Shown: positions 1 through 64,000 of the stretch, piece by piece | How the letters are laid out: each line of letters opens with the position of its first letter | Numbering within the stretch: the stretch's first letter is position 1 | Assembly: GCF_022201045.2 (NCBI RefSeq) | Contig: NC_068562.1 | Coordinates: forward strand, 8,972,001 to 9,036,000 | Direction of reading: 5' to 3' | Origin: Citrus sinensis | Taxonomy: Eukaryota; Streptophyta; Magnoliopsida; Sapindales; Rutaceae | Length of the DNA: 64,000 bases | Program-made: the position numbers and the translations under genes | Notes under the pieces: model-generated | What the model saw: only the letters and a program-made list of their open reading frames with translations | Databases searched by the model: none | What the model was told of the DNA's origin: nothing

Positions 1-704
1 TTTTGTCCTGCAGGCCACTGAATCATTTATGGGAACAAAAGCCAATAGAAGCTTAAGCCTTTATATCTCCATATATACTCATTTTCTATTTTAATTAGTT
101 GCTAGAAGCATTTAATTAAAATTATGCCACGTCAACTAAATTTTACTATTTTTCCACTCTACTGTTATTATTTCACTAAAAATTTTGTCTTCTGGGAAGT
201 TAACATTAATAGGTCACAACAGAACTTACCAATATCCCTCGATATTCAATAAATTACGTTTGAAAGTCGGTGCCTCTCCCTGTCGCAACATTCATGAATT
301 AATAATATCCCCAGCTAGTTTCGCTTTTCTTGTCAAAGTACTTTAGTTTCTTTTCTTGTGAAAATACTCTGTTTCATATTCAAAATTTGGTTCAAATATA
401 TAATCTAATTCAAGGCTGAAAAGTATTTAGAATCACTAATATCAGTAAGGAAATACTTAAATTAATATTTTATTATTATTATTATTTTTAATTGTTATAT
501 CACAGTAAGGAAATCCATATATATAGGCTATAGCAAGAAGTAATTATTAAATCCTAAACCATGTGTTATAATTTCACAAAACTGTTTAGTACTCGGGTTC
601 TCATCATCATCATTTTTCAAACACACAAATGAATGTATTTCAACGACAAAACAAATAATGCCATTAATGCAAAACAGTTAAAAAGTTTCATATAGTAGCT
701 AACA
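1..704. other. AT-rich interval with no recognised exon
   Basis: No convincing coding sequence was seen. The interval lies downstream of the minus-strand WD40 gene, so it is either that gene's intron or its 3' flank. I looked on the minus strand for the remaining WD40 blades and did not recognise them. A short ATT microsatellite lies near 470-490. Confidence 0.5.
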
Positions 705-1283
705 TCACATTACCATCTTGTCTTTGCCGACGATGAGGTTCCGAACAGCGCCACCAGTCTTCGGAATCGTTGCCAGCTTAACATGTTTCACCCCACTATC
801 CCAAGTGCTACGCCAAACCCTAATCTTGCCATCCCCATAAGCAGCATAAACCCTATCATGGCTCACCTCCATTGCAACTACCATACTTGTCTTCGCCTTC
901 AGCCGCCCACATTCAGTGAACTCCGGCTGCTTCCATATCCTTATCACATTTGAGTCAGAGCCCGTGTAGATAAACCCATTTCCTACAGCTATGCACAGTA
1001 TCTGGCCGTCTTTCTTGAGAACAGAAGATATGCAACGGTATGATGATGAGGTTTCTGGGCTGCTGCTGCCCGCCGCTGCGGTGGGGTTGAAAGGGTGGCG
1101 AGGAGAGGAAAGAGGAGAAGTGTGGAGGCTTATCGGAGAGGAAAAGCGAGGTGGTGAGTATGGAAATGTGGAGAATGAAGGTTCCTTTGTTGATATGCTT
1201 CTCAAGAACGTGCTTGGCGCTGTTCCAGTTGGTGTTGTCTCTCTTATAGCAAAAGATGGATTTGGAGAGTCTAGAGAAGACAT
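705..1283 (-). CDS. WD40-repeat protein, JINGUBANG-type, 5' part only
   Basis: The open frame gives 192 residues from the ATG at 1281-1283, chosen because it begins the family-like Ser/Pro-rich leader (MSSLDSPNPS). A further upstream in-frame ATG exists but the extra 44 residues look like translated 5' leader. Residues 1-80 are low-complexity Ser/Pro/Thr. Two beta-propeller blades follow, ending in IRIWK (about 114-118) and IRVWR (about 153-157), and the frame stops just after GKDKM. WD40 proteins of this family have about seven blades and 400 or more residues; they are scaffolds, and JINGUBANG itself acts in pollen germination control. The stop follows ATG-GTAATG, so 714 may be a splice donor with later exons off the left edge. 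Otherwise the gene is truncated. The N-terminal identification is solid; completeness is unresolved. Confidence 0.78.
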   Translation of the reverse strand: MSSLDSPNPSFAIRETTPTGTAPSTFLRSISTKEPSFSTFPYSPPRFSSPISLHTSPLSSPRHPFNPTAAAGSSSPETSSSYRCISSVLKKDGQILCIAVGNGFIYTGSDSNVIRIWKQPEFTECGRLKAKTSMVVAMEVSHDRVYAAYGDGKIRVWRSTWDSGVKHVKLATIPKTGGAVRNLIVGKDKMVM

Positions 1284-1969
1284 TGTTTTCTCTCTCTGCT
1301 GCTTCTCTTGTCTCTCTCCCAAATTCAACAGGACAAGGATATTGGTTGAATATATACGGTGGAGTTTAATAATATATGGTGTAATGAGTTTCATAGTTTG
1401 GTGGGTTCGTAACATAAATGCTAGCTGATATGTGCATGTTACTCAGCTGCCAGAAGTGCTTTTGATTCTGCAATTTTAAAGTTTCATAAGTTATCATTAT
1501 TATTCTTTTACAATTTTCATAATACCCTCTTAACCTCCTGATGTTAAAGTTTCAATGAAAAATATTTGTTTGGTGATCGAAATGATTTTGTCAATGAAAC
1601 TTGCAATTAAGGGGTAATGGAATATTATTATAAAAACTATAGAGGGTAACTAGTAAATCCTTGAATATGGTAATATACATATACAGCCGGCTCCATATAC
1701 ATAATATATTTTACTCCATAATTAATTTCTAAATCCTTCGGAGTGGGATATCCTAATTAGGAATTAATGCTACTGAAAATTAACCAAGTAGAATCCGTAC
1801 ATATTACAAGAATCAAGCATTCGAATATATTTTTTCTGTTAAGACGCCCTTAGCTATCAAATAGTGCCAAAAGTCGTAAGCAACATGAAAGATATTATTT
1901 AGTGAATATTTAATTGTTTGTAAACGCTAATAATTTCTTTGAAAATTAAGTATACTATAAGAACATTTT
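1284..1969. other. Spacer between divergent WD40 and NDUFA2 genes
   Basis: The WD40 gene reads left and NDUFA2 reads right, so this roughly 0.7-kb spacer should hold both promoters. Apart from the site II motifs annotated just downstream, no element was recognised and no gene was seen. Confidence 0.5.
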
Positions 1970-2008
1970 TGGGCCGTCTATCTGGATCGCGGGTTCATTC
2001 AAGGCCCA
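1970..2008 (+). promoter_or_regulatory. Pair of site II (TGGGCC) motifs upstream of NDUFA2
   Basis: TGGGCC lies at 1970-1975 and its reverse complement GGCCCA at 2003-2008, about 82-120 bp upstream of the NDUFA2 ATG. Site II (TGGGCY) elements are known to be common, usually in pairs, in promoters of nuclear genes for plant respiratory-chain proteins and are bound by TCP factors. The match of motif, spacing and gene class is good; function here is inferred. Confidence 0.6.
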
Positions 2009-2089
2009 ATAAAGCAACCATCCTATTTGTAGACCCTTTAATTTATTCATCCGTTTCAAGACAGAAGCGCGAGCGAGCGAGAGAGAGAG

Positions 2090-4628
2090 ATGGCATGGAG
2101 AGGACAATTATCTCGGAGCATGAAGGAACTGAGGATCTTACTCTGCCAGACTTCTCCTTCAAGCTCCTCCACTAGGTATACGTGTACCCTTTACTCTTGA
2201 ATTTGTTTGATTGATAGATGAAATGAATTAGCATTATTTCAGTTTCTTCAAATCAACGATTTTTGGAATTGGGATACCTTCGGATTCTGATTAGTTTGTT
2301 AATTTTCAGTAGCATTTCTTGGGATATCCAATGATTTAGAAATTAAGGGGTTAAAAATTTAATTTTACTTACATATATATGTGTATGTATTACCATATTC
2401 ATGGGAGTGGAAAATGAGAATGAAGGCAGACTATGCATTGGATGCTCACAGCTTTACTGAATGATACTGACTATTTCTGTGTTTGGTGTTTTAATAATGT
2501 TAACTAATTTTGGAAGCTTTATAACTTTGAGTAATAATAAGTTATAAACTTGTTTAATAATTGATAATCAATCCGCAAGAAAGAACTAGTACAAACTAAT
2601 TAGTTTTCTCATAAGTTTAAAATGAATTGCAGATCCTTTGTAGAGAGGAACTACAAGGAGTTGAAGACTTTAAACCCCAAACTTCCTATCTTGATTCGTG
2701 AGTGCAGTGGGATTGAGCCCCAGTTATGGGCTAGATATGGTATATCTACTCTTCCTGCTCTTTGATTTCTTCATGTCATTTTTTGTTACCTCCCCCATTA
2801 TACATTTGCATTTGAAGGTCTTTTTTCTTTCTTTTTACTCTCTGCTTTGCTTTTTTGAAAAGTTTATGGTCATGTCTCACTGCTGCAAAATTTTATATTA
2901 CTATAGAAAGTTCAACAAATATTTGTAGGCTAGAGCCTAATTATAACCCATCTACAATAGTTTCCAAATGTCAGGCTGATATGGTATTGAGCTTCAATAT
3001 TATAGGTGCTCCTAGTGACTTCTGCTATTAAGTTCTCCTAGGATGTACAAGGGGTCTTGGTCCTGATTTTGGTTCTCTGGGGATAGGGTGCGATTGGGTA
3101 TTATAGAAAAGTTGAAAAGAGAAAAACAAGTACTCCATATTGCTAATAATTTGTTTTGGCCTTTCTATGTCCAAACAAATGCTGGTTTAGTTGAGAATAA
3201 AACAAAAAGAAACAATAGAATTTATGTGACATGTTTAAAGATGAAAGGAGGAGGTCTTGTGTTCATTCAGTTAAACATGGTTACTATTTTCCCTTTCATA
3301 TTATGAGTATTTTATATATAGTGACAGTATGAAAGCAGATATTCATTTGATTTTTGTACACCACTGCAGCTGAAAGAGGTCCCAGACCTGAAATTGATTT
3401 TGCATTTTGAACTCTTTTGTTTTACTGCATGGCAACCAGAAAAAATTTCTCTCAAATAAAAAATGCTTCAATATCTTATAGATGAAAAAGCCTTCTTAGA
3501 GATCTGAGTAGGTTGGTGTAGTATTTGTGTTCTTTGGGCAGTGTGAGTCTTCTAGGACAAAAAAGACATAGCTGATTTGAGTCGTCTAGAACAAGAAAAC
3601 ATGGTTGATGTTGGATAGGAATCATCCATAAGCCATCTTTACTCTACGTAGCTGTTTATTTCTTTTGGAATATTGTAGCTTCTACCGTCAAAGAAATGTA
3701 TCATGGCCAGATTTTTGTCCCAATCACCATATGCTACATATCCAACCATCTTCAATGGCTAAGAAACTTTTCCCTTTGGATAATCCTCCTGCTGTTGTAT
3801 GCTGTGTCATGGTTATCCATCTTCTTCTAACTTTTCAAACATTCAAATGAAATGAGTGCTAATGGTCAGAACATGTCGGATATATAAGTCCATTCATAGG
3901 AAACCAAAGACTTTCCTACTTTAGGTATGAATAGTAATCAAAGTTATTAAATAATTTCTGTACCTACTTTCTCTTGAAAACAGAGTGCATTTGAAAAAAA
4001 AAACAAAAAACAAAATTCTTATGTTTTAATGATTAAATAAATCAAGAAGCTGCACATGGTCATTCTTTCCTGTTTACTCTGGAGGCCTGCTGAGTTAAAT
4101 TTTGATGCACATTTAAGAATTTGAAAGATCCAGCTCCTTATTGAGTTGTTTTGTGTTGCACAATGACCAAAAGTTTTTAACTAAGTTTTCATTTGAGATC
4201 CCAACTCTTTGTATTCATTTCACGATATTGGCCCCTGGTATCCACGTTAGTGTTCGAAAAATATTAAGTTTGTTTTGCTGGGCGTGAGTCTTGATATGTT
4301 TTTTCTAATTTTTTTTTTTTATTGTTGGATGAACGTTGTTGTCTTATACTTATGTGCCTAAAACATCATACTAGGCAACTTACATTTCATTACTGATTAA
4401 GATTGCTCCCTATTCATTTATGCATGACACTAACCCATTTTTATCCCTTGCCACTTTTGTGTTGTGCATTTTACTTGAAACTTTATGCTGTTATCTCGTC
4501 AATTGACCTTTCATATCTACACAGATATGGGTGTTGAGAAGGGCATTGGTTTGGATGGTCTGAATGAGGCACAGATCACAAAGGCACTCGAAGACCTTGT
4601 CAAAGCTGGGGAAGCCCTTAAGCGTTGA
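2090..4628 (+). CDS. NDUFA2: NADH dehydrogenase 1 alpha subcomplex subunit 2 (complex I, B8 subunit)
   Basis: Three exons, 2090-2175, 2633-2739 and 4525-4628, join in frame to 98 residues; the Arabidopsis homologue is about 97. The product starts [18 protein letters not shown] and contains [11 protein letters not shown] and the WARYDMG segment across the second junction, all diagnostic of the family. The protein is a small thioredoxin-fold accessory subunit of mitochondrial respiratory complex I, on the matrix arm. All introns are GT-AG; the second is long (about 1.8 kb) and holds no recognised gene. The start is the first ATG after a GA-rich leader. A CDS-length ORF that begins upstream at 1939 only reads through the leader in another frame. 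The gene looks intact. Confidence 0.96.
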
Positions 4629-6458
4629 TATTGCTACTCTTTGATCCATATGAGATGAAATAAATGTGTTAGAAAAATCTTGATATGACCAGTTTGCTCT
4701 TTTGTTTAGCAATCATTTTGATGTACTTTGCATGGTTGTCCAATATCTTGATTATTGTCTGCATTAGCATATTATACTCTCATCCATATCTTTCAGCTCA
4801 ATTAGTGCTAATGTAATACCAAAATAACACTGATCAGGGATTATCTTTGAGATTAAGACTTATCTTTTTCCTAAATGTGTTTATATTTACTTTCCATACA
4901 ACATGGAATATGCCCCTTATTATCAAACGATCTATTTCGCATTTGCTTGAAATACAATGGCTTTACAAGGAACTGAAGAAGAGAGATGCCAATTGTTGTA
5001 AATTTCATAGTGTCAAATATTGGCGACATCATCTGGAACCTGTCATATTTAAGAGCTTTATGACAACTAAAAGCCGGAAGCCTCTCGATACGAATAGCTT
5101 GATGAATGCATGGCCTGTCCTTCCGCAAGGAACTCCTCGGCTTCATTGGGTTTGGTGTTTCAACGTATCTGATCGTTGAATCAAAGTTAGCACTACTGAT
5201 CATTGAATCCGATGGTGATGATGTGATCAGTTTAATCACAACGAAGATCCAAAACAGAAGATGGGTTGGTAAGGTGATTGAACAAATCCTATAACTCAAC
5301 TCAGAAACTATATAATGTGAAGGATGTGCGAATGAATGGGATGGACAAAAAACTTACTAGTGATTGCAATTTGTTTGAACATCTTTTTTTTTTTTTTTAA
5401 ACTACTGCTGAGGTTAGAAATGCGTTAATATCTCTGAAGTGCCAGAGGTATGAAAATCAATGCATCCAGCAATGATGTTCAAAGAAATGAAATTGTTGAT
5501 CCAAACTCAAATACGCATTTGTCTCCAGTCTCCAATTTGTGCTTCCTCAAAATTCACCTCACCCACGGCTGAACACTGTGATAATCATTCAAGAGCAAAC
5601 AAACAATCAAAGGAAAAAAAAAAATCAAAAACAGCAAACACAAAGCAATTAGCAGAGTTAATAGTGGCTTACAGAATGAGCCAATCCCCAGATACCAAGG
5701 CTTTATATAGAGCCTCAATGACATCATACGACATTGGTCAGCCTGTTTTGGATTTGTTATGACAAATTAGATACATCATCCAAAAGCCTCTTCAAGTATT
5801 CCGGTATACAATTTGCAAGTAGTATCATTGAATCTGCAACAAGTTTGGGCTAAGAAAGAGGGGCTTAAATGATTGAAAATCGATGGAACTAATTATCCAG
5901 ACTATTGAATTAAATTATATTTATTTACTAACGCTTATTTTTGATGCAATGCGTGGGCTACGTTAAATTTTATTTAATGTAGCAAAAACATTTTTACGTA
6001 CTTGTTCAACGCTTATTAAATTGGTGAATAACTTAGAATTACGTTTAACCAACAATAAAAATTGAGAATTAAAAAGTTTTTGAGAATTCGATACACAATT
6101 ACAGAAAAACAATTGGGCATATTCTTCTGCACCATGATGGTTTTCATGTGATGGAGATTTCAACCACCTAGGTCGCTGCAGCATAAGCCGACCCAGTGAA
6201 TATAGCCTCTGCCTCTACAAATTCCACATCACCAAAGAAGTCTCTTCTCGAGTTGCGGCAGCATCCATGGCATATCTTGCTGAATTTCTACCAATTCCAC
6301 CCAAACCAACAACACCCTCTCATGCTTTTATAGCTTCATAGAACCAATAAAAATAAATAAATCTTAAGCCTTCTCAACAGGTACATCGAAACACCATTCC
6401 AAATGCAGCTGAAGAGATCAATCTGGAAGGTTAGGCCTTGCCTTCATCAAGCTATTTA
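4629..6458. other. Gene-poor interval with unassigned short open frames
   Basis: Moderately open stretches occur on the plus strand at 4847-5294 and 5460-5762 and on the minus strand near 5690-5740 and 6140-6250. None could be tied to a family with confidence. The minus-strand peptide near 5690-5740 (VIEALYKALVSGDW) has the flavour of the SnoaL/WUN1-like fold, but it is too short to call. No intact gene is supported. Confidence 0.35.
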
Positions 6459-7003
6459 TCAAATTATTAGTAAGTTATTCCAATTTTTTGATTAAGTTCA
6501 TTAACTCTTCTTTCTGCATTTTATATTCTTTTTTTAATTATTGAAATCCAACATTTTACGTGAATGTTTCAAGATTTTTTTTAGATCCCTACTTCTCATT
6601 AAAATTTATCAAATTCTTGGTAAATTATTTCAACTTTTGGGTTAAGCTCTTCAACTTTTGTTCCCACCACTTTTTAGTTATTTATTTATGCTCTTTTTAT
6701 TGAATTCCAATATTTTGAGCAGGTGTTTCACGTTCACTTTTTAAATTCCTACTTTCCATTGCAATTTATAAAGTTCTTAGTAAATTGTTCCAACTTTTAG
6801 GTAAATTCTTTAACTCTTGTTTTCACCACTTTTTAGTTTTATATTCATACTTCTTTTATTGAATTTCAATATTTTTGGTGGAAATTTCAAGTCTACTTTT
6901 TGAATCCCTACTTCCAATTGGAATTAATCAAATTCTTTGTGAGTTATTCCTAATTTTGGGTTAAATTCTTTTCTCACCACTTTTTGATTTTTTTCTCACC
7001 AAC
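6459..7003. repeat. Imperfect tandem repeat, unit about 157 bp, about 3.5 copies
   Basis: Successive units start near 6459, 6609, 6769 and 6929. Each begins with an AAATTCTTRGTAAGTTATTCC-like phrase, then a CACCACTTTTTAGTT phrase, an ATTGAATTTCAATATTTT phrase and a TCCCTACTTCCATT phrase, in the same order. Units differ by many point changes and small gaps, and the last is incomplete. This is a diverged minisatellite or small satellite array without coding content. Confidence 0.85.
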
Positions 7004-8254
7004 GTAGGTCTAAATTCTAATGCAATAATGCTGGAGACACTTTGGTAAAAAAATTTGGCATTATATAACATAATTTATATAAAAAAAATTAATTGAGTTT
7101 TACAACTATAATAAAAAAATGTGGTCAATAAGAAGATTTTGGAGGATTAATCAATTAAATCCATCTTAATTTATTTTGTTGTGACTTATATTTTTATTGT
7201 ATTTGAACATTAATGTTACTCTATAATAAGTTTAATTTGACCATTTTACACTCATATGATAAAAGTACCAAAATACCCAAAAAATTTACTTTAACTTTAC
7301 TAATTTTTTATGAAAAAATTGTTTGTAAATTATGTATAAGTGCTACATATTATTATGATTACTAATGTTCAAGCAAGGGTTTTATTTTCTTAAAAAAAGG
7401 CTAGATTATAAGTTATAAAACTAAGGGTCAATTGAGATTGCAATGATTGTTGAAATAAGTTGTTTTTATTGTACGGATGAAAAAAGTTGCTGATTAAAAA
7501 AAAGTGGCATGGTGTTTGATAAATTATTTTGTTACGGTTGCTCTAAGTTTGAAAAATAGAGTAATGCATTTGATAAATTTTAATAGAAGTGTTGTTTTAT
7601 TATATAATGATCAAAATAAATATAAGTTTAAATTGTCAAAACTTATTAAATAAGCTACTTATAACATTCAACTTCAATCCCAAATGAGACCTAATTTTTA
7701 AACCATTAGATACAACAACACAAGTTTTTAGGGGTAATTTGGTCATTTGATGTTATAAGGATAACTAGTAGTAAACCATTAATTTTGTTAAAAAATTACT
7801 GATGCCATAAGAGTATTTTAGAAATTTTAGTATTATAATATTTATACAATTTATTAATCAATTATTTTAGATATACAAATATTCAATTTATAAAAACAAT
7901 CAATTTTTATAAAAGCACTATCTCTTTGTAAATAATTAATTTCGCATTTTATTTTAATTCAGAGGATTAAATTGTACTTATACACTTTATGGGTAAAATA
8001 GACTTTTATTATAGAATTTGTTATAAATTATGTTAATTTTTAACAGTTTGTGGTAAAATAATGCAAATTAAAAAATTAGACATAAAAATTAATTATATAA
8101 AAACTTTGATATAAAATGATATGTCAAGAAAAGTTTAGTAGTTTAATGATAATATCTAAAAAGACAAACCCTATACAACCACAAATTGTCAAAATATATA
8201 AGCAAAAAAATGGCATGCTAGTTCGCGCTCTCGAACCACAACATGACGTGTACG
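7004..8254. other. AT-rich gene-free interval
   Basis: Apart from the MITE candidate annotated separately at 7433-7692, I see only AT-rich sequence with homopolymer runs and no coding signal. Confidence 0.5.
7433..7692. mobile_element. Candidate small MITE (about 260 bp)
   Basis: The ends form an imperfect inverted pair: AGGGTCAATTGAGATTG at the left, and a right end whose reverse complement begins AGGTCTCATTTGGGATTG. The interior is AT-rich and non-coding. No clear target-site duplication was found, so the superfamily is not assigned. Confidence 0.35.
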
Positions 8255-8917
8255 TCATACGTCCTCCCCATCTGGAAATGTAGCTTCGATTGCCTGTCCT
8301 GAAACAGCAAGTTTAAACATCTTGCTGACCTTCTTGTCCCTCTGCAATAGCATGTAAAAAATTTGTTCTTGAAATTTAAATGCATAATCTCAATTTTGAA
8401 CTAACATAATGCTTGAGGCTAATAAAACTAGAAGTGGAGCTATTGGCACCCCTTTAAAACTCTTATCAAACCCATTTGTTTATGATTTTACAATTTCAAC
8501 CTTAATTTGAATTATTTTATACAAAACTTAATTAGTCACACCCATCTACTTCAACAACAATATCGTCAACAATCAGATTTGTTGTTTATGACTCAGATGT
8601 AGAATCTCATTTACAAACCATTCATTAAATAGCATCAAATGAATTATTCAAAAGAACAATTTTGAATAAAAGACAAAGACGAATGTAAAAGTAAAATAAC
8701 TTTAAAAGTATACAACTGTTTGTGGAAAAAAAAAAGGAAGAAGAATAAGGTTTCACTCTTATTTAAAGCCTAAATCATAAATTCAATGGTTTGAAAAGAA
8801 ATCACTCCAAAATTAAATTTAAAAGGTTTAAGTACTGAACTTACGATGTTGAATACATACAACCATTATAAATTTAAAATGAAACAAAAATGTCATTGAA
8901 CTTAGAAGAGTTTCGTT

Positions 8918-8935
8918 GAGAGAGAGAGAGAGAAA
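8918..8935. repeat. GA dinucleotide microsatellite
   Basis: A short uninterrupted (GA)n run of about nine repeats in non-coding DNA. Confidence 0.8.
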
Positions 8936-9056
8936 TGAGCTTTACTGAAATTTTTGTTTAGAAAGGTAATCAGAAGGTTATTTGTGGAATTAAATAGAGA
9001 TTATTTTTAAAAGGGGTTCTATGAGGACATTTGAGGGGTAGCGATAGTCCACCTCT

Positions 9057-9211
9057 AAAACATAAAACTAAACATCAATCAATAGAGAAAACATAAACTT
9101 AAACACCAATCAATAGAGAAAACATAAAACTAAACATCAATCAATAGAGAAAACATAAACTTAAACACCAATCAATAGAGAAAACATAAACCTAAACATC
9201 AATCAATAGAG
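9057..9211. repeat. 31-bp tandem repeat, five copies in alternating A/B form
   Basis: Five exact-length 31-bp units start at 9057, 9088, 9119, 9150 and 9181. Each ends CAATCAATAGAG. Units 1, 3 and 5 carry CTAAACATC and units 2 and 4 carry TTAAACACC, so the real repeat period is a 62-bp dimer. Conservation between copies is near perfect, so expansion was recent. Confidence 0.95.
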
Positions 9212-9400
9212 AAAAAACTTACATCGGTGACAGCAAAGATTGAGTCCAGAAACAATGACAGCATCAGTTACCAATTCAAATCTAGATACTTTAATCAAGC
9301 CAATATTGGTTGGCTTATCAGCATTAGTTGTAACAGTTCCACTCATTCTATTAACGATCGTTATAATCCCTATGCGGTCGCATTCACACTACGAAGAAAA

Positions 9401-11725
9401 AATTAGCCCATACAAATGACACAAATAATACATGAAAAACGAAATTAATCGTTTTAGTTTACTTCTCTTCCAGTCCATCAAAATTAGAGTGGAACTGAGG
9501 AGAAATCATTTGCTAGTGTTACTGGACCTGGTTACCACTATGACAGAGAAAATTTAAAGTCATTGAGCTCTTCATATTCATGTTTGAAAGCTTCAGCACA
9601 TGGAGATTTCAGTGGCATTGCTGGTCACTTGATTCATTTGTGTCTTAGGTTGAAATTTGCACATTGCCTTCTTCACAACCTTAACAGTCTTACAGGGGCC
9701 ACTTTATCTTTTTTTACGTCCATTTGCTTTAAAAAAAAATCAACAAACGTAAAAGTGAAAAAGATATGTATCTCAATCATAAATAAATAATAAGCTTGGC
9801 TCTCGTTATTAAAGAAAACACGAAGAAAAGGTGGGACCACATCCAAAACGCCTTGAGAAAAAATGTGTAGTGAAAAGACAAAACCTAATGATTACTTTGC
9901 CCAATGGACATGTGGGACTATATTTAGAATGCCTCGAGCAAAAACCGTGTAATGAAAATGCAAAATCCAATGGTTACATCGAGAGTAAATTTGTAATTTT
10001 AATAGATTAAATTAAATTTCTTGAAATCAGCTTGAATATTTAGTTAAATACATATGCTTTGAAGTAGCCTTTAGTTTGAAGTAAATTACAGAAAATTGTT
10101 TGAATTTTTTATAAAATGTAATTTCTTTCATACAATTATAAACTTGATGCTAATTTTGAAAATTTATTTAATATTTGATGCAATATAGGTATTTTAAAAT
10201 AAATTTAAGTGTAAATGAAATTTAAAAAAAAAAATTAGTTGAGCATTAGTTGAAATGAAGGTGTTGTCAATTGACTAAAAACTCAGAGTAAATTCAAGTT
10301 ACTTCAATATTTGATGAACAAAAATGTTATCAAATGGTTTTCTTTTCTACATTTTTCTTGTAATATTTTGTGTATATCATTGCATAAGCTTTGTGAAGAC
10401 ATCATACAATTAAACTTTACTTTAATGTAAATATGACATACAAAAAGATACATCATTCTATGTTATATGACAACTTATGTTATTCTGTAAAATTTTTCCT
10501 TTTTGACTCCATTTACATGGGCCATGTCCAATTTTTACATATATGCAAAATAAGTACCCATGCAAACTTCATTTTTGCTTGGAATAATAAAAGCATACAC
10601 AATACTGCCAAACTTCCTATAGATTAGGTCATTAATGGGAAAAATCACAAAAATGTTAGAATCATTTATAATTATAGAGAATGTAAGCTTAATAGAAAAA
10701 CTTGAGAGTGAGGTATACATGGTACCGGTACCTCAGGTATACCTTACATTAAGCTCAATGTTAGAGGTAACACATAAGATCTTATTATTGGTTTAACAAG
10801 TCTCCTTATTAGGACATTCTCTCATCATGAAAATTCTTCAAGTGTTTCATAAGTTTTTTTATTTCTTTTTCCTACGTTTTAAGATAAACAAAAGAAGTAG
10901 TGGCAAAGCACAAGAAGGTTAGCCTTTGATAATACACTAAAAGATTATTACTTTAAGTTTTATTAGAAAATAAGATGACATCAAGTGACCTAACTTCTCA
11001 ACCCTATCATTTTTTCCGCCATTTTTGCAATTTATATAACATCAAAAGAACATTATAATCCATATAAATCATTATTTAAAAAGTGATCAGGCATGTATAC
11101 GACACATAACTCGCCTATAAGTGTTACACTCAATTAAAATGATCTTATAGGTGAAATTACTTACATTTATTGCAATCATATATTCAAGAATTCAAGCATC
11201 AATATCAAATAAAATGAACGAATAAATAATCATACAAAGTATACGATATGCTAATTACTAAATAAATGTTTAGTAAGTTGAAATGAACTTATACCTATGT
11301 GAAATTACTTTAGCAACCAATGATTATAATAAAAAAAAAAGTAAAATGTATTTATTTAATGTTTTGTTCACTTTTTTCTTATGTTGTAAAGAGTACATGA
11401 AGTAAGTGAGCCATTTACAATGGTGGAAACAACAATACCAAAAATGCAAATAGAAGTGGTCAATTTTATGAATTTGCCCAGTGAAATGTTCACGATTGAA
11501 GAGAGAGCAAAATTTGAGTTAACTTTATAAAACAACCAAGCCTTATTAGTTTCGATAAGAGTGAAAAGAGGGTCAACAAATTAAAAGGAAATTTCTTAAC
11601 TTAATCCTCAATCTAACTCATATTCGACATCAAAAACTTCAATCATAAACATTTCACCACCTTACTTGTTTTCTTGGCATTTTACAATTTTTTTGTCTTT
11701 GTAGATTATATGTAGTTGTATTGGT
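9401..11725. other. AT-rich gene-free interval
   Basis: A plus-strand open frame at 9563-9790 and short frames at 10433-10720 resemble no known family. The sequence is otherwise AT-rich with homopolymer runs; a GGTACCGGTACC palindrome lies near 10722. Confidence 0.45.
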
Positions 11726-11733
11726 AACATGAA

Positions 11734-12295
11734 TAGGGATGGCAAACAGCGGGCCTGGGCCGGGCTTTTTCAAGCCCATGTCCAGGCCCTCTGTTAGTTA
11801 AGTGTATGGGCCTGGGCCGGGCTCGGGCTTTAGTTATTTATTTAAAAATTTTTAAATTATTATAAATTTGAAATAAATTAATGATCAACAAGTTATTACA
11901 ATCATAGATAAATTAAAGAAAATCAATATTTCAAATTAAAATAATTAATAAAGCAAATAAAAACTCATAACTTTAATTTTCTTTAATACTGGATTTTATA
12001 ATTCAAACGCTCTCTTAATTAATTGACACAAAAAAGAGAATTTAGTATCATAATTTTAGTTTTTTTGAATCATAATTGATTTATAAGTTAAGAATTTAAG
12101 TTTTCTTTTTTTATTTTTAAAGTACTTTTCAATTTTAATTATATTATTCTAATTTATAAAATTATTTTTTAAAAAAGTAGTGTACTTGGGTTTTATCCTG
12201 GCTTTTTTTCTTGGGCCCTTGTCCAGGCCCTCATGGGTGAGGGTCGGGCCTAAGCCCGCGGGCCTGGGCTGGCCCGAGCTTTTTTGCCAACCCTA
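11734..12295. mobile_element. Non-autonomous hAT-type MITE (562 bp) with 8-bp target-site duplication
   Basis: The left end begins TAGGGATGGCAAA and the right end reads TTTTGCCAACCCTA, forming terminal inverted repeats of a type seen in plant hAT elements. The flanks AACATGAA (11726-11733) and AACATGAT (12296-12303) match at seven of eight bases, as expected for the 8-bp hAT duplication. Both subterminal regions are rich in GGGCCTGGGC-like motifs, possible transposase-binding sites, while the interior is AT-rich and non-coding. No transposase is present, so mobilisation would need an autonomous relative. Confidence 0.85.
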
Positions 12296-12303
12296 AACAT
12301 GAT

Positions 12304-13207
12304 CTACAAAAAGCAAACAGTGAACAAAAATTGGTAACGTTAATTCTGGTAATAGGAACATAACACAATTCACAACTTAACTATAAAAAGCAAACAATGA
12401 ACAAAAATTACATACTTATACTAATAACATGATCTACAAAAAATAATGAAAATTTCTCAAAGTTGGATCTTTAACAATAATAGAATTAACAAAAAATTAA
12501 CAAAATTCTAATGTCAGTACCATAGCAAACGGCAAAGAACACATTAACAAAAAGTTATGCTACAAAATTAATATTATAATCTATGAAATTCAAGTATTAT
12601 TCACAACAAAAAAACAATAACAATTTAATTAACGAAAAAATTAATGAACAATAAGCCAATAAAAAAGAAGAGTCAACAACTCATAGTGGAGAGCGCAAAC
12701 AATAGTGGAGTCGGCTGTCCCTCAGTAGCGAGGGAGAGAGATCGGAGACGGAGGTTTCACAGTGAGAGAGGACTGGTCGATTTTCATCTTTAATTATTTC
12801 ACTAAAACACGTCGTTTAGCTTCAACTCGAAATTTCTTTAATGCCCTTATATCTGAAAATATATTTTATGCCCTTATTACATCAACAAGATATCAATAAA
12901 TTTTTACCGTTTTTAATGAAATTGTAGTAAATTGATAATTGCGCAAATATTTGATAGTAAAATATATTATGATACTAACATGATATGTAAGTATAACTTT
13001 AATAATAAAATGAGAATATCCCAAAATGTTATAAGCACTGAAATTTTCAATTGCATTTGGAAATTTTCTGTTGCATCTCCAACTTAGCAGCTCTCTGTTT
13101 TAATTAATTTAAAAGCAATGTTAATAATTTTATTTTTCCTTTTGAATTAAAATAAATCTAACGATAAAAACTCGACCGGCGCTCACTCCGTCATTCACTC
13201 ACTCACT
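12304..13207. other. Gene-free interval upstream of the methyltransferase-like gene
   Basis: AT-rich sequence with one less AT-rich patch at about 12690-12790 that shows no coding signal. The last hundred bases before 13208 should hold the promoter and leader of the next gene. Confidence 0.45.
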
Positions 13208-16200
13208 ATGAACAACACAACAACACTACTTCGTCACCCTCACTCTCCACGCTCCTCCACTCCGGGCACCACGATGCTCGACCGCTCCGTCTCCTCGCGC
13301 CGTCATGCCGCCGAATCTGACGCCGTCGCCGACTCGCCGACTCCTGATCCATCTTCCGACGACGATGAGTCCAAGACGAAACGGCAACACATTTCCCTCT
13401 TAGCCTCTAAGTACCTCTCCCGCATCAGCCACATGTCACCCTATCTTGTCATCTGTGTTTTCGCCTTGTTCGGCGTCGTTTCGTTTATCTTTCATTATTC
13501 TCGTAACCTCGTTTGTATTTCCCCTTACGATCCGCACTCTCGGATCGGGCCCGGGCTTTACCGACCAGACGCCGCCGAGTCGGATTTTGGCTACCTCGGT
13601 GTTCCCTGGTGTAAGTCTCTAATCCAAAAAGCTTTTATGAAGTCAGATCTACATTTTAATTAATATTCAATTTGCGTATACTATTAACTGATTTGTATTT
13701 CGCTTCACTTCATGTTAATAGTTTACGAAGCTGCAGTTTTTTTTTTTAAATTAGCTAGGATTGATGATGTTGAAGAGTTTTTGGATCCTGTAGAGAGCTA
13801 GTTAGTGAAAATTTATGAATTTGTTCTGATCTTTTATATATTTATGAATGGTAGTATCTGTAATGTGGCTGTTTAAGAATCAAGATGACAAGTTTGAAGA
13901 TAAAGTAGCATTTCAATTTAAGTGGGATCTCTTAGTATGCACTTTATTTATTAGCTTCTTTTTTATTATTTGTTATCACTGGAATTGTGTTAGGTCTTAA
14001 ACTGTCAATGGATTTTGTTGTCAATTTGTGTTGTGCTTTATAAGTTTCATCGAGAAATAGATTGGTTATGGGTGTGCTCGAATTTTGTTGCATGCCCTAA
14101 AATCATAAATTTGGAATCAGCTTCTGTTCATTTAGTGGAGTTTGTCAGTTTCTGTGCGGAACCTCGATATGACCTGATATATGTTCTTTATAAAGATTTT
14201 TCACGTTTTTTAATTACTTTCATCTTTGGTTTTCAAATGAATGAGTATATTTTAGGTTAACTTCTACTTCCTTTCTTGATTGTCACTCAACTTGAAATTG
14301 AAAAATTTTGGTTGTCTTGTGTATTGTCTTAAAGAACGAATATTTTTTATCTGTTAGATTTTGTTGAAAGATTAAAGTTTGAATCCGCTTCTTTTAGTTG
14401 TTTACAGTCGACGTCATTTAATTATTATCCTTGTCAAAAGGCAGATCGAAACATGGAAAGACAGTTGAATGGACAACCAAGGATTTAATCAAGGGTTTGG
14501 AAGAGTTTGTGCGGATATATGAAACTCGTCCAATAAAAAACAACATGTACGGGATGGGTTTTGACCACAGCTTTGGGCTTTGGTTCATTGCTCGATGGCT
14601 GAAGCCGGATCTGATGATTGAGAGTGGTGCTTTCAAGGGACATTCAACTTGGGTTTTGCGGCAGGCCATGCCAGATAAACCAATTATTTCAATTTCGCCC
14701 CGGCATCCTGCAAAGTACCTACAGAAGGGGCCTGCTTATGTTGATGAGAACTGTACTTATTTTGCTGGAAAAGATTTTGTGGATTTTGGTAGTATCGATT
14801 GGGGGTCTGTCATGAAGAGACATGGGATTACCAATCTCAGCCGAGTCCTAATCTTCTTTGATGACCATCAGAATGAATTGAAAAGGTACTCACTTTCTGG
14901 CTTATGTGATGTTAAGAAACCTTTGCACTTCCTTGTTCTATCTATTGTAGTTTTTACGCATGCTTCTCCAAATTTTCTCAATGTGGATTCGTCTTAATTC
15001 ATGCTTTCATGACAGACTGAAACAGGCTCTGAAAGCAGGGTTTCAACATCTTGTTTTTGAGGATAATTATGATACTGGAACTGGAGACCATTATTCGTTG
15101 AGGCAGATATGTGATCAATCTTATATAAGAGGTGCATGCTCTCCCATCTTTGTTTAATGTTTTATAGGATACATGCGAATATTTGCCTCAAATCCTATGA
15201 TGTGTATCTCCATTATGATCTTTAAACTCAATGAATTTCCCTTCCTTTTCCTCAGAATTGTTTGTACTAGAAATTGCAATTGGCTGTCTCTCAAGGAAGT
15301 GAATTTGACATAATTGAACTTTTCAAACAATTTCGATGATTATTTTTACCACTGAGAAGTGTATGATATTTTATCTACAAGATGTATTTGCATTGCCAAT
15401 AGGCTTAGAAAAAAAGGCATGTCTCAAAGCAGGGGCTTATCTGCATTATGGCCCTCTCCTTTGCCTGTGTTTCTTGTCTGATGTGCTATCAATAAGTTTG
15501 ACTGTGACTGTACCCTTGACACTGACTCTGTGATTGGAATGTCCCACTCAAATTTCCCATAGTTGGAACTAATCCTTACCCTTTTCAGCTTTTTTGCTGG
15601 TGGACATGCGATCAGAAAAAGTCAACAGTTATAAATGTTGCTGTATGCAACAATTTTATTTCATTTTACCTTTGTCCTTTTCTCAATTATTGGTCTTATA
15701 CTCTTATGTACTAGATGGATCATATTCATGGATTGAGGTAAGTACTGGTATATTTAACTTGTTTCGCCTTGCATATATTTTATCCAGGAGGTGGCCATAG
15801 CTGCTTCAGAGATAGCGATGAAGCAAGGATCAGAGCAAGAAGGAAGAAATTCTGGGAGAAGGCAGTAGATGTAGAAGAACTATGTGGGACGGGTGAAACT
15901 TGGTGGGGTGTCAAAGGGGAGATGCGAGATAACTTTAACCACAGTAATAAGCCTATCTCCTATGCTGAACATTTTCAGAACAGCCGGTACGTTGAATCAA
16001 TTTTAGAGGTTTATTGGGAGCTCCCTCCTGTGGCTGGCCCTTCCCTCACCCATCAAACACGATATGACCCTGCTCGTGCACCCAGTCCAATTGTTGAAGA
16101 TGGCCGCTATGGCTTGTTCCAGCGGCTTGGTTTAAGTAGGCTTGAGACCTCTGTATTTAATGGATATACCCAGATGGTATATCTGCAAATTTCAGAACAA

Positions 16201-16209
16201 GAGTCATAA
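13208..16209 (+). CDS. Type II membrane-anchored protein with SAM-methyltransferase-like domain
   Basis: Four exons, 13208-13610, 14441-14885, 15016-15131 and 15788-16209, join in frame to 461 residues. Residues 1-75 are Ser/Pro-rich and charged, a single hydrophobic segment spans about 77-96, and the rest should be lumenal, typical of a type II membrane protein. ESGAFKGHST at 195-204 resembles the glycine-rich first motif of class I methyltransferases such as the rhamnosyl O-methyltransferase/CmcI group, and FFDDHQ near 276 matches a later acidic strand. It is a conserved plant protein I recognise as a family but whose substrate I cannot name; Golgi or ER location is inferred. The start is the first ATG after a C-rich leader. 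All exon phases agree and the gene looks intact. Confidence 0.82.
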
Positions 16210-16349
16210 AAACGCGGAGGAATAGATGAGACTGGCACCTTTTTTAGCTTTACACAAGATCACAAATTATGAGATGTGTTAATATTCATGTATTTTGCTG
16301 TAGCTGTTCAGATTAGAGATAATCGTGAATTATTGTGTGTTTTTTTTTT

Positions 16350-16375
16350 GGGGGGGGAGGGGGGGTGGGGTGGGG
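16350..16375 (+). other. G-run tract with G-quadruplex potential
   Basis: A run of ten T is followed by about 26 bases that are almost all G, broken by single A or T bases, about 140 bp after the stop codon of the methyltransferase-like gene. It would lie in its 3' UTR or just beyond and contains several G4-G8 tracts. Sequencing error in such a run is possible. Confidence 0.7.
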
Positions 16376-16717
16376 TTCATTAAATTAACTGAATCACATA
16401 CTTTCAGAGCAGTTCTTTTTACTTCACCATTCTTGCCGATTGCTTTTTTTCTTTTATGTTATGATTTCCATATACGTAGATGTAACCTATCAAAAATCGA
16501 TTACGATGTCTATAATTTATGTGGGATATTAGTAATGTATAATCCTAGCATTTTGTATTTAAATTAGATAAGTAAAACAAGTTTAACGAACCAAATTGAA
16601 CAAATCGGTTTAAACTAAAGCGAAGAAGTGGCAGTGACCTATAAATTGTCATTATGCCAAAACCCGTATTCGTGCGCACGTACTTTCATAACCCCTTAAG
16701 CCTTAACTCCCTTCACC

Positions 16718-16814
16718 ATGGCTCTTGAATTTCTTCGAAATTTTTGTTCAATTTTCTTAAAATCTCGTAGAGTAATTGGCTTGAAGTTTTCAATTCTCGC
16801 CCAATTCATCAGCT
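16718..16814 (+). CDS. Possible first exon of an unidentified gene
   Basis: An ATG in good context (ACCATGG) opens a frame of 32 codons plus one base, ending at T|GTAAGT, a strong donor. The peptide (MALEFLRNFCSIFLKSRR then hydrophobic) is basic and aromatic-rich like an organelle targeting sequence. No convincing second exon was found: the LINE insertion follows at about 17050, and a later candidate exon at about 20072 would create a stop in this phase. It may be the orphaned 5' end of a gene cut off by the LINE, or chance. Confidence 0.25.
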
Positions 16815-17049
16815 GTAAGTATGGTTTCATGCAATAAATAGCCCGTCAAAACCATAAGCTTGTACTATTTATGCTTAACAAAACAATTTCCTTTGAATGC
16901 CGATCCTGTTGTTTTACATTTATTTCCATCATTAAAGAATTATTCAATTTGGAAATTTGGAAGCTTTGACAGAGACATTCAGTTTCGTCTACGGCATGGC
17001 TTATTTCCGAAATGTAATCAATTCTCATTGTAATTTTTATTTATTTAAT

Positions 17050-18985
17050 TTCACTTTCTTTCTTTTTTGATTAATGAAGGGCTCACGAAGAGCTAATGCA
17101 ACACTAAACGAGAGTGTGCAATGCCATAAGCATCATTACCAAGTAAACCAACAATATCAGAGGGAGGAGAATGAAGAACATGCAAGCCTAAGGGTTTAGT
17201 TAGGCTATAGGAAGCAAAGAAATCTGCAGCACTATTTGCTTCTCTGTACACATGCTCCATGTGGACAATCCAGTCACGTGCTAATAGCTCCCGAATAGTT
17301 TTGACGAGAATTGCATTTTCGTTGGCTGGAGGATGAGCGCTTTCCAAAAGAAGCACTACGCTCTTATTATCCACACCCACCCGAAGATGTCTAAAGCCAA
17401 AATCCCAAGCCACTTTCAAGCCATGCAAGAGGCCCCACAATTCAGCCGAAAGAACTGAACACATTCCAAGGTTGACTGTGAAACCCATGAGCCAATTTCC
17501 ATTATAATCACGTATCAATCCACCAGCCCCAGCATATCCAAATCTTTTCATGGCACCATCTGTATTTAGACTGACACACGGCCAAATAGGAGCTTTCCAA
17601 CGAATCATTGTCTCCACTCTCGATTGTTTCCCATGCAAAGGTTGGTGAATGCAACGTAAAATCTCCTTCGTACGAGCTTTTATGTCTGTGGCTATAAAAC
17701 CACTCTCCCACGAGCCATGATTGAAGAGAAAATTATTCCTCCAAAACCATAATCGCCACACCGCTACTCCAAAACAAACTCTCCAATACTCCTGACTTGT
17801 GTTATTTTTCTTTCTTATCAGATTCATCTGCAGCCAATCACTAAGAGGGCATAGAAAAAAGCTATGGGGGTGATGGTTAGGCAGGAGATGAGACCATACT
17901 CTCTTGGCCGTAACACAGTCACGGAGTGTATGAAGAATATCCTCAGCCGGCCCTCCACATCTATCACATTGAGTGGAATCAATCAAATGTCTCCTATTAA
18001 GTTCCTTCCTCGTTTTCAGCCGACCATGCAAGAGGAGCCAAAGAAAAACTCGGATGCTATGAGGGCCCTTCCAACTCCACGCCAAACACCAAAAGCTATG
18101 ATCTCCATTGCCAATAGGATCATCCAACAGCTCATAAGCAGACTTTACAGAAAAATTTCCATTAGAGGAAGCTCCCCAAAAGAAACTGTCAGCTCCGTGA
18201 GAAGCTGTAGGAGGATGAACTGAAGCAATCTTTAAAAGGATATTATTAGGCAATAAGTGACTAAACAAAGACCAATTCCAGTTTCCAATTTCATCAACAA
18301 AATCTGCTACCCGTTTGCTAAGTAGAGTATTCGGAATTGGTTGTGACGTATGTGCAGCCAAAGGGCTTGAGGTTGTCACCCAGCAATCCCACCAAAACCG
18401 AACCCTCTCCCCATCACCAATGTTCCATCGCATTCCCACTCGAGTTTGCTCCCAGATGCTTCCCATTGCTTTCCACAAATGAGACCCATATCGAGTAGGC
18501 AGGCTTGTAGGAACCTCATCCAAATGAACCCCATACTTAGTTAATAGTACCTGATTACTAAGCTTCGTTGGTTCCGTAATTAGACTCCAAGTGTTCTTCA
18601 TAAGGAGGGCATGATTCATAATATCCAACTTCTTAAAGCCGAGACCCCCTTTGCATTTCGGAGTGCAAATCATGTCCCAGTTTACCAATCTCATTTTTTT
18701 ATTTTCAGCCGACCCACTCCAGATAAAACGCCGACATAGCTGATCAATTTTCATTTTTATGCTTCGTGGTAGGTTTGTAGTTTGCATCGTATACACAGGA
18801 ATAGCTTGTAGAACCGATTGCGCCAAAGTGATACGACCCGCTAATGTCAGGTGAGAGGCATTCCATCTAGAAAGCCTTTGATCAACCTTATCAACAATAC
18901 TCTGATGTGTTTGCTTCGAAATCCGACTATGGCATAAAGGAACCCCAAGTACTTTCTGTTTGGTCGTCAAGTAAACCAAGTCAAA
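17050..18985 (-). mobile_element. 5'-truncated LINE (plant L1 type) retrotransposon
   Basis: A single uninterrupted frame of 628 codons (17093-18979) encodes the C-terminal part of LINE ORF2. From the N-terminus it has the end of the reverse transcriptase (LSRWNASHLTLAGRITLAQS), a zf-RVT zinc-knuckle region (CDRCGG...ILHTLRDC), and an RNase H domain with LNTDGA, SAELWGL, VGVDNK and the closing EANSAAD motif, so the RNase H acidic residues are present. The endonuclease and most of the polymerase are missing, as usual for 5' truncation during target-primed reverse transcription. An A-rich tail (AAAAAAGAAAGAAAG) follows the stop closely at the 3' end (left side). No target-site duplication was located. 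The open frame implies a fairly recent insertion. Confidence 0.93.
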
Positions 18986-20970
18986 ATGTCAATAATGTTT
19001 TGTTATTTATTAGTTATTACATATTTAGAAAATGTACCAGGAAGCTTTAATTTTCTAATTGAAGGCACCAATCAACACATAATGTGTTTACTTACGCGGC
19101 ATCCATGAGTGGTTTCCTTTTTTTTTTTTAATATGTGATTTTTTTTTCTCACCACAATTTGTTCTCATCCTCTGTATCGTGTCTTCCACTGATGTTGGCT
19201 TTTGAATAGAAAGCTGTTAGTATAAAATGACAAATAGTCCGTTTGAAAGTATGGTGAGGTAGTTGAGTTGTTAAAACTCAGCTACTAAGGTATTCAGTAA
19301 TACTTGTAGCTGAATTTTGGTAGTTTAATAAATTTTTTTTCTCAACTTTTATTTTACAGCTGTAGCTTTTATTTCATAGCAGCTGCAGCTTAAGAGATAT
19401 AGCACCTCACTCTAAAACACACCCAAAGTGAAGTTTTTTTTTTTTTTTTTTTTTAGAGACAAAGTGAGTTTTTGAATGTGTGACAAAGTGATTTTTTGAC
19501 CAAGTGTCCTCATTTATATAAGCTACATGGTCAATATTTTTCCTTCAAGCTTTTTTGGAGGTTGAGGCTACAATGCAGATCTCTTGGTTGATTATAGCGC
19601 TTTGTAATCTAAACTATGTTAATTACTTAATTATAAGTCAGATTACGGAAAACTAATAATATAACGAAGGTTAAGAATGTACATAAGCTTATCGATTGTA
19701 ATCTGCCCTTTCGCATGGTGTCTGGGGCCAACTTAAAAAGTTGTATTTCTTTCTATTTAGTGAGTGAGCCATCCATACATGGTCTTCATTGGTTCACTTT
19801 TAAAAGAGATTAGGTATCGGTTGACAAGCGTAGCACTGAGAATGCAACATCTGTGATTTGTTTGAAGGATGCTGTCTGAGTTACTGTGTGCATGTTGGCT
19901 TTGACGGCATTTCTTCCATAAGACACTGGTTGCTTACTGTTGAATGTTGACATCTTGTTCTAATTATTTTCGTTTCTCCTTCATTGGTATTTAGCTTCAT
20001 AGGTTCTGTGGATACATTTCTCTGGTCCTTTACAAGTTTCATCTCCGTTTTTTGTTTCTCTTTTTTATCAGGAAGATGCGGAAGCAGGTGAGGATGAGGA
20101 AGATTAGTCCATCTCCTGAATTGGGGGCACCGCCAAGTCACTTTTGCTAATAACTTAAAGAGTTGGTTGCTTCAGAAGATGAAGGTCCCAACATGGACAG
20201 ATCTTCATCCAGGATTTTCATTAAAGCAGAAAGGTCTCCTGCAAATGTACAAGAGGTTCTTGGGATCCAATTCCATTCGAATCAGATTGGGGTAAAGGGT
20301 CATTTTCTTCTTTTTTTTTCAATTGTTTTATTGTTGTAAATACATTACAAGTATTTTATGAACAGACACATCCAATGCCCAAGCATTTTATAAGAATACT
20401 TCTTTTTTTTCCCCTAAAGAAACATGTTGAAGAATACATGTCAAGTAACAATCTTACAAGGTAATTAACTGTTCACTAATACCAACAACTCATTAGCACA
20501 CAAGTTTTGGGTTCTAAACTTGGAAACCAATGAAGCAATGTCAAGCTTGAAGTCCACTCCTCTCACCTAATTCTTGTTTTTATGGAAGACTGGTGAGTAA
20601 ATTATTGACCTCCACTCCTTAAAATAAGGAACACGACACAAATGTCTATAAGCAGGAAGAGTTGCAAACTTGCAACCAACAAGCAATCCATTTATATTTT
20701 GTACACAAACTAAAAAATTACACAGAAAAGTAAAGAGGAACAAAATAATATACTAAAACAAACGTAGAACGGATATGTCTGCAGTGCTATCTTTGTCTAG
20801 AGGGATGTTTTCCCCATATTAACTAATTAAATACAGCAAACTTATGATATTTGATAACATTTATATAATAATAGGGTCCTTGAACAAAATGCCTAACATC
20901 TTTTCACGTGTTTGGATTCTGAAAAAAACAAATTTTCTCCCTTTTTAAGTCTTTCAAGATATTTGCGACA
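18986..20970. other. Interval with no assignable gene
   Basis: A short acidic frame after a splice-like acceptor at about 20072 (EDAEAGEDEED then stop) and a further open stretch at 20165-20300 look faintly coding but match no family I know. The remainder is non-coding with poly-T tracts (19435-19455) and probably includes the 3' flank of the Aux/IAA gene. Confidence 0.35.
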
Positions 20971-23541
20971 CTAAGTTCGGTTCTTGCACTTCTCCATGGC
21001 CCTTGGAGCTGCAAAAAAGTAGATACTAGAGTCAGATTCAAGAATACCAGCAAAAACGAAACAAAAGTTATAGAATATTGAGGAAAGAATTTAATTTGGA
21101 TTCAAACACATTAGACTCCAAAAGAATAAGTGCAATGGGATTTGAAGTTAACCATCAAAGATAAGTCACTTTGTACATTAATGAGTGATACATACCCAGT
21201 CCAATAGCCTCTGAACCTTTCATGATGCGAAGTCTTCTACACGTCTCAGTGAACATACTGTGATAACAAACAACAATAACATTAGAATGATGTACTTTTA
21301 CAACTATGTATTTATTATAAAATTTAATAACTGTAATACATCATATAGGAAGATTTAGATCAAATTTAATAACCAACTTCGATATTCGCAATACCCTGTT
21401 GTTTACTAGATGCAAGTGCAACAAAGTGATTTCTCTATCCATGGGCAAAAAAAGTACCAACTTTCAAATGGTTCCAGATTAACATAAACTTCAAAATTGG
21501 TGGTTTGCTACTGTGTTAAATTCATGATAAGGCAAATTTACATCAACTAACTGCAGAGTCCAGTTCATGGATACAAACTTAAGAACTCAATACTAGAAGC
21601 CAATGAATTCATAAAAATGCCACAAGTAATGAAAAGAACTTACTCCCAAGGGACATCACCAACAAGCATCCAGTCACCATCCCTGTCTTCATATGTAAGC
21701 ACATATTCAGAACCATGGAGAAGATCCATCAGACGACTCTCACTTAGGCCGTCTTGCCCCGGAAGACCATGAGAATCACATTGCCCTGATTCACAACCAA
21801 TCATAAACATAAGTTGAAACCTGTTTGAGATATCTTAGAATATTCATGAATTTTCTCTAGAGCTCTTTGACCATAAAATGCCAATTTTGGTACTTATGCC
21901 TTAAAAGTCAATGTTGGCAGGAGAGTTACTCGAAAATAGTAATCCGAAGAAAGAAATTCTAATATAGCACGCATAAAATTGAGATCACAAACTTGTTATA
22001 CCCATTGCATCACAGTGTAGAAAATGATCATATACTTCTTAGAAGGCAATGCTCTTACTCTGACTAATGGAGATCCAACAACGCAAGTATTGTTTCAAAA
22101 CAGATTGACTTTTTATCTGTGTGTGACTACTGACAAAAACATATATGTGAGAAAAAGAGGAAGAAAGTATACCAATGGTAAAGCAGCTGAACATCTTCTC
22201 AAGAGCTGAAGAGAGTTCCATGTAATTGCTGTAGATTTTGAGATCAACCTTCCTTAGATATGGAGCACCATCCATGCTAACCTTTACATAGAGACATCCA
22301 GATCCCGACTTGCCTTCAGCGGCATCATTGTTCTTTACCAAATTAGAGGCCATGGTGTTCTTCCGGAAAGATCGAATTGGTGGCCATCCCACCACCTGTG
22401 CCCTGTCACGAAAAGATTTGTCTCAATAATGCATCCACATGAACTGTGCTCATACATCTATGAATACAACATAAGAAGAAAATGCAAAAATAGCTAAAAG
22501 GGAGCAAATATAAATAGTGCACAAACAAATTTATGATCTAGCTGTGAAAGAAGGGCCGATTATTCCATTTGAAGATATTTTATATGCAGCTCAGTGAAAT
22601 TCTTCTCCAAAACACTAACTAAACCGAATAGACTAACAACAGAGAAACGTTTAAATTAAAAAAAATGAGGTGGTAATCATATACAAAGTAAAGACATAAT
22701 AAGTTCAAAACAAAAGCGTAAGCATTGAACGAGCATCAATCGACCAAGACATTCGAAACTAAAGAAACGAGACACATATACTCAAGATTAATTAAAAATA
22801 TACAATAATGTAAAAAAGATACATAACAGGAAAGCAGAACTTCATACAAACAAAATCAAGGCTGAGTTCTGCCCATAAAAGTCAATTCCTTGAGGCAAAA
22901 AAAAAACAAAAAAAAAGTAATAGGTATAAACAAAAGCAACCCATGAAAGAAAAAGAAAATTGAAGATGAGCTTACTTTGCAGCAGGGGCACTAGTTGGTT
23001 CATTTTCATTTAAAGCAGGGACTTGATTCTTCTTCTCTTGAACTGGCTTAGGAGACAGAGGCAAGACATCAACTTCCTTCACGATCTTGCACTTATCATC
23101 TAACCCACCTCTAGGAGAATACAAGACAGCACCTTTACCCAACTCGGCATCAGGTTTACCATTAATGGACAAACCCCAGTTGCGAGAAGCTCCATCAAGG
23201 GCATCAGAGAAACCCCTTTTAGCACCAGAGACTAAGCTCTTCAAAGGGCTAGGAGCAGCATACCCGTTAGTGTTGTTGCTGTTGCTGTTGTTGTTCTCAA
23301 TATCTTTGCCAAAAAGAGACAGCCCATGTGATGGTTTCCTCCCTGGAGACTGAGACCCTGGTAAGCCAAGCCTCAGCTCAGTCTCCTTGAAATTGAGACA
23401 TGCTTTGTTGCTACTCGTGTAGTTTTCTTCAGTACAAGAAGAAGAAGAGGAAGAATAGGAAAGCTTGTCAGAGCTTCTTGGCACTGAAGAAGACTCTGAT
23501 AGGCCTATGTAATCATGCTCAAGTGGTGTAGTAGACATCAA
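20971..23541 (-). CDS. IAA27: Aux/IAA auxin-responsive repressor, IAA27-like
   Basis: Five exons on the minus strand, 23541-22976, 22402-22173, 21785-21644, 21257-21196 and 21008-20971, join in frame to 345 residues. Domain I carries the EAR motif LRLGL (56-60), which recruits TOPLESS co-repressors. Domain II has the degron [13 protein letters not shown] (from residue 192), the site bound by TIR1/AFB with auxin. Exons 2-5 encode the PB1-type domains III/IV (YLRKVDLK and later [14 protein letters not shown]) that pair with ARF factors. The start HDYIGLSE and the end [12 protein letters not shown] place it in the IAA8/9/27 branch, closest to IAA27 from memory. The protein is nuclear and is degraded when auxin rises. 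All key motifs are present and splice sites are canonical. Confidence 0.96.
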
Positions 23542-25090
23542 AGGTTACTCAAATAAAAGAACCAACTGTTTTCGACCTTTTTTTCCAGAAAAATGCTTCA
23601 AAGAAGAAGACTTTGAAAGGAGTTGTTCTTGTGACTGTGAAGATAAAAAATGGAGTACTTCGAGACACACAACACTAGAGACAGTTAAGGAGAGGCTTAT
23701 GCAACAGATGCAAGTGATGGGTCTTTTTGATGCAAAAAAGAAGGTTCCTTGGCCTTTCTGTAGCTACTTTGCCACTTGTTTATGGCTCTTACAGTCTTAC
23801 TATTTTCTTGAAAGAATCATTCTTTTTCTTTTCTTTTCTTTTCTTTTTTCTTTCTTTCTTTTTTTTTTTTTTAAATTTTGGACTGCAAAAACTTACCTTT
23901 ATGACTTACTTTATTATTTTGTTTGAAAATCTAAAGTTGGCTCATCAAAAGTATCTTTGGCAAATTTTAATGTACATAAATTTTTAGCCAAGTTAATAAT
24001 GATTATTCGGCAAATTAAACAGCTAATTATTCTTTCTAATAAAAGTATATCATGAGGTATTCTAAAGCTGAGCTTCGTAAAAAGCTTTTATAAAAAAAAG
24101 TACGTAAATTTTTTACTCATGTAATCAATTATTAAAAAAGTAAAAATATTTTTTTATTGTGTCGGAATCAATTTTTCATTTAATACTGAAAATTATTTAG
24201 ATATTTATAAAAGTTTATTGTATAATAAACAAACAAAAAAATGGTACGCAAAAAAATGCCTTTCTATATTTGCTTTGGATTTGCGCTGTCGCTGTTGTTG
24301 TTGTGCCAACTTTTTTTAAATCAACTGCACCGACGCATTACTGAGTATTCCCGGCAACCTTTTGCACACTGTTCTTTGTCTCACTATTGCTTTCGGGTAC
24401 AATTTTATTCCTAATCAATTAGACCCCCACCTGCTAACCTGCGCCGAATCCCCGGATCAAGTTAGCGATGAAGAACAGTTGCATGAGGACAGAAAAACAA
24501 AATTAAAATAATTGACCGAATGTTTTGCCTTTTTTTTTTTTAATTTTTTATTAGAGTTGAAACCAAACGTTTCAAGTCTGTTATGATTACTCCTATTTTG
24601 GGATTTTCTTTTAAAGCTTTTTAGTGAATTTTTTTTTCTTTCATTGGGTACGATTTGGAAATTCAAGAAAAAAACAGGATGGTGCCAAAAAAATCTGCAA
24701 ATTTGGAAATTGCCAAAAAGCTGAAAATGAATAATCAAAAGGAAATGCAGTGACAAGTCAACTGACAGATGTTAAAATAAAATTATTCCGAAAATTTTAT
24801 AAATTGTCGTACATATTTATTTAAAAATTGGACCATTTATTTAAAATTAAAAAAAAACCTTAAATTTTAATTTAATCAATTAACTGACATGCATAATTTT
24901 TTTTTTTTTCATTTTTGGCATTTTCTATTTTAATCAGACAATTATTATTCTTTGCTGTCGCATTGCAGTGAATTGTCGGGGTGAATCTTTTCTCACCACG
25001 CCCGGATCCACTGTAATAATTGCGCAAACCGAAAGAGGGATCGCGTGCCAAATCCAACGGTGCATAACAAGTCTCAAAATAAACCGATGA
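23542..25090. other. Aux/IAA upstream region and AT-rich spacer
   Basis: Positions 23542-23700 should be the 5' leader of the Aux/IAA gene on the minus strand. A CT/T-rich tract at about 23818-23872 follows. The rest is AT-rich with no recognised gene; open frames at 24457-24756 and 24872-25129 on the minus strand are low-complexity. Confidence 0.5.
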
Positions 25091-25097
25091 GATTATT

Positions 25098-25112
25098 CCA
25101 CGTGACACGTCA
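25098..25112. promoter_or_regulatory. G-box/ABRE-like motif pair
   Basis: CACGTG at 25099-25104 is followed at once by a second ACGT core (ACACGTCA). ACGT-core pairs are bound by bZIP and bHLH factors in ABA- or light-responsive plant promoters. No gene start was identified nearby, so the target is unknown. Confidence 0.35.
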
Positions 25113-28100
25113 TAGTGGTTGGGGGACATAACGGCGTTTCGTTGTTGGTGCTGGAAGAATTCAACGGAACACGATTCGATCGTTGACTCGTTGACCGCCG
25201 TAGTAAATCAGTTACTTGACCATTTACTCCTTGGCCTTCTAAAACTAAAATTAACGAAGTCTATTGGTTGTATTTTTTTTTTAAGTCTTTGTCTTTTTCT
25301 CCTAATTTTCTTTTCTATTTCTTGAATCAAGACTTCAGCGGTCTAAAATAATTCCTAATGGTTTATGTTACAAAAATTCCTCTTTCATTAATTTATTTAT
25401 CTTCTTTTTTTTTTTTAAAAAAAAAAAGCTCGTGAATAATAAGATGTGTTTGATCATGAGAGGTTATATACGAATTTTTGAATCTCCTAATAACTCGCAT
25501 GCTCATCGTATTGTGCACATTTTACATTTTATTTACAACTCACGAATTCTATTGTAATTATACTCGTGAAACCATTGAAACTTTTTATTCTATGTTCTCT
25601 TTTTATTGTTTCTTACCGAAAGAATACATCAAATAAATGTAATATGCTTATTGAAAACATTTTGTAACAATTTTTTTTTATTTTATAAAATAGTCTCATA
25701 TGTCCTACAAATTTATTTGATCAAAATGTAATCATTATTGGATATAAATGTATAATAAGAAAACAAATTAAAAAAAAAGGGAGAATTATTTTATTTTTTT
25801 TTATTTTTCCCCTTTGCGGTACATTGCATCACTTGGAAAGCCGCCCACTCAATGGCACAAGATTAGACATTGAATTGGTAGGTAGGCACAAATCATTATT
25901 GTTCATTTTCCCCCCATTTGCAAACGGGCTGCTTCTTGAATAACATAATAGCATAGTTGAAAACTTTTTACTTCAATTAAATAATATATTAGCAAACAAT
26001 AAATATCCTTTAAAGATTAATCTGACTATTAAAATATTAAAATCAGAAACTGCCCATAATCTCCACATACAAGATGTTGTCTCATCCACCAAGAAAAGTG
26101 AGATCAGAATGGACCAATCAAATTTGTTGAAAATCCTAAGTTGAGCATGCTTATAATCACCTTGATATGATAGTGTCTCTCAACTATAACTTTAAAAATA
26201 TGATTACTCAGAATAAATTTTTGGGTTAATTTTGATTCCCCCCTTGACAAAATAGATGGACAAATTGAGCACTTAAGACTATAATTCATTGTTGGGGACG
26301 CTCTTCGTTCTTTGTCGCGTAACAATTGATTGCGGGGGTACTAAGCACTTATCTTTAAAGAGGAGTTTATATTCAATTTCAAGCTCCTTTTCTATTGATA
26401 TAAAAGACAAATCATTAACAGTTACGAGTAAGCACTTGTTTTTAGGCTTCCTAATTCGCATAACTCTTTTGGTAGTTAACAGCATTAAAAGTGATGTTCA
26501 ATTACAACCTGCTCATGCTCATAATTAGATGATTATATCTGTTTAATTTTAAAAAAATTAGATGCCATGCATATATCTATAGATCTTGTTAAGATTTAAC
26601 TACCTTTATCTATTCATATAATTAGTGACTTCTGAACCGTAATTATATACTTCTCTTTTAATTTAGGGATCCAGCTATATTGGATATGATCTAACTTAAA
26701 GCATCCATTGCATTCATTGGATCTAAAGTTGAAAGAACTAATATTAATTTCAACCTTAGATCTAATGACTATAATGGATGCTCTAACTTATAGCACCTCT
26801 AACATAGTAATTCCCTTTAGTTCATGAAAAAAATCTCGTCGCACTGACTTAAAGGGTTTCAAATATTTTTGGGATCAAGTTAAAAAAAAAAATGAGAATG
26901 TGATAGACAAATTGAAGATGTAAATTAAATTATGCACCAAATGGCCAAAGGAATACCTCACTTTTTATTATTGCTTTTTTTATGCCAATTTGCACACTCG
27001 CTTCTTTACCCACATGGCTTACTGTGAACTTCATTCATATCCATTAATTGTGGCTAATTTTTCATCTCTTCGGTTGAGTATTTCAAGAATCTTCCTTTGG
27101 TTGCTAGGGTTTGTTTATTTTAGCTAGCTAGCTTTACCTTGATCAATTCAATCTTCGTATTATTATATTTAACCGATAAATTAGGTTGTTTACTATAATC
27201 ACATTTCGTATATTCATAGTATGTGATTATGATTTGTGTGTTATTTCTTTTAATCATTTCTTTTTCTCCAATTTGTCGTCCTTGGTGAGTTGTAACCTCG
27301 CTATCGATCGATTCCTTTTTTTTTTTTTTTCATTCTCTTCTTATCCATATGATGTTTTATTTGTTGAGATTAAATTATGCAAAGACAAGCATTAGCAGTA
27401 ATAAGTTGAATTAATGAATGGGCAAGGTGTCCCATTTGTCTCCCACGCCTCACTTAAAAGTTGAATAGGCCTACTTCCACTTTAATTACAAAGAATAAAA
27501 ACTCGGTCCCTCCATGAGGATTACTTCTTGTGGGAAAAATAGTGCAATGCATACGCAAGTGGTCTCATCTAAACAATTATGTTTAAGATGAAAAAAAAAA
27601 TTGAAATAGGGATTCATTTAATTGATAAATATTAGAAGAATACATTTCAGATTATCAAATTATAACTTTTAGAATAACTTTTATCGTGATATAATAACTT
27701 TTAGAATATTATCAAATTATTGTAATCTTCAACCTTCTTTTTTTTTTTTTTTCAAAAGATAAGAGAAAAATAAAAGCGAGCTGATGAAATTTTTTTTATC
27801 TTCTTACAAAATAAAGATAAAAATATTTATAATAATTTAAAAATATTTTTAAAATATGATTTCACAAATGATAATTTAAAATTAACCCTATTAAAATGAA
27901 AAATATTTATTTTTTACACAAAACATTTAATTGTTATTCAGTTGCACAACACCAGTAAGAGAGAGTGAGAGACCTTCTCATCACAACTTTGTTTGACTTG
28001 ACAAGTGTAAAGCTAAATAAAGAATTAAAGATCACCGTTGATATGGACTGGGAACCACATGGCGATGTGCCAGACACGAGATATCGGCCCACAAAAGATC

Positions 28101-31100
28101 TAAATAGGATTAAGGGCACGTGTTCTTGATTGAGGGACACCCACCGCCTATAAAAAGAAAAATTATATAATACCTATCATGTATTATAATAAATTAATGC
28201 ATGCATGACATGTGTAATTGAATTTAATATAATCATTATTTATATGATGATTTTTTAAAATAAATACACACATATCATAATATTATTTATTTATTGTATC
28301 TCTAACATAATACATCTAGTGTATTCTAAAATTTCTCTTAAAAAAAATTCCGCCCTTAAAAGTCAGTTAATCCTTGCACATTAACGTTAAATTTAGAGCA
28401 ACTTCCTATAGCAAATTTTAAAGAAAATAAAGTTTATCAGGATCTTTATCAAACCTGAGGAAAATTCAGTCTTTTTTATTTTTTTTTTCATTTTTTCTAT
28501 TTATAAATCATGTGTTTAAAGTGTTGATATATATGCTTTGGTGGGTCTCACTTGCTGCCCACCAATGCTACAGTGAGCACAAGTTGCATCTAACTCGATG
28601 ATCTTAAAGAGATTTCATCATTCAAGTTGCTTTCCAATATCCCCATCTAAAAAATTCTGTTTTGTCATGAAGCCAAGCTAACATTCTCACTTTGTTGTGA
28701 TGAAAAAGGTCAAAAAAGATGTGGTTCATAAGGAGCATTATCAAACCCTAGCTGAAAAAGCAGTGAAACAAAGATACAACAACCAATAGATGTGGTCATT
28801 TGTGACACAAACTTATCATACCGATGCAAATGTAATACAGAATTAATAGGTTGGGTTCAAAATTCTGAGATTTACATTGAATTTTATATCAATATATAAA
28901 AATATATAAGTTAATAATCTGACACGTTAAACTTGAATTATAGAGCAGACATCTTGTCATGACGTGGCCAAGTAAATGAATTTAATTTGGCAGGTCATTA
29001 TAATGAATTGGAAAAACTTTCACATGTCCCAAATGAAACAAGCAATACGTGTTGAATTATTAGGTATAAAATGTTAGGATAAGGTAAAATCCGGAAAGCA
29101 TATTTCCAATTCAAAGTTGGAACAATGGACTCGTTTGTAGCTTACTACCAAGTGTTGAAGCTTTCTCCGAGTTGTTTCCATCAATGAACAATATGAAGAC
29201 AGACAAAATTCGGATTCAAAGACATGTGGAAATTATTTAACATATCTCCTAAATAATGTTGGAACCATTATCGTTCCAAATTCGCTTAAACAAACGTCTC
29301 CAACACGCTATTGAATATTGATTGATTGATTCTATTCAAGTCACTTTGAAGATTAAAATAAGCATTAGCTCCGTTAGAAAAAAAAAAAAAAATCATGGTG
29401 TTTTTCTTCTTTATTTGATCGCTACTCGTAGGAGTTGCAGAGCTTAAGAATGTGATTCTCAGAATAATAATGCAAGTGATAAAATAATCAATCCAAGCTT
29501 CTTGGAGCTGTTAATGTCCCATGCATGAACAAGCATTAGCCATTAGTAAAACTTGTACGTGCAAGTGTGACAATTCGTAAAGCCTGTTTATTATGAACAC
29601 ATTATCATTAGTTTGTAAATTTGCAAATTCTGGGTCCAAAATGAATATTACAGCTTATCAGAACAAGATATGCAGATAAAGAACCGAGACACAGAGGGCC
29701 ACAGCATTACCAAACACAAGTTTGAAATCTTGGCCATCTCTGTGTTCGATATCACTTGGCTTCTTGGTTTCTTTTTTTCAACATTCATGTACCCTTTAAG
29801 CCCACAGGACTGGTGATACTCCATGTGCTTGTGGTTGATCTGTATGCATGACACTGTTAGTTAGAATTGAATTATTGGTGAAGCTGAAGCTGCAGAGGAA
29901 ACCAATGATGGTAGGTCCCAAGAAATTAGCTGCCACGGAGTTAGATTTCAAATGTTTCTGCCATTTTCTTTTTTTTAATTCAAGAATAAGAAAAAACGTA
30001 TCAGACATGCTTATAACCAAACATCTTTGTTTTTCCTTTTTGAGCTAAGCCAGATGATACTCATAGGATTTCAATTTTGCAGAAAGTAGATCTTGATACG
30101 ATTCATCATGGCTACAGCTGTATTATTTCAACTATTATATATCACATTGCAAATTAAATGAGTAACATGTTTAAGAGTTTGAGAGTGATTAGCTCCAATA
30201 TAATGATTTAACGTGGAATCAATTAACCACAAGTTCTCGAACCACAACTCACATTTTGACCAATGAAAGAGCATGTTTTGTCATAAAAGCTCAAGGACAA
30301 CGATGGAAACCTAATTATATTGCAGTAGGAGAATGAAAATAATGGCATGCTAAACAACATGATGATATCTTGCCGTTATTTGGGGTAGATTTTCGAGCTA
30401 TGTAATTGTCGGAATTTAAATTTTGGATAGATCCCTGATTGTAATGTCAGTAGTTTGTAATATATTTCGAAAAAAGAAAAAAGTGTACAATTCTAATGAG
30501 AACCACAGATAAACTAACAAACAATTTTCACCTTCCATTGCGGTTTCAATTCAAATGAAACTTCAGTCATTTCTCCTTTTCATGGTGGGCACAATCTGAG
30601 CTTTTCTCCATACTTGATTGGAATCTTGAATGCATATTTCTCTCCATGCACACATTTAGTGCATCCTTAATCACACATCAAATGTTATTGAAATGAATCA
30701 AATTCCACTCTCATTGGCAACCATAGCTTAATGGGTCCTCCCAAATTGTAAAAGCTAGCCTTTTTGGTTGTTATTATTATTATTTTTAATTTTTTATTGA
30801 TCGTAAAAGCAAAATCCTATCTCCTCCTCCTACCATGTTAACACATGATCAATAATATCCTCCTCTCAGTGGGAATTTTCTTTCAGAATCTCTTAACAGG
30901 AAGTCTCAAAAGCTGAAACGATATCATAAAAAAGAATTACCAAATTTGTCGTTACACAATTGGGTGAATGTCAATCTAACTAGCAGAATTGGAAAATGAG
31001 TTGCTGATCACTTTGAAATTATTGGTATCTGATGTTGATGTAATTAAGTGCTAGGCCTTGAAGAATACCTGTCTACAGATTGTATAGTAAATGTATAATT

Positions 31101-32690
31101 GGCATAGTGCGACAGTGTGTATAATTCTTTTCTCTCTAGTGTGTAGAAGTCTTTTCTGTCCAAGAATATGTTATGTGCTAATGCTCTTTTATATCAGGCC
31201 ACAGCAGTTAATTATAAAAATGATCATAAGGGGTGTACATTGAGAAAGATTTTTCAATATCAAGATGACCTTTTTACCTTTAAAACTGGGCCATTAGGCC
31301 TTCAATAAAGCAAGCACTGTGAAGCTTTTAAACCTAGAGGGAAGACGTTGATGATATGGCAAAAAGAATTTACAGATCAAGAATCTAGGCTTGAATAATA
31401 GTTGGTTGTCCGGTCATTCAATGTGGGCAAATCAATAATGAACCAAAGTGCCTATTAAGGAATATATGTGCAGTAGTTGTAATATTTAATGAGAAATCAC
31501 GTTTATACCTTAATGCCTTTTCAATTAATTACGATAATGATGGACACCTAATAATTGCATACAGGTATCAGAAATTGTGGCATGTATATTCCAGGCAAAA
31601 TAAACCACAAATCTTGCCAGTACCACTATTGAATTTAGACAAGTGTTTGTCTCCAAATAGTCTTTAATGAGAATATTGTGATAAGTATAGCAGAATAAAT
31701 TAGATAGATAAACCCCATCTCATTCAAAATGTCATCATTTGCATAAATAACAACGGTCCTAATTAATTGAACTGAAACCACCTAATTAATTGCATGCAGC
31801 TGCATTTCATTTGTTCTGTGGATTGGGAAAAAAAAAAAAAAAAGCTGATATTTTAGAAATCTCACATTCTAGTCATGGATGTTTGTGGCAACAAAACCGT
31901 ATGAGGAGTCAATCATTTTGGGAATTTCTTTGTCCAGGCTTTATATTGCACATCTGATCTTATCATATTTCTGGAAAAAATTGACCTTAAAGTGTGCATG
32001 GGCCTGTTTCTCCATTTTTATCTAACGAGGCAGCACCTAATTTAATGCCAGAACTGCTGCGCCTGCAAATTTAAGTGGTAGCTAACAAAGGACCAGCCTC
32101 TTTTATTACTACCTTTTCCAGAATAAATATTCAATAATATCCAAGCGATAAAACCATATGTGAAATGGTTCACAAAAATTGAGAGCCCACAATCATTAAT
32201 GGGTCCGAAATGAAGAAATATGAACTTCAACGAAATTATTAATCAGCAATATATAAATTATAAAATATTAAATAAACTTGAGCACCACTACCTTGAACAA
32301 GTTGCCATGTTAATGAGGTTACTTTGTAAAGAAAAAGACGTGGGTGTTGTAATAATGATTTGTCCAAGAGTGGAGTGTTAAAAACCCCTCTAAATTTTTA
32401 TAACGCTTCTTTTAAATATTATTTTCTAAAAAACATTAATTGATAAAATACACGTCCATATATCAAAATTAGCCATCTTCCGATAAATTTTTACCCAAAA
32501 AAGTTCTTTTTAAATTTGTACAAATCCTTAAATATTATATTTATCTTCAATTTTTCATATTATTATATAATTTTTTATCTTCTGAACTCATATAATTTTC
32601 TTTAAAAAATTCATTTAAAATTTAGAATTTAAATATACATTCTGAAATGGGTGAGTGTAAAAATTTTATCAAAAGAATAATTCATATAAG
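25113..32690. other. 7.5-kb gene-poor desert
   Basis: No protein-coding gene was recognised on either strand. The sequence is AT-rich with many homopolymer runs. Short minus-strand frames near 29648-30020 (one starting MEYHQSCGLKGYMNVEKKK) are the only mildly coding-like stretches and could not be assigned. A small hairpin element at 26692-26790 is annotated separately. Confidence 0.45.
26692..26790. mobile_element. Small fold-back (hairpin) MITE, about 99 bp
   Basis: The left arm (26692-26734) has AGCATCCATTGCATTCATTG then ATCTAAAGTTGAAA; the right arm (26748-26790) is its imperfect reverse complement, with a loop of about 13 bases. The stem is roughly 43 bp with a handful of mismatches. 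Non-coding, consistent with a tiny MITE or a miRNA-like foldback. Confidence 0.7.
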
Positions 32691-32695
32691 TGTTT

Positions 32696-32771
32696 AATTG
32701 AATATTCATTCAAAGCGAATTAATTTAATTGGTGTTAGGTAATTGAATATTCATTCAAAGCCAATTAATTT
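32696..32771. repeat. 31-bp direct duplication
   Basis: AATTGAATATTCATTCAAAG followed by an SGAATTAATTT-like stretch occurs at 32696 and again at 32741, a 45-bp period, with about one or two differences. A local tandem duplication in non-coding DNA. Confidence 0.85.
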
Positions 32772-32973
32772 TGTGTTATGACATATAAGTAATTTCCAGT
32801 AAAAGGGGTATTACAAGTACTTGAGATCGGTGTCAAAAATCCCTACTCTAAATCCAATCTTTGAATCTGAAAATGGGGCTAGTTTACTATGACTTGTGGA
32901 TTCTTAATCCAACTTAAATGGGCCTTGTTAAAGATGTCAAAATGAAAGCCAAGTAGCAATTTGTGCAATTTTG

Positions 32974-33054
32974 TTAATTTTGTCCGAGTGGTTAAGGAGA
33001 CAGACTCGAATCTGTTGGGCTTCGCCTGCGCTGGTTCGAATCCTGCTGTCGACG
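32974..33054 (+). pseudogene. tRNA-Ser(CGA) pseudogene
   Basis: The body matches a type II serine tRNA: D-arm TCCGAGTGGTTAAGGA, anticodon arm ACAGA-CTCGAA-TCTGT, long variable arm TGGGCTTCGCC and T-arm with GGTTCGAATCC. Three faults mark it as broken. The anticodon loop has six bases instead of seven (one A missing), the T-stem has a T-T mismatch, and the 5' acceptor strand (TTAATTT) does not pair with the 3' strand TGTCGAC. Both internal polymerase III boxes remain close to consensus, and a T11 run at about 33067 follows as a terminator. It lies about 190 bp upstream of the THA8-like ATG. Confidence 0.85.
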
Positions 33055-33247
33055 AGCTTGAAACACTTTTTTTTTTCCCCATTTTATACATTACCCTTCT
33101 GGCCTTCTCCCTCAATTTCCATGCAAACGGCGAATTATCAAAAAGAATGGGACCATCTTGAAATTATCCCACTCTTACGAGAAGATCCAACGGTTAAGTG
33201 TTATCTTATTCCGCCACCAATTTCTTTTTTTTGTTTGGGGGGCAAAA

Positions 33248-33937
33248 ATGGCGACCTCTCTTCACTCAAACCTAACATTTCTCCCATCACACCACTCTCC
33301 AAAACACAAGCCAACAATCATCACCACTCATCATCGTCTTCCCATACGGTGCGGCCCACGAAGCAATCGCGGACCTCTAGTCAAAGGCAGAATCTTGAGC
33401 ACGGAAGCAATCCAAGCCGTCCAATTCTTAAAACGCGCCCACAAACAAAATCCCCAGAATCCCACCTATCCACCCCTCTCCCGCCTCATCAAACACGATC
33501 TGCTCGCCGCCCTCCGCGAGCTCATCCGCCAGGGCGAGTGCGCCGTCGCCGTCCACGTGTTCTCCACCATCCAGAGAGAGTACCAGCAGCAAGACTTGGG
33601 TTTGCTCGCTGATTTGATCAATACATTGGCGAAGAGCGGTTTGACAGGGGAGGTTGACTGTTTGATCGGCGAGTTGGAGGAGATCGATGGTGGTGATGGA
33701 AGGGGTCTGTCGAGGGTGGTCAGGGCTGTGGTTGAGGCCGGGTCAAAGGAATCGACGGTCAGGATTTATGGGCTGATGAAAAGAAGTGGGGTGGGGTGTA
33801 GTTGGAAAGTGGATGAGTATGCGGGTAAGGTTTTGAGCAAGGGGTTGAGGAGGTTTGGTGAAGAGGAGTTGGCCAATGAGGTTGAGAGGGAATTTTGTTG
33901 GGTTCCTGGGGGTAGTTTGGAGAATTTGAGTGTGTAA
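33248..33937 (+). CDS. THA8: THA8-like short PPR protein, chloroplast
   Basis: Single-exon frame of 229 residues from ATG 33248 (context AAAAATGGCG). Residues 1-35 are Ser/Thr/His-rich and basic, as in a chloroplast transit peptide, then comes GRILSTEAIQAVQFLKRAH, which I recall as typical of THYLAKOID ASSEMBLY 8. The rest is a string of short helical hairpins such as LRELIRQGECAVAVHVFSTI and LINTLAKSGLTGEVDCLI, i.e. only a few PPR-like repeats. THA8 is a plastid RNA-binding protein needed for splicing of specific group II introns (ycf3 intron 2 and trnA). An upstream in-frame ATG at 33158 is rejected because the extra 30 residues are not targeting-like. The gene is intact; THA8 versus a THA8-like paralogue is less certain. 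Confidence 0.82.
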   Translation: MATSLHSNLTFLPSHHSPKHKPTIITTHHRLPIRCGPRSNRGPLVKGRILSTEAIQAVQFLKRAHKQNPQNPTYPPLSRLIKHDLLAALRELIRQGECAVAVHVFSTIQREYQQQDLGLLADLINTLAKSGLTGEVDCLIGELEEIDGGDGRGLSRVVRAVVEAGSKESTVRIYGLMKRSGVGCSWKVDEYAGKVLSKGLRRFGEEELANEVEREFCWVPGGSLENLSV

Positions 33938-34493
33938 AATTCATTATCTTGTTATGTATTATATAAAGTTTTTGGTAATTTGATCATCCTCTGTAATTTA
34001 TGTTATAGATGTATAGAGTGTGAATTCTCCATTTTGTTGAACTTTCTAAAATTACTATAATATGGGCTACAAGTATCCGAAATTACCGAAATACCCACTG
34101 TTCTTGTCACCACATCAAATATAAGTCTGATTAGTAAATTCAAGTAACAGTTTGAGATAATAATAACTTTTCCAATCAAATGAATCGCAGTGAGGTGAAA
34201 GATCACAATATGGTTCATATTCTCAAACCCTTTTTGTCGTATCATCATCTCATTCGTGTCACTAATTGATTTTCTTATAATATTGTCATTAAGAGTTCGT
34301 TTAAAAATAATTGAAAATATCAATCAATGATGGTCAAGCAACTTAAGTGACAAAAATAGTCAAACAACAAAAGTGACAAAAGAAAAACAAAAGAGATTTA
34401 ATTGATGGATTTTGCAAACTTCTTGTTTATTTAAATTTTGGACAAGGATTAGCAAATTGGCTGTAAATTACTAGATTATCAAAGTAATTTTAT
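33938..34493. other. Intergenic spacer THA8-like to PEX2
   Basis: Contains the 3' flank of the THA8-like gene and upstream DNA of PEX2; no gene seen. Confidence 0.5.
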
Positions 34494-34588
34494 TGGGCTG
34501 GACCGTTATTATTGGGCCGGATGTGCCTAACTCGACCCCGAACCCAATCTTAGTTAAATGGGTTGTGACGTGAAAAAGAGACAGCCCA
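34494..34588 (+). promoter_or_regulatory. Cluster of site II-like motifs upstream of PEX2
   Basis: TGGGCT at 34494-34499, TGGGCC at 34513-34518 and AGCCCA (inverse) at 34583-34588 lie 370-460 bp before the PEX2 ATG. Such TGGGCY clusters are typical of constitutively expressed plant genes. The distance suggests the transcription start lies well upstream of the ATG, but this is inference. Confidence 0.45.
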
Positions 34589-34956
34589 TGATGGGTTGAG
34601 CGAGCGAGAGCATTGAGAATCTCTGAAAAACTGAACACTGAAGTCATCATCCTCGGAATCAAGATCCCGTCAAAAGACCAAACTACCCTCTGATCAAGCC
34701 AAAAATTGCTCAGAGTATTTCGTAGGCATAGGCTTGTCTAATTTTTAAAAATTAAATTAAAAAAAAAGGATCAAAATTTGCAACTTAGTTCAAATTCCCC
34801 GGTGCGGTCACCACTTCAACTGTTTCTGTTTGTGACCAGAACTTGAACCAAGCAAATCTTAATATATCTCTTAACAAGATTCATCAATAAAAAAATTAGA
34901 GCTTTAGAAGAAACCCTAGCAATCTGTATCATCTGCAAAAAGAAAAAGCTGAAAAA

Positions 34957-37900
34957 ATGGCCTCAATACCTCCACCACAAGATGAATGGATTGATACATA
35001 TAAAAAACTGCTTCCTCATTGGCAATCTCTTGCTCTTTCTCATCAGGTAAGCTTGATATGACTTGCCCTTTAAATTTGAGCTCTTATTTTTCAAGTTTAT
35101 TTAATTTCCCTTAACTTTTGCTTCCTGTCACCTATGTTTTAGGGCTTTGTACTTTGTTCATTTTTGTGTTTCATTTCTCTGGTGGTGAATTTATAGGAAA
35201 ATTTCGGTGGGAAATTTTTTTGGTTGATGAATATTATGAAATAAGTTTGACTTAGCTTAATTAAAATGCAATGCGAATGTCCCCAAGAAATGTAATTTAT
35301 CTTTATTTGAATTAGCTGATGGATATTTTTGTAGCAAAGTTTGAAACTTTTGACTTGTATTGAGACTGAGTATGCTAATTTTATGTTGATTCGCATGTTA
35401 TCAGAGTCAAAATTAGTTGATTTTGTTTTCTGGGCAGCTGAGAAATCATATGTTTCATTATGAAATTTATTATTGAGTAATTATGTTAACCTTGCAATTG
35501 GGTTTTCATGTATATGTTATCTGGACAGACAATTATACCCATTTCGATATCGAGGGTTAATCAGTTTGACGCTGGAAGATTGGACATTGAAATGTCAGCC
35601 ATGTTAAAAGAACAGTTGGTTAAGGTCTTCTCTCTGATGAAGGTACTTTGTTGTGTTTCTGAAGGAATCTATTGTGTATTGTTGAATTAGCATTCACTTG
35701 GTCGATTTTCTTAATTATGTTTCTTTAATTTGTTGGGATTAGCCAGGAATGTTATTTCAATATGAACCTGAGCTCGATGCTTTTCTAGAGTTTTTAATTT
35801 GGCGGTTTTCAATTTGGGTGGATAAGCCGACTCCTGGAAATGCTCTAATGAATTTGAGGTACAGGGATGAACGTGCTGTGGAAACAAGAGCAAAAGGTAA
35901 GGTCTGAACCTATAATTGTCTCTTTGTCTAATGTGATAGTTCTTGTTGACAGTTTGAGATTCCTGGGTTCCTCAAAACTTCTATCTTAAGTAGATTGGAG
36001 ATATTTGATGACCTTGGGACTGATTTATAGGGATTAGGGAGGAAGGATGGTTATGCACTTGTTATGTCATCTAATTCACTGTTTTGAGATGATTAATTAA
36101 AGATGAAGCTTCCCGCCTATAATTTCTTGTCATGGGCTTTGTTGCTGGTTGATTGAAATATATTTGCAAAGAACTTCTCTAACCTTTGAGTTTGATGGAT
36201 GCTCTTGAGACGAATGTAATGGATGAATATGACTGTTAATTTTTATTTGCTGTTTGTTTTGGAACCTTCTCAGAATAGACTATAGTTATTGGGAGAATAG
36301 TATCTGTTTCAATCCTTGGGCCCAAATGGGAAATTTGAAAATTAAAGCATGCATTTCTAAATGAGCTTTTTGCCATTTGAATATATAAACAGTATTTTTG
36401 TTCGTTCTAGAAAGTAGTTCTTTCAAGATAAAAAAGTCAAAAGGGGCCCAGTAAGTGGGTATCATAACAACCAGGATTTCTTTCATGTTTTCATATTCCA
36501 GAACAGAAAAATTTTGTTTCCTCAATAACCATTTATTTTGTTGTGTCTTTTGCTCAGCTACCTAACCTACTAAGTTCAAACTTGTTTTTGCAGTCAGAAC
36601 TGGTTTGGAGGGACCTGGACTTACGAATGCCCAGAAGATTTGGTATTGCATTGCCACTGTTGGTGGACAGTACCTCTGGGCTCGTTTACAATCATTCTCT
36701 GCTTTCCGCAGATGGGGAGACTCTGAGCAGGTAGTGCTTATATTAGCAATTTACCTACCCACTGTTATCCTAGAAGGAAGGATTTGTGTGTTTGTATGGG
36801 TACATGCATGATGGTGGAGGTATGGGTTACTGATTTTCTTTACATGTTATTCAGAGGCCATTGGCTAGGCGAGCATGGATTTTAATACAGCGGATTGAAG
36901 CACTTTACAAGGCTGCCTCATTTGGCAACCTACTCATATTTCTTTACACCGGAAGGTACGTCTTTATATGATATATTATTTTATGAATATAATTAGTACT
37001 ATGGAGATGAAGTTATCTATTATTTATTAGAGAGAACGCCAGTTAGAGTTGGCTGATTTAACAGTAATTTCTTCATATTAGTGATTATTGATTTCCCTTT
37101 ACATATTTGCTGACAGAAGGATTTCCAGTAGTACCATTAATGATGTATTTTTCATTTCATTGATTGTTGATTACTCAATTACATGTTCAGTGAGAAATAT
37201 GAACAATGATTGTTGGACTGTCTCCATTATTTCCATATAAGTAAAGGGATGATATTAAGGATACTGATATAATTGAAAATTGTCAACTGATCTCACAAGG
37301 TAGAATATGCTTGAATAATATTTCTGTTAGGAATTATATATTTCAAGCATATCTCTTGGCAATTCAAGGAAGGATATATGGTTAGCCTTATTCTAACATG
37401 GTCCATAGCCACATAGGATAGAATTCTCATGGATGGCTAATTATGTACCCACTTAATGGGGTTTGGACAAGACTATCAAAATAAATATTGGATTGTGGAC
37501 TGCATGCACAAGCTTCTAAACAATTTTGTAGCCTCTTACACCTATTTGCCTTATGTTTAGGGTATTAAGATGACATACTAATTCTGGAATGGCTGAACAT
37601 GTCTTGTTCTGTTGCAGGTATAGGAACCTCATTGAAAGAGCTTTAAGAGCAAGGCTTGTCTATGGGACCCCTAATATGAATCGAGCTGTTAGCTTCGAGT
37701 ACATGAATCGCCAGTTAGTGTGGAATGAGTTTTCGGTAATTGTTTTCCCTTCTCTTAATTGATTTTACATCATCTGAAAGTCAATTTACTCAATCAAAAG
37801 GATTTGAAAGTAGAAGATCTAGAATCAGTTAACAGGTTGCATGTTGGCAATCAATGTGGGAGAAATTTTGTCCAGTTATGGATTAATACTTGAGGTAATT

Positions 37901-38405
37901 TATTTTCACTCAGTTTTTCCTCTTCTATGATTTGCAGGAAATGCTACTTTTACTTCTTCCTCTTCTTAACTCGTCAACTGTTAAAGGCTTATTTGGCCCA
38001 TTTTCAAAGGATAAATCTTCAAGCTCTGAAGAGGATGTCACTACTTGTCCCATCTGCCAAGCAAGTCCAACCACTCCATTTCTTGCCCTCCCCTGTCAAC
38101 ATAGGTATATTACTTAACATCCTATTGTCAGCCTGATTTTCTCACTTCATTGCGAACTAACACATTCAATGTGAAAAAATTATTTGCAGAATTATCTTTC
38201 GCACAGCTCCACATTCTTTTTGACTTATAGAAACCAATATGACTCTGCTTACAATTAGTGATTCTTTCCTGTTGACAGGTACTGTTATTACTGCCTTAGG
38301 ACGCGCTGTGCCGCATCTCCATCATTCCGGTGTTCCAGATGCAACGAACCTGTAATTGCCATGCAGCGGCATGGTGTAATCAACCCAAAAATTTCAAGTC
38401 AATGA
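34957..38405 (+). CDS. PEX2: Peroxin 2, RING-type E3 ubiquitin ligase of the peroxisomal membrane
   Basis: Eight exons (34957-35046, 35529-35642, 35743-35896, 36594-36730, 36855-36955, 37618-37735, 37938-38104, 38279-38405) join in frame to 335 residues; Arabidopsis PEX2 is about 333. The N-terminal half is the Pex2/Pex12 domain (for example RVNQFDAGRLDIEMSAMLKE, and AWILIQRIEALYKAASFG) with hydrophobic segments for the peroxisome membrane. The C-terminus is a C3HC4 RING, Cys275-Pro-Ile-Cys278 through Cys291, His293, Cys296, Cys299, Cys312 and Cys315. With PEX10 and PEX12 it ubiquitinates the PTS1 receptor PEX5 for recycling. The plant gene is also known as TED3, from a suppressor of the det1 photomorphogenic mutant. 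All zinc ligands and splice sites are intact. Confidence 0.97.
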
Positions 38406-39658
38406 TACTTATACTGTATTAGGAAGAAGAAAAGCTGTATCAACTTAGTGTTATGGTATAAAAGGGCCTGATTCGGCATACAAATCAATCAAGCGTTGTG
38501 GCTTTCCGTCTAAAACATTTTTGCCCCAGTATTAAATGGGGATTCATTCCTTATCATCATTCTATCATTTAAACAGGCTATTTTCTGCTTCTCTCGGCAG
38601 AAAATTATTCATTTGAAGTGCTGAACTGATATCATTATGAGTCAATATTGGTACAACTTTTTTTTTAATATTATACTCTAAATTAGTCAATTTATAGCTA
38701 AGCCCCAATCATTGTGATTCATGCCAAGGACATGATGTAATATGAATCCAAATTCTTAAGACTAGGGATTGACCATCTTTCTTCGTTCATTGACATAAAA
38801 TGATTGTAGAAAAAGATATGTGAGAGGAGTAAAACAAGTCAAGCTAGTCACTATCTTCTACCAACTTGAACCTTTATTACCCTAGCTTTTGCACAAAAGA
38901 GAACCCATATGCTAAATATGAAAAATATTTAATTCATCAAATAATCAAGACTAGTCAACCGAATAATTGTTATTAAGTATTTAAATATGATGATGTATTC
39001 TTTTGGATATCTATTCATTAATTCTTTTTCTTTAATCTAACAATATTTAAATGTTTTAGGGTCGACTAATAGTGGAAGCATGCCATCAAAATCGATCGGA
39101 TCGAGCTCCCATCGGAGCTCTTCTCCTTTCGACCAAAAAAAAAAAAAGAAGTGTCGATTTTTCCAAAAGATTGATATGGTAGTAGATTTTTAAGCTCTGC
39201 TTAGTGAATCTCTAGGCTTTATCATTTATGTATCTATCTAAATTTTTAGTAGATCCCAGATTATAATAAACCAGTGGATGGTAATAATTGAAAAATAATA
39301 ATTAAAAGTATCAAATTTGATGTCCTGAGCATGGGAATAAAAATTTATGTGGGATGGGTCCAATTGTCATTATAATGAGTGGTCTTCACTATTTTTTTAA
39401 AAGAATTAAAGTAATATCGGTTAAAAACCGAATCACTTGTAAGGATATAGTACCATATACTTTATTTCTAAACAATGATATGAAACTTTATTCACATATA
39501 ATTATCCCTAAATTAATGAAGATAGAAAATTCTAATTCGCCCAAAATTACTTATAATGGACATTATTATTCACTAAATTACGAAGTTAAAATAAATGAAA
39601 AGCTTTTTAACGAATTATATACACGTTCAATGATATCAAAGGTGTGTTCAATGCTCTT
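38406..39658. other. PEX2 3' flank and AT-rich spacer
   Basis: No gene seen. A 90-bp, less AT-rich island at about 39058-39148 has inverted GGTCGA/TCGACC ends, a GAGCTC...GAGCTC hairpin and a run of about 13 A, described under findings. The plus-strand frame at 39354-39716 is low-complexity and not supported. Confidence 0.45.
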
Positions 39659-40575
39659 GGGGTGTATTTGGAATATGGGATTATGGGATATTATAATATT
39701 GTTCACTTTAGCTTAATACCAATACAATGTTTAGAAAAAAATTTGCATGGGATTAAGAGGTATGCTAATGCAGCAACTCTTTTTTTTTTTTTTTTTTACT
39801 TTTGTTTTTTTATTATAATAATAAATAAATATAACTTTTTAATTTAATATAATATTAATTTTTATTTTCTTGTATTTTTACATCATAATTATTAATATAA
39901 ATTAATAATTTATTAGTCATATTTAAATTTTTATTAAATTAAAAATATTACTAAAGTATATAATAATTAATGTATAAAATTGATTAATATTTAATAAGTT
40001 AATATAATTAACAATAAGTACTTAAATAATATATAAAAATAAGAATATAATATAATATTACATTATTTTATTATATTATAGTAATTAATATATAAAAATT
40101 GATTATTATTTAACAATTTAATATAACTAATAACAAATATTTATATATGAATAATTTTAAATAATATTAATTTAAAATTAATACTAATAAAAATAAAAAT
40201 ATAAAATATCATTACGTTATGATATTATTTAGAGATTATTCGATTAAATTATTTATTTTGATCTTTATTTCACATGTTATATATTTAGAAAATCCTGAAA
40301 ATAGAATATAAGGCTATAAGCTTTCATCTTTATGAAAAGTTATGATATTTTTTAACATTTATACTAAAAAATAATGTTAAATTTCTAAAATTTAAGACTT
40401 CTATATTTACTATTTTTCTAGGTACTAATAAATATTATTTTCTAAATATATAATTTATCTTAATCACAAAAAAATTAATACAGTACAATATTATTTTAAT
40501 ACAGTTCTAATTCAATACAACTATATTAAAATAATGTAATACAATATAACACAATACAATATGACAAACGCACCC
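39659..40575. mobile_element. Candidate AT-rich MITE, about 0.9 kb
   Basis: The left end GGGGTGTATTTGGAATATG and the reverse complement of the right end (GGGTGCGTTTGTCATATTG) form imperfect inverted repeats that continue as AT-rich matching sequence. CTCTT flanks both sides (39654-39658 and 40575-40579), a possible short duplication. The interior is almost entirely A and T. TIRs of the GGGTGYGTTTGG kind are common in plant MITEs, but the superfamily is not certain. Confidence 0.5.
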
Positions 40576-42133
40576 TCTTAAGTATATACTATTACTATTA
40601 AGATCTTTCTAATCCAATTTGTGGGCCCACTTTTGAGCTTAATTATTCACGGCCAGAACAGAATCTGTTACTGTTTGATGAAGATAATTCTTGAGTAAAA
40701 AATTGTCAATCCCATAATTTTCGGTACTGCAGTATTTTCAACTCCAAGAAGACTGTAGAGTCTTCTTCTTTCAACGATTTACCCCACAATGTCGGCACAA
40801 CAGAGGTTATAAATCTGTAAAATAGTATCTCGTTATGTTTTATTATTTCTTTTTGTCATTTTTCGTATGTAAAACTTTTATCACATGTGCAACATAATTA
40901 CAGAACAATACCCTCTCACAATCAATTATGTACCCAATTATCACCTCCTGCTGCTCCAAATATGGGTTTATGAACTTTCACCTAAACTTCAGTGTTATTT
41001 AACACCAAACTCTTGTATATATGATTATTACCCAATATTCAAACTAATAATTCGACTGGTCACATAGTTTAATGTTAATATTCACCAAAACTTTATACAC
41101 ACACACTCCGAAGAGGGATAAATTAACTGTACATATATTTATCTTTTAACCTAAAAAAAAAAGTAAAAAAATATAATAAAAGATAAGAAAATGGGTGATC
41201 TTAATTTATTCATATGCTAACTAGCCATAAGTTAAATGGGAGCAAGTTGATAATAAATTAAGATTCTCTATTAACTTAATTTTAAAGATTTTATGTCATG
41301 AGTCTTTTAACGATAATATATAGATTGTATTTAACTTTTTCATTTTTTTTATTTATTAATTATCAATCACTTTTATATATATATTTACTCGGAAGGAGAT
41401 CAAATTATGGGAGGCTAATAGGCTTAGCCGCCTCCTATTACTAGAAAACAACTATATGAATAAATAAACACGGTGAAAAAGAAAGAGGGCAGAATTGGTA
41501 CATTAATCGTGTCAGCTAGGGCTTAACACTTTTTTTCATATTCTACTGAATATGTCTGGCTACTTAGATTCTAAATTTTTGTTCGCGAGTTGCATTATTG
41601 CACAAGAGTAGAGAAAGCATTATGATAACATACTATTATACTCAAGACCCTAACTCCAAAAACAATCCCAATGTAGCCTATTACCCTAAATCAAGGAAAA
41701 TAATAATAAGGCTCCTACAAAGCATTTGTTTATGGACTGAAAACGCACATCACACCAGCTTTCTTGCCCCCACTTTATAATAAAGCAAAAGCATAGAATA
41801 AAAAAAGAATACTAAATAAATGAAACAAAATAAATAAAAGAAAGGGTACATTTGCAAAGCTTCCTTGCCCCACATCTCTATAAAAATTCCTTTGAAGAAA
41901 TTGGCTCAAGTTTCTTCAACCTCCTAAAGCAAATAAAGCTTTAGCAAAAGTTTTGTTTTGATTCATAAACAAGAAAATACATAACAAGTGGAGAGAGAAA
42001 AGTGAAAGAATTGAAAGGGAAAAGAAAGAAAGGAGAATTCATTTTTGAGTTCTTTTGAGTGGCATGCTTATGAACCAGCTAAACTAGATATCATCAATTA
42101 TCAGTGTGTTGCGAGTGTGATTGTACAAAACAA
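40576..42133. other. AT-rich interval and upstream region of the bHLH gene
   Basis: No gene recognised. The last 300 bases before 42134 read like a transcribed leader, with purine-rich tracts and a very short upstream reading frame starting at ATG 42064 (seven codons, MLMNQLN then stop), which could tune translation of the bHLH protein. Confidence 0.4.
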
Positions 42134-43967
42134 ATGATGGCAGGAAACCCTAGCTGGTGGAGCATGCATCCACTTAATCCTCATCAGTTATCTTCTTCAT
42201 CATCTCCATCTCTATTTCCATCTCAATATGTACATGGATCTTCTTCTTCATTTCCTTTCAATTCTTTGCCAGATTCTCAAGACCAACATCCTCAGTCATG
42301 GAGCCAGCTACTACTGTAAAATTTCTCCTCTCTTTCTCTAGCAATGCTCACCTAATTTAGACATGCATGTTATAAATCATATTAACTATTTTAGATTTTG
42401 CGATGAAAGGTTTAGCGGGGTTTTAATTTGGTTATTATTTGTATTTTAGGAGTGGGCTGCCCAGCGACGATGATGGTTTTAATAGTACTCCAATTAGCCA
42501 CTTTCATCAGCCTAAAAAGTTCGAAAGTTGGGAAGATCATCATCTCCAAATCATAAATCCATATTCTTCATCAAGAGTTGATGTTGTGGATGATGTAAAG
42601 CAAGAAGCTCCCCAAGCCAACAACTTGTATCTTCATGGACCTGGAGAATTTCAGGCCACTGCTGCTAGCAACTGGCCCCAAATCATGCCACTTTCCCCTA
42701 GGTCTTGTGTCACCAGTTTAAGCAGTAACATATTAGACTTCTCTCATACCAAGCCAGCAGATAAGAAAAATAATCAGCAACATCCTGATCATTCATCTGA
42801 GGTAAGACTGAGAAAAACCCACAATATATATATTTTTTAATTATTTTATAACAGCTAGCTAGGATAAGGCTATATATTGTACATAATTCAATTTACGAAT
42901 ATATATAAAAAAGAAAAAATACATTAAGTTTTTCCAAATTTTTAATGCATAATATCTTTTTTCTTACTCTCTTCTTTCCTCTACAGTGTAATAGCACAGC
43001 AACTAGAGGAGTGAGCAAGAAAGCTAGGGTTCAGACCCCTTCAAGCCAAACACCTTTGAAAGTAGCACAACTTCTCTCTCTCCTTGTGTGTCTTTTTGTT
43101 AATTTGTGAGCGTGAAGGGATGTTATGTCTTTCTTGATTGTCCATTTCCCTCAACATTGTTATTCTTTGGCAGAATTAAAATTTATCATAATAAAAATGC
43201 AATTAAAATATTAAATAATGTTCATAATTCATATATTGATCTATGGTATTTATATATATATCTATTGCCAATTTGCCAGGTGAGGAAGGAGAAGCTAGGA
43301 GACAGAATTACAGCCCTTCACCAACTGGTTTCCCCATTTGGAAAGGTAAATTATAATTAAACAAAAACTGAACACAAGGAATCATACCAAAAGCACTTCT
43401 GTTTTCTAAGATTAAACCCATAAGTGGATTTATTTTAATAATTTTTAATTTGAACACTGATCAAAAAAGCTTTTATCTTTTTTTTCTTCTGGCTTCCACT
43501 TTTAACATTTAAAGATGATGAGAATATGTGTATATTGCGAAAGTTGGTTTGTTGATGAGATCCATGTGCATGTTGTTGTTGCTCTTTTGCAGACTGACAC
43601 TGCTTCTGTCTTGTTAGAAGCTATTGGGTATATTAGATTCCTTCAAGGTCAAATTGAGGTGATGATGTTAATTAATTTCTTCCTAATACTATTTTTTTAT
43701 ACTATCTCTGTAAGTCTGAGCATGCAGTTAAAGATTCATTTATTCATATGCCTTTTCTAATAATTAAAAACAATAAACTTCAGTTATCATCAAAGTTACA
43801 AAATTTATTCTCTTCCAATGCATGCAGGCACTCAGCTCCCCTTATTTGAGCACTTCTCCTTCGGCAAGCATGAGGAACCAACATTGTGTAAGTACCCACG
43901 AAATGGTTTTCCTTTTCATTTTCCAAAGCGAACCCTAGCTAGCTAACTCGCATTTTTTAATATATTT

Positions 43968-44001
<34 letters not shown>

Positions 44002-44676
44002 TTATCTATTTCAGGTTCACGGAGATATAAATGGTGCATTTCCTGAAGCCCCAGGTCAGGTAATTAAATTAAGCTTTATCCATCACCTCACCTGTTCTTT
44101 CAAAAGCTATGTGGGAGAGGGCTTTGATTTTGAAATGCACTAGTTAATTCATCTATCTATACATTTGATAATGAAAAAAAGAAAAAAAAAACATTGAAAG
44201 GACAAGGTTCTCATTTCTCAACTTTAGACACTCTTTTATTTAAGCAAACGTTTATCTAAAGCAGAATATGGGGACAGCTGAAAATTAATTTTGAATCAAA
44301 AGGAGAGTTCGAGAAAGATTTAAAGTAGTAGTAATGTCCTTTTTCTCTTTTTGTATAGCTGTTGAATGACACCTGCCTCAAAAGAAAAGAAGCTCCTAAC
44401 CAGGTATAGCACTCAGTCAGTCAATCTTTCTATTCATTTATACAATAATTGTTCTCTTCCATTTGACTAATAACATTGATTTATGAATCATCATTATCTC
44501 CATGATTATGATCATTAAGTAATTTGGATTAATTAATTATTTACTAGGATGGCCAAGGCAAGCCAAAGGACTTGAGGAGTAGAGGATTGTGCTTGGTTCC
44601 ACTGTCTTGCACTCAGCAAATTGGGAGTGACAACGGAGCTGATTTCTGGGCTCCGGCGCTCGGTGGCGGGTTTTGA
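42134..44676 (+). CDS. Atypical bHLH transcription factor (bHLH68/bHLH133-like)
   Basis: Nine exons (42134-42315, 42450-42801, 42987-43061, 43280-43345, 43593-43658, 43828-43887, 44015-44059, 44359-44403, 44548-44676) join in frame to 339 residues. The N-terminus [15 protein letters not shown] and the SWSQLLLSGL motif are typical of this bHLH group. The bHLH itself runs from about residue 200 to 250: [20 protein letters not shown], then after Gly-Lys [20 protein letters not shown]. The basic region lacks the usual His-Glu-Arg contact residues for E-box binding, a known property of this subfamily. Nuclear regulator; related genes act in root and stress responses. The annotated start is the first ATG of the frame; an upstream GTG extension is not credible. 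An AT microsatellite sits just before exon 7. The gene looks intact. Confidence 0.94.
43973..43999. repeat. TA dinucleotide microsatellite in a bHLH intron
   Basis: A perfect (TA)n run ends about 15 bp before the acceptor of exon 7, replacing the normal pyrimidine tract region. Length variation here could affect splicing. Confidence 0.85.
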
Positions 44677-47600
44677 GCTGCCTTTGGCAGCATATTTGGA
44701 GATTTTCATGGGAATGGTATAACATCATGAGCAGTCACTCTGCTGAAATTAAGACTGATTGCTCATGATGCTATGCATTCTAACTATCTAGCCAGTTAGA
44801 TCAGATGTGCTCATTCTTCTTATTGCAACTCTCTTTTAAGCAAATCAAGATTGCATGTCATTAATTACCCCTTGTAGCTTCATGTCCATGAAGTTCTATA
44901 ATTAGTTATTTTGCGATTCATGTTCAAATACTTTAACCTTTAATGGGAGTAGCATTTTCTCTCTTTTTACTCATGAAGGAGGAAAAATGCGGATAGAAAT
45001 ATTTTATGTTCCTCTCTTTAAATCTAGCTATTACTCTTTCTTTTCTTTATACGTAATATATATATATATATATATAATGTTTCATTCCATTAGTTCTCAT
45101 CAGGATTGATTTTTGAACAAGCTTAGAAAGATCGTCTCTTTAGCTCAATTTAAAATGAAGGTACTATTATTTAATTAACGCCTTTCGAGAAAATGCACAA
45201 TGAAATGGAGTAACTACAGAAGTTAATTATTTATTTGTAATTGGTAAAATTATGGGAATAAAATTCCCTCTTGATTTGAACATTCTTGATCTTTTACAAA
45301 TCTTATGCCACTTGTATTTTAGTATTAGTATTTGATTAGATTTTAACTATCTTTACTTTTTAATTTAGTAGCCACTAATCACGTAAATAAATTTTGGCTT
45401 AGAAGAAAATCAGATCATCCTGAGAGGATTTTGATCCAAAATTCTAATCCATGCATAGACGAAGAACCGGTGCAAAAATAGTTGGTTAAAAAAATCATGT
45501 AAAATTACCCCAAGGACTTATCCAAGTGATTTTTAAATAGTTTTTATTTAGTTGACCATTGAGGTTTAAATCCTAAGAAAGGTAAAAGGCCAAAAATAAT
45601 AACAATAATAATAATATACGTTGTGCCTATAAATAAATAAATGATTATGTAAAATTTTAGGTTAGCCAATGTAAATAAAAAATGCAGAGATTAATAATAC
45701 TAGTTTTTTTGAGTTCATTATTTAGTTAATGGATCGGCTCTTATAAAAATTATTGCTAGCTATTGTATTTTATGCTAGAGATATATCATGAATGGCTTTC
45801 ATCATGCTTTAATAACTATGATCTTGATAATGAAAATATTCTTTTAGTACTCATTTCTTCATCATAACTTAATAGTGGAAATTAATCTCGGCGTGTCTCT
45901 ATTGTTTTTGATGGATTTGTTATAAAGGATGAAGTGCTTTTGTTTTCCAAAAGTACTTGAATGGTGTTAGAAGGGAATTGGATTTAATGGAGCCAATGAC
46001 GAAACTAGGGTTAATAATTAAAAATATCTCTTAATTAAAAACTCGACACCCTATTAGAAATTATTGTTTTATTGCATAGCCATCAATATTGGATAGTGCA
46101 TGAAGTGAACCATTATAAAAAGTAAGCAAAATGATGGAAAATGTAGTGGCTTAATTTTAATGGATGAAATTGATGTTCAACATCTAAATTAATTGGCACT
46201 TGAAACTAAGAATCTACACCACAATTCCAATACTTATAAAAGATATTTAAAGGTCAAATTATTTTAGCTTAAAATTTTAAGTAAAAAAAATAAAATCCCA
46301 CCTTAATTAGGCCCATTTAAGAGCGTGCCACTTTTGATTTTCATTTTTTATTGCAGAGAAACAAGAAGAATATTGTACAAAACATCCACAAAATGGCAGT
46401 GTTTTTACAAAACTCTATTAAAACAACTCTAAATATAGGTGTAGTTTCTTAAATGTTGTGTATATTTAATTAGAAATCATCTAATTCAGGATTCTGTATT
46501 TAGTATTTAATCTAACATTGTGAACTATAACAATATTCGTATTTAATTTACATAACTAATGAATTGCACATACATACATGCATGAAAAAACAAAACTTAT
46601 ATGTAATTCTGACAAAAAAAATTAATGGAAAAGAATATTGGTCATGCATTGGGTTTCACACCTTCACCCTCACAAAATCTTCTTTTCTGTGAAATGTAAG
46701 AAAGAGCCATGTATATGAATCTCATATTAATCATTCACAAGCAAAAAGCCTGGAAGAACAAAACAATACAATCATGTACTTACTCTTTTGTTCGCTATCT
46801 ATGAGCTACAAATTTTTTTTTTTTTAAAAAAAAAGACCCAAATATTTATCTGCTAAAGGAAACTTTACATGAGTACTCATGAATCATGATACATATAGCG
46901 AATCCAAATTTGTTTCCTAGCAATCCATATGCATCCGAAAATGACAAAGGCTTCAAAAGAAAAATAATAATAATTTCCTGCAAATTCATGGTCATGGCAC
47001 TCAACGACCCACCCGAATATGGACCCCATTTCGGGTATTTCTAGACTGCTTTTTTGGATTGCAATCGAGTGGAGTGATTATGGGCCACTCTCGCAGTCTC
47101 GCACGCTCCTCGCAAGCTGCTCTTGTAATCCTGACGTTATATATTGCATCATCAGAATTTTTAATTATCTAATTTTTGTGGTTGGTAATGGTTGCTATAG
47201 TTTACTTATCATCAAACATGTTATTTAAAAAGAACGTGGGCGAGTGATACATGTTTAACTTTTTGCCTTGCCCACTATTCTTATTTCTCAGAAGAAGTAA
47301 TGTCCATTGGAGAATATAAGACATGGTCCATTATTGCCTACTTAATCATGGTCTAATTTGTTCAAGTTATGTGGTTCCTAACAACTCCCGCCCCTCAAAC
47401 ATTGAAGACATGAATTTTGAGTCTTATCCGAATTTATGTTCCTTTTAAATATTTTAATAGAATAGATATCATTCTAATATTAGTATAAATAGAATTTTAA
47501 ATTAGTAATCGCACATTAGATATTGAGTCTTATACAGTCCAATATTAAAATTTACTCTCTCAACATTGACGACATGAGTTTGAATCCTACTAAAACTTTT

Positions 47601-48029
47601 TTTTTTCCAAATATTCCCGTAATAAATTTTTATGTTTGAGGTCAATAAACTTTTGGGTTGTACTATAAATTAATATATCTACTGAGTATTGTTATGTCCC
47701 ATAAGACAATATATTATAATATATATTTGCAGACTGTAATAATTTCTTTTAAAGAAAAAACTTAATCACGCTAAAATAACAAAAATAACTTGTTTTCTTT
47801 TTCATAGTTGTTATAATTTTGTTTGATAGGCCTCTCAACTCTCAAGTTACAACAAATGGAAAAGGTAAAAGCCCAGGTTTTTTTAGCACCGGGGATTTTA
47901 TCCGGGCCTGGAAGCCCACTTGGATCACTCGACAATTTTATTTCTTGCACACGAACTTATACAGAAACAATTAAAATGAATTTATCCACAATGGATAGTA
48001 AATACTCTTCAACTCAAAATTTATGCTAA
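44677..48029. other. AT-rich gene-free interval
   Basis: The first few hundred bases are the 3' flank of the bHLH gene. A second TA microsatellite lies at about 45056-45075. Short open frames at 47019-47228 and 47823-48029 resemble nothing known. No RNA gene or clear element ends were seen. Confidence 0.45.
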
Positions 48030-48038
48030 ATAATCTTA

Positions 48039-49087
48039 GAGATCCGATATTTGCCTCGGGTCAAATCCCGCAAACTAAATAAAACGGCGTCGTTTTGTGT
48101 AGTTTTTTTTTTTTTCCTTTTTTGCTTCTCCAAAATGTTGCCGTTTCTAAACCAGCTTAAGATTTTTTGAGACAAAACAAAATTTGTCTCCTGGTCGAAC
48201 TTCTGATTGGCGATTTGGGTACAATGCAATGACAGGAAGATATGAAGATCTCCTGTAACTCTAATAGAAAGCATTATTTATGCCAGCACAGAAATTGTTA
48301 TTTATTTCTGAGTAAAAAAAAAAAATTATGTGCGAATTCTCAAACAATGCACCATTAAACGTGGACCGATATGAGACAAAGCATATATAATTTTATGTGC
48401 CACCATAAACAATCGGTATAGACTAAACATTAAAGATTGAACAAGCAATAAAATCGAATAACATAAATAATTAAAATTGCTCTCCCAAAATCACAGTCCA
48501 TAATAAAAATTAATAAAAAATTGTAGCAAATAAGCAGACAGAGAATGAATGACTCACGGTAACAGCAAGAGATGAACGACGAGGGAAACGTGAGGGGCGT
48601 AGTGCTGAAGGGCTTGCTTGAGAGGAGGCCACGCATCCTTGCTGTCGGGGCAGACCGGGTCAAAGAACGCTTCGATGACGATGGTGTCCGAGTCAACGGG
48701 GTGATTCGCGTACAGGAACCCATCGTACTTTGTCGGCGGCAACGACTGGGATTTTGAGCATGAATTGAAAACGAAAAAGCAGAGCAGAGCTGTCGAGGAA
48801 GGAAAGTAACGAATTTTTCGGTAAGGAAGAAACGAAGAAACAAAGAAATGAAGGAACAAAGAAATGAAGAAACGAAGAGATTTACGGTGTTTCGTTTCGC
48901 GAATGGCTCTTCTATCTGTCTCAGGTGAAACGAATCCCAAGTGAAACGAAGAAACGAAGAGGAAGAGTGAGTGAAATAATCCATCAGAAACGGCAACGTT
49001 TTGGAGAGCAAAAAAAAAAACCTAACTAAATAAATCGACACCGTTTTGTTTAGTTTCGGAGTTTGACCCGGGCAAACATCATTTTCC
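48039..49087 (-). mobile_element. Pack-MULE (non-autonomous Mutator-like element) carrying a captured gene exon
   Basis: The element is 1,049 bp and flanked by perfect 9-bp duplications ATAATCTTA at 48030-48038 and 49088-49096, the hallmark of Mutator-like insertion. The terminal inverted repeats are about 100-110 bp: left arm 48039-48148 and right arm 48986-49087, both containing GGGTCAAAYYCCG, AACTAAAYAAAACGG, and CGGCAACRTTTTGGAGA with few mismatches. The interior contains no transposase; instead it holds a DsbA/thioredoxin-like exon on the minus strand (annotated separately). This matches the definition of a Pack-MULE, a gene-fragment-carrying Mutator relative. Confidence 0.85.
48554..48940 (-). 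pseudogene. Captured first exon of a DsbA-like thioredoxin-fold gene
   Basis: A 128-codon frame ends with SLPPTKYDGFLYANHPVDSD, TIVIEAFFDPVCPDSKDAWP and LKQALQHYAPHVSLVVHL. This corresponds to exon 1 of plant DsbA/thioredoxin-superfamily proteins of the YDGF...IEAFFDPVCPDS type, secreted proteins of about 230 residues. The frame stops at CC|GTGAGT, the original donor, and no later exon follows before the element end, so only the first third of the domain was captured. About 55 N-terminal codons before SSTALLC come from other sequence, rich in GAAACGAAG-like simple repeat, so the reading frame is chimeric. Where the parent has Leu-Pro-Leu-Pro near the junction this copy has Leu-Leu-Leu-Pro (parent sequence recalled, not checked). 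Confidence 0.8.
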
Positions 49088-49096
49088 ATAATCTTA

Positions 49097-49987
49097 TCAA
49101 TCATGAAGGAAATAATAATCTTGAACCAGTGAATTTTATCAATCATTTAGGAAATGGTAATTTTGAACCATTTTCATTTTACTATTTTATGCTCTATATG
49201 ATGAATATCGCATCACCAAGACAATTTTTTTTTAATAAATCTTTGAAAAAATTATTACATGATGTGTTATTAATATTACTTATAATAGTGCATTAGTAGT
49301 ATTGTTCTTTATTAGCAAAATGTCTTTGAATCTACTGATTTTGATATGATGTTAAAATTACAAAATTTAAAGTTTCCGTCAAATATTCACTTATTTATAG
49401 TCTGCAGTTGAATAATAAGTATTTTTATGTAAGTTATTAAACTGATAATGCCTATAAGTATATTAGATAAAAATTAAAAAAATATATTATTAAAGTTAGG
49501 CATGAAAAAAAGGCCCAAGTTGAATTTTAGCTCGGTTGACTTGACTTGAATTTTTTAGGTTTTAACTCGAATTTAAGGATCAAAATTTGAGTTCGGGCTT
49601 AAAAATATATGTCCAATTAAGTTCAGGTCAAGATTTGACTATAGCCAACCCGACCCAACCCAATTACTTAATAATAAAAAAAATATTTTTATTTGAATTT
49701 TGTGTTTTCATTGGAATTAGACATGGTTTTTTTTTTATTATGTTTAGTTATTTGTATAATTTTGTGGTTGGGATGTTGATTAGAGTAATTTTATGTTTAA
49801 TTTTAATATATTAGAATAGGTAAATTTAACTTATTTAAATATTAAAAAATTAAAAATATATTTAGTTGGGCTTGGGTCCTGACCCAAATAGAGTCCGGCT
49901 TGGTGAAAATTTGAAATTTTTATCGGATTCGAGCCCTTTATTTATGCTCAGCCCAAGTTCGACCCAACAAACTACCGTACGTAATTT
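49097..49987. other. AT-rich interval with possible GC-tipped MITE
   Basis: No gene seen. Between about 49497 and 49975, GGCCCAAGTT-like and GGGCTTGGGT/CAGCCCAAGTTCGACCC motifs face each other around an AT-rich core, a pattern typical of plant MITEs, but no target-site duplication or clean terminal repeat was found. Confidence 0.35.
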
Positions 49988-50116
49988 ATTGATTGTAAAG
50001 GATTAAACGAAATTTTCTAAATCAAAAAGTTTTATAATATTCATAAATATAATATAAATAACATCAAATATGGGAGGTTGGATGAAATTTCACGGCCAGA
50101 CCGTAAGTTAAATTAA
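49988..50116. repeat. Detached end of the fold-back element, inverted relative to 50880-51005
   Basis: This 129-bp stretch (TTGATTGTAAAGGATTAAAC through CACGGCCAGACCGTAAGTTA) is the reverse complement of 50880-51005 at over 90 percent identity by eye, and it also matches the right end of the fold-back element at 52203-52322 in direct orientation. It is a solo terminal fragment facing the organelle-like segment. Confidence 0.88.
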
Positions 50117-50879
50117 GTGCAATAGTAACGATGTAAGACTCCTCCTTCTTAGCTCTTAGCTTTTCGCTTTGAAGAGGACCGAAAAAGTGGAGATTCTTTA
50201 AAAAAAAAAGGGAATTTCAAAGTCAAGGCTAGTGAAAGGAAAGGTTATTCAATTCAATATAAATCTTCAATAAAGTAAAAAGAATAGTCACTGCTTAGGT
50301 TCAGGCACTTTCACCAGTACTTTTTCCAGCAGAAGGAATTGGAGTAGCAGTTGCAGATCGATACGCAGTCCATCTTCAAGAGATGAGCTATTACGCCAAA
50401 GGTTTCTTTTATTTCAAGGTTAAGTAGCCAAGTCAGAAGAGGGCTCACCAACCACCAGGAAAGAGGTCTTTATGGGGAGCGTCTGGTGCTCCATTATAAA
50501 AAAAATCACGGCAGCATTTAGGACGGTCTCTTCTACCGGCTAGCTTCTTTCAAGGCAAGGGGAGCTCATCTATTCATTTCCCTCTTACGAGCCTATGCTC
50601 AGGATGTTCTTCGATCCCAGCAAGTTCTTCGCTCGTGGGCTACCCTCTTAGCCCGTTCTAAGCTTAGATCAATACCTAATGATACAGGTTCCATCAATTT
50701 AATTTCCTCGGCCCTGAGCTTTTTGAGATCAAGAAAACAAGCCTTTTGGTGCTAAAATAACTCCCCTTGGGTAAGGAAGTTTTGGTAAGGACGTCAAGAA
50801 TATACGTCCGAGGGTTAATAAAAAAAATTAAGTGATCGGAGGAGGAGTCCTCCCTCGCCTTTACTTTAAAAAAAATCAG
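50117..50879. other. Organelle-like (probable mitochondrial) DNA segment
   Basis: About 760 bp with base composition near 44 percent GC, clearly above the surrounding DNA, and a texture typical of plant mitochondrial intergenic DNA (for example CTTTGAAGAGGACCGAAAAA and TTCGCTCGTGGGCTACCCTC). It has no long open frame. Both edges coincide with ends of the fold-back element. The mitochondrial origin is inferred from composition and style, not from an alignment. Confidence 0.5.
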
Positions 50880-52322
50880 TTAATGTAACTTACGGCCTGG
50901 CCGTGAAATTTCATCCAGCCCCCCATATTTGATGTTTTTTATATTATATTTATGAATATTATAAAACTTTCTGATTTGGAAAATTTCGTTTAATCCTTTA
51001 CAATCAATTTTATTTTATTGAAATCCTAAAATACGAATTCGCTCCCTATAATTTAAATTCTCAAAATAACCTCATTTAATTAAAATTTTTAATTATCATT
51101 AATTGAATAATAATTATAATTATTATTTTATTATAATCATAAATATATTTATATTTTTTAAATAGATTATTGTTTTATTAATAACAAGAATAAAAATTAT
51201 TACAATTAATTAATCTATTAACAATAATTAATAATAATTTTTATTAAATTGTTAATAATAATAATAATTAATGATAATTAATAATAATAATTAATTTTTG
51301 AATAATAATAATTAAAATAAAAAATAATAATTATGATAAAAATTAATTAAGGATTTTATAGCAATTGGTTATAATTTGACTCATTCTAATTTTAATTCAA
51401 AGACAAAATAAACGCATAAATGATAATACAACTCATTCTAATTATGATTTCTTCAGTTCAAGTAAATAAATTAAAATGAAAATAATAATTATGATTAATT
51501 TAATAATATATTTTCTCAAATATTTATTTTTAATTTACTTTTTTTTAACAACCAATATATTTTCATCGAGTTAAAATTGATCTACATCTTATTCTATTGT
51601 AAGATTTTACAAAACGTGATTATTTTCAAAAGTTAAAAAATTCTACACACAGTCTCTCTCTCTCTCTCTCTCTCTCTAGAAAAGGTTTCAGAGAAAAATA
51701 AATAAATAAATAAACAAAATAACATTATAATTTATTTACTTGAACTGAAGAAATCATAATCAAAATAAGCTGTATTACTATTTATGTGTTTATTTTATTT
51801 TAGAAATAAAATCAGAATGAGTTAAATTGTAAATCAATTGCTATAAAATCCTTAATTAATTTTTATTATAATTATTATTTTTTATTTTCATTATTATTGT
51901 TATTATTATTCAAAAATTAATTATTAATAATAACTATCGTTAATTATTATTATTATTAACAATTTAATAAAAATTATTATTAATTATTGTTAATAGATTA
52001 ATTAATTGTAATACTTTTTATTCTTTTTATTAATAATAACAATAATGTGTTTAAAATATAAATATATTTATGATTATAATAAAATAATAATTATAATTAT
52101 AATTCAATTAATAATAATTCAAAATTTTAATTAAATGATGTTATTTTGAGAATTTAAAATTATAAGGGGCAAATTCGTACTCTAAGGTTTTAATAAAATA
52201 AAATAGAGTATAAGGGTTTAAACAAAATTTTTCAAATCAGAAAGTTTTATAATATTCATGAATATAATATATATAACATCGAATATGGGGGGCTAGATGA
52301 AATTGCACAACCATATAACTTA
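50880..52322. mobile_element. Fold-back element with about 595-bp inverted arms
   Basis: Left arm 50886-51480 and right arm 51721-52322 are reverse complements along nearly their whole length: the tips TAACTTACGG.../...ATATAACTTA, then AAATTTCATC, CCATATTTGATG, and near the centre CTTCAGTTCAAGTAAATAAA against its complement. A loop of about 240 bp holds a TC microsatellite. No coding sequence is present. The right tip ends 125 bp before the ATG of the isochorismatase-family gene, so it may form part of that promoter. A transcript through it would make a long hairpin RNA. Confidence 0.88.
51650..51678. repeat. TC dinucleotide microsatellite in the fold-back loop
   Basis: A perfect (TC)n run of about 13 units lies in the unpaired loop of the fold-back element. 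Confidence 0.85.
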
Positions 52323-52446
52323 GGCGGACCCTTAAAAAAATAGTAATTAATAAAAACAAGAAAAGACACAAGATACCGGAGAAGTACCTCCCAAACTCAA
52401 GACTGAACAGAAACTCCAGTTTCAGTTCCTAAGATTTTCAGGTGAC

Positions 52447-54875
52447 ATGGCGGATACCAAATTCAACAACACAGCTCTTCTAGTCATTGACATGCAGGTC
52501 CTTCTCTCTCTGTCTCTTTCTCTATATATATGCACAAAGATGAAAATTTCTTCAGTTTAATTTCATTTAAATTCAATTAACTTATATGGGCTTGTTTGTA
52601 ATTTGTAGAATGATTTTATACTTGATGATGGATTGATGAGAGTGGATGGAGGCAAAGCCATAGTTCCTAATGTAATTAAGGCTGTTGAAATCGCTAGGCA
52701 ACATGGCATTCTTGTTGTTTGGGTAATCTCCGTTCCTATCTTTCATTTCATTCCCACTCCGAGTTTTCATATCCTTATTGCTCTGTTTGTTTCCTATGAA
52801 GATTTAACCACCAACCAAAAGTTTAAAATTTGATAAGAGATTATTTGAATTTTAGACTAACTGAATATGCTTTCTAAGGGAAGCCTATTTACTAGTCAAA
52901 GTTTGATTTTGTAGCTGTTATTATATTTTTTGAGAGAAATTAATAATACTCTGAACCTTACTTATATCTATTGGAATGATTATTTTGTGCCTTATCACTT
53001 ATCAGTTTGATTTTAAAGATAAAGCTCATCACGGGGCATTTTTTTACGCTAAGGGTAAATAAAATATAATAATTTTTTTGGTGCATTTGTAGTAATTATG
53101 ATGAGATATATTGGCTAAAGGTTGTTCGTGAACATGATCCACTAGGAAGAGATGTTGAACTCTTTCGGCAGCACCTGTACTCTACAGGGACAGTGGGACC
53201 CACCTCTAAGGGAAGTCCTGGTGCAGAACTGGTAGATGGCCTTGAAATCAAGGAAGGTGATTATAAGGTGGTGAAGATGCGCTTTAGCGCCTTTTTTGCT
53301 ACCCATCTCAATTCATTCCTTCGAACTGCAGGGATTGATAGTTTAGTGATTGTTGGTACGTTAAATTTCAAGATTTGAGACCCTTTTGTTGATGTGATTT
53401 AATGCAGTGTTCTTGTGTAGAATAGTTGTGTGATTCATGTTGATCTCTATTTCTAGGTGTTCAAACTCCAAATTGCATCAGGCAGACTGTATTTGATGCA
53501 GTAGAACTGGATTACAAATCCATTACTATTATTGTTGATGCCACTGCTGCTGCCACACCTGAAATTCATGCTGGTACGTGATTTTCAGACACCTGGGTTC
53601 TTTTCATTTGATGTTTGCACCACCTGTTGTGTTCTTATGCAATACTTATCCTTGTTTTCTTTTTGGGTATTTGCCTCGACTGAAATGAGTCATTGATGAA
53701 AATAGCATTTTTCATATCTGAATTTGTATTCATACAAATTTTACTTCCACTGGGGATCTTTACTTGCGAACTAAAATTGTGAGTGCATGAAGCTTGATAA
53801 AAAATCCAATAGTAAATTTCATAAAAATTGCACTGCTTCCATTTGTTTCATTGTTGTCAGTGTTTCGACACTGTTTAGCGTACTAAGGTGACATATAGTT
53901 GCTTCTAGAATATGATTATGCAGCAAGCAAAAGTTTATGATATGAAGAAATGCTACTTTTGGTCGCCTTTGTATGTTTCCATAAAACAATGTTTTGGGTG
54001 TTGATCAGTCAACAATAGGCCTTTAAGCTTTTAGTGCTGGTATGGCATCAACAAACAGACTTCTTATGACATACATATAGATTAATGAGGGTATAGGATG
54101 TTTAGAAGAAGGAGCTTCTGCCTGAATTCTGTGCTGCAGCAAAAGTTGTTAAGTAAACTCACTTGCTTCGTTAATGAAGAATAATACTGGACTTCCCAAG
54201 TAATATCACAGTATTTCCATCCCAGGTGCTGATGTGGCACTCATCTATTGAATCATTAGTTTTGAACTTGTAGAATTACTTATCGCCCCCTCCCACCATC
54301 CAATGAATGAATACCACCTCACTTGGGATGGTAACATTTGGGGTACATGGGAAGTGTAGCATTAGTCAAAGTGAATTATGCCCATCCTGAGCTTCACTGA
54401 GGCTTTTAGCTATTGCGGATGAACTTAGGTTTCATTAGCACTACCTGTAAGGTCTGATATTCAGACTGCCGAAATGAGATAAACGATCTTTTAAAACATG
54501 GTGATTGAATGGATAGATGCTACTTTTTCCTATTTAAACCCGCATGTTTCTTCTTTAATACTCTTCCTCAGTGTCACTTAGCACTGTTATCTGTTGGTAT
54601 TCTTTTCCAGTCATTTAAAGAAACTTGGCAGAAAGAACTTTAGCCAAATTCGTTCTCTTCAAACCATACCATAAAATAGCAAATTTTATGAATATATGCT
54701 CTCTGTCTCTCTCATGCAACGCATCAAATTATGCTTGTCTTCATAGATTTTAGATTGGAAAATGTTATGACTAATGATGACTTCTAAATTTTCTGAAACA
54801 GCCAATATTTTTGACATGAAAAATGTCGGCGTTGCTGCCCTATCATTACAAGAATGGTCCGAGGCTGACTGGTGA
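52447..54875 (+). CDS. Isochorismatase-family hydrolase (At3g16190-like)
   Basis: Five exons (52447-52497, 52609-52722, 53121-53355, 53457-53573, 54802-54875) join in frame to 196 residues, the usual length of the family. The nicotinamidase-type triad is visible: Asp15 in LLVIDMQ, Lys107 in VVKMRFSAFFAT and Cys140 in GVQTPNCIRQT. The fold is a soluble Rossmann-like hydrolase; bacterial relatives cleave isochorismate, nicotinamide or ureidoacrylate. The true plant substrate is not known to me, and the Arabidopsis relative is described as a probable inactive nicotinamidase. The C-terminal MKNVGVAALSLQEWSEADW is typical. The first exon is only 17 codons, with a donor straight after the catalytic Asp motif. 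First of three tandem copies and the only complete one. Confidence 0.94.
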
Positions 54876-56356
54876 TTGTGGATTGATCTGGTGTTACAGC
54901 TGTTTACACAGTGGTGCCTGAATCATGTTAGATTGTATGGGTACATGATATATACCTGCTTGTTTTGTTTGAACGGATGTGCTGTGTAATAATTTGGTCA
55001 CTTCCCACCATAATCAGCTCATTGTGTTTCTGAGGAAACAACAGGAATGTACCAATAGTTGTCGAGCTAACATTGTAAATAGATTCAGGATTGACCCCTC
55101 TGTCAAACTCTGTTTACTTAAATCTTAGCTTTGTTAGAATTGAAATGCAACTCTGGTGAATTATTGGATGTTTGTGCCTAAAGTCTAGGTTTTGAATCCT
55201 TTTGATAATTCATCTAGGATTTTGATCCGAGTTGTTTGCTTAAACATTATTTGTTTATCAAATGTGAATCGTATGTCGAATTTAAATGACTTGGCATGAA
55301 GTATGAATTTGTAACAGTATGTCGTTGTTAGCGCGCCATCTACTGCATTGCATGGTTGACAATGAAGCTACATTGCCACTCAACATTCAAACAAAACATG
55401 TTGAACATAATAAGTTTTAATCTATAATGTGAAGCATATCGTTCCTCTCTCATCATTGTTAAGAAGAGGCACAAAATTGGTTGTTTAAAATATGAGTGGA
55501 TATGATTTTATATACTAGAAATTAACACCAAATTTCTAGAAATGAAAATGGAGTTGTAGTCTTGTAGACTTTGGCACAATGTAAAGTTGTTTGAGTTGGA
55601 TGCTAAAACGACGGGAAATTATGTGTATGCAAATATTTACACAGCTATTTAGTTAGTTATACGGAGCTCTAGCTGCCAGAAAATCTGTATTTAAACCTTA
55701 CGGATAGAACGCGCAATTTATTCACCTCAAAAATCTTCTATTTTAGATGTATAAATATTAAATAATTAAATACCACTAGTTATTCTATGTACCATATGAA
55801 TCATATATTCATATGCCATTTCTCGGATCCAAAAACACAGCTCTCTTGCTCTCTCATGCATAGATAATTTCAAAGCCTAGACTTCAATTAAGATGTGAGA
55901 AGGTGCCCTCCGTTGAACTAAAGAGTAGTTGTCGGCAAAATTTATTGTCAAATCATCAATGATTATCGTAGACCAACATTCCCACCGACTACACATTAAA
56001 AATCAATAAATAAACAAAGAACCTCAATATGCAATTCGATCGTTACACTGGAATGACCCTACAGAAAAGTAAACAAAGTCCAAAAATCAGTTTCATATTT
56101 CCAACTCTGTGGCTTTAAGAATATTGCCCATATACCTAGTGAGTATTAATTTAGAACAGGTAAAACGTTGAAAGTCATTCATTTTTTGGTTTTCAGACGA
56201 CTTTTCCAATCATTATCTCGTCTTTGATATGTACTGATGGATATAAAACCTAACAGTCACTGAGTTTCATTATAATCAGGTTCAAAATTTTCAGACACAT
56301 AAAAGGCTAGCCGGCTAAGCAGTACTAGCATTTGGAAACTTTTTGCATTATTTGAT
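54876..56356. other. Spacer between the first two isochorismatase-family copies
   Basis: Starts with the 3' UTR region of the first copy; the rest is AT-rich with no recognised gene. Confidence 0.5.
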
Positions 56357-57206
56357 ATGGCACATCAAAATGGGAAAAACACTGCTCTCCTAGTTATGGA
56401 CATGCAGGTCTCTTGTCATATATATAGAGATAAGAAGCACATTAATCACTGATCTATTCATTTTTCACTTTATTTGAATTTTTATATTTTGGGTTGTTTG
56501 CGTTTTGTAGAATGATTTTATAGCGGATGATGGGTTGGTGAAAATGGACGGAGGGAAAGCCATACTTCCTAATGTTATTAGGGCGGTTGAAATCGCCAGG
56601 CAGCGTGGGATTCTTGTAGTTTGGGTAATCTTGCTAGTTCCGATATTATTTCTTTGATCGTAGCGTTAATTGTTATTGCTCTGTTTGTTTCCTGAGAAAA
56701 AATATACGTACATGCATATCACTGGATATTTCAGCTTTCCACAGTATTAATACATGAGTGAGGAGCACATGCGTTCAGAGGAATGATAAAACTTAAAACC
56801 AAAGGCTGCTTCATATGCCAATTTCCTTGTGCAGCAAGAAAAATGTTGTTAGCTTTGAGCCATATTTTCTTCATGTTAATCAATCAAACGTTGAATTTTT
56901 TGAAAATAAAATCTCAAATCTTGTTTCTATGTTGCATATGCTTGTGTCGATGATGATGGTGATGAGAAAAAGTATGGCATTTTAAAGGTTGTTCGCGAGC
57001 ACAACCCTCTAGGAAGAGATGTTGAACTCTTTCGCCGGCACCGGTACTCTCCGGGTAAAGTGGGCCCTGCGGTAAAGGTAAAGGGAAGTCGACTTCAACT
57101 TGTAAATTTTCTCTACTTTTGCACAGCAAACATTGTCGACATGAAAAATTTTGGAATTGCAGCACCAACCTTAGAAGAATGGTCAGAGAGGGTAGCTGAT
57201 GCTTAG
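56357..57206 (+). pseudogene. Shrunken tandem copy of the isochorismatase-family gene
   Basis: Exons 1 and 2 (56357-56407 and 56511-56624) are intact copies, with Asp15 kept in LLVMDMQ. Exon 3 survives only as its first part (56988-57054, VVREHNPLGRDVELFRRHRY) and is followed within 75 bp by the last exon (57127-57206, ending FGIAAPTLEEWSERVADA). All the DNA that encoded the catalytic Lys and Cys is gone. A donor at CCGG|GTAAAG would join the remaining exons in frame and give a 103-residue product, so a short protein could be made, but it cannot be a working hydrolase. It may be a true pseudogene or a gene for a dominant interfering fragment. Spacing and intron positions show it came from tandem duplication of the upstream gene. 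Confidence 0.82.
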
Positions 57207-59136
57207 CTTCATTTGATCAACAGAGACGCGGGACCAATTTACAATTGGCCTGAAGCCCCTGTTTCATGTTATCCTGAACGCATCAATGAATGGAGTTGAC
57301 TAGTAAATCTTGCAGAATCCAATGAGGTCGAAGTGTAAAAGAATTGATTTAGACTTTATTCACCCTCCTATCTTATAAAGACAATAATAATTTGTTAATT
57401 AAAAAATTATATCTACATTTCAGGAGAAGAAATTAGACATTATATAGTTTTGGGATCTATCCATCTACATTATTTAAAAGAGCCATCCGAAATATATGTT
57501 AATAAACAAAGTAGAACAAATTATACATACAAAAAAAAAGAAAGAAAAAAAGGTACACATACCGATGGATACATATAATCTTCAAATTCGGTGCCCATGA
57601 CTGATGTAACGTTCGGATGCGCGAATCACGTGGTTCGCATTTTATAAGGTTGAGAAAAGATTTTCCATTGATTCGTCGGGCCCGTTGGCTTGCAGCTGAC
57701 TCCATATTAATTCAACCTTCAGCTGATATTGAAATTTATAAGCATACTGGAGTCTTCTGATGATGACCACTGCGGCCTCGGCCTAATGGCAGGAGGCACA
57801 AATTTATGTGACTTATATATGTACATACATTTGATATTATAGACGGGGTAGATATCTTTTCAAATAGTAATGAGAATAAATTTTTGAATTGGTCTTGATG
57901 GACTTCTAAATTATACTTGAAATAGTAATATCTTTCATATTATAACCGATTAAAAAGGAGATAAAATGCAGAGGATATAAACTAAATGTTTTAGCAAAAT
58001 GATATAAAGAATACATGATTTTTCACTGCAAAATCAGCAAAAGATAGAAGAAATGCGCAGCCCTTTGTAATATAGATAGTAGCGAACAGTTGCATCTACA
58101 GGTGCAACATTTTGTGACTCAATTGCCCAGTTTTGCTCTGAGGTAGTACAAGAAGGATATGCATCAAATGGTAGCATTTTGTTTCTTCTCCTCCATTATA
58201 AGTAGCAACCTTATCACCACGCTATTTAATTTCTTGGAATCTTCACCCACTGCAGCCTCCTGTAAGTTGATGCTTGAATATTTAAAAGGGTGTGGTTACT
58301 GTGGTTACATTTCATAATAATGAAACTTACATCCACTCGAGAGTTGTTCCCAATAATTTAAGAGTATTTGAAAATTAAACTCTTGAACGGATGTAAATTA
58401 CATTATTATTTAGAACAACTATTTAAAAGCAGCTGCTTCCAACCTACCGATCCTCATTCAAGTCATTTTATCAAATATCAAACGCTTATCATTTTAACTA
58501 TGACTAATGCTATTTTTATAACTATAACTATATAATTATACACACACACACACATAAAAACTAGGAGTAAATGCTACACTTAATAGTGGGATACATAACT
58601 TGTATCCAAGTGTTATGACTTCTTACATGTCAATCATTAGTAGTTGCTGTAAAAGTACTGGTATTTGAACCAAGAAGACGTCACCAAAATAGAATAAAGG
58701 TTATTGTTTATGTTACAGTACCACTATAACACACAAAAAGAGGACACTACTAATATTATAGTAATGTCATTTTCATTTTAGTGGTATCTTCTTGATGGTC
58801 AAATATTATTTTTCGCTAGTGTAATATTATGATAAGCAAAATATTAGAGATATATCATTTGTAATACAAACTATGTATTCCAAATAGTTAAATATTTCCA
58901 AGAACTCCATGTACAAACAAAACAAACAAATTTTAATAGTGTGGCTGGTCACTTGCTTTTATAGAAAAGCGCGACATATATGGAAGAATTTTTCTGATTT
59001 TTTACAAAACTTAAAATAATAATCAATTTTTTTTTTCAGCATGTAAATGGATATATTATCTTACAGTGTAGCTAGCTACAAATACCAACCAAGCTTCAGT
59101 TCAAGAGCAATAGCAACTCTGTAAAGCATTATTGAC
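57207..59136. other. AT-rich spacer
   Basis: 3' flank of the shrunken copy, then AT-rich DNA with a CA microsatellite at about 58541-58553. No gene seen. Confidence 0.5.
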
Positions 59137-59187
59137 ATGTCACATCAAAAATGGAAAAGCACAGCTCTTTTAGTTATTGCCATGCAG
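59137..59187 (+). pseudogene. Solo exon 1 of a third isochorismatase-family copy
   Basis: Seventeen codons, starting MSHQKWKSTALLVIAMQ and ending at the same CAG|GT donor, match exon 1 of the two upstream copies. The catalytic Asp is replaced by Ala (VIAMQ). No further exon follows; a TA microsatellite starts 4 bp after the donor and NHX-like sequence begins within 500 bp. It is a relic. Confidence 0.85.
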
Positions 59188-59649
59188 GTCTATATATATA
59201 TATATATATATGGATCCCTCTACGTTTATTGTAACATACAATCGATGAAAAGATTGGTCGGTCAATAAACGCTTGCCAAGTGGATACATAAGTGATAAAA
59301 TTACACTGATTTAAACGGTCGAAACCGGTCACCAAAAACAAGCAACGCGAGATACTCCCTTCTACAGCCGGTCTTGACTGGCGTAACGGTGTCGTTTTCA
59401 CCTTCAAATTACCCATCCCTTCCAACTTAATCCAATCGTCGTCAAAATTCAATCCTCCACCACCGAAGTCGTTACGGCTCACAAGAGAAGAAACGTGACT
59501 GATGCTTGGTTAAATTTTCTACTTATTTTCAGAAACTATTTTCTTTCTCCCTTTTTGGTTGGTTGTAACGCTGATGTTCTTTAATTACTTGAAAGTAACA
59601 ATTTGATTGGATGAATTTTAGGGCTCGAAAGTTGGGACATCAGGGTATA

Positions 59650-61195
59650 ATGACGGGAGAGCCATTGCAGATATCTCAGGCGAACGATCCTCGTGGAAGT
59701 CCCGCAAAGGAGCAGCAAGCCGCTGGCGTTGGCATAATCCTCCAGATCATGATGCTTGTACTCTTTTTCGTCCTCGGCCACGTCCTTCGCCGTCACAAAT
59801 TCTATTATGTTCCGGAAGCCAGCGCTTCTGTTCTCATAGGTATTATTTTAATTACTTTTATTCCCTTTATTTTCTTTTTCTTTTTCTTGCTAATTTTACT
59901 TTAATTGCTGGCTGAATAATTATCCTTACATCGTATATTTTTCAGGTTTAATTGTTGGTGCACTGGCTAATATCTCTAATACTGAAACAAATATTAGGTA
60001 TTCATTTTCTTTTAATGAATTAATGTCACTGGATTTTCCATTTTTGCTTCTATGATGTGATCCTAAAACTCTAGTTGCTCAGGTACAACCTGTCTCGTCA
60101 TGATTTTGTTTTCCTGGCAGAAACCTTTTTTTTCTAACTTTGGAGCCATTGTGACATTTGCTATTTTTGGAACCTTTTTAGCTTCAATGGTCACGGGTAT
60201 ACCAGTTAGTGTCCTCTTTTTATTGTGCTCTTCATTTTGTTTTTGGGCTATTCCAATGATATGGATTTGCATGTGGCTTAAATTCGATGTTTCATCTACT
60301 TTGGTTTTCATTATCTGTATCTGATTTTTTTTTCTTAATGGTTGGTGTGCGTGTATGGTGTTTGTAGTTAGTTCCCATCTGATGCATTGGTTTTTGGGGA
60401 ATCTGTTTTGAACAATGCAGCAAGTCTTTGTTGATAGCTATGATGTCCAATTTTCTTGCGAGTGAATTTTCTGTTTTATCCTAATAAACATTTAACGTGT
60501 GAGAATTGATCTTTTTCTATGTGTCACAAATGGTAGATGGCGATATCCTTGTACCGGTATGTAAAATTTGCATTTGTCATAACCAGTTAGTTCATTATGT
60601 GGGTTAAGATTTGGGATTGAAGTAAGCTGTTCTTGATATGTAGGGCAATGTCCTTAGTGAGAAGTCATGCTTCATTTGGGCAAAATTTCTTTATGGTGAT
60701 TGTCAGGTTTCTTGAGACCTTTGTTGGCTCAATGTCTGCAGGTAGTTTTTTCAATCTGTCTTGCAGTTTTGCCAAAAATTATACTTTATGTTATAATTTA
60801 TACCCTCTATAGTTTTGGGTGTTCTGCTTTATATTCACTGTGAATTTTGCTTAGTTATCCTGTTCTGGCCTTTTTTCATGCTCTGGTTATCGTCGTGTAT
60901 GACAAACAGTTATAGTAAAGTGAGAGCTAGGCCTTATTCCTGCTTAGGAGCCATAGATATAGATCCTATATCAATAATGCAGTATTGCTATATTAATCCC
61001 TTTTTTCATTAGATTATTAATAATGCAGTATTGCTTTGCAGGTGTTGGAGTTGGATTTATTTCTGCTTTGATATCCTTTTTTTTTTGGGGCTTTATTGAT
61101 TAAATTTGTTGCACTGACTTTTATCTATTAGAATGTTTTGTGAAACCTTAATTCCCTGAACCTTTTCAAGTATGCCAGATTGGATATTGACAAGT
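59650..61195 (+). pseudogene. NHX5/6-type endosomal Na+/H+ antiporter, decayed
   Basis: Pieces appear in the order of intact NHX6. Exon 1 (59650-59839) starts [13 protein letters not shown] and has the first membrane helix [20 protein letters not shown]. Exon 2 (59946-59997) reads GLIVGALANISNTETNI. The next exon, for the WFNFHEEFFFLFLLPP segment, is absent, since only 123 bp separate exon 2 from [19 protein letters not shown] (60121-60196). Then come a partial LVFGESVLNNA at about 60380-60419, with Asn where antiporters have the essential Asp of the LNDA motif, [20 protein letters not shown] (60644-60741), GVGVGFISAL (61042-61070) and KYARLDIDK (61168-61194). More than half of the roughly 530-residue protein is missing, including the later helices. 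Intact relatives exchange Na+ or K+ for H+ in Golgi and endosomes. The first exon looks undamaged, so a short transcript is possible. Confidence 0.85.
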
Positions 61196-61343
61196 GAGTA
61201 CTGCATATTATTATTTATTCTAAGGCCAAAAATCCATCGTGCATAAGAAGATCCTGATTAAAACATTTTGCTGTGATTCTCTTTTCACTAGCCAGAACTT
61301 AGAGTGTTGTCTCTTTGTTCTTTTTCCATATTTCTCGTAATTA

Positions 61344-61650
61344 GATAGTGAGGGAATTTGAGGATTGGACTAAGAAATCCTCGAGGATAGATAGTGACTT
61401 ACAAACTGTTGAAATGAAGATGCAAAAAATTTCCAGATCTGTCAAAGAGATGGAACTTGCACAGCAGGCTGTGTACTCCAAGAAAAAGAAGGTCTCTTGG
61501 AGCTGGTAGAAAAGGGAAAAATTGCAGCAAGAACTGAGAAGAGCGGACAAAATGCGAGTATCGACGGTTGCAGCCACCGAGATGAAAATCCAGCTGTTGG
61601 AGCACATAAAAAGTGATCGGAAATTGTTCTCGCTTATTTTTCAGGATATG
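61344..61650 (+). pseudogene. Fragment of a coiled-coil protein gene
   Basis: After a splice-like acceptor an open frame reads REFEDWTKKSSRIDSDLQTV, then MQKISRSVKEMELAQQAVYS. One in-frame TAG follows (at SWSW), after which the same frame continues KREKLQQELRRADKMRVSTV and ends near 61650. The pattern of charged heptads is a coiled coil. I do not recognise the parent. It directly follows the NHX relic in the same orientation, so it is either an inserted fragment or the 3' part of a fused decayed locus. Confidence 0.45.
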
Positions 61651-63421
61651 TAGAATACTTGTGTAGAGAAAAAATGGTCTGATTCTTCCATTTATTTATC
61701 GTACTTAAATGGCTACTTCAGTTAGCAATGCTAATTTGATTTTTTAATTATGCCAATGTGAATTATTCCTTGTTGTAGTTGCGCAATTTTTGGTTGTATC
61801 AAACCTTGATTCAATTAGCAATGTGTGTAGATGTACTAGCTGGTAAGTGTTGGAAAGCCAGAATTAATGTTTGCAGAAGAATTAAATAATAATGGCATTT
61901 GAAATTTGCATTATACACTTGGACAAAAATTTATGCTTAGGAAATTAACTGACTGTTTCCATATAAAAATCCGATCTGCAACCAGCAACCTCTATAGTAA
62001 CAAAAAAAAATTTGCAACATTGTCATCGTTTTGAAGAGGTTACAAGGTAGTAGTGCCAATAAATCCCCAGGAATACATGCTCAACCACCTAATAATAGTG
62101 TTGATATCAAGAAAAGTTTAAAAAAAATTTCAGCAAAATCCAAGGCATCCAGCCATCTTACTCCGAGCATGAAGGTCTGCAAAACTTGAAATTTGAATAA
62201 GAAAGCAGAATTTCAACATCAGCTGTAATGGTTGATGCAGAAGAATGTCGTTTGTGTGTATTCAGTGTTATTAATCTGCAGTTGTCATCAATTATACGGA
62301 ACTATGAAGAGAACACTCCCTTAAGTGGTAAAAGGACACAGCAAGATAATTAGATTGAAACATCCAAAGTGCAGATCACAGCACCATGCAGAGACATGAA
62401 GTAGTCAAGACAATTTTAAATTTGAAGTCTTTTAGGGAAAAGCACGGAATTGTAGCCATACTGAAGCTTCTGCACAAAATCATGTAAACTAATATATGTG
62501 ATTGGTCATGAATCAAATTTAGGGCTTTTCAAACTTCAATATAACTTTAACGTACTCTTCTTCCACACAGCTTAATTGAGGACACATGTGAAATTGTTAG
62601 CTGGCAGCTGTAGTAAACTAGGAAGTAGATAATGGTAGATCAAACAAATTACATATAGTTCTGCATGAACAATGAAGTTATTAGTGGATTAATCGGTTAG
62701 AATAGTCTTCAATAGATATTACAAAGAAAATGGAACAAATGGCCACCTGAGTCAGAGATGTTTAGCACCGGCATGATGGAACATTACAATAAGGATATAT
62801 GCAGACCGGATTTATAAAATATGGACAGCAATAGAATGTTTAAAAAGATAAAAAGTTGCAAAGACAGAAGCCAAAAGTAATAAACTATACCACTGAAAAA
62901 TATTAGCATATTAATCAAAAACAGCACGTGTTGGTAGATATCTGATTAAGTAGCAACTAAGAAATTTAAGTTATGTTTCCACCATAACTGATATGTATGC
63001 CACAACAATTTCACAAAATGAAATAACATTTACAAGAGTATATATCTTATCATCCCACATCAAAAGCCAGGTAATTACAGGTTAAATCCTAGATTACAAA
63101 TGCTTCAGAATAACATAGAAAAATAACAGGGCATGGCCCCGGGACAAGGATGACACACACTAATCGAGAAATAGTCCAAGAATACAAAGGTTTCCAGCGT
63201 CATTACTAGTCTGTGCTTCATTGAGAGATATAAATTGCAGTTACTGAAACTTCTAAGCAGCAAACAAGTAAAGAATGTTATGTATCATTTTGATGCAGTA
63301 CCGCAATACAACATGATGTCATAATCAAAATGTAACACTTAACCCTTCAGGAAAGAACTGATGTCGCCACAATGATACAAAAGTATGGGGAAATTCACAA
63401 TAAGCCCCGTCCACTGGTTCA
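61651..63421. other. Gene-poor interval near the right edge
   Basis: No intact gene. A minus-strand acceptor at about 62178 followed by LHARSKMAGCLGFC and a stop may be a terminal exon, but it is too short to trust. The interval may be intronic or 3' DNA of a minus-strand gene entering from the right. Confidence 0.35.
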
Positions 63422-63458
63422 TTACGTGTAGTATGCAGGTCCCCCATCGTAGAGATAT
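63422..63458 (-). CDS. Possible alternative last exon, minus-strand gene
   Basis: A TGCTAG acceptor is followed by 37 bp that read YLYDGGPAYYT then stop, in phase 2 relative to an upstream exon. The peptide looks like a genuine C-terminus but cannot be assigned. It could be an alternative last exon of the gene whose exons are seen at 63798-64000. Confidence 0.3.
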
Positions 63459-63797
63459 CTAGCAAACATGAAAACTCAACCTTGAGGAAGCAATAAATGG
63501 AAATTAAAAGATACAAATTTAAAATATAATCCAAAATGCCAAAAAACTTCCAGATTTGACCTAAAATATAATGTCATTTTAAACAAACAAACAAACATCC
63601 TCCAGATGGCATAGAAAAGGAAGCAGATTTAAATAAAATTTTGAAAAAAAGGGAAAAGAATGAATTATGCATCGAGGACGAAACTGTGGGGACAAAAACA
63701 TAGACAATTTGCAGACAAAATACAAGACCCCCGTGTCTAGCGACTTCAATTTCTTAATCTCATCCCCAGGAAGGCCATGCTGCTCTTGCTTAAGTTT

Positions 63798-64000
63798 TTA
63801 CTTCACAGAGTAAATTACATAACCCTGCAATGTGTCAGGAATGAAGCCAGCCAGGAAAGCATAACACAGCTCAAAGTAGATTCTAACAAAGCCATATAAC
63901 TAAATCAAACAAGTCTTCATGGGAAACCAACATTAAAAAAATATGACAACAAAATGAAGTTTACCTGGATATCTATAACATGGTCAGTTTTGAAAGCTCA
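63798..64000 (-). CDS. 3' end of an unidentified minus-strand gene running off the right edge
   Basis: Exon part 63965-64000 reads FKTDHVIDIQ up to a CAG|GTAAAC donor. After a 140-bp intron, acceptor TTGCAG opens a nine-codon last exon (63798-63824), GYVIYSVK then stop, in matching phase. The open peptide inside the intron (YFELCYAFLAGFIPDTLQ) runs in frame into the last exon, so intron retention or a different exon structure is also possible. Family not recognised. Confidence 0.35.

Follow-up and report, generated by a model that had tools for sequence, protein, structure and literature searches.

Rice Pack-MULEs often join sequence from several source loci. Elements of this kind have long been known (PMC3310237, PMC8277862), and the relevant passages of both papers describe, from rice, tomato and others, long terminal inverted repeats, a 9-bp target-site duplication, the lack of a transposase, captured exon and intron pieces whose parents stand elsewhere, and more than one copy with distinct duplications. 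The same passages treat the route by which host genes get into Pack-MULEs as unresolved. All of these features recur in an element that we describe here from the window, that is, the whole 64,000-nucleotide stretch of Citrus sinensis DNA that was analysed (C7:8972001–9036000, in an assembly of 299.7 Mb and 11 contigs). It differs from the described Pack-MULEs in that its termini are only 81% alike and in that comparison with its sister copies points to an older cargo that was partly replaced.

Two other systems are close to it. In the maize Pack-PIF elements of cluster 18, as outlined in parts of PMC8903248, a host fragment was likewise added later to elements that already carried one; that paper also describes later extra captures for other Pack-TYPE elements. 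The maize elements belong to another superfamily, and the window element lost most of its first cargo when the second entered. The animal Pack-TIRs, for which fork stalling and template switching are discussed in a section of PMC8277862, resemble the present case in having interchromosomal sources, parents without an element and short microhomology at some junctions; the window element differs in being a plant MULE, a group for which the same section calls a test of this mechanism worth exploring.

In citrus, the sections of PMC4334395 on CitMule of clementine describe a transposase with FAR1, MULE and SWIM domains and 9-bp duplications. The same transposase domain set is found in relatives of the window element, and its family also has the 9-bp duplication and imperfect termini. 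A study of sweet orange attributes 31 of 40 spontaneous structural variants to three MULEs (part of PMC9832951), and a survey of MITEs in citrus includes 82 families of the Mutator type; captured gene fragments are not mentioned in the parts of that survey covered here (PMC6466647). Our search of the open-access literature on citrus Pack-MULEs, sweet-orange MULEs and citrus nonautonomous Mutator-like elements with gene fragments yielded, among the titles listed, none on this element. The kind of element and the process are thus already known as Pack-MULE; what is new is this particular element and a history richer than first described.

Structure of the element

The element spans 48039–49087 of the window (1049 bp), corresponding, with its duplications, to C7:9020030–9021096. 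It is flanked by the 9-bp target-site duplication ATAATCTTA, present as exact copies at 48030–48038 and 49088–49096, as the preliminary description had stated. The duplications of MULEs are 9–11 bp long, and both the window element and its sister copy on C6 have exact 9-bp ones. The left terminal inverted repeat (48039–48148), common to the element family, begins GAGATCCGATATTTG, and the right one (48986–49087), read inward, begins GGAAAATGATGTTTG. When the two were compared, 48046–48148 aligned with 48986–49080 over about 103 bp at 81% identity, close to the 105 bp or so originally given; a second comparison recovers this pairing in shorter pieces. For CitMule_1, the corresponding figures in the passage of PMC4334395 are 17 bp at 100%, 34 bp at 88% and 65 bp at 78%, a comparison that is by description only. 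Inside the left repeat lies a subterminal arm (48149–48194) that contains a short palindromic sequence, GAGACAAA...TTTGTCTC. Of the matches that were scored, only those to relatives on C6, C1, C4 and C7 include this arm.

Within the element, the plus strand contains no frame as long as 80 codons, and a Pfam scan of the two longest minus-strand frames gave no match, consistent with the original reading of an element without a transposase. What it carries instead are fragments of host genes whose parents are elsewhere, a DsbA-like gene on C5 and a chaperonin-60 gene on C2, with no family terminus in the stretches examined around them.

Some other features of the window lie to the right of the insertion. 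Directly adjoining it, at 49090–49170, are two 39-bp direct repeats with 85% identity, the first of which starts within the target duplication. An exon with an isochorismatase domain (PF00857) is found at 53073–53378, and a similar second reading without a Pfam match lies 3.8 kb further on, at 56910–57206; the two may form a tandem gene pair.

The DsbA-like cargo and its parent gene

The larger cargo, at 48314–48792 (479 bp), matched C5:37921853–37922333 with 95% identity (456 of 481 columns). The minus strand at C5 carries a gene with several exons, and its protein, with the exons joined by eye, matched PF13462 (Thioredoxin_4) with an E-value of 3.2e-9, while its score against PF01323 (DSBA) was below the curated cut-off. 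Since the active-site-like motif is CPDS, we read the parent as DsbA-like by its predicted fold and probably not a standard CxxC enzyme. A search of the genome with the protein gave six matches: four exons without stops on C5 and one copy of exon 1 each on C6 and in the window. The parent is therefore single copy in this assembly, with four exons. The preliminary description had asked for such a parent elsewhere in the genome, with intron 1 at the same donor, and for other copies with the same terminal repeats. The C5 gene, whose exons are open and whose donor occupies the same place, and the sister elements, including the C6 copy, provide both and bear out its assignment to the Pack-MULEs with a captured exon.

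The details of the capture differ from that account. Read on the minus strand, the cargo starts at 48792, in the middle of the region encoding the signal peptide, runs through exon 1 (48558–48792) to the donor at 48558, and continues into the first 244 bp of intron 1 (48557–48314). The fragment does come from the first exon, as had been proposed, but lacks its 5' end and does not reach the parental ATG, whose position was deduced from the frame. A cargo consisting of an exon that stops at its old splice donor, as originally suggested, is ruled out by the 244 bp of intron that follow. The donor adjoining 48558 reads GTGAGT in both copies of the element vs. GTCAGT in the parent. The parental sequence diverges from the element at 48314, and the junctions show little microhomology, with an A-run on the left and about one base on the right. 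No other exon of the DsbA-like gene was matched near the window copy in the protein search.

A sister copy of the whole composite is located at C6:24531033–24532074. It is 95% identical to the window element, differing at 38 of 1037 aligned sites, and is collinear with it across every internal junction, but has a different 9-bp duplication, TTTTACAAA. The finished composite thus moved at least once after its assembly. The captured exon is more divergent between the two copies (8 of 235 sites) than the captured intron (2 of 244 sites), which is the reverse of what constraint on a protein would produce. Decay of methylated C in GC-rich DNA may perhaps account for the excess in the exon.

The chaperonin-60 stump, the filler and the right arm

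The preliminary description was incomplete in that a second captured fragment had been overlooked. On the plus strand, in the sense orientation, 48195–48255 is identical over all 61 bp to C2:26812441–26812501, part of a chaperonin-60 exon (PF00118); the C6 copy has one difference in this stump. Three further elements, at C1:14397842, C4:2021382 and C7:21110631, have the same left arm and contain about 0.5 kb of chaperonin-60 sequence in one piece, 91–94% identical to the gene and starting at the same left junction as the stump in the window. Since the sequence runs on from the stump without a break both in the gene and in these three sister elements, the long chaperonin form presumably came first, and the window lineage would have lost most of it.

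The stump is followed by 58 bp of filler (48256–48313), present only in the window and C6 copies (two of six genome matches cover it). No source for it was found in a search of the whole genome or in a low-threshold comparison with both parent loci and the window, where the hits were limited to the A-run and further short similarities due to chance. With no source for the filler in the assembly, the path by which the composite was put together is incomplete.

On the other side of the DsbA-like cargo, the right subterminal arm (48793–48985) is rich in GAAGAAACGAAG repeats. These had been taken for simple-repeat-derived codons fused to the exon, and turn out to be the family's own subterminal DNA: the start of the arm, TCGAGGAAGG at 48793, or close variants of it, recurs in the C6 copy and, of the 19 family loci examined, in eight others (the loci with this start are L010, L015, L016 and L018–L023, of which L015 and L019 bear a transposase). 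In the three chaperonin elements, cargo and right arm meet further out. As the right arm of the window element reaches further in than that of its chaperonin relatives, the DsbA-like sequence did not enter by a simple replacement inside one of them. Either another family member gave the right arm, which is probably what happened, or the arms changed repeatedly.

The element family and its transposase-bearing relatives

A genome search with the left terminus gave at least 41 matches at at least 31 loci, with the best 40 of 79 candidates scored, and some loci with similar termini carry MULE-transposase frames. Two family-type ends and a 9-bp duplication were present at 16 of the 19 loci examined (11 exact, five with one mismatch), although the score by which the ends were picked took the duplication into account; at the other three (L011, L018 and L028), no 9-bp duplication was found at the family-type ends. 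When the left flank of one element was paired with the right flank of another as a control, none of 240 pairings came within one mismatch, and the best had two (3 of 240). All 16 duplication-bearing loci start with the family terminal motifs or close variants, those of L019 and L026 being off by a base or two.

Locus L019, which is 4.9 kb long, has both family termini and a 190-codon frame matching PF10551, so that the terminal repeats are common to transposase-bearing elements, as in other MULEs. A search with its middle part (2401 bases) gave at least 48 matches, with the best 40 of 194 candidates scored; at least 29 rows besides L019 itself align over some 1900 bases or more with no less than 80% identity. 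In one of these relatives, L049 (C3:32901995–32904351), a 729-codon frame without stops encodes FAR1, MULE and SWIM domains, and the one side that was examined shows a family terminus (83% over 69 bp). It is a candidate autonomous partner of the family; given this frame and terminus, a predicted source of FAR1-type transposase with family termini is present in the genome. L018, counted among the 17 loci in which no transposase frame was seen, has a match at C6:3012327 and probably represents the right end of such a transposase-bearing relative. Taken together, we consider it very probable that the window element is a non-autonomous, Mutator-like Pack-MULE with two copied host-gene pieces, which would have been moved in trans by the FAR1-type transposase of relatives with the same termini.

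Cargo sources were sought for six of the 17 loci without a transposase frame (the window element, L012, L016, L024, L025 and L026). The matches to the L025 cargo form a dispersed family, with no single source settled. L016 (C8:15946722) and L023 (C7:9101520), the latter about 80 kb from the window element, have about 0.7 kb in common with C3:42032234–42032906; a 405-codon frame neighbouring this source had no Pfam match. In L024 (C6:24794672–24795352), the last 113 bp of the cargo searched are identical to C10:210886–210998. As far as seen, C10 is outside the nine large contigs and is perhaps an organelle genome, in which case this piece may be organelle DNA that was taken up.

Uptake of the cargo

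Both parents are still in place; thus, the captured pieces were copied. How they entered may be illustrated by a second group in the family. L024 holds C5:30900130–30900672 unbroken, and in L026 (C5:11163983–11165283) and L028 (C5:6841018–6842290) the same C5 fragment is split by about 470 bp from C2:20727347, with a loss of 0 to about 7 bases from the older fragment, according to which side the short similarity at each join is assigned to. The nested pieces in L026 and L028 have no family terminus between them. At the C2 source, a frame overlapping the first 43 bp of the nested piece matched PF00067, and three further frames inside the piece gave no Pfam match at an E-value of 0.1. We therefore label this source P450-like, and it may be a broken gene; a full P450 reading was rejected, since PF00067 matched only the frame overlapping those first 43 bp. 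A further copy of the nested capture, at C8:16789051, was seen only as a search match. L026 and L028 are an independent case of successive nested capture, one that fits gap repair by template switching, the mechanism proposed for the animal Pack-TIRs (PMC8277862).

On these grounds, we think it rather likely that the pieces in the window element entered by the filling of a break or gap. A break or gap would have arisen inside the element, and the synthesis that filled it would have switched to an unrelated locus; the older chaperonin cargo would then have been replaced for the most part by the filler and the DsbA-like sequence, and the new cargo joined to a right arm from a family member. Against this account stand the filler without a source, the longer reach of the right arm and the scant microhomology at the DsbA junctions. 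The element could also have acquired its cargo through the re-mobilisation of DNA between two neighbouring family insertions, a tandem-insertion model of Pack-TYPE elements with examples from maize and rice in the part of PMC8903248 concerned. The arms lend this some colour, as the left one is of the chaperonin type and the longer right one of the canonical type, so that they look like those of two different family members. The model is nevertheless rather unlikely to apply, because the filler and the DsbA-like piece are not neighbours at the parent locus, where the sequence departs from that of the element at its left junction, and because the 9 kb examined around the DsbA-like parent yielded no family terminus. 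Nor was one found in the stretches examined around the sources L009, L014, L036, L038 and L043. Moreover, the model does not readily give nested pieces like those in L026 and L028, where the loss is no more than about 7 bases and an intervening terminus is absent. That the exon is what remains of a DsbA gene that once stood at this site, after segmental duplication or gene decay, would agree with the original order of exon 1 and the part of intron 1; the piece is, however, bounded by family arms and by termini whose 9-bp duplication is exact, the search matched none of the gene's other exons nearby, and the presence on C6 of the same composite, with the same junctions and a different duplication, in our view already refutes this explanation, which we regard as practically negligible.

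Under the favoured route of gap filling with a template switch, the two groups can be viewed together. It is possible, and we propose it only tentatively, that the family records a successive exchange of cargo, in which a first piece was either mostly overwritten by a second, as with chaperonin and DsbA, or split by it, as with the C5 fragment and the P450-like piece.

Peptide or RNA product

The open cargo frame of 128 codons originally reported is real, and is part of a 155-codon stop-to-stop frame in the DsbA phase (48554–49021, minus strand), which contains no ATG and which we do not judge to be a gene. In the C6 copy, the frame is interrupted by a TAA at codon 12 of the DsbA fragment. The codons of the exon differ between the window and C6 copies by two synonymous, four nonsynonymous and one nonsense change, over a total of about 52 synonymous and 177 nonsynonymous sites; these numbers are small, and the few differences look neutral. 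Relative to the parent, dN/dS was 0.66 for the window copy and 0.44 for the C6 copy, with 13 differences each; values below 1 would by themselves count against a cargo without useful protein, but these include the constraint on the parent itself. The right arm is free of stops in the DsbA frame, as are 17% of Markov-simulated sequences with the same dinucleotide content. Neither the DsbA frame nor a 238-codon stop-to-stop frame matched Pfam at an E-value of 0.01. The longest reading started by an ATG, of 184 codons (173 in the C6 copy), is in a frame other than that of DsbA, and its stop-to-stop frame contains no Pfam family.

The suggestion that a chimeric secreted or membrane peptide could be expressed from the cargo does not stand up to these results. 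A young gene, transcribed from the right terminus and encoding such a peptide with half a thioredoxin fold, would draw on the open 155 codons, on the hydrophobic part of the signal peptide, which was kept, and on the ATG-started reading in the other frame. Such a gene would be recognised by an in-frame start codon together with constraint on the protein, and we found neither; with the nonsense codon in the sister copy, the kinds of codon differences between the copies, the fairly frequent openness of T/C-rich sequence and the lack of a Pfam match also against it, we consider a young gene highly improbable. Selection on a peptide was rejected on the missing ATG, the stop in the C6 copy and the differences between the copies. 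It is likely that the cargo makes no useful protein, and the only activity that seems plausible for it would be through RNA, or small RNA, homologous to the parent. In its specific form, in which the cargo is a putative source of small or antisense RNA that lowers the expression of the DsbA-like parent, this activity is improbable, if less so than a young gene. The 21-mers identical to the parent locus number 70 of 215 in the exon and 105 of 224 in the intron, and a passage of PMC8277862 raises the possibility that rice Pack-MULEs give rise to small RNAs, but 145 of the 215 exon 21-mers carry mismatches. The definition of a Pack-MULE does not call for an expressed cargo. We judge the copied gene pieces to be passengers.

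Implications

Finding an open frame in a Pack-MULE says little for the presence of a gene, as the T/C-rich strand of the right arm in this family is fairly often open by composition alone. The parents, the sisters with a single source, the pair with replaced cargo, the subfamily with nested cargo and the relatives that bear a transposase are all present in a single assembly, which makes both the junctions and the sequence of events legible. If the reading as a successive exchange of cargo is true, the family would constitute a natural assay for the uptake of genes by plant Pack-MULEs through interrupted gap repair inside the element, in which the older cargo would be a frequent site of breakage.
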